Shown here one piece after another: positions 1-64,000 of a stretch of DNA of 64,000 nt. Under the pieces are notes generated by a model. That model did not search any database. It saw nothing but the letters and a program-made list of their open reading frames with translations, and had not been told where the DNA came from. Each line of letters opens with the position of its first letter. Positions within the stretch are counted from its first letter, which is position 1. Made by a program: the position numbers and the translations under genes. The DNA comes from Lentzea sp. NEAU-D7 (GTDB lineage: Bacteria; Actinomycetota; Actinomycetes; Mycobacteriales; Pseudonocardiaceae), in contig NZ_JAPJDL010000002.1 of the NCBI RefSeq assembly GCF_026242055.1, positions 310,001 to 374,000 on the forward strand, given 5' to 3'.

Positions 1-159
1 GGGAAGGTCATGTTCAGCGAGGAAGGCCTGTTGGTGGTCCAGTGGGAAAACGATGGCCACCTGTTCGACACTGGTTTCCGCGGTGACGACAAGGACGTTT
101 ACGACGAATGGGTCGCGGCGCTGAGCCACAACCCGATCAACACGGAGGGCAAGGCGTGA
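1..159 (+). CDS. C-terminal fragment of a small protein upstream of carA (PH-like domain protein, partial)
   Basis: Frame 1 is open from the window edge and ends in TGA at 157-159. The visible tail is 52 residues and contains LLVVQWENDGHLFDTGF, DKDVYDEWVAALS and the end NPINTEGKA. The stop overlaps the GTG start of carA, so the two genes are coupled. In actinomycetes a short membrane protein with a PH-like domain commonly sits between pyrC and carA in the pyr operon, and this tail with its aromatic and acidic residues fits that; the naming rests on gene position and general character only. The N-terminus, including any membrane segment, is outside the window. Confidence 0.55.
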   Translation, partial: GKVMFSEEGLLVVQWENDGHLFDTGFRGDDKDVYDEWVAALSHNPINTEGKA

Positions 160-1267
160 CGAACGCGGCATTGGTGCTGGAAGACGGACGTGTCTTCCGC
201 GGTGAGGCGTACGGAGCGACCGGCGTCTCGCTCGGCGAGGTCGTGTTCTCCACGGCCATGACCGGGTACCAGGAAACCCTGACCGACCCCTCCTACCACC
301 GCCAGATCGTGGTGCAGACCGCGCCGCAGATCGGCAACACCGGCTGGAACGACGAGGACGACGAGTCCTCGAAGATCTGGGTCGCCGGCTACGTGGTCCG
401 CGACCCCGCGCGCACGCCGTCGAACTGGCGGTCCAAGCGCGGTCTCGACGAGGAACTGGCCAACCAGGGCGTCGTCGGCATCGCGGGCCTCGACACCCGC
501 ACCCTGACCCGCCACATCCGCGAGCAGGGCGCCATGCGGGCCGGGGTGTTCTCCGGCTCCGAGCTCACCGACGACGCGTCGATGGTCGAGCAGGTCAAGG
601 CCTCCGCGCAGATGGTCGGCGCGAACCTCGCGGTCGACGTCACCACGGACAAGCCGTACGTCGTCGAGGCCATCGGCGAGAAGAAGTTCACCGTCGCCGC
701 GCTCGACCTGGGCATCAAGTCGAACACCCCGCGGATGATGGCGGCACGCGGCATCGAGGTGCACGTCCTGCCGCTGACCAGCACGTTCGACGACATCCTG
801 AAGGTCAGCCCCGACGGGGTGTTCCTCAGCAACGGCCCGGGCGACCCGGCCACGCAGGACCACGCCATCGCGCTGACGAAGGAGGCCCTGGGCCGCAAGC
901 TGCCGCTGTTCGGCATCTGCTTCGGCAACCAGATCCTCGGCCGCGCGGTCGGCCGCGGGACGTACAAGATGCGCTACGGCCACCGCGGCATCAACATCCC
1001 GGTCATCGACGTGACCACGGGCAAGGTCGCCATCACCTCGCAGAACCACGGGTTCGCGCTGGAAGGCACGCCGGGCGAGGAGTTCTCCTCCGAGTTCGGC
1101 CGCGCCGTGCTGTCGCACTACTGCCCGAACGACGGCACCGTCGAGGGCGTCCGGCTGCTCGACGCGCCGGCGTTCTCCGTGCAGTACCACCCCGAGGCCG
1201 CGGCCGGTCCCCACGACGCCGCGCCCCTGTTCGACGAGTTCGTGACGCTGATGAATGAGGCCCGCTG

Positions 1268-1268
<1 letters not shown>
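156..1268 (+). CDS. carA: carbamoyl-phosphate synthase, small (glutaminase) subunit
   Basis: This subunit hydrolyses glutamine and passes ammonia to CarB for carbamoyl phosphate, which feeds pyrimidine and arginine synthesis. The GTG at 156 is chosen because it gives the family N-terminus ([17 protein letters not shown]) and overlaps the preceding stop; the frame is open further upstream. It has 370 residues, the normal length. Residues about 1-150 are the small-subunit N-domain and about 190-365 a class I glutamine amidotransferase. The nucleophile is Cys255 in GICFGNQ, and His345 and Glu347 in QYHPE complete the triad. The stop TGA overlaps the carB ATG. It is a first-step enzyme in an operon with carB and pyrF. 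Confidence 0.97.
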
Positions 1269-4566
<3,298 letters not shown>

Positions 4567-4570
<4 letters not shown>

Positions 4571-5379
4571 CCTTCGGCGAGAAGCTGGCGAAAGCCGTTG
4601 CGGCGCACGGACCTCTGTGCGTCGGGATCGACCCGCACCCGAGCCTGCTGGACGCCTGGGGCCTCTCCGGGACCGCCGAGGGCCTCGAGCGGTTCGCGCT
4701 GACCGCCGTGGAGGCGTTCGGCGGCAGGGTGGCGATGGTGAAGCCGCAGGCGGCGTTCTTCGAGGCCTACGGGTCGCGGGGCGTCGCCGTGCTGGAGCGG
4801 GTGATCGCGGAGCTGCGCGACTCGGGCACGCTGGTGCTCGTGGACGCCAAGCGCGGCGACATCGGCTCCACCATGGCCGCCTACGCCCAGGCGTACCTGG
4901 GCGACGGCTCGCCGCTGGCCGGTGACGCGGTCACGCTCTCACCGTTCCTCGGGATCGGCTCGCTGCAGCCCGCCCTCGACACGGCGCGGGCGACGGGCCG
5001 GGGCGTGTTCGTGCTCGCCCTCACGTCCAACCCGGAGGGCGCCCAGGTTCAGCGGTCGGTTGCTCCGGACGGGCGAACCGTGGCGCAGACGATCATCGAT
5101 TTCGCCGCGGCTCGAAATTCAGGCATTTCCCCGTGCGGCGATGTCGGTCTCGTCGTGGGTGCCACGATCGGGGAAACGGATGTAGACCTCAGCCGGTTCA
5201 ACGGACCGATCCTGGCCCCCGGTTTCGGCGCTCAGGGTGGCTCCGCGGCTGATCTAAAACGGCTCTTCGGACCCGACATGCGCAACGTCTTTCCGACTTC
5301 TTCACGAGATGTTCTCAAGCATGGCCCCGACGTATCGTCGCTGGTCAGCGCGGTGCAGCGGGTCCAGCAGAGCCTCTGA
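4567..5379 (+). CDS. pyrF: orotidine 5'-phosphate decarboxylase (type 2)
   Basis: It catalyses the last step of UMP synthesis, decarboxylation of OMP. It has 270 residues and begins [24 protein letters not shown]. The signature [10 protein letters not shown] is present, with the catalytic lysine at residue 95 flanked by two aspartates. The length and the internal motifs place it in the longer type 2 family usual in actinomycetes. The GTG start overlaps the last codons of carB. A 295-base gene-free stretch follows, which holds a weak hairpin at 5385-5416 and a promoter candidate at 5603-5632, so the pyrimidine operon probably ends here and mihF starts a new unit. Confidence 0.96.
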
Positions 5380-5384
5380 GGAGG

Positions 5385-5416
5385 GGCGCGCCGCGTCTTT
5401 TGGGGTGTGGCGCGCT
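5385..5416 (+). terminator. weak hairpin after pyrF
   Basis: GGCGCGCC at 5385-5392 pairs with GGCGCGCT at 5409-5416 (7 GC pairs plus one G-U) around a 16-base loop that contains four T. There is no T-run downstream. It is a possible end for the car-pyrF transcript, but the long loop makes this uncertain. Confidence 0.3.
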
Positions 5417-5602
5417 CACCTGGGCAAACATGTGTTGGTAGGGTCCACGCCACCGGCTGCCCCGCTGGTCACCGGCCTCATAGCACACCTAGAGTGGGCG
5501 ACGAGTTGCCGGAGGCAGTGATCAGGCAGCCGGAGGGTGTTGGTACTACTACCACCCGCCGCATCACTCATGACCGCTGAAGATTTACCTGACTGGGTCA
5601 CG

Positions 5603-5632
5603 TTGTACTCAGGCAATTGCGGTCGGTACGGT
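5603..5632 (+). promoter_or_regulatory. candidate promoter for mihF
   Basis: TTGTAC at 5603-5608 and TACGGT at 5627-5632 are spaced by 18 bases, resembling a vegetative sigma-70/HrdB-type promoter (TTGACn / TAnnnT). It lies 42 bases before the mihF start, with a GGAGGA ribosome site in between. The rest of the 5380-5674 gap shows no other clear feature. Confidence 0.4.
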
Positions 5633-5674
5633 CGCGGCACCGATCCGAAAAGAATCCACACCACGGAGGAAATC

Positions 5675-5992
5675 GTGGCTCTTCCCCAGCTTACCGAGGA
5701 GCAGCGAGCCGCAGCGCTGGAGAAGGCTGCTGCCGCTCGTCGCGCTCGGGCTGAGCTCAAGGAGCGCCTCAAGCGCGGCGGCACGACCCTGACGGACGTG
5801 CTCAAGGCCGCCGAGAGCGACGAGGTCCTGGGCAAGATGAAGGTGTCCGCGCTGCTCGAGGCCCTCCCGGGCGTCGGCAAGGTTCGCGCGCAGCAGATCA
5901 TGGAGCGCCTCGAGATCGCTCCCAGCCGTCGCCTGCGCGGTCTCGGTGACCGCCAGCGCAAGGCCCTGCTCTCCGAGTTCAGCGGAGAGTGA
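5675..5992 (+). CDS. mihF: actinobacterial integration host factor (mIHF/sIHF)
   Basis: This is a nucleoid-associated DNA-binding protein of actinomycetes, unrelated in sequence to enterobacterial IHF. The frame is open from 5537, but GTG at 5675 is chosen. It has GGAGGA at 5665-5670 just upstream and yields the known 105-residue form starting [20 protein letters not shown]. The N-terminal helix rich in Ala, Lys and Arg is followed by a helix-two-turn-helix region with [17 protein letters not shown], the helix-hairpin-helix-like motif of the family, and the C-terminal [16 protein letters not shown]. The stop overlaps the gmk GTG, matching the mihF-gmk-rpoZ order of Mycobacterium and Streptomyces. 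Confidence 0.95.
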
Positions 5993-6585
5993 TTGGCACC
6001 GAGGCGGGAACGGGCTCTGTCCGTTCCCGCCTCACCGTCTTGTCCGGGCCGTCCGGCGTTGGCAAGTCCAGCGTTCTGGCGGAGCTGCGCAGGCAGCAGC
6101 CCGATGTCTACTTTTCCGTCTCGGCGACCACCAGGAAGCCGAGGCCGGGCGAGGTTGACGGAGTGCACTACCACTTCGTGGACCACGAGAAGTTCCAGCA
6201 GATGGTCGAGGCAGGCGAGTTCCTCGAACACGCCGAGTTCGCCGGAAACCACTACGGAACCCCTCGCAGGCCCGTCGAAGAAGCTTTGGCCGCGGGCCGT
6301 CCCGCGCTCCTGGAGATCGAACTGCAGGGCGCGCGGCAGGTCCGCGTGGCCATGCCGGACGCCCGGCTGGTCATGCTGGCGCCCCCGTCCTGGGAGCACC
6401 TGGTCGACCGGCTGACGGGCAGAGGTACCGAACATCCGGACGTCGTCGAACGCCGGCTCGCCATCGCCCGTGAGGAGCTGGCGGCCGAAAAGGAGTTCGA
6501 CGAGGTCGTCGTGAACGCCGACGTGCAGTCGGCCGCGGCCGACTTGCTATCCTTGATGGTCGGACCACGAAATTCAGGAGATTGA
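5989..6585 (+). CDS. gmk: guanylate kinase
   Basis: It phosphorylates GMP to GDP with ATP. It has 198 residues. The P-loop GPSGVGKSS lies at residues 20-28 with Lys26, and the GMP-binding region is [18 protein letters not shown] followed by [12 protein letters not shown] at 5989 overlaps the mihF stop and has GGAGAG as ribosome site inside the mihF end. The extra 13 residues before the P-loop strand are typical of actinobacterial forms. rpoZ follows 3 bases later, so the three genes form one operon. Confidence 0.96.
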
Positions 6586-6588
6586 CGA

Positions 6589-6873
6589 GTGATCACCCAC
6601 ACCGAGCTCGGTCACCTGACCGGTTCTCCGGAGGGCATCACCAACCCGCCGATCGACGACCTGCTTGAGCAGGTGAGCTCGAAGTACGCGTTGGTGATCT
6701 ACGCCGCGAAGCGTGCCCGCCAGATCAACGACTACTACGCGCAGCTCGGCGAGGGCCTGCTCGAGTACGTCGGCCCGCTCGTCGAGCCGGGCCCGCGTGA
6801 GAAGCCCCTCTCGATCGCTCTTCGCGAGATCCACGCGGGTCTCCTCGAGCACACCGAGGGAAGCGAAGGGTAG
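6589..6873 (+). CDS. rpoZ: RNA polymerase omega subunit
   Basis: It is the small assembly chaperone subunit of RNA polymerase. It has 94 residues and starts with GTG 3 bases after gmk. The conserved block [20 protein letters not shown] followed by [12 protein letters not shown] is the omega signature around the beta-prime contact helix. AGGAGA lies just before the start. The gene is followed by a GC-rich hairpin repeat rather than by a classical terminator. Confidence 0.96.
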
Positions 6874-6932
6874 AAGGCTCTGGGAGAGGTCTGTCTGCGG
6901 AAAGCGCAGACCAAGACCGCCTTCCGGTGTCT

Positions 6933-7040
6933 TGTGGGGGCCGAGCCCCCACACCCCAGCCGAGGGCTTCGCCCCCGGACCCCCGAAGCCCGGGGCTCCG
7001 CCCCGGGGCTTCAGAGCCCGGGACTTCGCCCCGGACCCAG
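6933..7040. repeat. GC-rich palindromic repeat cluster between rpoZ and coaBC
   Basis: At least four hairpins stand side by side. TGTGGGGG (6933-6940) pairs with CCCCCACA (6946-6953). GGGC-TTC-GCCC lies at 6964-6974. CCCGGGGC-TCC-GCCCCGGG lies at 6989-7007, extended by GAAG/CTTC with one bulged G. A further imperfect one (CCGGGAC-TTC-GCCCCGG) lies near 7018-7034. The unit GGGGCTTCGCCCCGGACCC recurs in degenerate form. Similar units are scattered between genes in many actinomycete genomes, but only this cluster is visible here. It may end or stabilise rpoZ mRNA. Confidence 0.75.
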
Positions 7041-7116
7041 CGGGTCTTCTTCTTGGACTCGGCGGGAGTGCTTCTCGCGAGGGTGACCTCGCGGTCTGTC
7101 CTTCACAGGAGAGCTG

Positions 7117-8370
7117 TTGACTTCCGCTGCATCTGACGTTGATGCCCCCGTCACACCCCGGATCGTTCTCGGGGTTGGTGGGGGCATCGCCGCGTACAAG
7201 GCCTGCGAGGTTCTGCGACGGCTGACCGAGTCCGGTCACTCGGTGCGGGTCGTTCCCACCGAGGGCGCGTTGAAGTTCGTGGGAGCCGCCACGTTCGAGG
7301 CGCTGTCCGGTCAGGTCGTGTCCGCCGACCCGTTCGACGACGTGCACGAGGTGCCGCACGTCAAGCTCGGGCAGAACGCCGACCTCGTCGTGGTCGCCCC
7401 GGCGACGGCGAACCTGATCGCGAAGGCCGCGCACGGCCTCGCGGACGACCTCCTGACGAACACCCTGCTGACCGCGCGCTGCCCGGTCCTGCTGGTGCCG
7501 GCCATGCACACCGAGATGTGGGAGCACCCCGCCACCCAGCACAACGTGCAGCTGCTGCGCAGCCGCGGCGTGACCGTCGCCGAACCGGCCTCGGGCCGGT
7601 TGACGGGCAAGGACACGGGCAAGGGCCGCCTGCCCGACCCCGCCGAGATCGTCGAGCTCGCCCGGCTGCTGCTGGTGCGGCCCGACGCCCTGCGGCGGAC
7701 ACTCGAAGGCGTGCACGTCGCGATCTCCGCCGGTGGCACGCGGGAGCCACTCGATCCGGTGCGGTTCATCGGCAACCGCTCGTCCGGCAAGCAGGGCTAC
7801 GCACTCGCGCGAGTGGCGGCGCAACGCGGTGCCCGAGTGACTTTGGTCGCTGGCAACACCGCGGACCTGGCCACGCCGTCGGGTGTCGACCTCGTCCGCG
7901 TGGGCTCCGCGGTGGAGCTGCGCGACGTCATGCACAAGGTGTCGGCGGACGCGGACGTGGTCGTGATGGCCGCCGCGGTGGCCGACTTCCGGCCGTCTTC
8001 GCTCACCGGACACAAGATCAAGAAGACCGACGGCGACCCCGACCCGATCACGCTGACGAAGAACCCCGACATCCTCGTGGAGCTCGTTTCCGCACGTAGG
8101 ACGGGTCAGCTGATCGTCGGGTTCGCCGCGGAGACCGGCGACGAGACGACGTCGGTGCTCGACTACGGCCGCGCGAAGCTGCGGCGCAAGGGCTGCGACC
8201 TCCTGGTGCTGAACGCGGTCGGCGACGGCAAGGCGTTCGAGCAGGACGACAACGCGGGCTGGCTGCTGTCGCCGGACGGCGACGAGACCCCTATACCCCA
8301 CGGGCCCAAGACGCAAGTGGCGTCCGCGGTGTGGGACGCGGTTAGCTCTCGTTTGACTGACTCTCAGTAG
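7117..8370 (+). CDS. coaBC: bifunctional phosphopantothenoylcysteine decarboxylase / phosphopantothenate-cysteine ligase
   Basis: It makes 4'-phosphopantetheine for coenzyme A: the ligase joins cysteine to phosphopantothenate and the decarboxylase removes CO2. It has 417 residues. The start is TTG at 7117 with AGGAGA at 7107-7112. CoaC covers about residues 1-185, with the flavin region IVLGVGGGIAAYKACEV, the catalytic His81 in PHVKLGQ, and the substrate clamp PAMHTEMW. CoaB covers the rest, with ISAGGTREPLDPVRFIGNRS and the KNPDIL motif. The CTP/flavin fusion order is standard. metK follows 39 bases later, possibly with its own -10 (TAGAAT at 8368-8373). Confidence 0.96.
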   Translation: MTSAASDVDAPVTPRIVLGVGGGIAAYKACEVLRRLTESGHSVRVVPTEGALKFVGAATFEALSGQVVSADPFDDVHEVPHVKLGQNADLVVVAPATANLIAKAAHGLADDLLTNTLLTARCPVLLVPAMHTEMWEHPATQHNVQLLRSRGVTVAEPASGRLTGKDTGKGRLPDPAEIVELARLLLVRPDALRRTLEGVHVAISAGGTREPLDPVRFIGNRSSGKQGYALARVAAQRGARVTLVAGNTADLATPSGVDLVRVGSAVELRDVMHKVSADADVVVMAAAVADFRPSSLTGHKIKKTDGDPDPITLTKNPDILVELVSARRTGQLIVGFAAETGDETTSVLDYGRAKLRRKGCDLLVLNAVGDGKAFEQDDNAGWLLSPDGDETPIPHGPKTQVASAVWDAVSSRLTDSQ

Positions 8371-8409
8371 AATTTTTCCTCAGACCAACCCCGCACCTAA
8401 GGAGTGTCC

Positions 8410-9612
<1,203 letters not shown>

Positions 9613-9627
9613 TCGTCGTTCATCGAA

Positions 9628-9659
9628 ACGGCCCGCTTCCCTTCCAGGAGGCGGGCCGT
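9628..9659. terminator. bidirectional terminator between metK and the lectin gene
   Basis: ACGGCCCGC (9628-9636) pairs perfectly with GCGGGCCGT (9651-9659) around a 14-base loop. It lies between two convergent genes and can serve both. There is no long T-run, as is usual in this group. Confidence 0.7.
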
Positions 9660-9666
9660 CGCGCTG

Positions 9667-10179
9667 TCAGAAACCGATGACGAAGCGCTGGGCGGGTGTG
9701 TTGTTGCAGTCCCAGGTCTGCACAGCCAGCCCGACGGTGGTCTGGGCACCGGGTACGTCGAGGCACAGGTTGTGGTCGCCGCCCGCCATCGACTCGATCT
9801 CGGCGATGCTCGGCGGAGCCGGAACGGTCTTCCACACGTGGTTGCTGACCCGCGGCAGGCACGCCACCTGGGCGACGGGCGACCCGCGGCGGACCGGGCC
9901 GTTCATGTAGAAGCAGCGGCCGCTGGCCTCGTTGATGATCTGGTGGTGGTTGCCGGAGATCTTGTCGAAGTGCCAGTTCTGGATGGCGCTGCCGGGAACG
10001 CAGGGCATCTGCACGATCCGCGCGTCGAACGTGCTGCCGCCCTCAGGCTGCAGGCACAGGCCGCTCCACGTGTTCTTGATGGGTTTGAAGACACCGGCGG
10101 CGTTCGCGACGCCGCCGCTCGCCGTGAGCGCCAGTCCGAGCGCTGCCAGCACGACGAGCACCTTTCTTCGAATTCTCAT
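9667..10179 (-). CDS. secreted ricin-type beta-trefoil lectin-like protein
   Basis: This is a 170-residue exported protein. The ATG at 10179 starts a classical signal peptide (MRIRRKVLVVLAALGLALTA), with likely cleavage after AANA near residue 28. The mature part is a single ricin-type carbohydrate-binding domain: the repeated QxW-like motifs (QNWHF, QTWDC), GLCLQPEGG, GRCFYMN and NLCLDVPG, with regularly spaced cysteines. Three subdomains are recognisable. The substrate is unknown, probably a polysaccharide. There is no catalytic domain. It is transcribed away from the SARP regulator at 10276 across a 96-base gap, so that regulator may control it. No convincing ribosome site precedes the ATG. 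Confidence 0.82.
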   Translation of the reverse strand: MRIRRKVLVVLAALGLALTASGGVANAAGVFKPIKNTWSGLCLQPEGGSTFDARIVQMPCVPGSAIQNWHFDKISGNHHQIINEASGRCFYMNGPVRRGSPVAQVACLPRVSNHVWKTVPAPPSIAEIESMAGGDHNLCLDVPGAQTTVGLAVQTWDCNNTPAQRFVIGF

Positions 10180-10201
10180 GGCCGAACCATGGCCGTCGGG
10201 C

Positions 10202-10230
10202 CTGGCATGGACCTGAAACCTGACGGAAAC
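10202..10230 (+). promoter_or_regulatory. candidate SARP binding boxes (direct repeats)
   Basis: Three heptamers recur at an exact 11-base step: CTGGCAT (10202), CTGAAAC (10213) and CGGAAAC (10224), each separated by 4 bases. SARP regulators are known to bind direct heptamer repeats with this 11-bp period near -35 regions. The position between the divergent lectin and SARP genes fits autoregulation or control of the lectin. The first heptamer is the weakest match. Confidence 0.4.
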
Positions 10231-10275
10231 GGCGTTCCAGGCTGACATCACCGGGTCGCCGGACGACTACCTGGT

Positions 10276-13200
10276 GTGCAGGTGCGGATTCTGGGACCGG
10301 TCGACGTCACGGTGGACGGCGCGCCGAGGGAGGTGCGAGGCCGGCGCCGCAAGGCGGTGCTCGCCGTGCTGGCGCTGCGGGCGGGCGAGATCGTGAGCAC
10401 CGATCGGCTGACCGAGGTGGTGTGGGGCGACCACGCGCCCCGCACGGCCGCGAACACGCTCCAGCACCACGTGTCGTATCTGCGCCGCGTGCTCGGCGAC
10501 CGTGCGGCGATCTCGGTGCGTGCGCCGGGATATGTGCTCGACGCCGACACGGACCTCCTTGCGGTCCAACGCTTGCTGGACCAGAGCAAGAGCGAGGCCG
10601 ATCCGGCCGGTCGGGCGGCGCACCTGCGGGCGGCGCTCGCGTGCTGGCGGGACCGGCCCCTGGTGGACGTGACCGGGCACGCGTGGCTGGACGAACAGGC
10701 CGAGCGCATCGCCGCGCTGAGGACCGAGGCCGAGGACGCACTCACCGAGGTGCGGCTGGCGCTCGGCGAGCACGCGATGCTGGTGCCGGAGCTGGAGTGG
10801 CGCTGCCGGGAGCAGCCGTTCCGCGAGCACCTGCACGGACAGCTGATGGTCGCGCTGTACCGCTGCGGACGTCAGGCGGATGCGCTCACGGCGTATCAGC
10901 GGCTTCGGCACGTGCTCGGCGAGGAACTGGGAATCGACCCGACCCCGGCCCTCCGGGAGCTGGAGGCGGCGATCCTGCGTCAGGACGCCGCACTCGATCT
11001 TCCGGGAGTCGGGCCCGCGTCGCGGGCCGGCGTGCTGCTCGAGCGCGAGCACGAGCTCTCCGAGCTGACCGTCGCCGCACGGGAGGCGGTCGCGGGGAAC
11101 GGTTCGGTGGTGCTGGTGTCCGGCGAGCCCGGCGTCGGCAAGTCGGCACTGGTGGACGCGGTGCGGGGGAGGGCGCCGCGACAGGCCCGGCTGCTCGTCG
11201 GGTGCTGCGACGACCTGGCCACGCCACGCGCGCTCGGCCCGTTCCGCGACCTGTTCGGTCCACGACTGCGTGCCGCGGGGGACCGGGACGAGGTGTTCGA
11301 GGTGCTGCTCGGCGAGCTGACGCGGCCGACGGTTCTCGTCGTCGAGGACGTGCACTGGGCGGACGAGGCCACCGTGGACGCACTGTCCTTTTTGGTCAGA
11401 CGGGTGGCGTCGCTGCCCGTGCTGCTGATGCTGACCTATCGCACCGCGGGGCCGTTGCTGCAGCGCCTGCTCGGGCAGGTCGCCGCGGCGCCGCGGGTGC
11501 GGAGGTTCGAGCCGGCCCCATTGTCGGCCGCGGCGGTCGGACGGCTGCTCACGGCGAGCGGGCTCGACCCGCGCGAGGTGTACGCGGTGACAGGGGGAAA
11601 CCCGTTCTTCGTCACCGAGATCCTCGCGGCGGGACACCTCGACCGCGTCCCACCGACGGTCGTCGACGCGGTGCTCGCGCGGCTGGATCGGCTGGACGGC
11701 GGTGGTCAGGAGGCGCTGGCGCAGCTCGCCGTCGTTCCGTCCACTGTGGAGCCCTGGTTGCGGGACGCGCTGCTGCCGGACGGGGTCGCCGCCGTGGTGG
11801 CCGCGGAACGGCACGGGCTGCTCACCGTGACACCGGCCCGCACCGGGTTCCGGCACGAGCTCATCCGGCGCGCCGTCGCGGACGCGTTGCCGGTGGCCCG
11901 GCGGGTCGAGCTGAACCGCCACGTCCTCGCCGCACTCGTGGCACGAGGCGGGGTGGACCTGGCGCGCGTCGTGCACCACGCCGCCGAGGCCGGTGACACC
12001 GGTGCGGTCGTGCGCTACGGCCCCATGGCGGCCGAGGCGGCGAGCCGGGCCGGCTCGCACCTGGAGGCGGCGGCTCACCTGCGTCTCGTGCTGCGGCAAC
12101 GAGAACTGCTCGATCAGGAGCGCCGGGCCGACCTGCTGAACCGCTACGCGGTCGAGAGCAGCGTCATCGGGGACATGGGCTCTGCCGTGCAGGCCCAGCG
12201 GGAGGTCGTCGCACTGCGGCGCGGCCTCGATGACGTCCGTGCGCTCGGTCGCGACCTGGTGTGGTTGTCGCTGATCTGCTGGCGGGCCGGCATGCCGGAG
12301 CTCGTCTGCGGCAGCAGTGCGGAGGAGGCCGTCGCACTGCTGGAAAGCGCGGGCGACGACAGGGCGCTCGCCCGCGCCCTGACCCACCGGAGCGGCCTGC
12401 TGTCGATCCTCTACCGCACCGAGGAGAGCCTGGCGCTGGGCGAGCGCGCCGTCGCACTCGCCCGCGCGGCCGGCGACCAGGAGGTCCTCGCCCACGCGTT
12501 GGCGAGCGTCGGCACCGCGCAGGCCGACCTGGGCCTGGCGGAGGCGTGGACCACGCTGGCGGAGGCCAGGCAGGTGACGCTGGCGTCCGGCTCGGTCAGC
12601 GACTTCTGCAGGTTCACCGTGAACGTCGTCGAGATCCTGCTCTGGGAGTCACGCCTGGACGAGGCGATGAGCTGTGTCGCGACGGCGCTCGAGATGGCGG
12701 ACGGCGCGGGGGAGCTTCGGTACCTGAACCGCATGTACACGTGCCGGGCGACGATCGCGGTCGAGGCGGGTGACTGGGACCAGGCGACGGCGGACGCGGA
12801 ACTGGTGGCCGGAGCGCGGCCGCCGGCCAACCCGCCGACGCGGTGCCACGCGCTCATCGCCCTGGGCAGGGTGCGGGCGCGCCGGGGTCTGCCCGGCGCA
12901 CAGGACGCTCTCGCGCAGGCCTGGGATCTCGCGCGGGCGACCGGGGAGCTGCAGAACATCGGCCCGGCCGCCGTGGCGAGGGCCGAGGCGGCGTGGCTGC
13001 GCGGAGACGAGGTCGTGGCCGCGGAGCTCGAACCCCTGCACGGACAAGCGCGCCGGCTCGGCGTGCGGGCGCTGGTCGCGGAACTGGCCTACTGGCTGGG
13101 CATCGCGGGCCGTCCCGTGCCCGCGGAAGACTCCTGCCATCCCCACGCGCTGCTGGCGGCGGGCCGGTGGCGCGAAGCCGCCAAGCGGTGGCAGCAGGCC

Positions 13201-13335
13201 GGATGCGACCACTGGTACGCCGTGGCCCTCGCCGAGAGCGACGACCCCGGCGACCTGGCCGAGGCACTCGCGATCTTCGAGGGTCTCGGCGCGCACCCTC
13301 TCGTGGCCCGTGTGCGCGCTCGCGGTATCTCCTAG
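10276..13335 (+). CDS. large SARP-family regulator with AAA ATPase and TPR region
   Basis: It is a 1019-residue transcription regulator. Residues about 1-93 are an OmpR-type winged helix (VRILGPVDVTVDGAPREVRG) and about 95-240 the bacterial transcriptional activation domain. Then comes a STAND/AAA-type ATPase with Walker A GEPGVGKSALV near residue 283 and Walker B VLVVEDVHWADEA near 355, followed by a long TPR-like helical tail. The ATPase and tail resemble LuxR-type large regulators (LAL), but the C-terminal LuxR helix-turn-helix is absent: the protein stops at PLVARVRARGIS, where the LuxR domain would begin. It is probably a signal-responsive activator. Candidate binding boxes lie at 10202-10230. 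A second regulator follows after 22 bases, probably in the same operon. Confidence 0.9.
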   Translation: MQVRILGPVDVTVDGAPREVRGRRRKAVLAVLALRAGEIVSTDRLTEVVWGDHAPRTAANTLQHHVSYLRRVLGDRAAISVRAPGYVLDADTDLLAVQRLLDQSKSEADPAGRAAHLRAALACWRDRPLVDVTGHAWLDEQAERIAALRTEAEDALTEVRLALGEHAMLVPELEWRCREQPFREHLHGQLMVALYRCGRQADALTAYQRLRHVLGEELGIDPTPALRELEAAILRQDAALDLPGVGPASRAGVLLEREHELSELTVAAREAVAGNGSVVLVSGEPGVGKSALVDAVRGRAPRQARLLVGCCDDLATPRALGPFRDLFGPRLRAAGDRDEVFEVLLGELTRPTVLVVEDVHWADEATVDALSFLVRRVASLPVLLMLTYRTAGPLLQRLLGQVAAAPRVRRFEPAPLSAAAVGRLLTASGLDPREVYAVTGGNPFFVTEILAAGHLDRVPPTVVDAVLARLDRLDGGGQEALAQLAVVPSTVEPWLRDALLPDGVAAVVAAERHGLLTVTPARTGFRHELIRRAVADALPVARRVELNRHVLAALVARGGVDLARVVHHAAEAGDTGAVVRYGPMAAEAASRAGSHLEAAAHLRLVLRQRELLDQERRADLLNRYAVESSVIGDMGSAVQAQREVVALRRGLDDVRALGRDLVWLSLICWRAGMPELVCGSSAEEAVALLESAGDDRALARALTHRSGLLSILYRTEESLALGERAVALARAAGDQEVLAHALASVGTAQADLGLAEAWTTLAEARQVTLASGSVSDFCRFTVNVVEILLWESRLDEAMSCVATALEMADGAGELRYLNRMYTCRATIAVEAGDWDQATADAELVAGARPPANPPTRCHALIALGRVRARRGLPGAQDALAQAWDLARATGELQNIGPAAVARAEAAWLRGDEVVAAELEPLHGQARRLGVRALVAELAYWLGIAGRPVPAEDSCHPHALLAAGRWREAAKRWQQAGCDHWYAVALAESDDPGDLAEALAIFEGLGAHPLVARVRARGIS

Positions 13336-13357
13336 GTGCCGGGCGACTCCGTAGTGC

Positions 13358-16246
13358 GTGGGGGACAACACGATCCTGCCGTTGCACGGGGTGCCGCGGC
13401 CGCTGGACGTCGAGCTGCCGCGGTTGCGGCTGGTCGACCGCCTGCGCCGGCGCTGGACCAGCTCGGTCACGCTGGTCGTCGCGGGTCCCGGCTTCGGCAA
13501 GACCACCGCGCTGGCCCAGGCCGTCCGCGCGAACCTCCTCGAACCCCGCGGCATCGACGCCTGGGTCACCTGCGGCCCCGGCCACGAGGACGCCGGCCGT
13601 CTGGCCCGCACGATCCTGGCCGCCCTCGACGTGGTCCCCGGCCCCGAACCCGGCGCGCCGGACGTGGTCGAGGCCTTCCGGCGCCGGGCCCCGCTGGACG
13701 TCTGCCTCCTGCTGGACGACGTCCACGAGATCCCCGGCGACTCACCGGGCGCGGTCCTGCTCGCTGCCATCGTGCGCGCCCTGCCCGGCACCGCACACCT
13801 GGTGCTGTCCGGGCGCCGCACGCCGGACCTCCCGCTGGCGCGCAGGGAGGCCGCGGGCGAGCTGGCCGCGCTCCGCACCGAGGACCTGGCCTTCACCGAC
13901 GCCGAGACCGCCGCCCTGGCCACGAGGTTCGGCCGCGAGCCCACCCACGACCTGCACGGCTGGCCCGCGCTCATCAGGTTGTCGCTGTGCGCCGGCCCCG
14001 CCGCGTCCTGGCGCTACGCCGCGGAGGAGGTGCTCCACCTGCTCGCCGAACCGGTGCGCAGAGCGCTGGCCGCGTTGGTGATTCTCGGGTGTGCGACCGA
14101 GGAAGAGGTCAGCACGGTCGCCGGCGCGCCCGCCGACCTCGACCGGCTCGCTCGCGAAGTTCCGCTGGTCGTCCGGCTCGACGACGGCCGGTACCGGGCA
14201 CACGACCTGTGGGCCGGCATCGTGCCCGCCGATCACCTGCGCGCCAGGGCGGTCGAGGTGCTGGTCGCCCGCGGTGAGCTGGCCGGGGCCGGACGGATCG
14301 CCTGCCGGGGACACGACTGGCCGCTGCTCGCGCGTCTCGCGGTCGAGCTCGTGCGGTCCACCCTGTCGGTGTTGCCGGCCGCGACGGCCCAGCGGTGGCT
14401 GAACGCGGTGCCGGTCCACCACCGGGAAGAGCCGGCGTTCCTGTTGCTCCAGGCCGCGGTGGCGCACGCACGCGACTTCACCGACCCGTCCATCGATCAG
14501 CTGGTCGATCGCGCGTGTGCAGGAATGCTGGAGAAGGGCGACCAGGATTCGGCCGCGGTGGCGCTGGGGCAGGCCGTGATCACCGCGCACTCCAGGGGAG
14601 ACCTGGTCAGGCTGGCCGGGATCGCGCAGCGAGCACAGCACCTCGACGCGTCCACACCCGTGCTCAGGTTGTTGAGGCACAGCGCGAACGCGGTGCTCGC
14701 CGAACTCGCGGGCGACCCGGAGCAGGCACTCGTCCACCTCGCGCAAGCGCCGACCAGCGAAGTGCCCAGAGCGCTTTCCGTGTCCACCACTCGGTTCCAC
14801 GTGCATTGCCTGGCCATGTGCGGACGCGGACACGAGGCCGCCGAACTCGCCGGACGGATGCTGGACGACGACCTCGCCCGCCGGCACGCCGCTGTGGCGC
14901 GGTGGTTCGACGGCGAACCCGTGACGACACCGGACAGCGTGGACGGCACGGCCCGTGACGAGTTCGTGGCGCGTGCCTTTCACACGGTCATCGCCGCGTC
15001 GTTCGGGGACACCACGACCGAACTGCCGTGCGGTGATCCCGCCGAGAAGGACAACCCGCGTGATGCGGTCCTGGCGTGCGCGGCTCAGGCGGCGGTGGCC
15101 GTCGTGCGCGGAGACGAGGACCTGGCCCGTGACGCCTACAAGCGGCATCTGGCGAAGTGGCCCGCGGACATCAAGGTCGCCGAGCGGCACCTGCGCCGGT
15201 TCCTGACTTTGGGCTATGTGCTGAGTGACGAGCTGAGAGAGCGTTGGGACAACACAGACCTGGGACCGTCACACCAGAAAGCACGAGCAGCGGGGCGTGT
15301 GTTCGTGCGAGCCCGGAAAGGCGATCTCTCGTCGGATCTGCCGGCAGCGCACGCGTTGTGCTTCCTGCCGTTGCCGTGGTCGGTCGAACTGGCCGCGCGC
15401 CTGGCTGCCACGGGCAAGACGGAGCTGGGAGCCTGGCTGTCCGATCGCGCCGCGGTGCACCGCAAGATCCGCGATCTGGCCCGCGATCCGGAACTCGCCG
15501 CCGGTGCCGCCAGACTGCTCGCCACCGTGCCCGCGCCACCGGACCACCCGATCGGCATCGAGGTGATCGGGCCTATGAGGGTCACGCGGAACGGCGTGGC
15601 GACGGACGCGCCCGAATTGCGGAGGGCACGCGTCCGCCAGCTCCTCGGCCTTCTCGTGCTGCGTGCCGTGGTGTCCCGCGAGCAGGCGATGGACCTGCTG
15701 TGGCCCGGGCTCGACCCCGCGAGCGCCGCGCGGAACCTGCGCGTGACGACGACCCACCTGAGGCGGTTGCTGGAGCCGGGCCGTGCGGGCGGCGAGGCCA
15801 GCTACTTCCTGCGCAGCGACAGCGAGACGATCCGGCTCGTCCGCGGCGACCAGCTGACCGTGGACCTGTGGTCGTTCCAGGAGCTCGGCCCCGGTGAGGC
15901 CGTGGCGCTGTGGCGGGGTGAGCCGCTCACGGACCTCGCCGGCCTGTGCGAGGCCGAGATCGCCCAGATCCGGGCGCGCCACGTGCAGAACCTGCTCGAG
16001 CTGGGCGAGCTGGGGCTCGTCACGGGTGATGCGGCCGAGGCCCACCACTTGGCGGAACGGGCGCTGGCGCTGGAGCCGTTCGACCCGCGCGGACACCGGC
16101 TCGCGCTCGCCGCCGCACTGCGCGCACGCGATCCACGAAGGATGGTGAAGACGCGTGCGCGCGTGCTGGACTCGTTGCGGGAGCTCGGAATCGGACCCGA
16201 CCCCGCCACGGCGATCCTGTTGAGGCAGGCGGTCACTAGCAGCTGA
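13358..16246 (+). CDS. STAND ATPase regulator with C-terminal SARP (winged helix plus BTAD) domain
   Basis: The 962-residue protein has the reverse order of its neighbour. It starts with a MalT-like NTPase: Walker A GPGFGKTTAL near residue 43 and Walker B CLLLDDVHEI near 116, then a helical repeat region. Only at about residue 731 does an OmpR-type winged helix begin (IGIEVIGPMRVTRNG), followed by a BTAD to the end (WRGEPLTDL, ALEPFDPRGHRLAL, LRELGIGPDPATAILL). GTG at 13358 is the first plausible start, 22 bases after the preceding regulator; no strong ribosome site is seen. It is likely a transcription factor gated by ATP and ligand. Its last 11 bases overlap the convergent RTX gene. Confidence 0.85.
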   Translation: MGDNTILPLHGVPRPLDVELPRLRLVDRLRRRWTSSVTLVVAGPGFGKTTALAQAVRANLLEPRGIDAWVTCGPGHEDAGRLARTILAALDVVPGPEPGAPDVVEAFRRRAPLDVCLLLDDVHEIPGDSPGAVLLAAIVRALPGTAHLVLSGRRTPDLPLARREAAGELAALRTEDLAFTDAETAALATRFGREPTHDLHGWPALIRLSLCAGPAASWRYAAEEVLHLLAEPVRRALAALVILGCATEEEVSTVAGAPADLDRLAREVPLVVRLDDGRYRAHDLWAGIVPADHLRARAVEVLVARGELAGAGRIACRGHDWPLLARLAVELVRSTLSVLPAATAQRWLNAVPVHHREEPAFLLLQAAVAHARDFTDPSIDQLVDRACAGMLEKGDQDSAAVALGQAVITAHSRGDLVRLAGIAQRAQHLDASTPVLRLLRHSANAVLAELAGDPEQALVHLAQAPTSEVPRALSVSTTRFHVHCLAMCGRGHEAAELAGRMLDDDLARRHAAVARWFDGEPVTTPDSVDGTARDEFVARAFHTVIAASFGDTTTELPCGDPAEKDNPRDAVLACAAQAAVAVVRGDEDLARDAYKRHLAKWPADIKVAERHLRRFLTLGYVLSDELRERWDNTDLGPSHQKARAAGRVFVRARKGDLSSDLPAAHALCFLPLPWSVELAARLAATGKTELGAWLSDRAAVHRKIRDLARDPELAAGAARLLATVPAPPDHPIGIEVIGPMRVTRNGVATDAPELRRARVRQLLGLLVLRAVVSREQAMDLLWPGLDPASAARNLRVTTTHLRRLLEPGRAGGEASYFLRSDSETIRLVRGDQLTVDLWSFQELGPGEAVALWRGEPLTDLAGLCEAEIAQIRARHVQNLLELGELGLVTGDAAEAHHLAERALALEPFDPRGHRLALAAALRARDPRRMVKTRARVLDSLRELGIGPDPATAILLRQAVTSS

Positions 16247-16718
16247 CGGTGGTCTCCGTGGACGCGGTGCAGAAGTCGAACCCGGCCTCGCCGTCGCCCG
16301 CGTCGTCGTTCAGGTCGCCCGACAGCAGGTCCATCCCGTCGCCGCCGCGCAGCCTGTCGTTGCCGGCCTCGCCGTAGGCGGTGTCGTGGTGCGGGCCGCC
16401 CTGGACCTTGTCGTCGCCCCAGCCGGCGCAGACGAGGTCGTTGCCCTCTCCGCCGAAGATCACGTCGTCGGCGCCGAGACCGAGGATGATGTCGTTGCCC
16501 TCCAGCCCGACGATGGTGTCCGGGCCGTTGCTGCCGACGATGACGTCCGCTCCGGGGCCACCGGAGATGAAGCCCGCGCCGACGATCGTGGGCACGGCGT
16601 TGTAGCAGGCCGCCGGGGTGGGTCTGTTCTGGAACTCCGGCGGGACGTCGTCCGCCTGGGCGACACCGGCGGTGCACAGTCCGATGGCGAGCGCGGCGGC
16701 GGCGATGCGCAGTCTCAT
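16236..16718 (-). CDS. small secreted RTX-type calcium-binding repeat protein
   Basis: It has 160 residues. An N-terminal signal peptide (MRLRIAAAALAIGLCTAGVAQA) is cleaved near residue 22. Then follow about seven nonapeptide RTX-like repeats of the form GGxGxDxhx: GGPGADVIVG, LEGNDIILG, LGADDVIFGG, EGNDLVCAG, EAGNDRLRGG, DGMDLLSG. These form calcium-binding parallel beta-rolls in known proteins. Three cysteines are present in the last part and one before the repeats. No enzymatic domain is visible. The ribosome site GAGGGGAA lies before the ATG. The gene ends inside the last codons of the regulator at 13358 on the other strand. Confidence 0.8.
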   Translation of the reverse strand: MRLRIAAAALAIGLCTAGVAQADDVPPEFQNRPTPAACYNAVPTIVGAGFISGGPGADVIVGSNGPDTIVGLEGNDIILGLGADDVIFGGEGNDLVCAGWGDDKVQGGPHHDTAYGEAGNDRLRGGDGMDLLSGDLNDDAGDGEAGFDFCTASTETTVSC

Positions 16719-16821
16719 GGTCGTTTCCCCTCTTCGGTTTCTTGCCTGAGGAGAGAGTCGCTACCGGGCGTTGCCCGAACGCTAACCAGAGCGCGCCATC
16801 ACCGCCGCCCGGTGTGATCTG

Positions 16822-16856
16822 TGAACAAGGCCCTGGTCATCCGGGGCCTTTGTTCA
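16822..16856. promoter_or_regulatory. 35-base dyad upstream of phospholipase C
   Basis: TGAACAAGGCCC (16822-16833) is complementary to GGGCCTTTGTTCA (16844-16856) with one bulged T and a 10-base loop. It stands between the divergent RTX and phospholipase C genes, 48 bases before the latter. It may be an operator or a leader hairpin; a terminator makes little sense between divergent starts. Confidence 0.5.
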
Positions 16857-16903
16857 TACGAGGGTTGGTTCCGCGCCATGTACCGAGACTACAAACTCAG
16901 TTC

Positions 16904-18850
16904 ATGTCGCTCTCTCGTCGTGGGTTCATGGCTGCCGTCGCTGCTGCTGGTGCGGGCACGCTGCTGCCGCCGTCGGTGTACGCCGCGTTGGCACGTGAGC
17001 CCCGTGCGGGAGGCTTGCGCGCGATCAAGCACGTCGTGCTGTTGATGCAGGAGAACCGGTCGTTCGACCACTACTACGGCACGCTGCGTGGCGTGCGCGG
17101 GTTCTCCGACCGCAACGCGCTGAGGGGTGTGTTCAACCAGTCGGGCGTGCTGCCGTTCCCGCTGCGTGAGGCGGCGTCGGGACGGGACATCCAGTACATC
17201 GGCGACCTGGACCACAGCTGGAACGGCGGGCACTCGGCCCTGCGCGGCGGCTGGAACGACAACTGGGTGCCCGCGAAGACCGCGGCGACGATGGCGTTCT
17301 ACACGCGCCAGGACATCCCGTTCCACTACGAGCTCGCGGACACCTTCACGCTGTGCGACGCCTACCACTGCTCGGTACCGTCCTCGACCTCGCCGAACCG
17401 GAACTACTGGGTGTCCGGGTACACCGGTTTCGAGCCCTCCGGTGGCCGTGCCACAGGCAACGCGGCCTACAGCGAGGACACGCACACGGGGTACACGTGG
17501 AAGACGTACCCGGAACGCCTGGAGGCCGCCGGGAAGTCGTGGCGGGTCTACCAGGAGTGGGACAACTTCCAGGACAACAACCTGGAGTTCTACACGCGGT
17601 TCAAGGAGATCGCGCGCAAGGTGCTGCCCGCCGGGTTCAAGTCGCTGGACAAGCTGTACGGCACCGGTGACCCCGCCCTGATCGGCTCGCTGGACCTCTC
17701 GAAGCTCTCCGCGGCGGAGAAGTCGCTGTACGACAGGGGACTGCACCGCGTGAAGCCCGGAGGGCTGGGGGAGACGTTCCGCGCGGACGTCGCCGCGAAC
17801 CGGCTGCCCGCCGTGTCGTACCTGGTTCCGTCCTCTGTGGACTCCGAGCACCCCGGCGCGTCGTCGCCCGCCGCGTCCGCGTCGATCACCTACCAGGTGC
17901 TGGACGCGCTGGCGTCCAACCAGGAGGTGTGGGAGTCCACGGTCCTGTTCATCACCTACGACGAGAACGACGGCTTCTACGACCACGTGCCGCCGCCGCG
18001 CCCGCCGTTGTCCGTCACCGACGAGTACGTGGGTGATCGGCCGTTGGGCCTGGGAGCGCGTGTGCCGATGACCGTCGTCTCGCCGTGGTCCGTGGGCGGT
18101 TACGTGAACTCGCAGGTGTTCGACCACACGTCGATGACGCAGTTCCTGGAGAAGTGGACCGGAGTGCGGTCGGAGGAGATCTCCGCGTGGCGCAGGACCG
18201 TCGCCGGTGACCTGACCTCGACGTTCGACTTCGACCGGCGCCGGACGTGGCCCGAGGTCGGTGAGCCCGCGCCGGTGCCGCCCGCGACGCCGCGGTGGCG
18301 TCCCGCGCCCCCTTCCGAGCAGAAGATGCCGGAGCAGGAACCCGGACGGCGACGTGCGCGCGCTCTGCCGTACCAGCCCGACGCGTCGTTGCGCGGGGCC
18401 TCGCTGGAGATGTCGAACTCCGGAGCGGCCTCCGTGCACTTCGCCCTGTACCCGTACTCCGGGCAGTTCGCGCTGCCGCAACACTTCGACGTCGCGTCGT
18501 CGGCCTCGCTGGAGGTCGCCGGTGAGCACGACCTCGTGCTGCTGGGGCCCAACGGTTTTCGCCGTGAATTCGCCGGGTCGTCCTCCGACCGTGCACGCGT
18601 CTCGTCGTCAGTGCGCGGATACAGCCGTGTGCTGACGTTGACGTTCGAGAACAGCGGAACGACGCGGTTGACGTTCGTGCTGGGGCGGCGTCGTTACGTC
18701 GTGAGGCCGGGACATCGGCACGTCATCCCGTGGCTGACCGTCATGAACTCGGGCTGGTACGACCTGACTGTGACGGTGGAGGAGGAGCCGAAGTTCCGCC
18801 GGCGTCTGTGCGGTCACATCGAGAACGGCCAGGAGTCGATCTCCGGCTAA
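16904..18850 (+). CDS. Tat-exported phospholipase C (non-specific/phosphocholine-type)
   Basis: It hydrolyses phospholipids outside the cell and may release phosphate. ATG at 16904 is chosen because it starts a Tat signal (MSLSRRGFMAAVAAAGAGTL); the frame is open upstream to 16742 without signal character. It has 648 residues. Family motifs are VVLLMQENRSFDHYYGTLRG near the mature N-terminus, SVPSSTSPNRNYWVSG, SSVDSEHPGA and the metal-binding TYDENDGFYDHVPPP. The C-terminal ~190 residues hold the two beta-sandwich domains typical of bacterial phospholipase C (FALYPYSGQFALPQHFDV and following). Upstream lies the dyad at 16822-16856. It could be phosphate-regulated, but no Pho box was identified. 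Confidence 0.92.
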   Translation: MSLSRRGFMAAVAAAGAGTLLPPSVYAALAREPRAGGLRAIKHVVLLMQENRSFDHYYGTLRGVRGFSDRNALRGVFNQSGVLPFPLREAASGRDIQYIGDLDHSWNGGHSALRGGWNDNWVPAKTAATMAFYTRQDIPFHYELADTFTLCDAYHCSVPSSTSPNRNYWVSGYTGFEPSGGRATGNAAYSEDTHTGYTWKTYPERLEAAGKSWRVYQEWDNFQDNNLEFYTRFKEIARKVLPAGFKSLDKLYGTGDPALIGSLDLSKLSAAEKSLYDRGLHRVKPGGLGETFRADVAANRLPAVSYLVPSSVDSEHPGASSPAASASITYQVLDALASNQEVWESTVLFITYDENDGFYDHVPPPRPPLSVTDEYVGDRPLGLGARVPMTVVSPWSVGGYVNSQVFDHTSMTQFLEKWTGVRSEEISAWRRTVAGDLTSTFDFDRRRTWPEVGEPAPVPPATPRWRPAPPSEQKMPEQEPGRRRARALPYQPDASLRGASLEMSNSGAASVHFALYPYSGQFALPQHFDVASSASLEVAGEHDLVLLGPNGFRREFAGSSSDRARVSSSVRGYSRVLTLTFENSGTTRLTFVLGRRRYVVRPGHRHVIPWLTVMNSGWYDLTVTVEEEPKFRRRLCGHIENGQESISG

Positions 18851-18853
18851 CGT
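18848..18853 (+). promoter_or_regulatory. candidate -10 box, leaderless start for the gene at 18860
   Basis: TAACGT overlaps the preceding stop codon and lies 6 bases before the GTG at 18860, the spacing expected for a leaderless mRNA. No convincing -35 is visible. Confidence 0.4.
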
Positions 18854-18859
18854 GGCCCC

Positions 18860-20065
18860 GTGGAGATCACGGGGGACGAGATCCGGAAGCGGATGATCGA
18901 GCACGAGGCGCTGGACCCCGGGGGCCTGAAGATCGTCGGCGCGACGATCACCGGTCAGCTCGACCTGACCGACGTCGTCGCCAAGAAGCCCCTGGTGCTG
19001 CGCGACTGCACGACGGAGCGGCCGGTGCTGCTCAGCCGGGCGCAGTTCTCCCTGCTGGACCTGCGAGGGCTGGTCGCGCCGTCCGTCGAGGCGCGCGGTC
19101 TGACCGTCGACCACCACCTGCAGCTCAGCGGTGCCCGGCTGAACGCCGAGGAGTCGGTCGACGCGATGCACATGCGCATCGGCGGCAGCGTCTACCTGGA
19201 CGAGAGGTTCCGCGCGGCGGGGTCCGTGACGCTGAGCGGGTCGCGCGTGGCCGGCGTGCTGACGTTCGGCGGCGGGCACTTCGAGGCGGGGCTGAACCTG
19301 GTGGACCTCCAGATCGGCGACGCGATCTTCCTGAACGCGGGGTGTGAGGTCGTGGGCGGCGACAAGCACGCCGCCGTGCGCATGCGCGGCACCCGCGTGG
19401 ACGGGCAGATCGTCTTCCGCGAGGGGCGCTTCCGCTCGTCCGGCGTCGCGCTCGACCTGCGTCACGTGCGGGTCGGCAAGGACCTGCTGATGCCGTTCGA
19501 CGGGATCGAAGGCCAGGTGCAGCTCGAAGGGCTCACCTACGAAGGGCTGCCGCGGGACACCACAGTGGACGAATGGCTGTCGTTCCTGCCGGAGCGCACT
19601 CTTCGCTACTCGGCGCAGCCGTGGACCCAGCTGGCCTCGGCGCACCAGGCCGCCGGGCATGAACGCGACGTGCGGCGGATCCGCGTTGCGCAACAACGTG
19701 ATCTGCGCCGGCGCGGCCTGCTCTCGCGGTGGGGCCGGATCTGGCACCTGGTCCGCGGGGCGACCGTAGGGCACGGCTACCGCCCCGGCCTCGCCCTGGT
19801 CTGGCTCGCCGGCGTCCTCGCCGTGTCGGTGGGCGTGGTGCTGGTCTCCGGTGCCGTGCGGTGCTCGACGATCGAGCAGGTCGGTTACGCCCTGAACGTG
19901 GCGACACCGCTGGTCAAGGTGGACGCGGCGCGCTGCACGGTCGACGGGGCCTCGGGCGCCGGCGGGTTCGTGCTGGCGTCGACGTGGCTGCTGCAGGTCC
20001 TGGCGTGGGCGTTCGCCACCCTGTTCGTGGCGGGCTTCACCGGATTGGTGAGGCGCAACGCGTGA
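18860..20065 (+). CDS. beta-helix-like repeat protein with two C-terminal membrane segments
   Basis: It has 401 residues. Residues about 20-235 are a regular alternation of short beta-strands (LKIVGATITGQLDLTDV, RVAGVLTFGGGHFEAG, VGKDLLMPFDGIEGQ) of about 20 residues per turn, resembling a bactofilin or pentapeptide-like solenoid. A basic linker (RDVRRIRVAQQRDLRRRG) follows, then two membrane helices at about 314-338 and 371-397 with a cysteine-bearing loop. No signal peptide is seen, so the solenoid is likely cytoplasmic. Streptomyces homologues carry the label membrane-associated oxidoreductase, but I see no cofactor site, so no function is claimed. It precedes priA by 9 bases. Confidence 0.7.
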   Translation: MEITGDEIRKRMIEHEALDPGGLKIVGATITGQLDLTDVVAKKPLVLRDCTTERPVLLSRAQFSLLDLRGLVAPSVEARGLTVDHHLQLSGARLNAEESVDAMHMRIGGSVYLDERFRAAGSVTLSGSRVAGVLTFGGGHFEAGLNLVDLQIGDAIFLNAGCEVVGGDKHAAVRMRGTRVDGQIVFREGRFRSSGVALDLRHVRVGKDLLMPFDGIEGQVQLEGLTYEGLPRDTTVDEWLSFLPERTLRYSAQPWTQLASAHQAAGHERDVRRIRVAQQRDLRRRGLLSRWGRIWHLVRGATVGHGYRPGLALVWLAGVLAVSVGVVLVSGAVRCSTIEQVGYALNVATPLVKVDAARCTVDGASGAGGFVLASTWLLQVLAWAFATLFVAGFTGLVRRNA

Positions 20066-20074
20066 CTGTCGGGG

Positions 20075-22150
20075 GTGTCTGATACACCAGGAGGCATGAA
20101 CGCGAAGACCGGAGCGAGAAAAGGGGAGCGGGTCCCCGCGGAGTCGCTGCCGGTCGCCCGGATCGTGGTGGACGTGCCGCTGGCCCACCTGGACCGGCCT
20201 TTCGACTACTCGGTTCCGTCCGAACTCGACGATGCCGCGGTGCCCGGCTGCCGGGTCAGGGTGCGGTTCGCGGGTCAGCTGGTCGACGGCTACCTGCTCG
20301 AGCGCGTGGAGACCTCGGAGTACGGCAAGAAGCTCACCTTCATCGAGAAGGTCGTGTCGCCCGAACCGGTGCTCGCGCCCGAGATCGCGGCGCTGGCGCG
20401 CGCCATCGCGGACAGGTACGCGGGCGGCATGATCGACGTGCTGCGCCTGGCCGTCCCGCCCCGGCACGCCCGTGCGGAGGCCGCGGCGCCGGGGGAACCG
20501 CCGCCGCTGCCGCAACCGCCCGCGTGGGTGGACCAGCCGCCCGCCGAAGCCGGCGCTGATCGGCCCGAGCGATCGCGGCTGCCGCCCGTTCCCGCCGACG
20601 CCTGGTCGCGGTATCCCCGCGGCCCCAAGTACCTGGAGGCCCTGCACGAGGGCCGTCCCGCCCACGCCGTCTGGCAGGCGCTGCCCGCCGAGGACTGGCC
20701 GGCCCGGCTCGCGGAGGCAGCAGCCGCGGTCGCGTCGTCCGGGCGCGGGGTGATCATCGTGGTGCCGGACCACCGCGATCTGACCCGCGTCGCCGAGGCC
20801 TGCGACGCTCTGATCGAGGGCGTGGTGACGCTGTCGGCCGATCTCGGGCCGTCGGAGCGCTACAAGCGCTGGCTGTCCGTGCGCCGCGGCCTGGCGCGGG
20901 TGGTGGTCGGCACGCGGGCGACGGCGTTCGCGCCGGTGCGGGACCCCGGTCTGCTCGTGGTCTGGGACGACGGCGACGACCTGCACGTCGAGCAGCGCTC
21001 GCCGTATCCGAACGTGCGTGACGTGCTGGTGCAGCGCGCGCACATGACGGGTGCCGCGTTGCTCATCGGCGGGTTCGCCCGCACGGCCGAAGCGCAGCTG
21101 CTGGTCGAGACGGGCTGGGCGCACGAGATCGTGGCGTCGCGCGAGACGCTGAGGTCCGTCGCCCCGAGGGTGATCTCCGTGGGCGACAACGAGTGGCAGG
21201 ACGTCAAGGACCCGGCCGCCCGCACGGCCCGGCTGCCGTCCATCGCGTTCGACGCCGCCAGGTTCGCCCTGGCCGACTCGCCGGTGCTGATCCAGGTGCC
21301 GCGCCGGGGCTACGTGCCGTCGCTCGCCTGCGGCCAGTGCCGGGGTCCCGCGCGGTGCCGCCGGTGCGCCGGTCCGCTGGCGTTGCCCGGCGGCACCGAG
21401 AACGGGCTGCCGAAGCCCGCGTACTGCCGGTGGTGCGCGGCGACGGAGGCCGGTTTCCGCTGCCCCACGTGCGGGTCGCGCAAGCTGCGCGGGCAGGTCA
21501 TCGGCGCCAAGCGCACCGCCGAGGAGCTCGGCCGGGCGTTCCCGGGGCATCCGGTGCGGACGAGCGGCGCCGCCGAGGTGCTGACGAAGGTGCCGGGCAA
21601 ACCGGCGCTGGTGGTCGCGACACCGGGCGCCGAACCGGTGGCCGAGGGCGGCTACGGCGCGGTGCTCCTGCTCGACGGGTGGGCGTTGCTCGGCAGGGCC
21701 GACCTCAGGGCCTCGGAGGAGGCGCTGCGGAGGTGGATGACGGCCGCGGGCCTGGTGCGGCCGGGCAACGGGCGGGTGGTCGTGATCGCCGACTCGTCCC
21801 TGACCCCGGTGCAGGCGCTGGTCCGCTGGGACCCGGTGTGGCACGCCGCCACCGAACTCGCCGCGCGCACCGAGCTCGGCTTCCCGCCGGCGGTCCGGAT
21901 GGCGACCGTCGACGGCACCCCGGACGCGGTGAACGCCATGCTCGACGAGCTCCGCCTGCCGCCCACCGGCGAGATCCTCGGCCCGGTACCGCTGGGCGAC
22001 GACGAGACGAAGGAACGCGCGCTGGTCCGGGTCTCCCGGGCGGAGGGCCGTCAGCTGGCCGCCGTGCTGGCCGAGGCGCAGGCCGTGCGGACGGCCCGCA
22101 AGGAACAGGACCTGGTGCGCATCAAGCTCGACCCGCTGGAGGTCCTGTAG
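20075..22150 (+). CDS. priA: PriA-type primosomal protein N' lacking helicase motifs
   Basis: PriA restarts stalled replication forks. The protein has 691 residues. The N-terminal 3'-DNA-binding domain is clear (ARIVVDVPLAHLDRPFDYSV), and so are the zinc cysteines of the helicase core (CGQCRGPARCRRCAGP ... CRWCAA ... CPTCGSRKLRG). The Walker A site expected near residue 190 is replaced by YLEALHEGRPAHAVWQALP with no GKT, and the DEEH box by WDDGDD. Loss of these motifs is known for actinobacterial PriA, so it probably acts as a loader without helicase activity. The start is uncertain: GTG at 20075 is listed; ATG at 20096 has AGGAGG only one base away. Confidence 0.9.
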   Translation: MSDTPGGMNAKTGARKGERVPAESLPVARIVVDVPLAHLDRPFDYSVPSELDDAAVPGCRVRVRFAGQLVDGYLLERVETSEYGKKLTFIEKVVSPEPVLAPEIAALARAIADRYAGGMIDVLRLAVPPRHARAEAAAPGEPPPLPQPPAWVDQPPAEAGADRPERSRLPPVPADAWSRYPRGPKYLEALHEGRPAHAVWQALPAEDWPARLAEAAAAVASSGRGVIIVVPDHRDLTRVAEACDALIEGVVTLSADLGPSERYKRWLSVRRGLARVVVGTRATAFAPVRDPGLLVVWDDGDDLHVEQRSPYPNVRDVLVQRAHMTGAALLIGGFARTAEAQLLVETGWAHEIVASRETLRSVAPRVISVGDNEWQDVKDPAARTARLPSIAFDAARFALADSPVLIQVPRRGYVPSLACGQCRGPARCRRCAGPLALPGGTENGLPKPAYCRWCAATEAGFRCPTCGSRKLRGQVIGAKRTAEELGRAFPGHPVRTSGAAEVLTKVPGKPALVVATPGAEPVAEGGYGAVLLLDGWALLGRADLRASEEALRRWMTAAGLVRPGNGRVVVIADSSLTPVQALVRWDPVWHAATELAARTELGFPPAVRMATVDGTPDAVNAMLDELRLPPTGEILGPVPLGDDETKERALVRVSRAEGRQLAAVLAEAQAVRTARKEQDLVRIKLDPLEVL

Positions 22151-22191
22151 GGCGCAACTCGCTGGAGCCGGGCCGTCTCCAGGCTTCGTGC

Positions 22192-22602
22192 ATGGGGTCC
22201 TACGCCTGGCTGGAGCTGCACGACTTCGAGTGCCGAGCGTGCGGCCGGCTGTCCTGCTTCGAGTTTCAGCACAAGTGGGGGTCCCTCGACTGCGTCACCT
22301 GGTACGCCCTGGGAGACAAGCTCAACTGGGACGGACTGACCTACGGCGAGGAGGGCCACCGCCTCGTCGTGGCGAACGGCATCGCGGCGAGCAGCTGCAC
22401 GCACTGCGGTGGCCCGGAAGACGGCCAGGACCACCTCGACATCTTCGTGGAGAACGACGTCATCACCGCCGTGCAGTGGAGTGACCGGGAGTACGAGGGG
22501 CCGTTCGCCGTCATCGAGGACTACCCGCCGGGGTTGCCGCGCATCAGTCCTCGTAGTGGGAGCGCAGGCCCGCCATGTGCTCGCGGATGTCCTCGTCGGT
22601 GA
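22192..22602 (+). CDS. hypothetical protein with zinc-ribbon cysteines
   Basis: It has 136 residues and no family I recognise. It begins MGSYAWLELHDFECRACGRLS and later has SCTHCGGPED; the CxxC pairs suggest one bound zinc. Between them lies an aromatic, acidic stretch (WGSLDCVTWYALGDKLNWDG). ATG at 22192 is the first start after priA, 41 bases downstream. The last 19 codons (ending PPCARGCPRR) run antisense through the end of the next gene at 22544 and look like overprinted tail rather than conserved sequence. It could be a small regulator or an immunity-type protein; nothing shows which. Confidence 0.6.
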   Translation: MGSYAWLELHDFECRACGRLSCFEFQHKWGSLDCVTWYALGDKLNWDGLTYGEEGHRLVVANGIAASSCTHCGGPEDGQDHLDIFVENDVITAVQWSDREYEGPFAVIEDYPPGLPRISPRSGSAGPPCARGCPRR

Positions 22603-23011
22603 GCTTCTCGTACTCGAGGTACTCGCTCAGGTACGTCATGAGGTCGCCGCGTTCGGGGTGGTCCTCGCCCGCGATCACGTGCGCCGTCGTGCCCGCGATG
22701 CCCGCCGGGAACAGCAGGAAGCCGTCGAGGCCCGCCATGGTGTCGAAGGACGCGTTCTTGGCCTCCCACAGGGCCCAGACGTCCTCCTCGCGGCCGCACT
22801 CGGCGAGCAGGAGGGCGGCGAGTCCCAGTGCCTCGCTCACGCCCCAGCCCTCCTGGTGGGCGGCGGTCTCCTGGGCGAGCAGGTGCCGCAGCAGATCGGC
22901 GTCGCCGTCGCGGCGTTCGCGCAGCAGGAGGTGCAGCGCCTCCTCGCGGTCGGCCTCGTCGAGCGGGGTGTTCGTGAAACTGGTTCGCAACTGGTCAAGA
23001 TCGATCGACAC
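22544..23011 (-). CDS. hypothetical acidic helical protein
   Basis: It has 155 residues and is strongly acidic and alpha-helical, beginning MSIDLDQLRTSFTNTPLDEA and containing EALHLLLRERRDGDADLLRHLLAQ and ALGLAALLLAECGREEDVW. It has no signal peptide or membrane segment. GTG at 23011 lies 6 bases after a TAAGGT box (23018-23023), suggesting a leaderless mRNA. It is divergent from gamma-glutamyltransferase, with 65 bases between them. The length and repeat-like helices recall HEAT/TPR-type scaffolds, but no family was recognised. Confidence 0.65.
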   Translation of the reverse strand: MSIDLDQLRTSFTNTPLDEADREEALHLLLRERRDGDADLLRHLLAQETAAHQEGWGVSEALGLAALLLAECGREEDVWALWEAKNASFDTMAGLDGFLLFPAGIAGTTAHVIAGEDHPERGDLMTYLSEYLEYEKLTDEDIREHMAGLRSHYED

Positions 23012-23017
23012 GCCCGC

Positions 23018-23023
23018 ACCTTA
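23018..23023 (-). promoter_or_regulatory. candidate -10 box, leaderless start for the gene ending at 22544
   Basis: On the minus strand TAAGGT lies 6 bases before the GTG at 23011. No clear -35 is visible. Confidence 0.4.
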
Positions 23024-23076
23024 GGCCTTCCTCAAGGAGTGTTGCCATCCGGTCGCAACGGAGTAGAAGTTTCCGC

Positions 23077-24846
23077 ATGTTGCGAACGGTTGCCGCACTG
23101 ACGCTCTCCGTCGTACTGGTCGCTCCTGCTCCGGCAGGGGCGGCGGAGTCATCGCCACGCGTGCCCGAGCAGGTGGGCTGGGGAGGCGCTGTCTCCAGCG
23201 TCGACCCCGACGCGTCCCAGATCGGCATCGACGTGCTCCGCCGCGGTGGCAACGCCGTCGACGCCGCCGTCGCCACCGCCGCCGCGCTCGGCGTGACCGA
23301 CCCGTTCAGCGCGGGCATCGGTGGCGGCGGGTTCTTCGTCCACTACGACGCCCGCACCGGCCGCGTGTCCACTTTGGACGGCCGCGAGACCGCGCCGCGG
23401 TCCGCCACCGACCAGCTCTTCGTGGAGGACGGCAAGCCCCTGCCGTTCGCCGAGGCGATGACCAGCGGCAAGTCCGTCGGCGTCCCCGGAACGCCCAAGA
23501 CGTGGCAGCAGGCGCTGCGCAGGTGGGGCACGCTGAACCTGCGCGAGGCCATGGCGCCTGCGGAAGCGCTGGCACGGCGCGGTTTCACCGTCGACCAGAC
23601 GTTCAACTCGCAGATCGCGAACAACGCCGCCCGCTTCGCCGACTTCACCTCGACCCGCGACCTCTACCTGCCCGGCGGGCAGCCGCCCGCGGTCGGCAGC
23701 ACGTTCCGCAACCCGCAGCTCGCCGACACCTACCGCGAGCTCGCGCGCACCGAGCTCGCGTCGCTGTACGGCGGTGCGGTCGGCCGCGACCTGGTGCAGG
23801 CCGTGCGGAAGCCGCCGGTCGTGCCCGGCTCCACCCGCAACGTCCGCGCCGGCGACATGCAGCTCTCGGACCTGACCCGCTACCAGGTCGAGCGCCGCGA
23901 CCCGACGCACACGCGCTACCGCAGCCTCGACGTCTACGGCATGGCCGCGCCGTCGTCCGGTGGCACCACCGTCGGCGAGGCGCTCAACATCCTCGAGTCG
24001 ACCGACCTCTCGAAGGTCTCCGACGTCGAGTACCTGCACCGCTTCATCGAGTCGACCAAGCTCTCCTTCGCCGACCGCCTGCGCTGGGTCGGTGACCCGG
24101 CCTTCTCCCGCGTGCCGACCGAGGGCCTGCTGTCGCAGAGGTTCGCGGACAGCCGCGCGTGCCTGATCAAGCCCGACGCCGTGCTGCCCGCCCCGCAGCC
24201 CGCCGCCGACCCGCGCAACCCGCGGCCCTGCGAGGCCACCGCCGGTCTCGTGGCACAGCGCGAGGACGCCGAACGCACCACGCACCTCACGACGGCCGAC
24301 CGCTGGGGCAACGTCGTCGCCTACACCCTGACGATCGAGGCGGAGGGCGGCAGCGGCATCGTCGTGCCGAACCGCGGCTTCCTGCTCAACAACGAGCTCA
24401 CCGACTTCGAGTTCGTCGCCCCCACCCCCGGCGTCCCGCACCCGAACCTCCCCGGCCCCGGCAAGCGCCCGCGCTCGTCCATGGCCCCGACGATCGTCCT
24501 CGACCACGGCAAGCCCCTGCTCGCCGTCGGCTCGCCGGGCGGCTCCACCATCATCACCACGGTCACCCAGATCCTGACCGCCCGACTGGACCGCAAGATG
24601 TCCCTGCTCGACGCGGTGGCGGCCCCGCGCGCCTCCCAGCGCAACGCGGCCACCACCCCGGCCGAGGCGGCGTTCATCGCCGCCTCGACCGCCGCGGGGC
24701 TGCAGGCCATCGGGCACAGGTTCAGCCAGAACGCCGAGATCGGCGCCGCCACGGCCGTCGAACGAGCCGGTGACGGCCGCTGGCGTGCCGTCGCCGAGCC
24801 AACCCGGCGCGGCGGAGGTGCCGCCCACGTGGTGAAGGTGGGCTGA
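23077..24846 (+). CDS. ggt: gamma-glutamyltransferase, secreted
   Basis: It cleaves gamma-glutamyl bonds, for instance of glutathione or gamma-glutamyl amino acids, outside the membrane. It has 589 residues with a signal peptide (MLRTVAALTLSVVLVAPAPAGAA, cut near residue 23). The precursor is self-cleaved before a threonine: the motif TTHLTTADRWGN places that Thr at residue 401, giving a ~380-residue large and ~190-residue small subunit. The substrate pocket motif GSPGGSTI is also present (usual GSxGGxxI). Near the N-terminus the conserved GGNAVDAAVATAAALGVTDP is intact. A strong terminator follows at 24859-24893. Confidence 0.95.
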   Translation: MLRTVAALTLSVVLVAPAPAGAAESSPRVPEQVGWGGAVSSVDPDASQIGIDVLRRGGNAVDAAVATAAALGVTDPFSAGIGGGGFFVHYDARTGRVSTLDGRETAPRSATDQLFVEDGKPLPFAEAMTSGKSVGVPGTPKTWQQALRRWGTLNLREAMAPAEALARRGFTVDQTFNSQIANNAARFADFTSTRDLYLPGGQPPAVGSTFRNPQLADTYRELARTELASLYGGAVGRDLVQAVRKPPVVPGSTRNVRAGDMQLSDLTRYQVERRDPTHTRYRSLDVYGMAAPSSGGTTVGEALNILESTDLSKVSDVEYLHRFIESTKLSFADRLRWVGDPAFSRVPTEGLLSQRFADSRACLIKPDAVLPAPQPAADPRNPRPCEATAGLVAQREDAERTTHLTTADRWGNVVAYTLTIEAEGGSGIVVPNRGFLLNNELTDFEFVAPTPGVPHPNLPGPGKRPRSSMAPTIVLDHGKPLLAVGSPGGSTIITTVTQILTARLDRKMSLLDAVAAPRASQRNAATTPAEAAFIAASTAAGLQAIGHRFSQNAEIGAATAVERAGDGRWRAVAEPTRRGGGAAHVVKVG

Positions 24847-24858
24847 GCACGAACCGGC

Positions 24859-24893
24859 CCGGCCGGAGTGCGGAAGCCCCGCACTCCGGCCGG
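24859..24893. terminator. strong bidirectional terminator after ggt
   Basis: A 15-bp perfect stem: CCGGCCGGAGTGCGG (24859-24873) pairs with its exact complement at 24879-24893 around the 5-base loop AAGCC. It lies between convergent ggt and the DinB gene and likely ends both. Confidence 0.85.
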
Positions 24894-24920
24894 TCACGCT
24901 CGCTCGGCAGCGGACGACCG

Positions 24921-25439
24921 CTACTCGTTGGTGCGTCCGTCGATGCGTTCGCGGATGAGGTCGGCGTGACCGTTGTGCTGCGCGTACTCCTCGATGAGGT
25001 GGATGAAGAGCCAGCGCACCGAGATCTCGCCCACGCGCTCGTGCACGAAGGTGTCGTCGAGGTCCCGGCCCGCCACCGCCGCGCGGGACTCGGCCATCTC
25101 GGCGAGGAGGCCCGCGTACTCCTCCTCGGCGCGGGCGGGGTCCAGGTGCTCGAAGACGGCGTCCCGGTTGCCCGGCACGCCGTAGCGGGCCTGGACGTCC
25201 TCGCCCGCCAGGCGGCGGCGGAACCAGACGCGCTCGACGTCCGTCAGGTGGCGGATCAGGCCCAGCAGGGTCAGGTTCGACGGCGGCGTGGACGCCGTGG
25301 CGAGCTGCGCGCCGGAGAGACCCGCGCAGTTGGCCAGGAAGGTGGCGCGGTGGCGGTCCAGCCACGCTTCGAGCATCGGGCGTTCCGCGCCGAGCAGCGG
25401 TTCGTCGGCCGGGGTGACTTCGGGTGCCGTCCAGGTCAT
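24921..25439 (-). CDS. DinB/DUF664-family putative metalloenzyme
   Basis: It has 172 residues and a four-helix-bundle pattern. The family signature is LTLLGLIRHLTDVERVWFRR, with a metal-ligand His in the second helix and a second pair in EEYAQHNGHADLIRER near the C-terminus. Homologues include mycothiol- or bacillithiol-dependent enzymes and many of unknown role; in actinomycetes a mycothiol-linked transferase is plausible but not shown. ATG at 25439 is the first start in the domain; the frame is open far upstream. It is single-gene and ends 28 bases from the ggt terminator. Confidence 0.8.
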   Translation of the reverse strand: MTWTAPEVTPADEPLLGAERPMLEAWLDRHRATFLANCAGLSGAQLATASTPPSNLTLLGLIRHLTDVERVWFRRRLAGEDVQARYGVPGNRDAVFEHLDPARAEEEYAGLLAEMAESRAAVAGRDLDDTFVHERVGEISVRWLFIHLIEEYAQHNGHADLIRERIDGRTNE

Positions 25440-25607
25440 GGAGTCATGCCTAGCCGACACCGCCCGGCCTCGTCGCATCAGCCTCGTGACCTGGGTGGAT
25501 CCACCTTCCGGCCGAGGGCGGCGAGCGATCTTCCTACCATGGGCTGACGCGGGTTCGATACCGCGAGCCGATGTGGGCTGACCTGCGCGAACGGCACAGT
25601 TGACAAC

Positions 25608-25757
25608 ATGACGACGACCACTGCTTCCCACGCCCCGGCAATCCACCTCGACCTCCGCGCGCTGCTGCGGCCCGTGCTGACGGCTCTGCGGTTCACCGGC
25701 CACTTCGTCGTGGCGCTGGTGGGCGTGATCTTCCTCGGCAGCGCGTCCGAGCACTGA
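25608..25757 (+). CDS. 49-residue single-pass membrane protein
   Basis: This gene is too short for routine ORF lists. ATG at 25608 opens a frame of 49 residues: MTTTTASHAPAIHLDLRALL, then a basic RPVLTALRF, a hydrophobic helix FVVALVGVIFLGS, and the end ASEH. The codon use is GC-rich in third positions, as in real genes here. A TTGACA-like string (TTGACAAC) lies directly before the ATG. It is followed by def after 46 bases. Its role is unknown; small membrane proteins often modulate larger partners. Confidence 0.5.
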   Translation: MTTTTASHAPAIHLDLRALLRPVLTALRFTGHFVVALVGVIFLGSASEH

Positions 25758-25803
25758 CCGCGCTCCTCGTAGACTGGCCTCCAGTCCACACGAGGAGCAC
25801 TGC

Positions 25804-26352
25804 GTGACCGTCCAACCCATCCGCCTGTTCGGCGACCCCGTGCTGCGCACCGCGGCCACCGAGGTCACCGACTTCGACAAGGAACTGCGCACCCTGGTCA
25901 AGGACCTGTGGGACACGATGCAGAACGCGGGCGGGGCAGGCCTCGCCGCGCCTCAGCTCGGTGTTGGACTGCGTGTGTTCACGTACCACTGCGACGGTTT
26001 CGCCGGCCATCTCGTCAACCCGACGTGGGACGTGGTGGGCGAGGAGATGCAGGACGGCTCCGAGGGCTGCCTGTCGATCCCCGGCATGTCGTGGGACTGC
26101 AGGCGCCACCTGCACGTCGTGGCCAAGGGCTGGAACATGCACGGTGAGCCCGTCGAGGTCGAAGGCACCGAGACGCTGGCCCGCTGCATCCAGCACGAGA
26201 CGGACCACCTCGACGGCGTGATGTTCCTCGACCGCCTCGACGCCGACACCCGCAAGCGGGCCATGCGGGAAATCCGGCAGGCCGAGTGGTTCGACGGTAC
26301 GGTCCCCACCTTGAAGCAGAGCCCGCACCCACTCTTCGGCAGGTCCAGCTGA
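25804..26352 (+). CDS. def: peptide deformylase
   Basis: It removes the N-formyl group from new proteins, with a metal in the active site. It has 182 residues. All three motifs are present: [15 protein letters not shown] with the metal ligand Cys89, and QHETDHLDG with metal ligands His131 and His135 and catalytic Glu132. The GTG start has GAGGAG 6 bases upstream. It is followed by fmt after 2 bases, so formylation and deformylation enzymes are co-expressed; rsmB completes the operon. Confidence 0.96.
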
Positions 26353-26354
26353 CC

Positions 26355-27281
26355 ATGCGACTCGTGTTCGCCGGTACGCCCGAGGTCGCACTGCCCTCGC
26401 TGCGCGCCCTCATCGACTCCCCCCGCCACGACGTCGTCGCCGTGGTCACCCGTCCCGACGCGCCCTCCGGCCGCGGCCGCCGGCTCGAGCGCTCCCCGGT
26501 GGGCGCGCTCGCCGACGAGCACGGCATCGAGGTCCTCACGCCCGCCAAGGCGGGAGAACCCGAGTTCCTGGACCGCCTGCGCGCGCTGGAACCCGACCTC
26601 TGCCCGGTCGTCGCCTACGGCAACCTGCTCCCGCAGCGCACGCTCGACGTGCCGAGGTTCGGCTGGGTCAACCTCCACTTCTCCGTGCTGCCCGCGTGGC
26701 GCGGCGCCGCGCCGGTGCAGGCCTCCGTGCGCAACGGCGACGACATCACGGGCGCCTCGACGTTCCGCATCGTGAAGGAGCTCGACGCGGGCCCCGTGTT
26801 CGGCGTGGTCACCGAGAAGGTGCGCGACCGCGACACCTCCGGCGACCTGCTGACCCGGCTGTCCGTCTCGGGAGCCGACCTCCTGCTGTCCACTGTGGAC
26901 GGCATCGAGGACGGCAGCCTGGTCGCCGTAGACCAGCCCACCGACGGCGTCACCTACGCCGCGAAGATCACCGTCGAGGACGCGCGCCTCGACTTCACCG
27001 CACCCGCCGTGGCCGTGGACCGCCTGGCGCGCGCCGTGACGCCGGAGCCCGGCGCGTGGGCCGAGTTCCGCGGAGAGCGGCTCAAGCTCGGCCCCGTGAC
27101 GCCGGTGGCCGACGTGTCGCTGCCGGCGGGCGAGGTGCTCGTCGAGCGCAAGCGCGTGCTCGTGGGCACCGCGACCACCGCCGTGGCCCTCGGTGAGGTC
27201 CAGGCACAGGGCAAGAAGCGCATGGCCGCCACCGACTGGGCACGCGGCGTGCGGATCGAAACAGGGGAGCGCATCGCATGA
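26355..27281 (+). CDS. fmt: methionyl-tRNA formyltransferase
   Basis: It adds the formyl group to initiator methionyl-tRNA, using 10-formyltetrahydrofolate. It has 308 residues. ATG at 26355 gives the family start [20 protein letters not shown]; the frame is open into def but that part is antifamily. The catalytic region [20 protein letters not shown] contains the conserved His and the SLLPxxRG-like segment. C-terminal residues from about 200 form the OB-like tRNA-binding domain. The start is 2 bases after def and the stop overlaps the rsmB ATG. Confidence 0.96.
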
Positions 27282-28762
27282 CCAACCACTCGCGAGGCGC
27301 CTCCAAGCCTTCCCGCCCGAGCAGGCCGCACCCGCCGCGCCGGCGCACCGGACCCACCAGGCCGCCCGTGGAGGATCCGGCACGCCTCGCCGCGCTGGAG
27401 ACCCTGCGCGCCGTGCGGCAGCGGGACGCGTACGCGAACCTGGTGCTGCCGCAGATGCTCCGCGACCGGCGCATCACCGGCCGCGACGCCGCGCTGGCCA
27501 CCGAACTGACCTACGGCGCGGCGCGCGCACAGGGACTGCTCGACGCCGTCATCGAGGCCTGCTCGGACCGACCGCTGTCCGAAGTGGACGGCTCGGCGCT
27601 CGACGCGCTGCGGCTGGGCACGTACCAGCTGCTGCGCACCCGGATTCCGTCGCACGCCGCGGTCGCCTCGACCGTCGACCTCGTGCGGGCCGAGCTCGGG
27701 TCCGGCATCGCGGGCTTCGTCAACGCCGTCCTGCGCCGCGTGGCGGAGCAGGACGAGGCGGCGTGGGTCGACGAGCTCGCACCCGACCCGGACACCGACC
27801 CGATCGGCAACCTGGCCTTCACCCACGCCCACCCGCGCTGGATCGCGCAGGCGTTCGCGGAGGCCCTCGGCAGCCGCGAGGAACCGCTGAAGCGGGCCCT
27901 CGAGGCCGACGACGCGCGCCCGGCCGTGCACCTGGTGGCACGGCCCGGCGAGGTCAGCGCCGACGAACTCGCCGCGATCGTCGGCGGGGACGTGGCGCCG
28001 TACTCGCCGTACGGCGTGCACCTGGAGACCGGTGCGGGCGACCCGGGCGATCTCGAGCCCGTCCGGGAACGCCTCGCCAACGTCCAGGACGAGGGCAGCC
28101 AGCTCTGTGCCCTGGCCCTCACGCGCGCACCGCTCGAAGGCGGCGACGACGGGGGCACGGACGACCGCTGGCTCGACCTCTGCGCGGGCCCCGGCGGCAA
28201 GGCCGCCCTGCTGGCCGCGCTGGTCGGCCTCGAAGGCGGCGAACTGATCGCCGTCGAGAAGGCACCCCACCGCGCCGAGCTCGTGCGCAAGATCACCTCA
28301 GGCCTGCCGATCACCGTGGAGGTGGCCGACGGGCGCGAGACCGACTTCCTGGAAGGGGCGTTCGACCGCGTGCTGGTCGACGCGCCCTGCACCGGTCTCG
28401 GTGCCCTGCGCAGGCGCCCGGAAGCGCGGTGGAGGCGCCAGCCCGCCGACGTCGGCACGCTCACGAAGCTGCAACGCGAGCTGCTGACCGAGGCGCTGCG
28501 ACTGGTGCGCCCTGGCGGCGTGGTGGCTTATGTCGTGTGCTCACCTCATCTCTCGGAGACCGTGGGGGTGGTGACGGACGTCGCGCGGCGGACCGGGGCC
28601 GAAGTGCTGGACACGCGGGAGTTCTTCCCGGGAGTTCCGGACCTCGGGGAAGGACCGCACGTTCAGCTCTGGCCCCATCTGCACGGCACCGACGCGATGT
28701 TCTGCGTGGTGCTGCGACGCCCTCTTCGAGCGCTCGGGAACGACGCTAGCGACGAGGTCTGA
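27278..28762 (+). CDS. rsmB: 16S rRNA cytosine-C5 methyltransferase (Sun/RsmB family)
   Basis: It probably methylates C967 of 16S rRNA in the E. coli numbering. It has 494 residues. Residues about 30-170 are the NusB-like RNA-binding domain ([20 protein letters not shown]). The SAM-binding site is [16 protein letters not shown], the catalytic loop [19 protein letters not shown], and the second cysteine [12 protein letters not shown]. An Arg/Pro-rich N-terminal tail is an extension. The ATG overlaps the fmt stop. A 12-bp terminator follows at 28832-28859. Confidence 0.94.
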
Positions 28763-28831
28763 CAGAGCCGGGCCTCTTCGCCCCTCCACAGACCCCGCGG
28801 CATCCGAGTTCACCGGTTCGAGTGATTGCCG

Positions 28832-28859
28832 GGCCGGGCGAGCAACGGCTCGCCCGGCC
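28832..28859. terminator. strong terminator between rsmB and the propeller gene
   Basis: GGCCGGGCGAGC (28832-28843) pairs perfectly with GCTCGCCCGGCC (28848-28859), loop AACG. The stem of 12 GC-rich pairs lies between convergent genes and likely serves both. Confidence 0.85.
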
Positions 28860-28866
28860 ACTCGCG

Positions 28867-29862
28867 TCAGGCCTTCAGCACGTGCAGCTGTGCCGGCTGG
28901 CCGAACCGGTTGCCCACCGCGTAGACCCAGCGGCCGCCGGGACCCCACGCCAGACTCGCCTGGTACAGGTACGGAGCCTCGTACGAACGGGACTCGTCGA
29001 GCGAGCCCGCCGGGTACAGGCGCACGGACGTGTCGCTGTTGACGCCCGCTGCGAGAGCACCGGAGTCGGCGCTCACCGCCACCGCCACCGGGTAGGGCCC
29101 GGTGTTGTAGGTGCCGCGCACCGCGAGGGTGTCGCTCGTGTACGACTGGATCTGGTACGGCGCCCCGCTCGCCACGTGCACCTGGCTGCCGTCCTGCGAG
29201 AACTCGACGTCGGCCAGGTTGCTGCCCGCCTCGCGGGACGCCTGGACGGCGAGCCCGTCGCCCTGCTCGCGCAGGACGACGAGGTCCGAGGGCGAGAGGC
29301 TCGGCTGGCCCGCCGCCAGCAGACCGGGCCTCGCGGGCGACGTCGCGAGCTGCTGCGGGCTGTAGTGCCCGGTCACGAGGCCCGTGCGGGCGTCCGCGCC
29401 GTTGAACGAGACACGGCCGATGCCGCCGCCCCACGTGTCACAGCCGTAGCTGAAGTACAGGCGGTTGTTGGTGATCGCGAGGTCGGACGGGCACACCTCA
29501 CCGACCGGGTAACGAGCCCGCTCGGTCAGCGTGAGCGTGTCCAGCGCGGCGATCGCGCCGTACTGCGACAGGGCGACGAAGACCGTCTCGCCGTCCGGGC
29601 TCAGCGCCAGACCCGTGGCGCCGGGCAGGTTCGACAGCTTGGTGACCGCGTTGCCCGACAGGTCCGTGACGGCGACGGCGTTGTCGGTCTTGCTGCTCAC
29701 GAACACGTGGCCCAGCGTCGGGTCGACCACGATGTCCGAGAAGGACTTGAGCGCCAGCGGCACGGTGCGCTGCGGCGGTTCCGCGGTCGCGGGAAGGGCT
29801 GTGGCCGCCAGTAAGGCGGCCGTCATCGCGGTGGCGCTGAGCCACCGGTTCCTCTTGCGCAT
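28867..29862 (-). CDS. secreted beta-propeller (YncE/lactonase-like) protein
   Basis: It has 331 residues with a signal peptide (MRKRNRWLSATAMTAALLAA, cut after ATA near residue 27). The mature protein is a run of WD-like/YVTN-like blades: SDIVVDPTLGHVFVSSKTDN, GNAVTKLSNLPGATGLALSP, SQDGSQVHVASGA, AVAVSADSGALAAGV. Seven blades are plausible. Such proteins bind or hold ligands outside the cell; the lactonase relation is only fold-level and no catalytic residues are recognised. GAGGGGAGC precedes the ATG. The gene is divergent from the flavoprotein at 29951. Confidence 0.78.
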   Translation of the reverse strand: MRKRNRWLSATAMTAALLAATALPATAEPPQRTVPLALKSFSDIVVDPTLGHVFVSSKTDNAVAVTDLSGNAVTKLSNLPGATGLALSPDGETVFVALSQYGAIAALDTLTLTERARYPVGEVCPSDLAITNNRLYFSYGCDTWGGGIGRVSFNGADARTGLVTGHYSPQQLATSPARPGLLAAGQPSLSPSDLVVLREQGDGLAVQASREAGSNLADVEFSQDGSQVHVASGAPYQIQSYTSDTLAVRGTYNTGPYPVAVAVSADSGALAAGVNSDTSVRLYPAGSLDESRSYEAPYLYQASLAWGPGGRWVYAVGNRFGQPAQLHVLKA

Positions 29863-29937
29863 CTTGCTCCCCTCAGTGTGCGGGTGATCACCCGCGGTAG
29901 GGGACGTTATCGGCGGCCCCCGACAAAAAAGACCGCC

Positions 29938-29943
29938 TAACAT
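29938..29943 (+). promoter_or_regulatory. candidate -10 box, leaderless start for the flavoprotein
   Basis: TAACAT lies 7 bases before the GTG at 29951, in the 88-base gap of a divergent gene pair. No FMN riboswitch motif is present in this gap. Confidence 0.42.
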
Positions 29944-29950
29944 CGCAGCG

Positions 29951-30451
29951 GTGACTACGCGTGGATTGCTCGGATTGGTCGCTTCCGGATGCGGCGGTGT
30001 CGAGTCGTGGTTCCGCACCGAGCTCGCCGAGCCGGCCGTGCAACTGGGGTGGCGGTTGGCCATCACGTTCACGCCCACCGTCGTCCCGTGGTTCGAGGAG
30101 GCCGGAGAGCTGGGCAAGCTGCAGGCGCTCACCGACCTCCCCGTCCGCTGGGAGCCGCGGATGCCGAGCCAGCCCAAGCCCTACCCGACGCCGGACGCGT
30201 TCGTCTTCGCCCCCGCCAGCGCGAACTCCGTGGCCAAGCTGGCCCTGGGCATCGGTGACAACCAGGCGCTGACCGCGCTGAACGAAGCCATGGGCGTCGA
30301 GAACTGCAAGGTCGTCGTCATGCCCCAGGCCAACGCGGACAAGCGCCGTCACCCCATGTGGGAGACGCACGTCACGACACTCACCAATGCGGGTGTCGTA
30401 GTGGTCTCAGACGTGGCTCCCCGCAGGCTGCTCGACCTGCTGGACACCTAG
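29951..30451 (+). CDS. flavoprotein of the CoaC/UbiX fold
   Basis: It has 166 residues. The N-terminus [20 protein letters not shown] matches the flavin-binding start of the HFCD (phosphopantothenoylcysteine decarboxylase-like) fold, and [25 protein letters not shown] is its second signature, with ASANS in the flavin contact. [20 protein letters not shown] is the third part. It is shorter than CoaC and lacks its substrate clamp sequence. It sits directly before the riboflavin gene cluster, which suggests a role linked to flavin, but the substrate is unknown. rpe starts 11 bases later. Confidence 0.8.
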
Positions 30452-30454
30452 ACT
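30449..30454 (+). promoter_or_regulatory. candidate -10 box for rpe and the riboflavin operon
   Basis: TAGACT overlaps the stop of the preceding gene and lies 8 bases before the rpe GTG at 30463. It may supply an internal leaderless promoter for the rib cluster. Confidence 0.38.
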
Positions 30455-30462
30455 TCACCCTC

Positions 30463-31128
30463 GTGGTCCACACGCCGATGATCGCCCCCAGCATCCTGTC
30501 CGCCGACTTCGCGCGCCTCGCCGACGAGCTCGCCGCGGTACCCACGTCGGACTGGATCCACGTCGACGTCATGGACAACCACTTCGTGCCGAACCTGACG
30601 CTCGGCCTGCCCGTGGTGAAGTCGCTGCTCCAGGTCACCGACATCCCGATCGACTGCCACCTGATGATCGAGGACCCGGACCGCTGGGCCATCGGCTACG
30701 CGGAAGCGGGCGCGTACAACGTGACCGTGCACGTCGAGGCCGCGAACGACCCGATCGCGCTGGCCAAGAACCTGAAGGCCGCGGGCAGCAAGGCCGGTCT
30801 GAGCATCAAGCCCGGCACCCCGCTGGAACCGTACGTCGAGGTGCTGAAGCACTACGACACGCTGCTGGTCATGTCGGTCGAGCCCGGTTTCGGCGGCCAG
30901 AGCTTCATGGCCGACGTGCTGGACAAGGTCCGCCAGGCCCGCCACCTCGTCGACACCGGGCACCTCACGCTGCTGGTGGAGATCGACGGCGGCATCAACG
31001 CCGACACGATCGAACAGGCCGCGCAGGCCGGTGTGGACTGCTTCGTCGCCGGGTCCGCCGTGTACGACGCCGCGGACCCCGGCAAGGCCGTCGAGGCCCT
31101 GCGAGCCCAGGCAGCCGGTGCGAGGTGA
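30463..31128 (+). CDS. rpe: ribulose-phosphate 3-epimerase
   Basis: It interconverts ribulose 5-phosphate and xylulose 5-phosphate. The product or substrate ribulose 5-phosphate is also the substrate of RibB, which fits the position ahead of the rib genes. It has 221 residues. GTG at 30463 gives [20 protein letters not shown], the usual start; the longer frame runs back into the flavoprotein. The TIM-barrel motifs are [16 protein letters not shown] and [14 protein letters not shown], with metal ligands (His/Asp) in the first and the phosphate site near [11 protein letters not shown]. The stop overlaps the ribD start. Confidence 0.95.
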
Positions 31129-32126
31129 CGCCCGAGGACGCGATGAGGATCGCCATCGCGGAGAGCGAGCGGGTGCGGGGCACCACCAGCCCCAACCCAC
31201 CGGTCGGATGCGTCATCCTCGACGAGAACGGCCACGCCGTCGGGTTCGGTGGCACGCAGCCGGTCGGCGGGCCTCACGCGGAGGTGATGGCGCTGCGGGA
31301 GGCGGGCTCGAAAGCTCGCGGCGGTACGGCGGTGGTCACCCTCGAACCGTGCTCGCACTACGGCCGCACGCCGCCGTGTGCCGAAACCCTCGTCGAAGCC
31401 GGCATCAAGCACGTCGTCCACGCCACGAGTGACCCGAACCCGAAGGCAGCAGGCGGGGTCGAGGTCCTCAAGAAGGCCGGAGTCACCGTCGAGAGCGGCC
31501 TGCTGGAGCAGGAAGTCAGCCGAGGCCCCCTCAGGGCGTGGCTGCATTACGCGCGCACGGGCCGTCCGCACGTCACGTGGAAGTACGCGGCCTCGCTCGA
31601 CGGCCGGATCGCGGCCCAGGACGGCACGAGCCGGTGGATCAGCTCGGAGACCTCCCGCGAGGAGGTCCACGCCATGAGAGCCAAGCTCGACGCGATCGTC
31701 GTCGGCACGAACACGGTGAGGCTCGACGACCCCGCGCTGACGGCCAGGGACGCCGGCGGAATGCCGCTGCCCCGCCAGCCGTTGCCGGTGGTGGTGGGCA
31801 CGAGCGACCTGCCGGAGGGTGCGAAGCTCCAGGCCACCGCACTGCACCTGCGCACGCACGAGCCGGACGACGTCCTGGCGGCGCTCGCCGAGCGTGGCGT
31901 GGTCGACGTGCTGCTGGAGGGCGGCCCGACGCTCGCCGGTGCGTTCTGGCGCGCCGGCAGGGTCGACCGGGTCCTCGCCTACATCGCGCCCGCGCTGCTC
32001 GGGAACGGTCCCGCGGCGGTGCTGGACGCGGGCGTGTCAACCATCACGGACGCTGTGAGGCTGACCGTGGAAGACGTCACCATGAGCGGACCGGACTTGC
32101 GGATCAGCGCGGTTCCGCGAACTTAG
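31125..32126 (+). CDS. ribD: bifunctional riboflavin deaminase/reductase
   Basis: It performs two steps in riboflavin synthesis: deamination and then reduction of the pyrimidine intermediate. It has 333 residues. Residues 1-145 form the zinc deaminase with HAEVMAL and [11 protein letters not shown] (zinc ligands His and two Cys, catalytic Glu). The remainder is the NADPH reductase: [36 protein letters not shown] and [24 protein letters not shown] at 31125 overlaps the rpe stop. ribE follows after 8 bases with its own AGGAGG site. Confidence 0.95.
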
Positions 32127-32134
32127 GAGGAGCG

Positions 32135-32751
32135 GTGTTCACCGGGATCGTCGAGGAACTCGGCCACGTCGAGGCGATTGAGGACCTGCCCGACGCGGCA
32201 CGGATCCGCATCACCGGGCCGATCGTGACCAGCGACGCGAAGCACGGCGACTCCATCGCGGTGAGCGGCGTCTGCCTCACCGTCGTGGAAGTCGAGAACG
32301 ACAGCTTCACCGCGGACGTGATGCGCGAGACCCTCACGCGCAGCAGCCTCGCCAAGGTCGCCGCGGGCGACCGGGTCAACCTGGAGCGCGCGGCCGCGGT
32401 CGGCCAGCGCCTCGGTGGCCACATCGTGCAGGGCCACGTCGACGGCACGGGCACGATTCTCGCGCGGGAGAAGGCCGAGCACTGGGAGATCGTCCACATC
32501 GGACTCCCGCCGAGCCTCGCCCGGTACGTCGTGGAGAAGGGCTCCATCACGGTCGACGGGGTCTCGCTGACGGTCGTGACCGTCTCCGAGGACGAGTTCA
32601 CCGTGAGCCTGATCCCGACGACCCTCGAACTCACCACGCTCGGGCGGCGCATTCCGGGCGACCTGGTGAACCTGGAGGTCGACGTGCTGGCTAAGTACGT
32701 CGAACGACTGGCGATCCCGCACCTGCGGGCCATCGCGGGCGAGGAGGCCCA

Positions 32752-32755
<4 letters not shown>
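32135..32755 (+). CDS. ribE: riboflavin synthase alpha chain
   Basis: It dismutates two 6,7-dimethyl-8-ribityllumazine molecules into riboflavin. It has 206 residues and starts with GTG at 32135, with AGGAGG at 32125-32130. Two lumazine-binding repeats are visible: [17 protein letters not shown] with [10 protein letters not shown], and then [10 protein letters not shown] with [10 protein letters not shown]. The frame upstream is antisense-like sequence from ribD, so the short start is right. The end overlaps the ribBA GTG (32752). There is no room for an FMN riboswitch before it. Confidence 0.95.
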
Positions 32756-34941
<2,186 letters not shown>

Positions 34942-34945
<4 letters not shown>

Positions 34946-35367
34946 ACCCACTGACCGAGGATCGCGCCCGCGAGCGTGAGTCCGACGATGTGATAGCCCG
35001 CTCCGATGGCCGCGAAGGTGATCGGGGCGGGCTTCGTCATGTCGTAGGCGCCGGTCACGAACCTGACCGGCAGCGCGACGCCGAGGCCGACGACGAGTCC
35101 CAGCAGGACGCCTTCCATGATGTTGTCGGTCTTCGACGCGTTGCCGATCATCGCGGTGGCCAGGGTGATGACGAAGCACGTGAGCAACGGGATGGCGTAG
35201 ACGGCCGCGCTGGTGTTCTCCGGCGGGCTGAGGTCCTGGCCGGACGCTCGTTGCCACGCCCTGCCGAAGGCGTAGTCCGCGTACCACACCATGCCCAGCG
35301 CGAAGTACGCGATCGTGGCGACGACGACGGCCAACCAGTTGAGGTCGCCGAGCACGGTCAAGCTCAT
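34942..35367 (-). CDS. DUF1761 four-helix membrane protein
   Basis: It has 141 residues with four predicted membrane helices: WLAVVVATIAYFALGMVWYA, AVYAIPLLTCFVITLATAMI, VLLGLVVGLGVALPVRFV and APITFAAIGAGYHIVGLTLA. It begins MSLTVLGDLNWLAVVVATIA, the DUF1761 start with its conserved GMVWYADYAFG. The role is unknown. GGAG precedes the ATG. It is read toward the riboflavin operon and shares a terminator region with aconitase upstream of it. Confidence 0.8.
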
Positions 35368-35444
35368 GAGGGGTCTCCCGCGGTGATCAGGGTGACTTGG
35401 CATCGCGGGGTGCACGTCGACCGTTACGAGTGCATTGACGGCGA

Positions 35445-35476
35445 AAGGGCCGCCCACCGGGTGGTGAGCGGCCCTT
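35445..35476. terminator. terminator of acnA
   Basis: AAGGGCCGC (35445-35453) pairs with GCGGCCCTT (35468-35476); the loop contains a second small hairpin (CCAC/GTGG). It lies 16 bases after the acnA stop on the minus strand. The interval 35368-35491 holds no gene. Confidence 0.75.
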
Positions 35477-35491
35477 CCGGTACTACGAGGA

Positions 35492-38308
<2,817 letters not shown>

Positions 38309-38440
38309 GTGCAACTCCATAACTGGTGACAGCGCGGTGGTCAGTTCGGGATGGGGGAGAGTCTTCCTCACCGGGTCGACCGCTGCCCCTCGACCCCAAA
38401 CAGTACGCTTGTCCTGTAAGCCGGTTCAAGCCAGGTTGCC

Positions 38441-39286
38441 CTAAGTCACGATCCGGGTGCGGTACTCGCCGGGAGATCGTCCGGCGAACCTCCTGAAGGC
38501 GGCGCCGAACGCGCTTTCGGTCCGGTAGCCGCTGGCCGCGGCGATCGAGGCGACGGTGCCGGTGGTGTCCCGCAGCAGACGGGCCGCGTGCCGCATGCGC
38601 ATCCGGTACAGGAAGTCGAGCGGCGTCAGGCCGGTGTTCTCCCTGAACCGCACGAAGAACGTCGACCGCGACATCGCCGCGATCCCCGCCAGCTCCGCGA
38701 CCGTCCACGGGTGCCGCAGGTCGGCCCGCATCGCCTCGAACGCCGGTCCCAGCCCGGGGTCGTCCGTCACGTGGTCGCGCAGGACCTGCAGCAGCAGGAC
38801 CTGGCAGAGGCGGTCGAGGATCATCCCGCCTCCGCCGATCTCACTCCTGATGAGGTCGATGGTCGCCGCCGCCGCACCGGCGCGGACGTGGATCACCGGC
38901 GGCAGGACGCCGAGCAGCCGTGCGTCTTCCGGTTCGCAGGTGAAGCCCGCGCCGACCAGCGTCGTGTCGTGGCCCTCGCCGACCTGTGCCCGGTCGCGCG
39001 GCTTTCCGTGCTCGTCCTCGTAGCAGGGAGCGGCGAACACCGAAGGCGTGTCCGGGTCCGCGGCGATGCGGTAGGGCCGCCGCCCGGCGATGACGTAGCA
39101 GTCGCCCTGCTCCGCCCAGAAGCTCTCACCGGCCACCGTCACGTGCGCGCGGCCCCGCACGACGACCTCGACCCGCAGGTCCAGCCGTCCGACGAAGTGC
39201 AGCGCCCACCGCCCGCCGGCGTGCAGGGGCGTCGTGACGACCCAGTTCACGCTCAGCTCCGACAGGACCTGCTCGAGCGGGCTCAC
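38441..39286 (-). CDS. AraC-family transcription regulator with N-terminal cupin
   Basis: It has 281 residues. The N-terminal 170 residues form an AraC-type cupin (RWALHFVGRLDLRVEVVVRG, GDCYVIAGRRPYRIAAD). The C-terminal double helix-turn-helix is WTVAELAGIAAMSRSTFFVR and VASIAAASGYRTESAFGAAF, ending in FRRFAGRSPGEYRTRIV. GTG at 39286 has GGGAGAG upstream. It is divergent from the hydrolase at 39377, with 90 bases between, so this regulator probably controls that gene and itself. The effector is unknown. Confidence 0.9.
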   Translation of the reverse strand: MSPLEQVLSELSVNWVVTTPLHAGGRWALHFVGRLDLRVEVVVRGRAHVTVAGESFWAEQGDCYVIAGRRPYRIAADPDTPSVFAAPCYEDEHGKPRDRAQVGEGHDTTLVGAGFTCEPEDARLLGVLPPVIHVRAGAAAATIDLIRSEIGGGGMILDRLCQVLLLQVLRDHVTDDPGLGPAFEAMRADLRHPWTVAELAGIAAMSRSTFFVRFRENTGLTPLDFLYRMRMRHAARLLRDTTGTVASIAAASGYRTESAFGAAFRRFAGRSPGEYRTRIVT

Positions 39287-39376
39287 GGACTCTCCCGACA
39301 GAAGGGCGGACTCTGACGACGGTCGTCGCTGATCTTGCCCGGCTAGCGTAGGTCCACACGGACGAAGGAGATCTTG

Positions 39377-40051
39377 ATGGACCGCGGGAACCTGCTGCTC
39401 GTGCACGGTGCCTGGCACGGGTCGTGGTGCTGGGACCTGCTGGTTCCCGAACTGCGCGCCCGAGGTTGGACGACCTCGGTGGCCGACCTGCCGAGCGCCT
39501 CGGGCGACCCGGCCGCGGGCGTGCGCGAGGACGCGGAGGTCGTGCGGGCAGCGCTCGCGGAACTGGACGGACCGGTGACCGTGCTGGCCCACTCCTACGC
39601 GGGTGTGCCCGTCGCGGAGGCCGCGGGGACGGCCGACCGGCTCGTCTACCTGGCGGCGCACGTGCTCGAACCGGGCGAGGCTGTCGTGACGCCGCTCGGA
39701 GGGCCCTGGTACGAGGCCGGGACCGAACTGGTCGAGGTGCCGCAGCCGGCGCGCGACCTGCTGTTCGCCGACGTACCGGACGATGTCGCGCGGTGGGCGG
39801 CCGAGAGGCTGCGACCGCAGAGCGTGAAGGCGTTCGAGGAGCCGCAGACGACGGCGGCGTGGCAGACGGTGCCGACCGCGTCGATCCTCTGCACCGAGGA
39901 CGCGATCTTCCCGCCGCTGTTCGCGGAACGGGCGGCGAAGGCCGGAGTCGTGCGGTACCTGCCGGGATCGCACTCGCCGTTCCTGTCGAGGCCCGCGGAT
40001 CTCGCCGAGGTGATCTGCGGGGTCACCGACGAGTTGCGCGCCCAGGGGTAG
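39377..40051 (+). CDS. alpha/beta hydrolase
   Basis: It has 224 residues. The fold starts NLLLVHGAWHGSWCWDLLVP with an HGAWHG oxyanion motif. The catalytic triad is Ser73 in LAHSYAG, Asp175 in CTEDAIFPP and His199 in PGSHSPF. The family includes esterases, salicylate-type esterases and hydroxynitrile lyases; the substrate is unknown. ATG at 39377 is preferred over TTG at 39374 because GAAGGAG lies 6 bases before it. It is likely under the divergent AraC-type regulator. A terminator overlaps its stop. Confidence 0.88.
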   Translation: MDRGNLLLVHGAWHGSWCWDLLVPELRARGWTTSVADLPSASGDPAAGVREDAEVVRAALAELDGPVTVLAHSYAGVPVAEAAGTADRLVYLAAHVLEPGEAVVTPLGGPWYEAGTELVEVPQPARDLLFADVPDDVARWAAERLRPQSVKAFEEPQTTAAWQTVPTASILCTEDAIFPPLFAERAAKAGVVRYLPGSHSPFLSRPADLAEVICGVTDELRAQG

Positions 40052-40084
40052 CCCGGCCGGGACGGGGGGAAGTGAGCCGGGCTA
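40049..40084. terminator. bidirectional terminator at the end of the hydrolase gene
   Basis: TAGCCCGGC (40049-40057, including the stop codon) pairs with GCCGGGCTA (40076-40084). The loop is 18 bases. It separates the convergent hydrolase and the Roadblock operon. Confidence 0.65.
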
Positions 40085-40103
40085 CCCGGGCAGGGCGGCG
40101 TGG

Positions 40104-40538
40104 TTACGCGCCGCCGTGTTCCTTGACGACCCGGCGGGCCGAGGCGAAGAGCATGCCGATGTTGACCGACTTGGGGCACACGACGACGGCGACGACGTCC
40201 TCGTCGTGGTTGTTGCGGACGAACAGGTGGGTCAGGTTGCTGCTGTTGACGAGGACTTCCTGGAAGTAGTGCTCGGCGCTCGAGATGCCTCGCCGCTCCT
40301 TGAAGACGTCCTCGATCATGGTCACCGTGCGGCCCTGGAAGAGGTCGAGCGTCGCACCGGCGAGCAGGTCGAGCACCTCGGACGGATGGCTGTCGGTCAT
40401 CTCGAACGAGAGCAGCATGCCGGTGGCCATGTCGACGACGCCGGCGGCCAGGCAGCCCGGCACCTCCTGCCGCAGTTGCCGGACCATCGCGGTCATCTGG
40501 TCGGACATGATTCTGGGGCTCGTGTTGGGTTGCGTCAT
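40104..40538 (-). CDS. Roadblock/LC7-like protein
   Basis: It has 144 residues. Its core fits the Roadblock fold: CLAAGVVDMATGMLLSFEM, a helix SEVLDLLAGATLDLFQG, then EHYFQEVLVNSSNLTHLFVR and DEDVVAVVVCPKSVNIGMLF, ending in a helix. Roadblock proteins form dimers and act with small GTPases, such as MglB with MglA or CvnB in Streptomyces conservons. No GTPase gene is nearby, which is unusual. It is the last of three genes in a tight operon (13 bases after the one before). The localisation is cytoplasmic. Confidence 0.72.
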   Translation of the reverse strand: MTQPNTSPRIMSDQMTAMVRQLRQEVPGCLAAGVVDMATGMLLSFEMTDSHPSEVLDLLAGATLDLFQGRTVTMIEDVFKERRGISSAEHYFQEVLVNSSNLTHLFVRNNHDEDVVAVVVCPKSVNIGMLFASARRVVKEHGGA

Positions 40539-40551
40539 TTCACATTTCTGT

Positions 40552-40830
40552 TCAGGCGGCGGAGGGGGCGGAGTTGATGCGGTCGATCGCGGGCTGCGAC
40601 TCCTGCGCGAACGACGGTGTGCTGGAAAGAACCCGCCCGGCCCCCTCGCTGGTTCTTCGGGCGATTCCGAGACCGGTGATGAACAACTCCGGGATGACTT
40701 CCGCGTCGAGGTCCTCGGAAGCGTTCGCGAGAATGACGATGCCGTCGCTCGCGGCTATCAGGGTGTCCGTTGTCCCGGTGACCCGTTCGCGCAGACCGTG
40801 CGGTTCGGCGGCCGGCACGTCGTGTTTCAC
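40552..40830 (-). CDS. small protein resembling half of a Roadblock domain
   Basis: It has 92 residues. The middle part, TDTLIAASDGIVILANASED followed by LDAEVIPELFITGLGIARR, has the strand-strand-helix pattern of the first half of a Roadblock domain (a DG turn between the strands), but the second half is missing and the tail is polar. GTG at 40830 overlaps the stop of the upstream gene, with GAGAGGA as ribosome site. It may dimerise with the Roadblock protein encoded next. No other family was recognised, so the assignment is tentative. Confidence 0.6.
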   Translation of the reverse strand: MKHDVPAAEPHGLRERVTGTTDTLIAASDGIVILANASEDLDAEVIPELFITGLGIARRTSEGAGRVLSSTPSFAQESQPAIDRINSAPSAA

Positions 40831-41663
40831 GGCTTTTTCCTCTCGGGTTGTTTGAACAGTTTCGGCAACAGCTGGCGCCGCAACGACCGGGGCAGCGGCA
40901 CCTCCTCGCCGGCCATCGAGTCGTGGGGTGGGGGAGGGGGCTGCCGGGGGTGCAGCGGGGCTGTGTGGCGCGGCGGCGCGCCGACGATCGCGGTGCCGGG
41001 CACGACGGTCAGCAGTCCGTCGGCCACCATCCGGCAGGCCTCGATCGTCACCGGGTAGACGCTGCGGCCCGACGCGAACGCGATGTCGCGCGCGGTGCGC
41101 CGGCCGTTGGCGTGCATGAGGATCTCCCCGCGCACCGGGCGGTGCCGGAGCAGGCGGGCTCCCGTGGTCGGGGCGAGGCGATCGCGGTGCGGACCGAGCG
41201 GGCGCTTCAGCGCGAGCAGCGAGGAGAGCCGGCGCGAGGTCTCCTGGAGCAGGCGGACCGGTTCGATCGCCGTCCTCATCGCGACGGCGACGTCGAGCGT
41301 CTGCGGGGTGAACACGCAGTCCTCGACGTCGCCCGCCACGATGGTGAACGCCGCGTCCTGCGTGGACATCATGGCGACGACGTGCAGTTCGGTGTCGCCG
41401 ACGTTGCCGCGGGTGCCGGAGGTGAGGGCGGCGGTCCACTCGGACTCGCTGATGCGCCCGGTGCGCAACAACAACGCGTCCGGCCCGGGCGATCCCGGGC
41501 TTTCCGCGCAGATGATGCCGCCATTGCGCAGGTGAATTCGTCCACCCGGGTTTCCCAGGACGTGCACCGTGCCGGTGGCTTTTGCCGCGGCTCGCCCGGT
41601 CAATGCACCCGCGAACAGGTCGAAGGGGATTTGCGTGCCGCTGGTCAGGGGAGTCACCCGCAT
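40827..41663 (-). CDS. PATAN/DUF4388-like protein with winged-helix tail
   Basis: It has 278 residues and heads a three-gene operon with two Roadblock-like genes. Residues about 15-100 fit a DUF4388/PATAN-like sensor domain (ATGTVHVLGNPGGRIHLRNG, GPDALLLRTGRISESEWTAA). Residues about 165-230 look like a winged helix: RLLRHRPVRGEILMHANGRR, TARDIAFASGRSVYPVTIEA. A Pro-rich spacer and a basic end (RRQLLPKLFKQPERKKP) follow. DUF4388 proteins often occur with Roadblock/GTPase signalling. The domain names are inferred from pattern. The AT-rich 156 bases before it contain a TATAAA box as possible -10. Confidence 0.6.
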   Translation of the reverse strand: MRVTPLTSGTQIPFDLFAGALTGRAAAKATGTVHVLGNPGGRIHLRNGGIICAESPGSPGPDALLLRTGRISESEWTAALTSGTRGNVGDTELHVVAMMSTQDAAFTIVAGDVEDCVFTPQTLDVAVAMRTAIEPVRLLQETSRRLSSLLALKRPLGPHRDRLAPTTGARLLRHRPVRGEILMHANGRRTARDIAFASGRSVYPVTIEACRMVADGLLTVVPGTAIVGAPPRHTAPLHPRQPPPPPHDSMAGEEVPLPRSLRRQLLPKLFKQPERKKP

Positions 41664-41819
41664 TCCGTACTGGATGAGCCGTGCGGTTTCCGTCCGCCGC
41701 GCTTGCGTGAACTCATCTTTGTTGCTCGGGTGACGTTTTGTCGCTGCTGTTCACTCGATCGTGTGAAAAGCAACGCGGTTGCATTTATAGGACATCTATG
41801 TGCGTGACGCAGAGTTTCG

Positions 41820-42233
41820 TCAGGCGAACATGAGAATGATTCCGAAGGTGACCAGCATCAGCAGTTTCGCGCATTCGAGCGCGATGTAGGCGAGATGTGC
41901 GCGGGAACGGGGAGGGGTACCTCCGTCGATGATGACCGCGGCCCTGGCTTCCAGCCTGGGCCGCAGCAGCGTCACCTGAACTGCCAGTGTCACGGCCAGC
42001 GCCACCAGCAGCACGGTCGCGGCCACCGGGCGCGGGGCGAGCGCGAACGTGATCGCCGTGGCGGCCGCGAGCACGATCTCCGCCGAGTTCAGGGCGCGGA
42101 ACACGAGCCGGCCGATGCCGAGTCCCAGCGGCAGCGTGATGCCGGGCGCCCGGAACTTCAGCGGCGCCTCGATCGAGATCGCCAGCACCATGCCGAGCCA
42201 GATGCACGCCAAAGCGAGCGGAAGCGGTGTCAT
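41820..42233 (-). CDS. four-helix membrane protein
   Basis: It has 137 residues: LPLALACIWLGMVLAISIEA, a helix IVLAAATAITFALAP, ATVLLVALAVTLAVQVTLL, and LAYIALECAKLLMLVTFGII. The segment GIGRLVFRALNSAEIVL between the first two helices is conserved-looking. No function is recognised. Its ATG (42233) shares bases with ATG 42232 on the other strand (CATG), so it is divergent from the ABC transporter genes with almost no gap, and they may share promoter control. Confidence 0.7.
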   Translation of the reverse strand: MTPLPLALACIWLGMVLAISIEAPLKFRAPGITLPLGLGIGRLVFRALNSAEIVLAAATAITFALAPRPVAATVLLVALAVTLAVQVTLLRPRLEARAAVIIDGGTPPRSRAHLAYIALECAKLLMLVTFGIILMFA

Positions 42234-42249
42234 GGGTGGTTATCTTGGC

Positions 42250-42963
42250 GTGGTGCTCCTGGATCAGGTTTCGAAGCGGTACGGGCGCGGGCCCTGGGTG
42301 CTGCGCGACCTCACGCTGGAGGTCTCCGGCCTGACCGTGCTGAGCGGTGCGAACGGCACCGGCAAGTCGACGTTGCTCAAGATCGCCGCGGGCGTGCTGA
42401 GGCCGACGTCCGGCCGTGTCGAGCGGCCCGCCTCGGTCGGTTACGTGCCCGAGCGGTTCCCTTCGGACGTCAAGATGTCTGCTTCGTCCTACCTCGCGCA
42501 CATGGGGCGCGTCCGCGGCACCGAGGTCGGTGATGTGCTGGAACGACTGGGATTCGTCGGCTCGATGACGGCGCCGATGTCCGAGCTGTCCAAGGGCAAC
42601 ACGCAGAAGGTGGCGCTGGCGCAGGCTTTGGCGGCCTCCGACGTGCTGGTGCTCGACGAGCCGTGGACCGGTCTCGACCCCTCGGCGGCCGCCGAACTGG
42701 TGTCGTTGCTGGAGGGACGGACGGCGCTGGTGTCCGACCACGAGGGACACCTCGCGTCGGCGACGCGCGTGGACCTCGCCGGCGGGCACGTGACGATCGA
42801 GCTCAGCCGGGTCTCCGCGCCCGATGCGCTGGAGGTGCTGGAAGGCGTGCGGTCGGTGCAGGCGCGCGGGTCGTCGGTGCGGGTGGTCGTGGCGCCGGAA
42901 CGAAGCGATCAGGTGCTGGCGGAGGCGCTGCGGCTCGGCTGCTCGGTGCGGAGCGTGCGGTGA
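42250..42963 (+). CDS. ABC transporter ATP-binding protein
   Basis: It has 237 residues from the GTG at 42250; ATG at 42232 is an alternative in frame but lies at the start of the divergent gene. Walker A is SGANGTGKST with Lys39. The signature is LSKGN rather than LSGGQ. Walker B is VLVLDEPWTGLD. It lacks an obvious long C-terminal domain. The next gene starts within its stop and is the membrane partner. The substrate is unknown; with the SARP regulator behind them it may export a metabolite. Confidence 0.88.
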   Translation: MVLLDQVSKRYGRGPWVLRDLTLEVSGLTVLSGANGTGKSTLLKIAAGVLRPTSGRVERPASVGYVPERFPSDVKMSASSYLAHMGRVRGTEVGDVLERLGFVGSMTAPMSELSKGNTQKVALAQALAASDVLVLDEPWTGLDPSAAAELVSLLEGRTALVSDHEGHLASATRVDLAGGHVTIELSRVSAPDALEVLEGVRSVQARGSSVRVVVAPERSDQVLAEALRLGCSVRSVR

Positions 42964-43592
42964 TCGCCCTCGTTCGGTACCTCGCGGTCGACGTCCTTCG
43001 CGGGCAACGGTATCTGGCGCCGCTGCTGGTGTTCCTCGGCGTGATGGGGATGCTGTTCGCCAGCGACGCCGGGCAGCCTCTTGAGGCGTATTCGGGTTCG
43101 TCGGCGCTGCTCTACCCGATCGCGGCGTGGATGGCCGTCGTGGTGGCGACGTCCGAGGACGTGGTGCGGCGCGAGATCACCGTGGTGAACGCGGGCGGCT
43201 GGCCGCGGGTGCTGACGGCGGCGGCGCTGGTCGCGGTGATGTTCGCGATGGCCATGGCGGTGCTGGCGGCGGTGTGGCCGGTGGTGACGAACCCCCACCC
43301 GTACACGGCGGGCGAATTTTTTGTCGGACTCGCCGCGCATACTGGATGTGCGTTGCTCGGCGTCGGGGTGGGCCTGCTGTTCGCCCGTCCCGTCCTCGAC
43401 TCCATCGGGCGCACCGTGCTGGCGGTGTTCTCGGTGGTGGTGCTGACGTACCCGCTGGGGCGGGCCACCCCGCTCGGGTGGGTGCTGGACGCGCTGGGCC
43501 ACAACAGGGTGTCGCTGTCCCTGCTGGGGACGGCGGCGGTCGGTGTCGCGCTCGTGGCGGCCGCGGTGGTGGCCGGGGTGCGGCGGGCCTGA
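42960..43592 (+). CDS. ABC transporter membrane subunit
   Basis: It has 210 residues and about six membrane helices (YLAPLLVFLGVMGMLF, LLYPIAAWMAVVVA, VLTAAALVAVMFAMAMAVLA, CALLGVGVGLLFA, VLAVFSVVVLTYP, LLGTAAVGVALVAAAVVAG), the topology of an ABC-2 type permease. GTG at 42960 overlaps the ATPase stop. Its own stop TGA (43590-43592) overlaps the start of the regulator at 43592, so all three genes are translationally coupled. Confidence 0.85.
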   Translation: MIALVRYLAVDVLRGQRYLAPLLVFLGVMGMLFASDAGQPLEAYSGSSALLYPIAAWMAVVVATSEDVVRREITVVNAGGWPRVLTAAALVAVMFAMAMAVLAAVWPVVTNPHPYTAGEFFVGLAAHTGCALLGVGVGLLFARPVLDSIGRTVLAVFSVVVLTYPLGRATPLGWVLDALGHNRVSLSLLGTAAVGVALVAAAVVAGVRRA

Positions 43593-46500
43593 TGCGGGTC
43601 AACGTGCTCGGGCCGCTGCAGGTCCTGGCCGAGGACGGCGCACCGGTCGAGGTGCGCGGAAAACGGCTGCGGTGGCTGCTGATGCGGCTGGCGGTGGAAC
43701 CTGGCACCGTCGTCGCGCCGGACCGGCTGATCGCCGACCTGTGGCCGGACGAGCCGCCGGTCGACGGTGCCGCGGCGTTGCAGTCGCTCGTCTCGCGGTT
43801 GCGGCGGGTGCTCGGCGCGGCCGCGATCTCGTCGCACGCCACGGGATACCGGCTGGAGGCGGAGACCGACGCCGAGGTCTTCGCGCGCACGCGTGACGCC
43901 GCATTGTGGCGTGGCGCGGCGTTCGAGGAGGCGCCGTTCGCGGCGGACGAGGCCGTGCGGCTGGCGTTGCTGCGCGACGACCTCGCGGGCCTGGAGGCGC
44001 TGGCGGCCGCGCATCCGCTGCGCGAGGACGTGCAGGCCCGGTTGATGCTGGCGCTGAACGCCGCCGGACGGCGGTCGGACGCGCTGGCGGTGTTCGCGCG
44101 CGTTCGCACGGCCCTGGCCGACGAACTGGGCGTGGACCCCGGTGAGGCGCTGGCGGCCGCCCACCTGACGGTGCTGCGCGAGCGCGTCGCGCGCGGCAAC
44201 CTGCCGGCGCCGGTCGGGTCGTTCGTGGGGCGTGGCGCGGACCTGGCCGCGCTGGGCTCGTTGTTGCGCGACAACCGGTTGGTGACGCTGACCGGGTTCG
44301 GCGGCGTGGGCAAGACGCGCCTCGCGCTGACGCACGCCGCGTCGGAACCGCAGGCGTGGTTCGTCGAGCTGGACTCGGCGGCCGATCCGCTGGCGGCGCT
44401 GGACGCCGCCCTGGGCCCGAACCCGTTGGCGGCGCCGGTGTTCTCGCGGCTCGGGTCGTCGCTGGTGGTGCTCGACAACTGCGAGCACGTCGTGGACGCC
44501 GCCGCGGCGCTGTGCGTCCGGCTGCTCGCCGAGGCGCCGGACGCGCGCGTGCTGGCGACGTCGCGCGAGCCGCTGGGGATCCCGGGCGAGGTCGTGTGCC
44601 CCGTGGCGCCACTCGACCTCGATCACGCCGTGCGGTTGTTCTCGGCGCGGGTCGGTACCGCGCTGGATGCGGACGTCGTGCGGCGAGTTTGTGCTGCGCT
44701 GGAGGGGATTCCGCTCGCCCTGGAGCTGGCGGCGGCCCGAGCCCGGTCGTTGTCGGCGGCACAGCTGGAGTCTCGTGTGGACAGTCGGCTGCGGTTGCTC
44801 GACCGCGGCGCGCGGACCGGACCGGCGCGCCACCGGACGCTGAGGGCCGTGATCGACTGGAGCTGGGATCTGCTGGACGAGGCGGAGCGCGCGTTGCTGG
44901 CACGGCTGGCCGTGTTCGTGGGGGGCGCTACCGCCGCGGCGGTGCACGAGGTGTGCGGGGCTGACTTGGACGCGGACGCCGCTGGCGGGGTGGCTGCCGC
45001 CTCGGTGGGTGCGGCTCGTGCGGATGCGGCTCGTGTGGATGCGGCCGGCTTGGAAGCGGCCGGCTTGGGTGGAGTGGCTGCCGGGGTGGCGGACGAGGTG
45101 GGTGGTGCCAGTTCGGGCAGGGCGGTTGCTGGTTCCGGGCACGAGGTGCGCGGGACCGGCGTTGGTGAGGCCAGCGCGGGTGGAGTGGCTGCGTCGGTGG
45201 TGGGCGAAGCCGGTGGGCCCGTTTCGGGCGGTGCTGGCTTGGGTGGGGCGGCTGCTCCGGTGATGAGCGAGGCTCGCAGGGCTGACTCCGGCGGAGCGGC
45301 CAGCGCGGTGGCGGACGAGGTGTGCGGGGCTTACTCGGAGGCGGCCGCCGTGAGCGGGGTGGCCGCCGCTGTGGTGGCCGCGGCTCGTGTGGACGCCGCG
45401 AGCTTGAACGCCGGGGGCTCAAGTGGCGCGAGCTTGGATTCCGCGGGTTCAGGTGGTGCGAGCTTGGACTCCGCGGGTTCAGGTGGTGCGGGCTTGGGCG
45501 CGAGGGGTTCTGGTGGCGAGGGTTTGGACTCCGCGGGTTCAGGTGGTGCGGGCTTGGGCGCCAGGGGTTCTGGTGGCGAGGGTTTGGACTTCGCGAGTTC
45601 AGGTGCCGAGAGCTTGAACGCCGCGGGTTCAGGTGTCGCGAGCTTGGGCGCCGACGGCTCAAGTGGCCCGGGCTTGGACTCAGCGGCCCTGGGTGGCGCA
45701 GCCGCCGAGACGGCGTACGAAGCGCGCGGGGCAGGCTCTCGCAGGGGTACCCCCTCTCCGGGAACCCCTACATCTCAACGTACTCACGAGGTCCGACAAG
45801 ATCGGGACCTCTGGGACACCGAGGACCTGCTGGCCGCTCTCGTCGAGAAGTCGCTCGTCGTTCGCTCAGGTGAGCGCTATCGGCTGTTGGAGACCGTGCG
45901 CGAGTACGCGTCGGAGCAAGGGCAATCGGACCACAAGAGACACGCGGCCTACTACGTGGCGCTGGCCGAGCGGTACGAGCCGTTGCTGCGCGGGCCGAGG
46001 CAGCTGGAGGCGTTGCAGGTCTTCGACGCGGAGCGGGCCAACATGGACGCGGCCATGGCGTGGGCTGTGGGCAACGACGTCGGGGTCGCGCGGCGGATGA
46101 TGGCCGCTCGTACGTGGCACTGGCTGGTGATGACCAAGAGGTTCGAGGAGATCCGCCGCTGGGCTCCGCAGGTTCCCGGGGACGCGCTGTCGGAGGTGCT
46201 GGCCGCGCTCGGCACGCCTCAGGCGGTGGTCGCGGCCGAGAGGTTGTGGCAGGAGGAAGTGCCCACGGCGTTGTGCGCGCTGATGCTGACCAGCGGGCAG
46301 ATCTGGGGTGTGCGGGAGCTGGGGGACCGGTTCGCGTTGCTCGCCGAGCGGCTGGAGCGGTCGCCGGACGAGTGGATGCGGGCGTTCTCGGCGCTGGTGC
46401 GCGGGGTGGTGGCCGGGGAGTTCAGCGAGGGGGCGTTGCCGGAGGCCGAGGCGCAGTACCGGCGGGCGCTGGAGCGGTTCCGGGCCGTCGGTGACCGGTG

Positions 46501-47152
46501 GGCCGTGGTGTTCGGGTTGTCGTGCCTGGTCATGTTGCTGATCAACCGGGGCGCGTTCGCCGAGGGGTTCGCGGCGGTGGCCGAGGCGCGGGAGGTCGCG
46601 GAGGAGCTCGGCGAGCCGGAGAGCGTGCTGGTGCCCATGTCGGTGCTGGTGCAGACGGCTCGGCTGAAGATCAGGATCGGAGATCTCGCCGGGGCCGGTG
46701 AGGATCTCGCGACGGTGCCCGCGCCGGCGTTCGCGCTGGACCGGGGGCGGATCGAGCAGGCGCACGCGGAGATCGCGTTCTTCAGCGGCGACTTCGAGGA
46801 GGCCGTCGCGCTGTACCGCAGGGCGTTGGACGCCACGGCGGGCTCGCGGGCGAGCCAGTTCCGGGCGACGGTCCACGCCGGACTCGGGCTGGCGCTGACC
46901 CGGCTCGGCCGCCTGCGTGAGGCGGGGGAGGAGCACCGCAGGGCGCTCGGCACCGTCGAGGAGAGCGCGGACGGGCCCGCTCGCGCGTCGGTGCTGGAGG
47001 CGTACGCGGACTGGCTGCTCGCCCAGGGCGATCCCGCCGGCGCGGGGAACGCCCTGGACGAGGCCGGACGGCTACGCGGCGGACCGAGCAGCGACCCTGC
47101 GGTGGTGCAGCTGCGTGACCGGGTTCGCGCCGAAGTACGCGTCGATCGCTGA
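43592..47152 (+). CDS. AfsR/SARP-type regulator with a long repeat insertion
   Basis: It has 1186 residues. Residues 1-90 are the OmpR-type DNA-binding domain (MRVNVLGPLQVLAEDGAPVE) and about 91-205 the BTAD. Then comes an NB-ARC-like ATPase with P-loop GFGGVGKTRLA (Lys241) and VVLDNCEHVVD. The helical arm after it (SWDLLDEAERALLARLAVF) is followed, instead of the usual short link, by about 275 low-complexity Gly/Ala/Ser residues (about 460-735), including a 10-residue repeat. The family sequence resumes at DTEDLLAALVEKSLVVRSGE and ends with TPR-like repeats. It is likely an activator of the upstream ABC genes. The last 81 bases overlap the next gene. Confidence 0.9.
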   Translation: MRVNVLGPLQVLAEDGAPVEVRGKRLRWLLMRLAVEPGTVVAPDRLIADLWPDEPPVDGAAALQSLVSRLRRVLGAAAISSHATGYRLEAETDAEVFARTRDAALWRGAAFEEAPFAADEAVRLALLRDDLAGLEALAAAHPLREDVQARLMLALNAAGRRSDALAVFARVRTALADELGVDPGEALAAAHLTVLRERVARGNLPAPVGSFVGRGADLAALGSLLRDNRLVTLTGFGGVGKTRLALTHAASEPQAWFVELDSAADPLAALDAALGPNPLAAPVFSRLGSSLVVLDNCEHVVDAAAALCVRLLAEAPDARVLATSREPLGIPGEVVCPVAPLDLDHAVRLFSARVGTALDADVVRRVCAALEGIPLALELAAARARSLSAAQLESRVDSRLRLLDRGARTGPARHRTLRAVIDWSWDLLDEAERALLARLAVFVGGATAAAVHEVCGADLDADAAGGVAAASVGAARADAARVDAAGLEAAGLGGVAAGVADEVGGASSGRAVAGSGHEVRGTGVGEASAGGVAASVVGEAGGPVSGGAGLGGAAAPVMSEARRADSGGAASAVADEVCGAYSEAAAVSGVAAAVVAAARVDAASLNAGGSSGASLDSAGSGGASLDSAGSGGAGLGARGSGGEGLDSAGSGGAGLGARGSGGEGLDFASSGAESLNAAGSGVASLGADGSSGPGLDSAALGGAAAETAYEARGAGSRRGTPSPGTPTSQRTHEVRQDRDLWDTEDLLAALVEKSLVVRSGERYRLLETVREYASEQGQSDHKRHAAYYVALAERYEPLLRGPRQLEALQVFDAERANMDAAMAWAVGNDVGVARRMMAARTWHWLVMTKRFEEIRRWAPQVPGDALSEVLAALGTPQAVVAAERLWQEEVPTALCALMLTSGQIWGVRELGDRFALLAERLERSPDEWMRAFSALVRGVVAGEFSEGALPEAEAQYRRALERFRAVGDRWAVVFGLSCLVMLLINRGAFAEGFAAVAEAREVAEELGEPESVLVPMSVLVQTARLKIRIGDLAGAGEDLATVPAPAFALDRGRIEQAHAEIAFFSGDFEEAVALYRRALDATAGSRASQFRATVHAGLGLALTRLGRLREAGEEHRRALGTVEESADGPARASVLEAYADWLLAQGDPAGAGNALDEAGRLRGGPSSDPAVVQLRDRVRAEVRVDR
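45391..45690 (+). repeat. in-frame 30-bp minisatellite, ten units
   Basis: Ten degenerate copies of a 30-base unit stand head to tail without spacers; unit 2 (45451-45480) begins AGGTGGTGCGAGCTTGGACT. Units 3 and 5, and 4 and 6, are nearly identical to each other, which shows a 60-base higher-order copy. Each unit encodes ten residues such as SGGASLDSAG or SGGEGLDSAG, within the regulator at 43592. About 400 bases of looser Gly/Ala/Val coding precede it. Confidence 0.9.
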
Positions 47153-48379
47153 CCGGCCGATCGCGGCGACGTAGCCGTCCGGGCGGACAAGCACGGGGCC
47201 GTCGGGGAAGTCGAGCGTCACGAAGTCGGGGCCGCGCAGCAGGTCGAAGATCCGGCCCTGCTCGGTGATCCCGTCGGGCATGCGGTCGCCCGCGCGCAGA
47301 CCGGGCCCGTCGTCGGTCCGGTACGACAGCGAGAGCTGCAGCGTCTCGTCACCGCGGCGCTCGAACGGGTTGCCGGACATCATGATCGCGGTGGTCATGC
47401 CGAGCAGCCACTCGGCGACGGGCTTGCGCTCGGTCTCGTAGGTGTCGAGCAGCGTCTCCATCCCGAGCTTCCAGCCGAGGTTGTAGGCGTCCTGGATGCC
47501 GGTGTTCATGCCCTGCGCTCCTGCGGGCGAGTGCACGTGGGCGGCGTCGCCCGCGAGGAACACCCGGCCGGTGCGGAACCTGTCCACCATGCGGATGTTG
47601 GTGCGGTGCAGGGACATCCACGTCGCGTCGTGCAGGACCACGTCGTCCAGGCCGGTGCACTCGCGGACGATCCGCTGGTACAGCGCCAACGACGGTTCGC
47701 CGTCGTCTTCGGCGGTCGCCTGGAACTGGAAGAGGTCCGTGCCGGGCAGCGGGCACAGCGCGAGCCACCGGTCGGCGCGGTTGCCCCAGCTGTGCCAGTG
47801 GTCGCGGCCGAGACCGGAGACCCGGACGTCGCCGATGTACATCCGCAGGTCCTCGCGGGTCTCGCCGACGAACGAGACGCCGAGCTCCCTGCGCACGAAC
47901 GACTTGCCGCCGTCGCAACCGACGAGGTACTTCGCGCGCACGGTCTCCGGGCCGATCACCGCGGTCACGCCGGAGTCGTCCTGGGCGAACGACGTCAGCG
48001 GCATCCCGTACTCGACGGGCCGGGGGAGCGCCTCCCGCAGGATCTGCTCGACCCGGAACTGCGGGATGAGCATCGTGCGGGCGTACGGGCGTTCGACCGT
48101 GGGGTGGCGGCCCTCGTGCACGTCCCACTCGCGCAGCACCTGACGGCCCCGGTAGGCGCGCATGGTCATGTCGAACCGGCCGGACGCCAGCACGGGCTCG
48201 ATCACGCCCAGGTCGTGGAAGACCTCCATGCTGCGCGGCTGAAGGCCCTTGCCCCGGGAACCGGCGAAGGGCGCGGCCGCCGCGTCGACGATGCGGAACG
48301 GCACACCGCGGCGGGCGAGGTCGAGGGCCAGGGTGAGGCCGGTCGGGCCGGCGCCGATGATCAGAACCTGAGTGTCCAT
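47072..48379 (-). CDS. FAD-dependent aromatic hydroxylase (PHBH-like)
   Basis: It has 435 residues. The FAD dinucleotide motif is VLIIGAGPTGLTLALDLARR, then the DG-like motif LVGCDGGKSFVRRELG, and the GD motif VFLAGDAAHVHSPAGAQGMN. The fold is that of the p-hydroxybenzoate/polyketide hydroxylases. It is shorter than the ~500-residue form and has lost most of the thioredoxin-like tail. The substrate is unknown. ATG at 48379 is usual. Its 3' end overlaps the regulator gene by 81 bases on the other strand. A terminator lies just upstream. Confidence 0.9.
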   Translation of the reverse strand: MDTQVLIIGAGPTGLTLALDLARRGVPFRIVDAAAAPFAGSRGKGLQPRSMEVFHDLGVIEPVLASGRFDMTMRAYRGRQVLREWDVHEGRHPTVERPYARTMLIPQFRVEQILREALPRPVEYGMPLTSFAQDDSGVTAVIGPETVRAKYLVGCDGGKSFVRRELGVSFVGETREDLRMYIGDVRVSGLGRDHWHSWGNRADRWLALCPLPGTDLFQFQATAEDDGEPSLALYQRIVRECTGLDDVVLHDATWMSLHRTNIRMVDRFRTGRVFLAGDAAHVHSPAGAQGMNTGIQDAYNLGWKLGMETLLDTYETERKPVAEWLLGMTTAIMMSGNPFERRGDETLQLSLSYRTDDGPGLRAGDRMPDGITEQGRIFDLLRGPDFVTLDFPDGPVLVRPDGYVAAIGRSAIDAYFGANPVTQLHHRRVAARSAA

Positions 48380-48407
48380 GGGCCCAGGTTCGGGCCCGGA
48401 ACTGCCA

Positions 48408-48444
48408 AGGCCCTGTCACCGCGCTGTTGCGGGTGACAGGGCCT
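48408..48444. terminator. strong terminator between two minus-strand genes
   Basis: AGGCCCTGTCACC (48408-48420) pairs perfectly with GGTGACAGGGCCT (48432-48444) around an 11-base loop. It ends the gene at 48463 and lies before the FAD hydroxylase start, so the latter has its own promoter. Confidence 0.85.
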
Positions 48445-48462
48445 CGGTGGACCTGCGAGGAC

Positions 48463-49956
48463 TTACTTCTTGAGCAGCTCGATCAGCGCGTCGACGTCCT
48501 TGGGCTCGAAGCCGCGGAACAGCGACAGGGCCAGCTCGTAGTAGGAGCGGACCGGGCTGACGTACCACTTGCCGTCGACCTCGGTGGCGACGACGCCGAC
48601 GCCGGTCTTCATGACCGACCCGGCCACCCGGCCGATGATCTCGACGGCCTCGGCGGGGACCTTCTTGCCGCCCTGCTGCTGCAGCAGCTGCGTGATCTCG
48701 TCCGCGCACAGCTTCTGCGAGCCCTGGCCAGGCACGTCGGCCGCGTAGCAGTCACCCTCGCGCGTGATCGTCACCGTCTCGCCCTCGGCGGTGACCGACA
48801 GCTTCTTGACCGTGACCTGCTTGCCGCCGGCGACGTCCTTGACGTCGGTCTCCAGCGCGTTCAGCTTGGCGCCGGTCGGCTTCTGCTTGCCGGCTTCGGC
48901 CAGCAGCAGCGGGCCGAGGTCCTGCAGCACACCGGCCTCGTCGGGCGGAAGCAGCGCGATGACCTTCGACAGGTCGGCGTCGAGGGCGGCGTTCACCATC
49001 TGCTTCGCGGCGTCCTCGGCCGAGCTGGCGCCCTGCGGCGCGATGCCCTGAGCCGGCCACTTCTTCTTGTCCTCCTCCAGGACCGCGTTGGCGATCGTGT
49101 AGAAGGCGCTCGGGTACCACTTGTCGCCGACCTTGATCGACGCGATGCCGATCGGCGTGCCGCGCTTCTGGACCTCGGCGGTGATGTCGAAGGTCTCGGA
49201 CTTCGACGAGGTGAGGTTCAGGTCGTCACCGAGCGCGTCGACGAGCTTGTCGGTGAGCGGGATCTTCGACGCGTCCGAGGTGATCGTGATCTTGCCCTCG
49301 ACCAGCTTGTTGATGGTGAGGTGGTCGTTGATCTTCTCGGCCTTGGCCTCGTCGAACTTGATGTTCTCGCTCTTGAACTCGACGCCGCTCAGCTTGTTCG
49401 GGTCGGCTTCGGGCTTGAGGATCTCGAGACGCTTCATCTCCTTCGTCATCGAGTCCATGTAGTCCTTCGACAGCGCGGCCTCGGCCGGCGCGAGCGACGC
49501 CATGATGCCGACGACGTCACCGCTGCCCAGCTGCTCGACGAGGTTCTTCGCCGCGATGGCCGGGGTGTCCTGGCCCGAACCGGGGGCGGCCTTCTGCAGC
49601 GCGAAGAACGTGACACCGCCGCCGATCAGCAGCAACACGGCGACGACGGCCGTGACGACCAGGCCGGTGCGCTTCTTCTTCGGCGGCTCGCCGCCCATCG
49701 GCGCGTAGCCGTAGGGCTGCTGGGGGAAACCCTGCTGGGGAAAGCCCTGCGGGCCCGTCTGCGGGAAGCCCTGCTGCGGGAAGCCCTGCGGTCCGGTCTG
49801 GGGGTATCCGCCCTGCTGGGGCTGCTGCGGGTAGCCCTGCTGCGGGTAGCCACCCGGCTGCTGGGGCTGCTGCGGGTAGCCGCCCTGCTGGGGCTGCTGC
49901 CCGTACGGGTTGTTCTGCGGCTGCCACTGGTCGCCGCCACCACCTGGGTAGCTCAC
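48463..49956 (-). CDS. membrane protein with Gln/Pro-rich head and duplicated outer domain
   Basis: It has 497 residues. The cytoplasmic head (residues 1-96) is almost only Gly, Pro, Gln, Tyr and Phe; then a KKKR stop and one membrane helix (about 97-120, GLVVTAVVAVLLLIGGG). The outside part is two related domains: PAIAAKNLVEQLGSGDVVGI and SAEDAAKQMVNAALDADLSK begin each, and IGIASIKVGDKWYPS and VGVVATEVDGKWYVS recur near their ends. The second domain has a Cys pair (DCYAADV ... QKLCADE). The function is unknown. GTG at 49956 has AGGAGGG and overlaps the stop of the upstream gene. It ends at the 48408 terminator. Confidence 0.78.
   Translation of the reverse strand: MSYPGGGGDQWQPQNNPYGQQPQQGGYPQQPQQPGGYPQQGYPQQPQQGGYPQTGPQGFPQQGFPQTGPQGFPQQGFPQQPYGYAPMGGEPPKKKRTGLVVTAVVAVLLLIGGGVTFFALQKAAPGSGQDTPAIAAKNLVEQLGSGDVVGIMASLAPAEAALSKDYMDSMTKEMKRLEILKPEADPNKLSGVEFKSENIKFDEAKAEKINDHLTINKLVEGKITITSDASKIPLTDKLVDALGDDLNLTSSKSETFDITAEVQKRGTPIGIASIKVGDKWYPSAFYTIANAVLEEDKKKWPAQGIAPQGASSAEDAAKQMVNAALDADLSKVIALLPPDEAGVLQDLGPLLLAEAGKQKPTGAKLNALETDVKDVAGGKQVTVKKLSVTAEGETVTITREGDCYAADVPGQGSQKLCADEITQLLQQQGGKKVPAEAVEIIGRVAGSVMKTGVGVVATEVDGKWYVSPVRSYYELALSLFRGFEPKDVDALIELLKK
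49704..49914 (-). repeat. Gln/Pro/Gly-rich coding repeat
   Basis: Codons for GGYPQQPQQ and GFPQQGFPQTGPQ alternate five to six times in the head of the gene at 48463. Short copies of 24-39 bases are near-identical, so slippage or recombination could change their number. Confidence 0.75.
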
Positions 49957-50405
49957 GGGTTCCCTCCTGAGGTTCTCACTGCGCTGCGCCTGGTCGAGGT
50001 GAGCACCGTGATCGCCCCCACGATCGTCAGTACGGCACCGGCAAGGGACGTGACTGGTCCGGAGGTGCTGATTCCGACCAACGCACCCTTGCTATCCCCT
50101 TGGACTGTGGCAACCAGGGCCACGGTTCCCCCGATCGTGCCAAAGAGAATGGCGACGCACCCGGCAAACCGAGGAAATCGGACCACGTACAGCGCGATCG
50201 TGATCATCGCCAGCGGCGTCAGTCCCACCCAGACCGACGTGACGACGGTGCCCGCCACCCCGTCCAACCCGGCGAGATCACGCAGCGAGAGCACTTCGTA
50301 ACTGTCTCTCGTGGTCGATCCGGATTTCAGCCACGGCAGGAAAGTCCCGACGATGGTGGTGACCAAGCCCACTGCCGCGATCGCGGCTCCCACAGCGCTG
50401 CGCAC
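49953..50405 (-). CDS. four-helix membrane protein
   Basis: It has 150 residues from GTG at 50405. The helices are AVGAAIAAVGLVTTIVGTFL, ITIALYVVRF, CVAILFGTIGGTVALVA and LAGAVLTIVGAITVL. The first is followed by PWLKSGSTTRDSYEV, a short outside loop. There is a longer frame to 50450, but GTG at 50405 fits the membrane protein start better and keeps clear of the divergent sirtuin gene. Its stop overlaps the start of the Gln/Pro-rich gene, so the two are co-translated and may form one complex. No function is recognised. Confidence 0.65.
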   Translation of the reverse strand: MRSAVGAAIAAVGLVTTIVGTFLPWLKSGSTTRDSYEVLSLRDLAGLDGVAGTVVTSVWVGLTPLAMITIALYVVRFPRFAGCVAILFGTIGGTVALVATVQGDSKGALVGISTSGPVTSLAGAVLTIVGAITVLTSTRRSAVRTSGGNP

Positions 50406-50410
50406 GCGAC

Positions 50411-50416
50411 TAGTGT
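50411..50416 (+). promoter_or_regulatory. candidate -10 box, leaderless start for the sirtuin
   Basis: TAGTGT lies 6 bases before the ATG at 50423. The 17-base gap to the divergent start at 50405 leaves no other room for a ribosome site. Confidence 0.42.
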
Positions 50417-50422
50417 GAACCG

Positions 50423-51232
50423 ATGCCTTCCCAGGCGTGCGCAGAGGCACGCGCTCTGGTCGCGTCGGCGCACCGGATCACGGTGCTGACGGGGGCGGGC
50501 GTCTCCACCGATTCGGGCATCCCGGACTTCCGCGGACCAGCCGGGCTGTGGACCCGAGACGCCGACGCCGGGCGCGGGTCGTCGCTGCAGGCCTACCTCG
50601 CCGACGCCGAGCTGCGCAGGCTCGCCTGGCGGGCGAAGCTCGACAGTCCCGTGTGGACCGCCCGGCCGAACGCCGCGCACAAGGCGCTGGTGGAACTGGA
50701 ACGGTCCGGCCGGTTGCGCACCGTGGTCACCCAGAACATCGACGGCCTGCACCAGAAGGCGGGCTCCGATCCCCATCGCGTGCTGGAGCTGCACGGCACG
50801 CTGCACGCCACCGTGTGCCTGGGGTGTGGTGCCACGGGCCCGATGCGCGACGCGTTGAAGCGCGTGGCCGAGGGCGAGGAGGAGCCGGACTGCCGTCGGT
50901 GCCGGGGCATCCTCAAGTCCGCCACCATCTCGTTCGGGCAGGAGCTCGACGGCGAGGTGCTGCGCCGCGCCCGCCTCGCCGCCCTCGACTGCGACGTGCT
51001 GCTGGTGGCCGGAACGTCGCTGTCGGTGCAGCCCGCCGCGGGCCTCGTGCCGCTGGCGGCCAAGGCCGGCGCCCAGGTCATCATCTGCAACGCCGAACCG
51101 ACGCCGTACGACGCCGTGGCGGCCGTTGTGCTGCACGAACCCGTCGGGGAGGTGCTGCCGGACCTGAGCTCCGTTCCTCCATCCGGGGGAGGCCGATTCT
51201 CGTCCTGGGGAGATCCGAGCACCTGGTCGTAG
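50423..51232 (+). CDS. NAD-dependent protein deacylase (sirtuin)
   Basis: It removes acyl groups from lysines using NAD+. It has 269 residues. The NAD site is LTGAGVSTDSGIPDFRGPAG and TQNIDGLHQKAG, with the catalytic His in ELHGTLH. Zinc is bound by CLGCGATG and CRRCRG. Cofactor contacts continue in LVAGTSLSVQPAAGLVP. The subfamily that removes acetyl rather than succinyl is not resolved. It is adjacent to an acyl-CoA ligase that starts 10 bases later; sirtuins often control such ligases by deacetylation of a C-terminal Lys. Confidence 0.93.
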   Translation: MPSQACAEARALVASAHRITVLTGAGVSTDSGIPDFRGPAGLWTRDADAGRGSSLQAYLADAELRRLAWRAKLDSPVWTARPNAAHKALVELERSGRLRTVVTQNIDGLHQKAGSDPHRVLELHGTLHATVCLGCGATGPMRDALKRVAEGEEEPDCRRCRGILKSATISFGQELDGEVLRRARLAALDCDVLLVAGTSLSVQPAAGLVPLAAKAGAQVIICNAEPTPYDAVAAVVLHEPVGEVLPDLSSVPPSGGGRFSSWGDPSTWS

Positions 51233-51235
51233 GGT
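51230..51235 (+). promoter_or_regulatory. candidate -10 box, leaderless start for the acyl-CoA ligase
   Basis: TAGGGT overlaps the preceding stop and lies 7 bases before the ATG at 51243. Confidence 0.4.
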
Positions 51236-51242
51236 CGGGTCC

Positions 51243-52757
51243 ATGCGCGTACCGCTGATCACCACCGACTTCCTGGACCGGGCGTCGTTCGCGTTCGCGG
51301 CGACGACGGCGACCATCGACGAACCGGACCAGCCCGCGAAGCCGGTCGCGACGACGACGTACGCGGAGATGGCGACCCGCGTGCGCGCGTGGCAGGCCGG
51401 GTTCGACGCTCTGGGCGTCGGCGAGGGCGAACGGGTCGCCGTCGTCAGCCACAACTCCGCGCGGATGCTCGAACTGCTGCACGCGCTGCCCGGCAGCGGG
51501 CGGATCTGCGTGCCGGTCAACTTCCGCCTGCGGCCCGACGAGGTGAAGTACATCGTCGAGCACAGCGGCGCCTCGGCGTTGTTCGTCGACCCGGAACTGG
51601 AACTGGACGACGTCGTGGCGCGTCACCGGTTCACGCTCGGCGAGGAGTCGGAGTCGTTGCTTCGGTTCGATGTGGAGCCACGGCCGTGGAGCGCGCCCTC
51701 GGAGGACGCGACGGCGACCATCAACTACACGTCCGGCACGACCGCGCGCCCCAAGGGCGTGCAGCTGACGCACCGCAACATCTGGCTCAACGCGGTCACG
51801 TTCGCCATGCACACCCGTGCGTGGGAGGGCGACGTGTACATGCACGTGCTGCCGATGTTCCACTGCAACGGCTGGGGAATGCCGTTCGGGCTCGCCGGCC
51901 TCGGTGTGCCGCAAGTGGTGCTGCGCAAGGTCGACGGTGCCGAGATCCTGCGCCGTGTGCGCGACCACGGCGTCACGCTCATGTGCGGCGCACCGGCCGT
52001 GTGGAACGCAGTGCTGGACGCCGCCGCCTCGTGGGACGGCGAGATCCCCGGCCGTGACACCGTGCGGATCGTGTGCGCCGGTGCGCCGCCACCCTCGCGC
52101 ACGATCCAGCGCGTGACCGAGGAGCTCGGCTGGGAGTTCCTGCAGATCTACGGCCTGACCGAGACGGCGCCGCTACTGACCTTCAACCGCGCCCAGCCGG
52201 GGCCCCAGGGCGAGGAGAAGGCGAAGAAGCAGTCGCGGGCGGGCGCGCCGGCTCTGGGAGCGCAGCTGCGGATCTCGGAGAACGGCGAGGTGATGGCGCG
52301 CTCGAACGTCGTCATGGAGGGCTACTGGGAGAACCCGGAGTCGACCGCGGACGCGATCGAGGACGGCTGGTTCCACACCGGCGACGGCGGCTTCTTCGAC
52401 GAGGACGGCTACCTGACGATCTCGGACCGGAAGAAGGACGTGATCATCACCGGCGGCGAGAACGTCTCGTCCATCGAGGTCGAGGACTGCCTGTTCTCGC
52501 ACCCGGCCGTCGCCGAGGTCGCGGTGATCGGCGTGCCGCATGAGAAGTGGGGTGAAACGATCAAGGCGCTGGTCGTGCTCTCCGGCGAGGTCACCGAGGC
52601 CGAGCTGATCAAGCACTGCAAGGAGCGGCTCGCCGGGTACAAGGCGCCGACGTCGATCGAGTTCCGCGACACCATCCCGCGCACGGCGACCGGCAAGATC
52701 CAGAAGTTCAAGCTCCGCGAGCCGTACTGGGCGGGCCGGGACCGGGGCGTGAACTAG
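51243..52757 (+). CDS. acyl-CoA ligase (AMP-forming)
   Basis: It activates a carboxylic acid through an acyl-AMP. It has 504 residues. ATP site: NYTSGTTARPKGVQLTHRN; adenylate site: QIYGLTETAPL; hinge GDGGFFDEDGYLTISDRKKD; and the catalytic Lys in RTATGKIQKFKLREP. The length and motifs fit the medium/long-chain fatty-acid or aryl-CoA ligase class; the substrate is not defined. The C-terminal Lys in TGKIQK is the site acetylated in related ligases, which makes the sirtuin next to it a plausible regulator. Confidence 0.92.
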   Translation: MRVPLITTDFLDRASFAFAATTATIDEPDQPAKPVATTTYAEMATRVRAWQAGFDALGVGEGERVAVVSHNSARMLELLHALPGSGRICVPVNFRLRPDEVKYIVEHSGASALFVDPELELDDVVARHRFTLGEESESLLRFDVEPRPWSAPSEDATATINYTSGTTARPKGVQLTHRNIWLNAVTFAMHTRAWEGDVYMHVLPMFHCNGWGMPFGLAGLGVPQVVLRKVDGAEILRRVRDHGVTLMCGAPAVWNAVLDAAASWDGEIPGRDTVRIVCAGAPPPSRTIQRVTEELGWEFLQIYGLTETAPLLTFNRAQPGPQGEEKAKKQSRAGAPALGAQLRISENGEVMARSNVVMEGYWENPESTADAIEDGWFHTGDGGFFDEDGYLTISDRKKDVIITGGENVSSIEVEDCLFSHPAVAEVAVIGVPHEKWGETIKALVVLSGEVTEAELIKHCKERLAGYKAPTSIEFRDTIPRTATGKIQKFKLREPYWAGRDRGVN

Positions 52758-52901
52758 TCCACACCGGCGACACGCCGGACTCCGATCGTCCCAAAAGGAC
52801 CACCGACCGTGTTCCACTGTGACACGAGTGGTTGACGGTGCGTTAGTTCCAGATGCGCCGGATGCGTCTGATTGGTCTAATGCGGTTGGAGGTGATGTCC
52901 G

Positions 52902-54218
52902 GTGTTGACACGACTCTCCGCCGTGGTCGCGGTGTTGATGACGGCCGTCCTCACGGGGACCGCGGCCGCCGTGCCGCCCCCGCCGCCGAACCCGAGCGAC
53001 GCGGAGATCTCGGCGACGCGGGCGGAAGCGGACGCGAAGGCGGCCCGCGTGGGCGAGCTGACCGGGCGGCTCACGCAGGCCGAGTCACGCCTGCAGGAGC
53101 TGTTCGACGACGTCTCGTACAAGCGCGAGCTCGCCAACAAGGCGCGTGTCGACCTGGAGACGGCGATCTCCGAGGCCGAGGCGGCCCGGCGTGAGGCCGC
53201 CGCCGCCCGCGTCGAGGCCGACGCGGCCTCCGCCGCCGTGGAGAAGAGCCGCCTCGAACTGGACGAGTTCGCCGCGGCCTCCTACGCGCAGGGCACCACC
53301 GTCGGGTCCTTCTCCGCCTACATCGGCGCCAAGTCGCCGGAGGACCTGCTGGCCCGCGCCCAGATGCTGGAGGCGGTGTCGGCGTCCAGCCTGAACCGGC
53401 TCGACCAGGTCACGCGTGACCAGGGCACCGCCGCGAACCTCGACGCCGCCGCCCGCGCCGCGCTCACCAAGGCCGAGACGAAGCAGGCCGCCGCGGACGA
53501 GGCGAAGAAGGTCGCCGAGCAGGCCCAGCAGGTGGCGGTGGACGCGCACTCGGCGCAGGCCGCGGCGACCGAGGAGCTGCAGGCGAACAAGGACGCCGTC
53601 GAACGTGAGCTGGCCGCGGCGCGAGGCGCGGTCAACGGGCTGGAAGCGCAGCGCCAGCAGTACGACCAGTGGACCGAGGCCAAGCGGCGCGAGGACGAGG
53701 AGAACGCCCGCCGCGCCGCGGCGGCGGCTGCCGCGGCGGCCGCGCCCAAACCCCAGCCCCAGGCACCCCGCCCGATCGCGGCGGCGCCCGCGCCGTCCGG
53801 CAACCGCGTGCAGACCGTGATCAACCGGGCGCTGGCCCAGCGCGGTGTCATCTACGCGTGGGGCGGCGGCAACTACAACGGCCCGACGTACGGCGTGCGC
53901 GACGGCGGTGTCGCCGACTCGTACGGCGACTTCCGCAAGATCGGCTTCGACTGCTCCGGCCTGATGATGTACGCCTTCGCGGGCGTCGGCGTGTACCTGC
54001 CGCACTACAGCGGCTACCAGTACAACTCCGGCCGCAAGGTGCCGCTGTCGCAGATGGCCCCCGGCGACATGATCTTCTGGGGACCGGGCGGTGGCACGCA
54101 CGTGGCGTTGTACCTGGGCGGCGGGATGATGGTGGAGGCGCCGCATTCCGGTGCCGTGGTGCGGATCTCGCCCGTGCGGTACGGCGGCATCATGCCGTAC
54201 GTGACCCGGATGCTGTGA
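52902..54218 (+). CDS. RipA-like NlpC/P60 peptidoglycan hydrolase
   Basis: It cleaves stem peptides of the cell wall, probably at cell division. It has 438 residues. GTG at 52902 has GGAGG at 52888-52892. A signal peptide (MLTRLSAVVAVLMTAVLTGT) is followed by a long coiled-coil (about 35-275) rich in Ala, Glu and Arg, a Pro/Ala/Gln link, and the NlpC/P60 domain from about residue 310. The catalytic Cys is residue 351 in FDCSGLMMYAF, the His residue 400 in GGTHVALYLG. It is like RipA/RipC of Mycobacterium with a coiled-coil that can hold it inactive. Confidence 0.92.
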   Translation: MLTRLSAVVAVLMTAVLTGTAAAVPPPPPNPSDAEISATRAEADAKAARVGELTGRLTQAESRLQELFDDVSYKRELANKARVDLETAISEAEAARREAAAARVEADAASAAVEKSRLELDEFAAASYAQGTTVGSFSAYIGAKSPEDLLARAQMLEAVSASSLNRLDQVTRDQGTAANLDAAARAALTKAETKQAAADEAKKVAEQAQQVAVDAHSAQAAATEELQANKDAVERELAAARGAVNGLEAQRQQYDQWTEAKRREDEENARRAAAAAAAAAAPKPQPQAPRPIAAAPAPSGNRVQTVINRALAQRGVIYAWGGGNYNGPTYGVRDGGVADSYGDFRKIGFDCSGLMMYAFAGVGVYLPHYSGYQYNSGRKVPLSQMAPGDMIFWGPGGGTHVALYLGGGMMVEAPHSGAVVRISPVRYGGIMPYVTRML

Positions 54219-54330
54219 CCCGTTCGCACGGCGGCGTTCCGAATCCCCGATATCGCTGGTGCGTGGTGATCTCGTCATGCATGATGTCGCTCCGCGATCA
54301 GCGGGACCATTTGGACCTGGGGGATTCATC

Positions 54331-55239
54331 ATGCGCGTGGCCGCGTTGTGCGCTGCCGTCATCACCGTCCTGACGGCCGCCGTGCCGGCTCAGGCACAGT
54401 CCGGTTGTGTCTGGAGACCGACCGATCTGCCGCTCCCGGCGTCCGCGCCCAGCGGCACGCTGAGCGCCGCCAGCCCGGACGGCAGGTACTTCGCCGGGCA
54501 GGTCGAGGAGGGCGTGCTGCTGCTCTGGCACGACCGGGAGCTGATCGAGCTGCCGGGCACGGAGAGCGCCTGGAGGGTGGCCGGCGTGAACGGGAGCGGG
54601 CACGTCGCGGCCATGGACGACATCGGGGCCTTCGTGTACCGCGACGGCGGCAAGCAGCACCTGCCGGTGCCCGCCGGGCGCAAGGGCTACGCCAAGGACA
54701 TCAACGAGCTCGGCGACGTCGTCGGGTACCTCGACGGCGGGAACACGACGATCGTGTGGAAGGCCACGAACCCCGGCGCGTACGAGCTGATCGAGACCGC
54801 GAACGCCGTCGCGATCGACGACGAGGGCCGCATCGCGTTCCGCAGCGGGGTGATCCGGTCGGCCGACGGCACCTCGGTGCGGATCGCGGGCTATCCCGCC
54901 GTGCAGATCGAGAAGTTCCAGGGCGGCAGGGTGATCGGCCGCGTGGACCGCGCGTTCACCAAGTTGCGGGAGTGGACCCCGGCCGGCGCGGTCGTGCGCG
55001 ACTACGTGATCAACCCGAGCAGCCCGATCGGCATCAACCGCGACGGCCTGCTCGCCAGCGGCTACTTCAGCTCCGGCAACAGGTACGGCGCGTGGCAGGG
55101 CAGCACGCTCGTGGGCGATGTCGGATCCAGCTCCGACCTGCACGTCGTGGGCGTGACGGACACCGGCCTGCTGGCGGGCTTCCGCCGGTGGCGCGCCGAG
55201 GACAACTTCTGGGGACCGTCCACCTGGGCCTGTTCCTAG
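54331..55239 (+). CDS. secreted hypothetical protein with propeller-like repeats
   Basis: It has 302 residues. A signal peptide (MRVAALCAAVITVLTAAVPAQA) is cut near residue 22. The mature part has repeats of the kind HVAAMDDIGAFVYRDGGKQH, INELGDVVGYLDGGNTTIVW, IDDEGRIAFRSGVIR, INRDGLLASGYFSSGN, each about 40 residues with the pattern of hydrophobic strand, N/D-G turn, hydrophobic strand. A beta-propeller of HAF-repeat type is possible. ATG at 54331 is chosen over an upstream GTG because of the signal peptide. Two cysteines only (near each end) could form a disulfide. It ends near a terminator. Confidence 0.7.
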   Translation: MRVAALCAAVITVLTAAVPAQAQSGCVWRPTDLPLPASAPSGTLSAASPDGRYFAGQVEEGVLLLWHDRELIELPGTESAWRVAGVNGSGHVAAMDDIGAFVYRDGGKQHLPVPAGRKGYAKDINELGDVVGYLDGGNTTIVWKATNPGAYELIETANAVAIDDEGRIAFRSGVIRSADGTSVRIAGYPAVQIEKFQGGRVIGRVDRAFTKLREWTPAGAVVRDYVINPSSPIGINRDGLLASGYFSSGNRYGAWQGSTLVGDVGSSSDLHVVGVTDTGLLAGFRRWRAEDNFWGPSTWACS

Positions 55240-55250
55240 CCGATGCCGGT

Positions 55251-55280
55251 CGGTGGCCTGCTCGCGCGAGCAGGCCACCG
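55251..55280. terminator. strong bidirectional terminator
   Basis: CGGTGGCCTGCTCG (55251-55264) is followed after two bases by its complement CGAGCAGGCCACCG (55267-55280), a nearly perfect 14-bp stem. It stands between the convergent secreted protein and acetyltransferase genes. Confidence 0.85.
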
Positions 55281-55344
55281 GAGTTCGTCAGGCGGCGCCG
55301 AGGCACAGCGGGTGCGCCTTCGTGGCGGCGGGACTGTTCGGTGA

Positions 55345-55830
55345 TCATGAAATCCGCAGGTCGCGTGCCCAGAGCTGGCCTGTCACGGCGTGGCCGAAGC
55401 TGTGCTGCGGGGTCTCTTCCCGGAGCTCGAACCCGTGTGCCTCGTAGATCTTCCGCGCGGACTTCAATCCGTCGACGGTCCACAACACCATGCGCGCGTA
55501 GCCGGCCTTCTGCGCAAACTCGACGCACGTGCTGACGAGTTTGTTGCCCGCTCCGTGTCCACGCGCGTCCGGATGCACGAGCAGCACACGCAACTTCGCC
55601 GTCGTGTCGTCCTCACGGACGCAGAACACGCATCCGACGCGCTGGCCGTCGAGCTCGGCGATCCACGCACCCTCTCCCGCGGGATCGTGGTCCACCGCGT
55701 AGTCGCCGACGATCTTGGCCACCATCGCCTCGAACGACGTGTCCCAGTCGTGCTCCTGCGCGTAGAGCTCGCCGTGCGCCTGCACCACCCAGCCGAGGTC
55801 GCCGGGGTGGCCGAGCGGGCGGATCAGCAT
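55345..55830 (-). CDS. GNAT-family acetyltransferase
   Basis: It has 161 residues. The acetyl-CoA site is LRVLLVHPDARGHGAGNKLV (R-G-x-G-A/G type), followed by YARMVLWTVDGLKSARKIYE and the terminal FELREETPQHSFGH. This pattern is common in GNATs fused to or replacing MarR-type regulators. The substrate is unknown. ATG at 55830 has GGAGG upstream. It is divergent from a TetR regulator with an operator dyad at 55842-55861 between their starts, so it is likely controlled by it. Confidence 0.88.
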   Translation of the reverse strand: MLIRPLGHPGDLGWVVQAHGELYAQEHDWDTSFEAMVAKIVGDYAVDHDPAGEGAWIAELDGQRVGCVFCVREDDTTAKLRVLLVHPDARGHGAGNKLVSTCVEFAQKAGYARMVLWTVDGLKSARKIYEAHGFELREETPQHSFGHAVTGQLWARDLRIS

Positions 55831-55841
55831 GGTTCGCCTCC

Positions 55842-55861
55842 ACTGACACGAGTGTTTCAGT
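55842..55861. promoter_or_regulatory. TetR-type operator
   Basis: ACTGACACGAGTGTTTCAGT is an imperfect palindrome: arms ACTGA.AC and GT.TCAGT agree at 7 of 10 positions. It lies in the 48-base gap between the divergent acetyltransferase and TetR genes, overlapping the probable -35 region of the latter. Confidence 0.5.
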
Positions 55862-55878
55862 AATGCGAGAATAGCGCC

Positions 55879-56400
55879 ATGCCGTCCGCCCGCGAGACCG
55901 AACTGCTCGAAGCCGCCTACCGGTACGTCCTGACCCACGGCCTGGCCGACGTGTCGCTGCGGCCGTTGGCGGCGGCCATCGGGTCCAGCACGCGCGTACT
56001 GCTCTACCTGTTCGGCAGCAAGGAAGGCCTGGTCAAGGCACTGCTGGCGCGAGCGCGTGCCGACGAGCTGGCGCTGCTCGGCGACATCGGCACCGGGCCC
56101 GGCGTGGTCGCGCGGTTGTGGGAGTGGCTGTCCGCGCCCGCGCATCGGCCGTTGCTGACCTTGTGGCTGGAGGCGTACGCACGCTCTCTCGTGGAGCCTG
56201 ACGGGCCGTGGGCCGGCTTCGCGCGTGCGACCGTGGAGGACTGGTTGGAGGTGTTGCGGGCCGCTCAGCCTCGGGACGTGCGCGACACTGACGCGGGGCT
56301 GGCGGCGCGCACTCGTGAGCTCGCGTTGTTGCGGGGTGCGTTGCTCGACCTGCTGGCGACGGGGGAGGCGGAGCGCGTCCTCAGCGCAGTTCGAGGATGA
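55879..56400 (+). CDS. TetR-family repressor
   Basis: It has 173 residues. The N-terminal helix-turn-helix is TELLEAAYRYVLTHGLADVS followed by LRPLAAAIGSSTRVLLYLFG and SKEGLVKALL. The remaining helices make a ligand pocket and dimer face. The ATG at 55879 lies 6 bases after GAGAAT, suggesting a leaderless mRNA. It probably represses itself and the divergent acetyltransferase through the dyad at 55842. Its last 20 bases overlap the next gene, read from the other side. Confidence 0.88.
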   Translation: MPSARETELLEAAYRYVLTHGLADVSLRPLAAAIGSSTRVLLYLFGSKEGLVKALLARARADELALLGDIGTGPGVVARLWEWLSAPAHRPLLTLWLEAYARSLVEPDGPWAGFARATVEDWLEVLRAAQPRDVRDTDAGLAARTRELALLRGALLDLLATGEAERVLSAVRG

Positions 56401-57112
56401 CGTTGTCCGCGGACTCGCCGCCGCCCGGTCCGTGGTGCCCGATGATCTCGACGATCCGGTCGAACAGCGTGGGGCCCTCGCCGCGGCGCGCCGCCTCGAT
56501 CCTCGCCCGGAGGCGGTCGCGGTGGGTGGGGTGGCAGCCCCGCAGCGTGTCTTCGAGCCACTCGACCGTCGCGGGGTGCCCGAGCGCGACCCGTGACCGC
56601 GCCGAGTTGCGCCACTCGAAGACCCAGCCGAGATCGGGCGTGCCGAAGCCGCCGCGCAGGATGTCGTTGAAGGCGTCGAGGTTGCCTTCCCACGTGTAGT
56701 CGTCGAGCAGTTTGGTGAACTCCCGGGCGAAGCCGTCGAAGTCGGTGAACAGGGCGCCGTCCACGACCAGCACGGGCAGCTCGCCCGGTTCGGCCGTGAA
56801 ACCGAGCCGGGCCAGCATCTCCGCGCTGTCGGTGTCGCCCCTGTCGACCTGGACGAGCACGCCGGAACCCGTCGCGCGCAACGAGGCCGCGACGGCCGCG
56901 GCGACGAGCGGACCGGGTGCGGCCGAGGCGTGGGAGAGCCAGGTCCTGCCCATGTGGGCGGTGACGAGTGACGCGGCCACGACGCCCTCGGCCTCCGCCA
57001 CGAAGCTGGACGACGGCCAGCCGAAGAGCCGCCACCAGCCGACCTGCGACTCACCCAGCAGGCCGATGAGGGCCTCGTGGTCCTCGTCGCGGACCGGTCG
57101 CACGCCGTTCAT
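56381..57112 (-). CDS. fusion of a GNAT-like domain and a barstar-like domain
   Basis: It has 243 residues. Residues 1-113 resemble a GNAT fold (VRPVRDEDHEALIGLLGESQ, FVAEAEGVVAASLVTAHMG, ARLGFTAE), but the acetyl-CoA loop is degenerate. From about residue 114 the sequence matches the barstar family: FTDFDGFAREFTKLLDDYTW, then EGNLDAFNDILRGGFGTP and EWRNSARSRVALGHPATVEW. Barstar inhibits RNases of the barnase type. No RNase gene lies beside it. ATG at 57112 is chosen; GTG at 57163 would add 17 residues. It is divergent from the oxidoreductase at 57181. Confidence 0.78.
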   Translation of the reverse strand: MNGVRPVRDEDHEALIGLLGESQVGWWRLFGWPSSSFVAEAEGVVAASLVTAHMGRTWLSHASAAPGPLVAAAVAASLRATGSGVLVQVDRGDTDSAEMLARLGFTAEPGELPVLVVDGALFTDFDGFAREFTKLLDDYTWEGNLDAFNDILRGGFGTPDLGWVFEWRNSARSRVALGHPATVEWLEDTLRGCHPTHRDRLRARIEAARRGEGPTLFDRIVEIIGHHGPGGGESADNVILELR

Positions 57113-57168
57113 CGGCAGATCCGGCACCGGACCCGGCGCGCGGCGGTGGATCGTTGCGTTCACCCGAC

Positions 57169-57174
57169 TAGTTT
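57169..57174 (+). promoter_or_regulatory. candidate -10 box, leaderless start for the oxidoreductase
   Basis: TAGTTT lies 6 bases before the GTG at 57181. It sits between divergent genes. Confidence 0.38.
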
Positions 57175-57180
57175 GACGGG

Positions 57181-57822
57181 GTGAAGGTAGTGATTTTCGG
57201 TGCGTCCGGAATGGTGGGTCAGGGCGCGCTGCGCGAGAGCCTGCTCGACCCCGCCGTGGAATCCGTTGTGACCGTGGGACGCTCGCCGTCGAGCACGAGC
57301 GATCCCAAGCTGCGGCACGTCGTGCACGCCGACTTCGGCGACCTGACGCCGATCGCCTCGGAACTGGCCGGCGCGGACGCGTGCTTCTACTGCATGGGCG
57401 TGACGTCCGCCGGTCTGACCGAGGCCGAGTACACGCCCGTGACGCACGACTACGCGCTGGAGGCCGCACGGGTCGTTGGCGGCACCTTCGTGTACGTGTC
57501 CGGTGAGGGCGCTGACGCCGGAAGCAAGACGATGTGGGCGCGGGTGAAGGGGCGGACGGAGAACGAGCTGCTGGCGCTGGACCGGCCGGTGTTCGTGCTG
57601 CGGCCGGGCTTCATCCAGCCACTGCACGGGATCAAGTCGCGCACCCGCATCTACCGCTACATCTACTCGTGGTCCTCGTGGCTGTTCCCCGTGCTGCGCA
57701 AGGTGGCGCCGAAGTACGTCACGACCACCGAGCTCGTGGGACGCGCGATGGTGGCGCTGGCCAAGGGCGCACCCGCGGACCGCGTGCTGCGCAGCGACGG
57801 GATCAACGGGGTGGCGGCATGA
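57181..57822 (+). CDS. NAD(P)-binding short-chain/epimerase-like protein
   Basis: It has 213 residues. The N-terminus KVVIFGASGMVGQGALRESL is a Rossmann motif (GxxGxxG), followed by CFYCMGVTSAGLTEAEYTPV and FVYVSGEGADAGSKTMWARV, where a Lys follows the conserved YVSG-like strand. It resembles atypical extended SDRs (NmrA/epimerase type) without a clear Tyr-x3-Lys site. C-terminal RGPGFI-like LRPGFIQPLHGIKSRTRIYR is typical. The substrate is unknown. The stop overlaps the ATG of the next gene. Confidence 0.82.
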   Translation: MKVVIFGASGMVGQGALRESLLDPAVESVVTVGRSPSSTSDPKLRHVVHADFGDLTPIASELAGADACFYCMGVTSAGLTEAEYTPVTHDYALEAARVVGGTFVYVSGEGADAGSKTMWARVKGRTENELLALDRPVFVLRPGFIQPLHGIKSRTRIYRYIYSWSSWLFPVLRKVAPKYVTTTELVGRAMVALAKGAPADRVLRSDGINGVAA

Positions 57823-58208
57823 CGCTCGACGAGGCGATCCGCGAGTACCAGGAAGACGGTCACGAGGTCACCCACGTCGTCGAGTCCGTGTGCGGCGGAT
57901 GTGGCGGCACGTCGTTCACGGTGCAGCTGACCGAGGACCAGGCGATGCGCCGGACCTGCCTCGGCTGCGGGCTCGCGGAGTTCATCGGCGACTCCGACGA
58001 GCACTGGGACCCCGACGACGCGGAGGAGTGCGAGTGCACGTGCGGCGGCGAGGAGTTCGCCGCCGCGCTCGGGTCGTCGTGCGGCCCGGACGGCGAGGTG
58101 CGCTGGCTGACCGTCGGGCTGCGGTGCCTGAAGTGCGGGCTGTGCGGCGTCTACGAGGACTGGAAGATCGACTACCTGCCGAGCGGGCACCTGGTCACGC
58201 GGGCTTGA
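57819..58208 (+). CDS. zinc-ribbon hypothetical protein
   Basis: It has 129 residues with four CxxC-type motifs: CGGCGGTS, CLGCGL, CECTCGG and CLKCGLCG, so probably two zinc sites. In between are acidic stretches (DSDEHWDPDDAEE). ATG at 57819 overlaps the preceding stop, so it is translated with the oxidoreductase. No family is recognised. Its last 14 bases overlap the hydrolase gene on the opposite strand. Confidence 0.7.
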   Translation: MTLDEAIREYQEDGHEVTHVVESVCGGCGGTSFTVQLTEDQAMRRTCLGCGLAEFIGDSDEHWDPDDAEECECTCGGEEFAAALGSSCGPDGEVRWLTVGLRCLKCGLCGVYEDWKIDYLPSGHLVTRA

Positions 58209-58752
58209 ACGCGTCCTCGGTCTTGACGACGCCCGCGCTGCGGCCGGGCGCGGTGTGGTTCTCCCAGTAGAGGTTGGTGTGGGAGATGACCTTGTCCGGG
58301 GTGGGAGCGCCGTACTCCGACAGGTCCTCGGTCGTGTGCGCGTCGCTGACCAGAAGGGCGTCGTAGCCGCGCACGAGGGCGCCGTGCAGCGTCGAGCGGA
58401 TGCACTCGTCGGTCTGCGCACCGGACACCACGAGGCTGCCGATTCCCCTGCCCGCCAGCACTTCTTCCAGGTCGGTCGCCTCGAACGAGTCGGCGTAGGT
58501 CTTGTGCACCACCGGTTCGCCCTCGGCCGGCTTCAGCTCGGACACGAACTGCCAGCCGTCGGACCCCTTGGGCATGTGCTCGGCGTTGCTGTGCTGCACC
58601 CACACGACGTCGACGCCGGCCGCGCGCGCCTTGTCGACGAGGGTGGCCACGTTGGCGACGACCTCGTCGCGGTTGTGGGCGTCGTTCACCACGTCGTTCT
58701 GCACGTCGATCACGAGCAACGCGGTGCTGGGGCGGTTCGCCAGAGTCGTCAC
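58195..58752 (-). CDS. isochorismatase-family cysteine hydrolase
   Basis: It has 185 residues and the complete Asp-Lys-Cys triad: Asp16 in VIDVQND, Lys84 in VVHKTYADSF and Cys117 in SGAQTDECIRST. The family hydrolyses amides and esters such as nicotinamide, N-carbamoylsarcosine or isochorismate; the substrate is unknown. GTG at 58752 lies 6 bases after TAGGCT (58759-58764). It lies downstream of a GlxA-type regulator and a second hydrolase of the same family, from which its transcript may be separate. Confidence 0.88.
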   Translation of the reverse strand: MTTLANRPSTALLVIDVQNDVVNDAHNRDEVVANVATLVDKARAAGVDVVWVQHSNAEHMPKGSDGWQFVSELKPAEGEPVVHKTYADSFEATDLEEVLAGRGIGSLVVSGAQTDECIRSTLHGALVRGYDALLVSDAHTTEDLSEYGAPTPDKVISHTNLYWENHTAPGRSAGVVKTEDAFKPA

Positions 58753-58758
58753 CCGGCC

Positions 58759-58764
58759 AGCCTA
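58759..58764 (-). promoter_or_regulatory. candidate -10 box, leaderless start for the first hydrolase
   Basis: On the minus strand TAGGCT lies 6 bases before the GTG at 58752. A -35 is not obvious. Confidence 0.4.
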
Positions 58765-58825
58765 GGCCGGTTCCGAAGGCGTGCAAGGGTGTTCCGTCGA
58801 CTGTGGACGGCCGCACGCGTGCGGC

Positions 58826-59728
58826 TCAGCGGGAACGCAGTCTGCGCAGCATCCGCGCGTCTTCGAAACCGACGTTGCGCGCTGCCGTCTCCACCGTGGC
58901 GCCTTGACCGATCAGGTGCTCGGCTCGTTCGACGCGCAACGCCTGCTGGTACTTCAACGGCGTCATGCCCGTCGCACGGCCGAACAACCGTGTCACGGTC
59001 CGTTCGCTGCACCCGGCGTGGACGGCGAGCTCCGAGAGGGAAAGGCGCTCGGCGAGCCGTGACTCGATGACGTCCTGAATGCGGTGCACCGTCTCGTTGA
59101 TGTGCGACCGATGCCGCATCAGCACGCTGGCCTGCTGGTCGTCGCCGTTCCTGCGCGCGTAGATGACCATCGTCCGTGCGATCGCGGCGGCCACGGCGGG
59201 CCCATGACGAACGGCGACGAGATGCAACGCGAGGTCGATACCGCTCGCGATGCCCGCGGACGTCACGACCCTGTTGTCCTCCACGAACAAGACGTCACGC
59301 ACGACCTGCGCGGCCGGATAACGCCGTGCGAGCTCTTCTTGCAGCTCGTGATGGGTGGTGCAACGCCTGCCGTCGAGCAAACCGGCGCGTCCCAACGCAT
59401 CTGCACCGGCACACACACTCGCCACCGTGCCGCCGCCGTCGTGGTGCGCGCGCAGCCACGCCAACGCGCGTTCGCTCAAGTGACCGGTCCCCGCGATCTT
59501 CGGCGACCGCCACCCCGGCACGAACACGAGGTCGTCCACCGCGAGAGAGGGCAACTCACGCGACGCTCCGAGCGGCACGCCCTGATGGCTGAGCACGGTG
59601 TCCGCGTCGCCCACGTAGGACAACGCATACCCGTTCACGAGATCGGCAGCGCTGGAGAACACCTGCGCCGGCCCCGCGAGGTCGAGCAGGTGCACACCAG
59701 GTATGAGCAGGAAGACGACTCTGGTCAC
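58826..59728 (-). CDS. GlxA-family AraC-type regulator
   Basis: It has 300 residues. Residues 1-185 are a DJ-1/PfpI-like domain (VVFLLIPGVHLLDLAGPAQV) with Cys106 in SVCAGADALGRAG. Residues about 215-300 are two AraC helix-turn-helices (LSLSELAVHAGCSERTVTRL, VETAARNVGFEDARMLRRL). The protein stops four residues after the last motif, a little shorter than many relatives. GTG at 59728 overlaps the stop of the second hydrolase, so they are co-translated. It probably controls these two hydrolase genes in response to a small metabolite. Confidence 0.9.
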   Translation of the reverse strand: MTRVVFLLIPGVHLLDLAGPAQVFSSAADLVNGYALSYVGDADTVLSHQGVPLGASRELPSLAVDDLVFVPGWRSPKIAGTGHLSERALAWLRAHHDGGGTVASVCAGADALGRAGLLDGRRCTTHHELQEELARRYPAAQVVRDVLFVEDNRVVTSAGIASGIDLALHLVAVRHGPAVAAAIARTMVIYARRNGDDQQASVLMRHRSHINETVHRIQDVIESRLAERLSLSELAVHAGCSERTVTRLFGRATGMTPLKYQQALRVERAEHLIGQGATVETAARNVGFEDARMLRRLRSR

Positions 59729-60273
59729 GATCCGGTCAGCGTAGCGACATCCGAGATCCGCGCGAACCGGCCGGCCAGCACGTACTCGGTGCGCTCGATG
59801 ATCTCCCCGACCCCGAGCACCTTCCCGGTGCGCCAGTGCGGCAGCGGCATGGTCGCCGTCGCGTCCGTCACGAACGTCATGTCGAACCCGAGGTCCGACC
59901 CGACCCGCGTCGTGGTCTCACAGCACTGCTCGGTCCGGATGCCGCTGATCAGCAACTCCCGCACACCCCGCGTCGTCAGCGTCTGCTGCAGGTTCGTCGT
60001 GGTGAACGCGTTGTGCGCGGTCTTGGTGAGAACCGGCTCGTCGTCGAGCGGCTTGAGCCCGTCGATCAGCCGCACGTGCCCGAGCGCGGGGTCGAACACG
60101 TCGCCGGAACCGGGCTCGGAGTGCAGCACCCACACGACGAGGTCACCGGCGTCGCGGCTCATGTCGACCAGCTGGTTCACCTTGCCGGCGATGTCGGGCT
60201 CGGACACCTCGGCCCAGTTGGCCCGCTGGCGGAACGACTCCTGCACGTCGATGACGATCAATGCTCGCTTCAT
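59725..60273 (-). CDS. isochorismatase-family cysteine hydrolase
   Basis: It has 182 residues. The triad is Asp9 in VIDVQESF, Lys84 in VLTKTAHNAF and Cys117 in SGIRTEQCCET. It is similar in length and motif spacing to the hydrolase at 58195 but clearly diverged in sequence, so either an old duplication or a different substrate. ATG at 60273 has GAGGAC upstream. It is first in the operon with the GlxA-type regulator. The function is unknown. Confidence 0.88.
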   Translation of the reverse strand: MKRALIVIDVQESFRQRANWAEVSEPDIAGKVNQLVDMSRDAGDLVVWVLHSEPGSGDVFDPALGHVRLIDGLKPLDDEPVLTKTAHNAFTTTNLQQTLTTRGVRELLISGIRTEQCCETTTRVGSDLGFDMTFVTDATATMPLPHWRTGKVLGVGEIIERTEYVLAGRFARISDVATLTGS

Positions 60274-60362
60274 GTCCTCAGCCTCGCGGGCTCGCGGGGG
60301 TGGGGACAGGCACGACCCGGCCGGGGAGCGGACGGATCCGGTCACCGTGCCATGATCGGGTC

Positions 60363-61412
60363 ATGGCCTTACGCGTGCTGGCGGGCGACCCCGAGGACCC
60401 CAACTACGGTGCGGAAGTCACCTTGACGGTGGAGACCGGCGGAGGGCGGTGGGACGGGCGTGGTGCGCCGTTCGTGCGGCTCGTCGGCACCGAAGGCGAT
60501 CGGAAGATCCTGATCGGCCAGGCACGTGTCGAGGACACGAGGTTGAGCGTGATCATCAGCGCGGTCTGGAGCGAGGAAGGCCGCTGGCACGAGGTGCCGT
60601 GGCAGAACGACTACCTGGGGGACACCCTCAAACACCCCAGGCACCGTGTGCCGGCTGACGAGCACGCCGCCGAGGTCGTCGCGAAGGCCATCGCGGAGGG
60701 TTCCCGAAGCGTTGTCGGCCAGTTGCGCGATCTGCGCTACGCAATGGAACGCCAGGTCGCCGAGCTCCTCGCGCCACGCAGCGGTGGGCAACCGCGCAGC
60801 GCGACCGCGTTGCGGATGGTGATGGTCCAGCTCGTCGAGCTGTCGACGGCGTTCAGCCGCGCTCGCGACCGCGCCCTCGAGTGCCTGCGCGAGTACACGT
60901 GGCAGCCGAACGACCGTGCGAAGCGGCACGTCGAGGCGATGGACGTGGAGCTCTCGGACGAGGTGACGCGCCTGCAGTCGTTGCTGGGCAGCGTGTCGAC
61001 GTTCGCCGTGGCACAGGAGGGCGAGGCCCAGCAACGCTTCAACATGCTCGCCGCGGTGGCGGCAGCCGGGCTCGGTCTGCCCGCCCTGATCCTTTCGCTG
61101 TACGGCGCGGACGACTACCTGCCGTTCACGTGGGACACGGCGTGGCGGGGTCTGGTGCCGATCGCGATCGCGCTGAGCGTTGCCGCGGCGGTCATCCTGC
61201 GCCGCATGCCCGTCCAGGCCACGGCGAAGCACTACAAAGCGGCGTTCGGCCTCATCGCGGGCTTGATCGGCATACTGCTCCTGGCGGGCCTCGTGGCTCC
61301 CCCTAAAGCGGACGGCGGCCGGCGAACCCCAGATCAGCCCGGTGGTACCAGCTCAACGACCGGTCGCCCTCCAGCCAGCACAACAGGACTGGAACCCCCT
61401 CCCTCTCGCTAG
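60363..61412 (+). CDS. CorA-like coiled-coil membrane protein
   Basis: It has 349 residues. The N-terminal ~90 residues look soluble, then a long helical part (about 100-230) leads into the membrane, as in CorA magnesium channels. Helices: NMLAAVAAAGLGLPALILSL ending in YGA where CorA has GMN, then LVPIAIALSVAAAVIL, then FGLIAGLIGILLLAGLV. The CorA signature GMN is lost, so ion transport is uncertain. ATG at 60363 follows CATGAT by 6 bases. The Pro/Thr/Ser tail (from residue about 314) is encoded opposite DUF2203 in a 110-base antisense overlap. Confidence 0.7.
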   Translation: MALRVLAGDPEDPNYGAEVTLTVETGGGRWDGRGAPFVRLVGTEGDRKILIGQARVEDTRLSVIISAVWSEEGRWHEVPWQNDYLGDTLKHPRHRVPADEHAAEVVAKAIAEGSRSVVGQLRDLRYAMERQVAELLAPRSGGQPRSATALRMVMVQLVELSTAFSRARDRALECLREYTWQPNDRAKRHVEAMDVELSDEVTRLQSLLGSVSTFAVAQEGEAQQRFNMLAAVAAAGLGLPALILSLYGADDYLPFTWDTAWRGLVPIAIALSVAAAVILRRMPVQATAKHYKAAFGLIAGLIGILLLAGLVAPPKADGGRRTPDQPGGTSSTTGRPPASTTGLEPPPSR

Positions 61413-61644
61413 GGAAGTCCACGAGCAACGGCGCGAGGCCCTTCAGCTCCGCCCCGGTCTTCTGCACGGTCTCCATCAGCTCGTCCAGCCGGGCCTGCGC
61501 GGCCTTGAACTCGGGCAGGCCGCCCAGCGGGGAGCCCCCGACGGCCAGCTCGGCGGCGTCGGCGCGCAGGCGCACGATCTCGTCGAGCACGGGCAGCAGC
61601 CGTGCGAGCTCGGTCTGCGCCTCGGAGAGCGTGAACAGTCCCAC
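61303..61644 (-). CDS. DUF2203 protein
   Basis: It has 113 residues and fits the DUF2203 family: LFTLSEAQTELARLLPVLDE, KGLAPLLVDFPSEREGVPVL and CWLEGDRSLSWYHRADLGFAG ending RRPL. The role is unknown. GTG at 61644 is the first start in the domain; the frame is open upstream but divergent from an aldo/keto reductase on the other strand at 61672. The last third is overlapped by the CorA-like gene. Confidence 0.82.
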   Translation of the reverse strand: MGLFTLSEAQTELARLLPVLDEIVRLRADAAELAVGGSPLGGLPEFKAAQARLDELMETVQKTGAELKGLAPLLVDFPSEREGVPVLLCWLEGDRSLSWYHRADLGFAGRRPL

Positions 61645-61671
61645 GCCGCCAAGGCTGGCACAGTGGGAGGA

Positions 61672-62544
61672 ATGACGTGGCGACTGGGTGACCTCACCGT
61701 GAACCGGGTCGGGTTCGGCGCGATGCGACTGCCGCAGCGGGGGACGGCGTTCGACCGCCGGGCCGAGCCGCGTGACCGCGGGCAGGCCGTCGAGGTGCTC
61801 CGCAGGGCCGTCGAGCTCGGGGTGAACCACATCGACACGGCCGCCTTCTACTTCTCCGCCACGCGGTCGGCGAACGAGCTGATCAACAGTGCGCTGTCGC
61901 CGTACCCGGAGGACCTGGTGATCGCCACCAAGGTCGGGCCCGGCCGCACGCCGCAGGGACAGTGGCTGCCGCTCGCGACCCCGGAGCAGCTCAAGGGCCA
62001 GGTCGAGGAGAACCTGCGGCAGCTCGGCCGCGACCACCTCGACGTGGTCAACCTGCGGATCAGCGGCCTGGACGACCTCAGCGCGCACTTCGAGCGGCTC
62101 GCGGAGCTGCAGCGGGACGGGCTGGTCCGGCACCTCGGGCTGTCCAACGTGAAGCCGCACCACCTCGACCAGGCGCAGAGGATCGCGACCGTGGTGTGCG
62201 TGCAGAACTCCTACGGGCTCGGGCACCACCCCGAGCAGGACGACTTCGTCGGCGTGTGCGGGGAGCGGGGCATCGCGTACGTGCCGTTCTTCGCGCTCGC
62301 CGGTGCCAACCAGGAGGCCGGGACGTCGGCCGAGGACGACGTCGTCACGGAGATCGCGCATGCCCGCGGTGCCTCGCCCGCGCAGGTCCGGCTGGCGTGG
62401 ACGCTGGCGCGCGGGCCGCACGTGCTGGTCATCCCCGGCACGGGCGACCCGGCGCACCTGCGGGAGAACGTCGAGGCGGGTGAGCTGGACCTCGGCCCGG
62501 AGGAGCTGACCCGCCTCGACGCCGCGCACCTCAGCGGCGGTTGA
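61672..62544 (+). CDS. aldo/keto reductase
   Basis: It reduces carbonyl groups with NADPH. It has 290 residues. Catalytic residues: Asp55, Tyr60 and Lys87 in NHIDTAAFYF and DLVIATKVG. The usual fourth residue, His in QLH-type motifs, is replaced by Asn-Leu-Arg in HLDVVNLRISG, as in a group of actinobacterial members. GLSNVKPHHLDQA and HVLVIPGTGDPAHLREN bind the cofactor. GGGAGG lies before the ATG at 61672. The stop overlaps the ABC permease on the other strand by 14 bases. Confidence 0.9.
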   Translation: MTWRLGDLTVNRVGFGAMRLPQRGTAFDRRAEPRDRGQAVEVLRRAVELGVNHIDTAAFYFSATRSANELINSALSPYPEDLVIATKVGPGRTPQGQWLPLATPEQLKGQVEENLRQLGRDHLDVVNLRISGLDDLSAHFERLAELQRDGLVRHLGLSNVKPHHLDQAQRIATVVCVQNSYGLGHHPEQDDFVGVCGERGIAYVPFFALAGANQEAGTSAEDDVVTEIAHARGASPAQVRLAWTLARGPHVLVIPGTGDPAHLRENVEAGELDLGPEELTRLDAAHLSGG

Positions 62545-63274
62545 TCCGGCCGAACAACCAGGTCGCCCAGCCGAACGCCACGGCCAGCAGCCCGCCGGAC
62601 CACGCCAGCGCGAGCCAGCCCGAGGTGACCGGCTGGTCGTTCAGCAACGTCCGGACCGTCTCGATGACCGGCGTGATCGGCTGGTGCTCGCTGACGGCGC
62701 GCAGCCAGGTCGGCATCGTCTCCACCGGCACGAACGCGCTGCTCAGGTACGGGATGAACAGCATGAAGAACCCGAGCAGGCTCGCCGACTCGACGGTCCG
62801 CGCGATCACGCCGAAGCCCGCCGCGAGCCACGACAGCGCCAGCACGTAGAGCAGCAGCACGCCCATCGCCAGCACCCATCCGGTGACCGAGGCGGCGGGC
62901 CGGAAGCCCATCAGCAGGGCGACCAGCACCACGGCGGACGTCGCGAGGGCGTTGCGGGCGACCGAGGCGACGACGTGGCCGGTCAGCACGGAGAACCCGC
63001 TGACCGGCATCGAGCGGAACCGGTCGACCACGCCCTTCTTCATGTCGTCGGCCACGGACATCGCGGTGGACGTGGCGCCGTAACCGGTGCACAGCACGAG
63101 GATGCCGGGCACCACGTAGTCCACATAGGACTGGACGGAACCGATCGCGCCGCCGAACACGTACACGAACAGCGCCATCATCAGCACCGGCAGCACGATC
63201 GACATGATCACGAGGTCGAGGTTGCGGCGGCTCAGCCGGATGCTGCGGCCGATCATCGTCAGCGACGCGGTCAT
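62531..63274 (-). CDS. ABC-2 type permease of a drug exporter (DrrB-like)
   Basis: It has 247 residues and six membrane helices. It begins MTASLTMIGRSIRLSRRNLD, then IMSIVLPVLMMALFVYVFG. The typical DrrB motif is DDMKKGVVDRFRSMPVSGFS, with PYLSSAFVPVETMPTWLRAV after helix 5. DrrAB systems export anthracyclines and other drugs. The ATG at 63274 overlaps the stop of the ATPase gene. The transported compound is unknown. Confidence 0.9.
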   Translation of the reverse strand: MTASLTMIGRSIRLSRRNLDLVIMSIVLPVLMMALFVYVFGGAIGSVQSYVDYVVPGILVLCTGYGATSTAMSVADDMKKGVVDRFRSMPVSGFSVLTGHVVASVARNALATSAVVLVALLMGFRPAASVTGWVLAMGVLLLYVLALSWLAAGFGVIARTVESASLLGFFMLFIPYLSSAFVPVETMPTWLRAVSEHQPITPVIETVRTLLNDQPVTSGWLALAWSGGLLAVAFGWATWLFGRINRR

Positions 63275-64000
63275 GCCGCCACCGCCGTCAGCGACGTGAA
63301 GACGTCGTCCAGGGTCGGGCGGTGCGCGGACACCCGCAGCACGCCGGCCTGGGCGGTCAGCAGGTCGTCGAGCACGCGGTGCAGGTGCACCGCGCTGCCG
63401 TCGGACGGCACGCTCAAGGTCACGCCGTCGGCCACCCCGCCGGTCACCGCCTGGGCTCGCAGCGCGTCCTGCGCGCTCGGGAAGGTCAGGTCCAGGCGGG
63501 TGCCGCCGACCGAGCTCTTCAACGCGTCCGCGGTGCCGTCCGCGACGACGCCCCCGTTGTTCAGCACCACGATCCGGTCGGCGAGGCGGTCGGCCTCCTC
63601 CAGGTACTGGGTGGTGAGGAAGATCGTCACGCCGTCGCGCACCAGGTCCCCGATCGCGTCCCACATCGTCGTGCGGCTGACCGGGTCCAGGCCTGTGGTC
63701 GGCTCGTCCAGGAACAGCAGCCGCGGCCGCGCCACCAGGCTCATCGCCAGGTCCAGGCGCCGGCGCATGCCGCCCGAGTAGGTGCGCACCCGCCGGTCCG
63801 CCGCCTCGGTCAGGTCGAACCGCTCCAGCAGCCCGAGAGCCCGTGCGCGCGCCTTCGGCCTCGCGAAACCGCGCAGGCGGGCGATCATGACCAGGTTCTC
63901 GCGCCCGGTCTGCTCCTCGTCCACCGCCGCGTACTGCCCGGTCAGGCTGATCGCGCCGCGCACGGCGGCGGCCTCGCGCACCACGTCGGACCCGCACACC
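63271..64000 (-). CDS. ABC transporter ATP-binding protein (DrrA-like), partial
   Basis: The gene runs off the window, so its N-terminus with the Walker A is missing. The visible 243 residues contain the Q-loop region ISLTGQYAAVDEEQTGRENL, the signature TYSGGMRRRLDLAM, Walker B LLFLDEPTTGLDP, and the H-loop position TQYLEEADRLADRI, where Gln-Tyr stands in place of His, as is usual in DrrA (TTQYLEEAD). The C-terminal DrrA domain follows (SAHRPTLDDVFTSLT). It is coupled to the permease at 62531. Confidence 0.9.
   Translation of the reverse strand, partial: VCGSDVVREAAAVRGAISLTGQYAAVDEEQTGRENLVMIARLRGFARPKARARALGLLERFDLTEAADRRVRTYSGGMRRRLDLAMSLVARPRLLFLDEPTTGLDPVSRTTMWDAIGDLVRDGVTIFLTTQYLEEADRLADRIVVLNNGGVVADGTADALKSSVGGTRLDLTFPSAQDALRAQAVTGGVADGVTLSVPSDGSAVHLHRVLDDLLTAQAGVLRVSAHRPTLDDVFTSLTAVAA

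Follow-up and report, generated by a model that had tools for sequence, protein, structure and literature searches.

An in-frame copy of a dispersed promoter-like hairpin repeat within an expanded loop of a large SARP regulator of Lentzea

How a regulator gene came to hold a long low-complexity insert in an open reading frame, and which part of that insert is maintained, are the questions raised by the gene at 43592-47152 (+) of the window, i.e. the 64,000-nt stretch of Lentzea DNA analysed here. The frame is open throughout and encodes 1186 aa. Pfam searches of the protein gave BTAD (2.2e-16) and TPR_12 (3.5e-10), both above cut-off, and Trans_reg_C at 23.5 bits, below the cut-off of 26.2; the NOD had no Pfam match. 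The family profile A5 aligned to AfsR (PDB 8k60) over residues 25-621 and 696-988 with an E-value of 5.2e-107. The product is a large (AfsR-like) SARP that combines SARP (DNA-binding and BTAD), NOD and TPR parts in one chain, the architecture given for AfsR-type large SARPs in PMC10936776. It differed from these in carrying the insert in its winged-helix loop and in scoring 89.1 bits with the AfsR equivalog NF053617, far below the cut-off of 1430 bits. Comparison with L. californiensis revealed purifying selection on the gene both before the loop (pN/pS 0.13) and after it (0.39). The host gene and the loop were delimited as follows:

43592..47152, + strand: large SARP gene (BTAD + NOD + TPR), host of the insert (open frame, BTAD and TPR_12 matches, profile alignment to AfsR 8k60)
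44957..45811, + strand: expanded winged-helix loop of 285 codons (empty form GAGDL, five codons), from orthologue and outgroup comparison

With the codon following VHEVC taken as its start and the conserved part preceding WDTEDLL as its limit, the loop comprised 285 residues in the window gene; three Lentzea orthologues had 5 residues there and nine had 28, so that about 280 residues are extra relative to the shortest orthologues. This upheld the original prediction of a low-complexity insertion with a 30-bp in-frame array in a SARP, and did not bear out its placement between the ATPase and TPR parts. Both anchors of the loop aligned to AfsR without a break up to residue 621, and the NOD of AfsR extends over residues 271-618, with the arm domain thereafter, according to PMC10936776; thus, the insert lies within the NOD. 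Among 26 outgroup loci given, seven SARPs were caught by the anchor pattern, and six of these had just a few residues between the same anchors, e.g. RLSVFAGGATLEAIEQVTQGTLDQLTSLVDKSLVV, with about 20 in L039. The part of the NOD that holds the insert is presumably its winged-helix end. On the basis of the outgroups, the AfsR alignment and the published NOD bounds, an identity as ATPase-TPR linker was rejected. In those paralogues of the same genome that gave long matches (on contigs C42, C34, C4 and C41), the matched parts adjoined with no such insert.

At the 3' end of the insert we found a 69-nt element that is absent from the original prediction, with the following parts:

45737..45805, + strand: in-frame copy of a dispersed hairpin element, ~69 nt, reading SRRGTPSPGTPTSQRTHEVRQDR in the SARP frame (match to model R1)
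45741..45771, - strand: hairpin of the element (folding of 45731-45785; invariant inner arms)
45777..45799, - strand: PafBC-type promoter motif TTGTCGG-N10-TACGTT, antisense to the SARP gene (match to published consensus; column conservation)

Orthologues of the SARP gene were obtained, at E-values up to 1e-110, from 22 of 23 Lentzea relatives (none from G011), giving with the window gene 23 Lentzea genes from one genome per species. Three of them, from L. albida, G010 and G023, had the 5-residue loop and no element, nine had the element alone, and 11 had the element plus added low-complexity sequence. The 28-residue loop equals the 5-residue loop plus 69 nt, GAG[SRRGTPxxGTPASQRTQEVRQDQ]DL: in the empty site GGNGCNGGN abuts GACCTS, and in the filled site the 69 nt stand in between. 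The 11 long loops spanned 65-285 residues: L. jiangxiensis 65, G018 68, G002 72, G022 82, L. nigeriaca 139, G004 155, L. fradiae 157, L. aerocolonigenes 166, G008 245, L. pudingi 255 and the window gene 285. The element was located at or near the 3' end of the long loops and the low-complexity additions mostly 5' of it; the loops of G008 and L. jiangxiensis had extra sequence after the element as well, and in L. nigeriaca and G004 the element piece itself was repeated. As judged by eye, the expansions of most species had no evident common sequence, while those of the sisters L. nigeriaca and G004 had parts in common. Aligning relatives, as had been proposed with the original prediction, thus revealed loops of 5, 28 or 65-285 residues with the frame kept, and none of the relatives had the same array, so that a unit number fixed among them was not encountered.

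In the SARP tree, 8 of 19 inner branches were unsupported and the backbone was weak, yet on starred branches G022 (82 residues) was sister to G019 (28) and G018 (68) to G021 (28); hence the loop expansions arose more than once. A single gain, with all element-bearing species in one clade, was mildly rejected (AU p 0.023) on this weakly supported backbone, which makes it likely that the L. albida/G010 line lost the element. The gene of G002 was left out of the tree and of the fourfold-site comparison below, as its frame changes for a stretch before the loop; this shift and return of frame in the G002 SARP (L242), in a one-contig assembly, represents either a compensated frameshift or a sequencing error. 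The SARP gene of the window is a mosaic, its fourfold divergence to L013/L014 being 0.08-0.12 over the first 900 nt and 0.24-0.44 thereafter, and for this reason the age of the tract is not readable from the nearest relatives and a gain since the split from L. californiensis is not a safe conclusion. The jump in divergence, seen against L. californiensis and L. a. violacea, lies at about 900 nt, before the loop.

The remainder of the insert is made up of two repetitive portions:

44957..45391, + strand: degenerate in-frame tract with copies of the host VHEVCGA codons at 45089, 45137 and 45311, and one more at 45713 (2-6 mismatches in 21)
45392..45691, + strand: ten 30-bp units (TRF; variable columns 8/8/8 by codon position)

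With TRF, the 30-bp units were detected at 45397-45686 (9.7 copies, score 272), together with a 90-bp higher-order row. Of the earlier description, in which units at 45391-45690 were in exact register with codons, the array of 30-bp units held, but codons start at 45392 and the 'exact register' means only that 30 is a multiple of three. Likewise, the near-identity claimed for alternate units applied to two pairs, 45482/45542 (1/30 differences) and 45512/45572 (2/30), and not to most others; the adjacent units 45422/45452 differed at 3/30 and the remaining pairs at 5-14/30. At each codon position, 8 of 10 columns were variable, the differences among units were distributed 125/128/125 over the three positions, and pN/pS was 0.79 in frame compared with 0.76 and 0.93 in the other frames. 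This lack of codon-position bias, together with a GC3 of 0.69 in the insert versus 0.92 in the rest of the gene, tells against the tunable linker that had been proposed originally. Four copies of the VHEVCGA codons were present in the insert at ≤6/21 mismatches (500 shuffles: mean 0.26, maximum 3), and the repeat families D2-D4 were found within 44957-45391. As its 5' part carries these host-codon copies, imported DNA is not needed as the source of the whole tract, which looks, from its sequence, like slippage-born filler constrained mainly to stay open.

The element proved to be dispersed. A 106-nt query over it gave 10 further matches below 1e-3 in the same genome, 12 at E ≤0.04 and 13 at E ≤1. 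From 12 own-genome copies the covariance model R1 was built, which is nearly a sequence model since its automatic structure holds only three base pairs; it matched the SARP gene at 45737-45803 with 87.3 bits. With ≤150 candidates scored per genome, R1 detected 27 copies in the own genome, 4-53 in each of 14 Lentzea genomes, the own one among them, and none in nine genomes of other families of the order. Under stricter filters, the element was found in 4 of 60 genomes of the family (three Lentzea and G060) and, in a separate draw of 200 family genomes, in 21 (11 Lentzea and 10 others) belonging to 5 of 46 genera, the 10 non-Lentzea genomes representing four genera with weak scores. L. albida (G005) had 4 copies compared with 16-53 in 13 other Lentzea, its sister G010 having 22, and may have lost most of its copies. 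At L172 (G000:C43:175507-175997) three copies in the same orientation lie within about 500 bp.

A search of 13 own-genome loci against Rfam yielded three matches at E up to 1, all under the gathering score and outside the element; a known RNA family was thus not matched. The element matched nothing in either the plasmid or the phage collection, so spread by plasmid or phage found no support there. Terminal inverted repeats or target duplications were not seen by eye in the flanks of the copies. PF01797 (Y1_Tnp), the sole transposase searched, had no match in the own genome, with control matches in 5 of 14 genomes, and REP/RAYT membership as well as mobilisation by a RAYT were dismissed on this ground. 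None of the titles listed by literature searches concerned the element.

Antisense to the SARP gene, the element reads TTGTCGG-N10-TACGTT followed by the hairpin. The consensus of LexA-independent damage promoters is tTGTCRgtg-8nt-TAnnnT (PMC5656591). For a comparison of copies, 99 of 112 model matches were retained after dropping two duplicates and 11 matches under 40 bits; TGTCRG-N10-TAnnnT, with spacing equal to that consensus, was present in 95 of these 99, a set which includes orthologous and hence not independent copies. In 61 distinct 67-nt copies, the fixed positions included TGTC, the G that follows R, the A in TA and the final T; the R column contained G in 56 and A in five, and the specified columns were better conserved than the spacer (p 0.004). 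Of the 'gtg' only the first g was fixed, with t in 12/61 and the second g in 22/61 copies; some columns outside the motif were fixed too, which counts against the promoter reading. In the own genome, the canonical full motif occurred 11 times, once within an element, compared with zero for the reversed control. Such canonical motifs were located a few bases ahead of start codons in L233, L235 and L239, and the genes behind some of them we take to be ligA, mpa/ARC and clgR. In G060, of another genus, the promoter-like half appeared by eye to be the best conserved part in ten printed alignments among 14 matches.

The stretch 45731-45785 folded with -23.7 kcal/mol on the minus and -16.1 kcal/mol on the plus strand. 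For the copy in L137, values of -36.5 (promoter strand) and -32.4 kcal/mol (other strand) were obtained, and for that in L021 the order was reversed (-26.2 minus strand, -29.2 kcal/mol plus strand). The inner arms of the hairpin, CGCAGGGGTACCCCC and GGGAACCCCT, were invariant in all 20 SARP copies and differed in many dispersed ones. Over 12 stem pairs in the 61 copies, we counted 654 Watson-Crick pairs, 53 G-U pairs on the promoter strand, two on the other strand and 23 mismatches, 48 of the 53 wobble cells being concentrated in two columns, which weakens the promoter-strand reading. With a PafBC-type motif preceding a hairpin on its minus strand, the element is perhaps an antisense promoter. 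Downstream of the motif, an antisense open frame of 244 codons (44928-45662, -) crosses the repeat tract; it need not represent a gene.

Across 19 species, 11 of 13 fourfold third positions in the element were invariant, in contrast to 10 of 159 in the 600 nt flanking it on each side (Fisher 3.5e-10), whereas first and second positions gave 34 of 50 versus 424 of 800. The element had 16 invariant third positions and any flank run of 25 had ≤9; diversity at codon position 3 was 0.10 compared with 0.29 and 0.32. In 16 of the 20 SARP copies, pS was 0.071 and pN 0.119 (ratio 1.68), while the SARP part following the element gave 0.329 and 0.122 (ratio 0.37). Eight of nine motif positions, with 'gtg' not counted, were invariant in the 20 copies; their variation was located in the hairpin loop and the spacer, and the variable columns were spread almost evenly over the codon positions (8, 8 and 9 of 25). 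As far as sequence comparison goes, these data show that the element is preserved as nucleic acid to a degree that its peptide does not demand. Gene conversion among the copies is another possible source of their likeness. For 18 of 19 SARP copies, the nearest copy was another SARP copy, in a comparison from which same-genome copies were missing for 9 of the 19. The SARP copy of G008 (L243) was more similar to the own-genome copies L184 and L193 than to the copy of any SARP orthologue, which hints at such conversion.

A second host was a gene for a DUF4153 membrane protein, in which the element lies within a low-complexity linker and in the same frame as in the SARP gene. Here 8 of 13 fourfold sites were invariant in the element versus 24 of 108 (nine species, p 0.005); the gene is without the element in G005, G003 and G011. 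In the own genome (L253 2274-4367, G000:C41) it has a hypervariable low-complexity linker, spanning 66-189 residues in the species measured. Gene context, judged for the 99 copies by codon-position GC only, placed 40 directly behind a stop codon (the stop lying on the promoter strand for 17 and on the opposite one for 12, with 11 between convergent genes), seven between co-directional genes and eight ahead of an ORF that is encoded on the promoter strand; 16 were inside ORFs with the motif antisense and one with it sense, 19 had no clear setting and eight were near a contig end or had short flanks. Most copies are thus not in front of a gene, which again speaks against the promoter reading. 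In 79 copies, the three frames through the element were open 76, 71 and 38 times on the plus and 39, 52 and 9 times on the minus strand, and the antisense bias within ORFs stems at least partly from stop codons on the element's other strand. Tandem repeats (TRF score ≥40) were found near non-SARP copies in 24 of 94 cases in the 150 nt upstream and 17 of 94 downstream, compared with 8 of 177 controls, which are stretches at 850-1000 nt unmatched for non-coding DNA; DUF4153 linkers were long and repetitive even without the element (G005 85, G003 95 and G011 189 residues). The unmatched controls and these linkers weakened the idea that the element causes minisatellite growth on its 5' side.

Our preferred explanation, to which we assign a probability of roughly 0.6, is that a promoter-hairpin repeat was domesticated in a permissive loop of the SARP and that the slippage beside it was largely neutral. 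The element, a PafBC-like motif followed by a hairpin, would have entered the winged-helix loop during Lentzea history, an entry proposed because empty and filled sites as well as dispersed copies were found. It is readable in frame; the loop was presumably tolerant, with purifying selection acting on the remainder of the gene. Its nearly frozen fourfold sites show that it has since been kept as nucleic acid, most likely owing to a signal on the antisense strand, possibly a stress-inducible promoter; transcription from it would begin at the hairpin and give an RNA antisense to the 5' half of the SARP gene. Slippage or unequal exchange involving local codons would have lengthened the loop beside the element on several occasions and left different species with low-complexity tracts that are mostly unrelated, the 30-bp array of the window forming one layer of such a tract. 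A more far-reaching version is that a dispersed stress-inducible antisense cassette (PafBC-type promoter plus RNA hairpin) colonised some Pseudonocardiaceae, became fixed in protein genes and placed the SARP under DNA-damage-dependent antisense control, with the peptide as a by-product and the site serving in addition as a source of in-frame minisatellites; this we offer tentatively, as possible but doubtful.

That the element is instead a functionless remnant whose dispersed copies are homogenised by gene conversion, and that the tract beside it likewise lacks a function, is rather unlikely: L. albida, G010 and G023 live without it at the SARP site, its copies are numerous and the G008 copy resembles those of its own genome, but the other 18 SARP copies compared are nearest to orthologues (subject to the missing same-genome copies noted above) and their inner hairpin arms never vary, although many dispersed copies differ there. 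Action of the hairpin in the sense SARP mRNA, as a translation pause, an RNase site or a determinant of mRNA stability, seems improbable, as the strong plus-strand folds of the L137 and L021 copies, the latter better than its minus strand, are outweighed by wobble changes favouring the other strand, by the poorer plus-strand fold of the window copy and by a promoter-like half as well conserved as the hairpin.

A contingency-type tunable linker, in which unit number adjusts signal transfer by the SARP, would fit the strong differences in loop length between species with the frame kept; yet the insert lies inside the NOD, protein-level selection was not seen among the 30-bp units and the expansions of most species, partly alike only in L. 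nigeriaca and G004, have no evident common sequence, making this reading very improbable. That the peptide AGSRRGTPxxGTP..RQD serves as a functional motif in the protein is scarcely credible. The same peptide does occur in two unrelated proteins, and the flanks do not exceed it in invariance at first and second codon positions, but the pN/pS of the element, the equal variation of its codon positions and the concentration of unusual conservation on silent sites contradict such a role.

The domesticated repeat favoured here can be likened, by description and not by sequence, to Rickettsia palindromic elements (RPEs), which PMC10969869 describes as dispersed palindromic DNA in frame inside unrelated protein genes. 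Like these, the element is dispersed, palindromic and in frame in unrelated genes (SARP and DUF4153), and from its sequence it may be classed as an RPE-like in-frame palindromic element by kind, though not by family. Unlike RPEs, it measures 69 nt instead of about 150, occurs in Actinomycetota, has been seen in two host genes and has a promoter-like half as well as silent-site conservation inside a gene. Correia elements and other promoter-bearing MITEs, small dispersed repeats carrying promoters according to the same source, resemble the element in size, dispersal and possession of a promoter-like motif, but in the element neither terminal inverted repeats nor target duplications were seen, the motif is PafBC-type and not sigma-70-like, and the host family is Pseudonocardiaceae. 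With the PafBC/LexA-independent (P1) DNA-damage promoters, the minus strand shares TTGTCRG-N10-TAnnnT with the spacing of the consensus in PMC5656591; it differs from them in mostly lacking the last two bases of 'gtg', in being joined to a hairpin and in its many copies, which frequently follow stop codons or lie within ORFs in antisense orientation.

The locus provides a coding stretch in which a DNA signal is preserved well past what the encoded peptide demands, a situation found within Lentzea in two genes unrelated to each other. It also indicates that a bacterial regulator can carry a long in-frame minisatellite as filler of a permissive loop rather than as a tunable linker. Should the antisense promoter work, a SARP regulator would be directly coupled to the response to DNA damage, and antibiotic-producing bacteria would have a promoter-bearing repeat of a new kind. 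Elsewhere in the window, the minus-strand ORF at 48463-49956 encodes a Gly/Tyr/Pro/Gln-rich N-terminus that derives from 15-39 bp tandem repeats (49717-49900).
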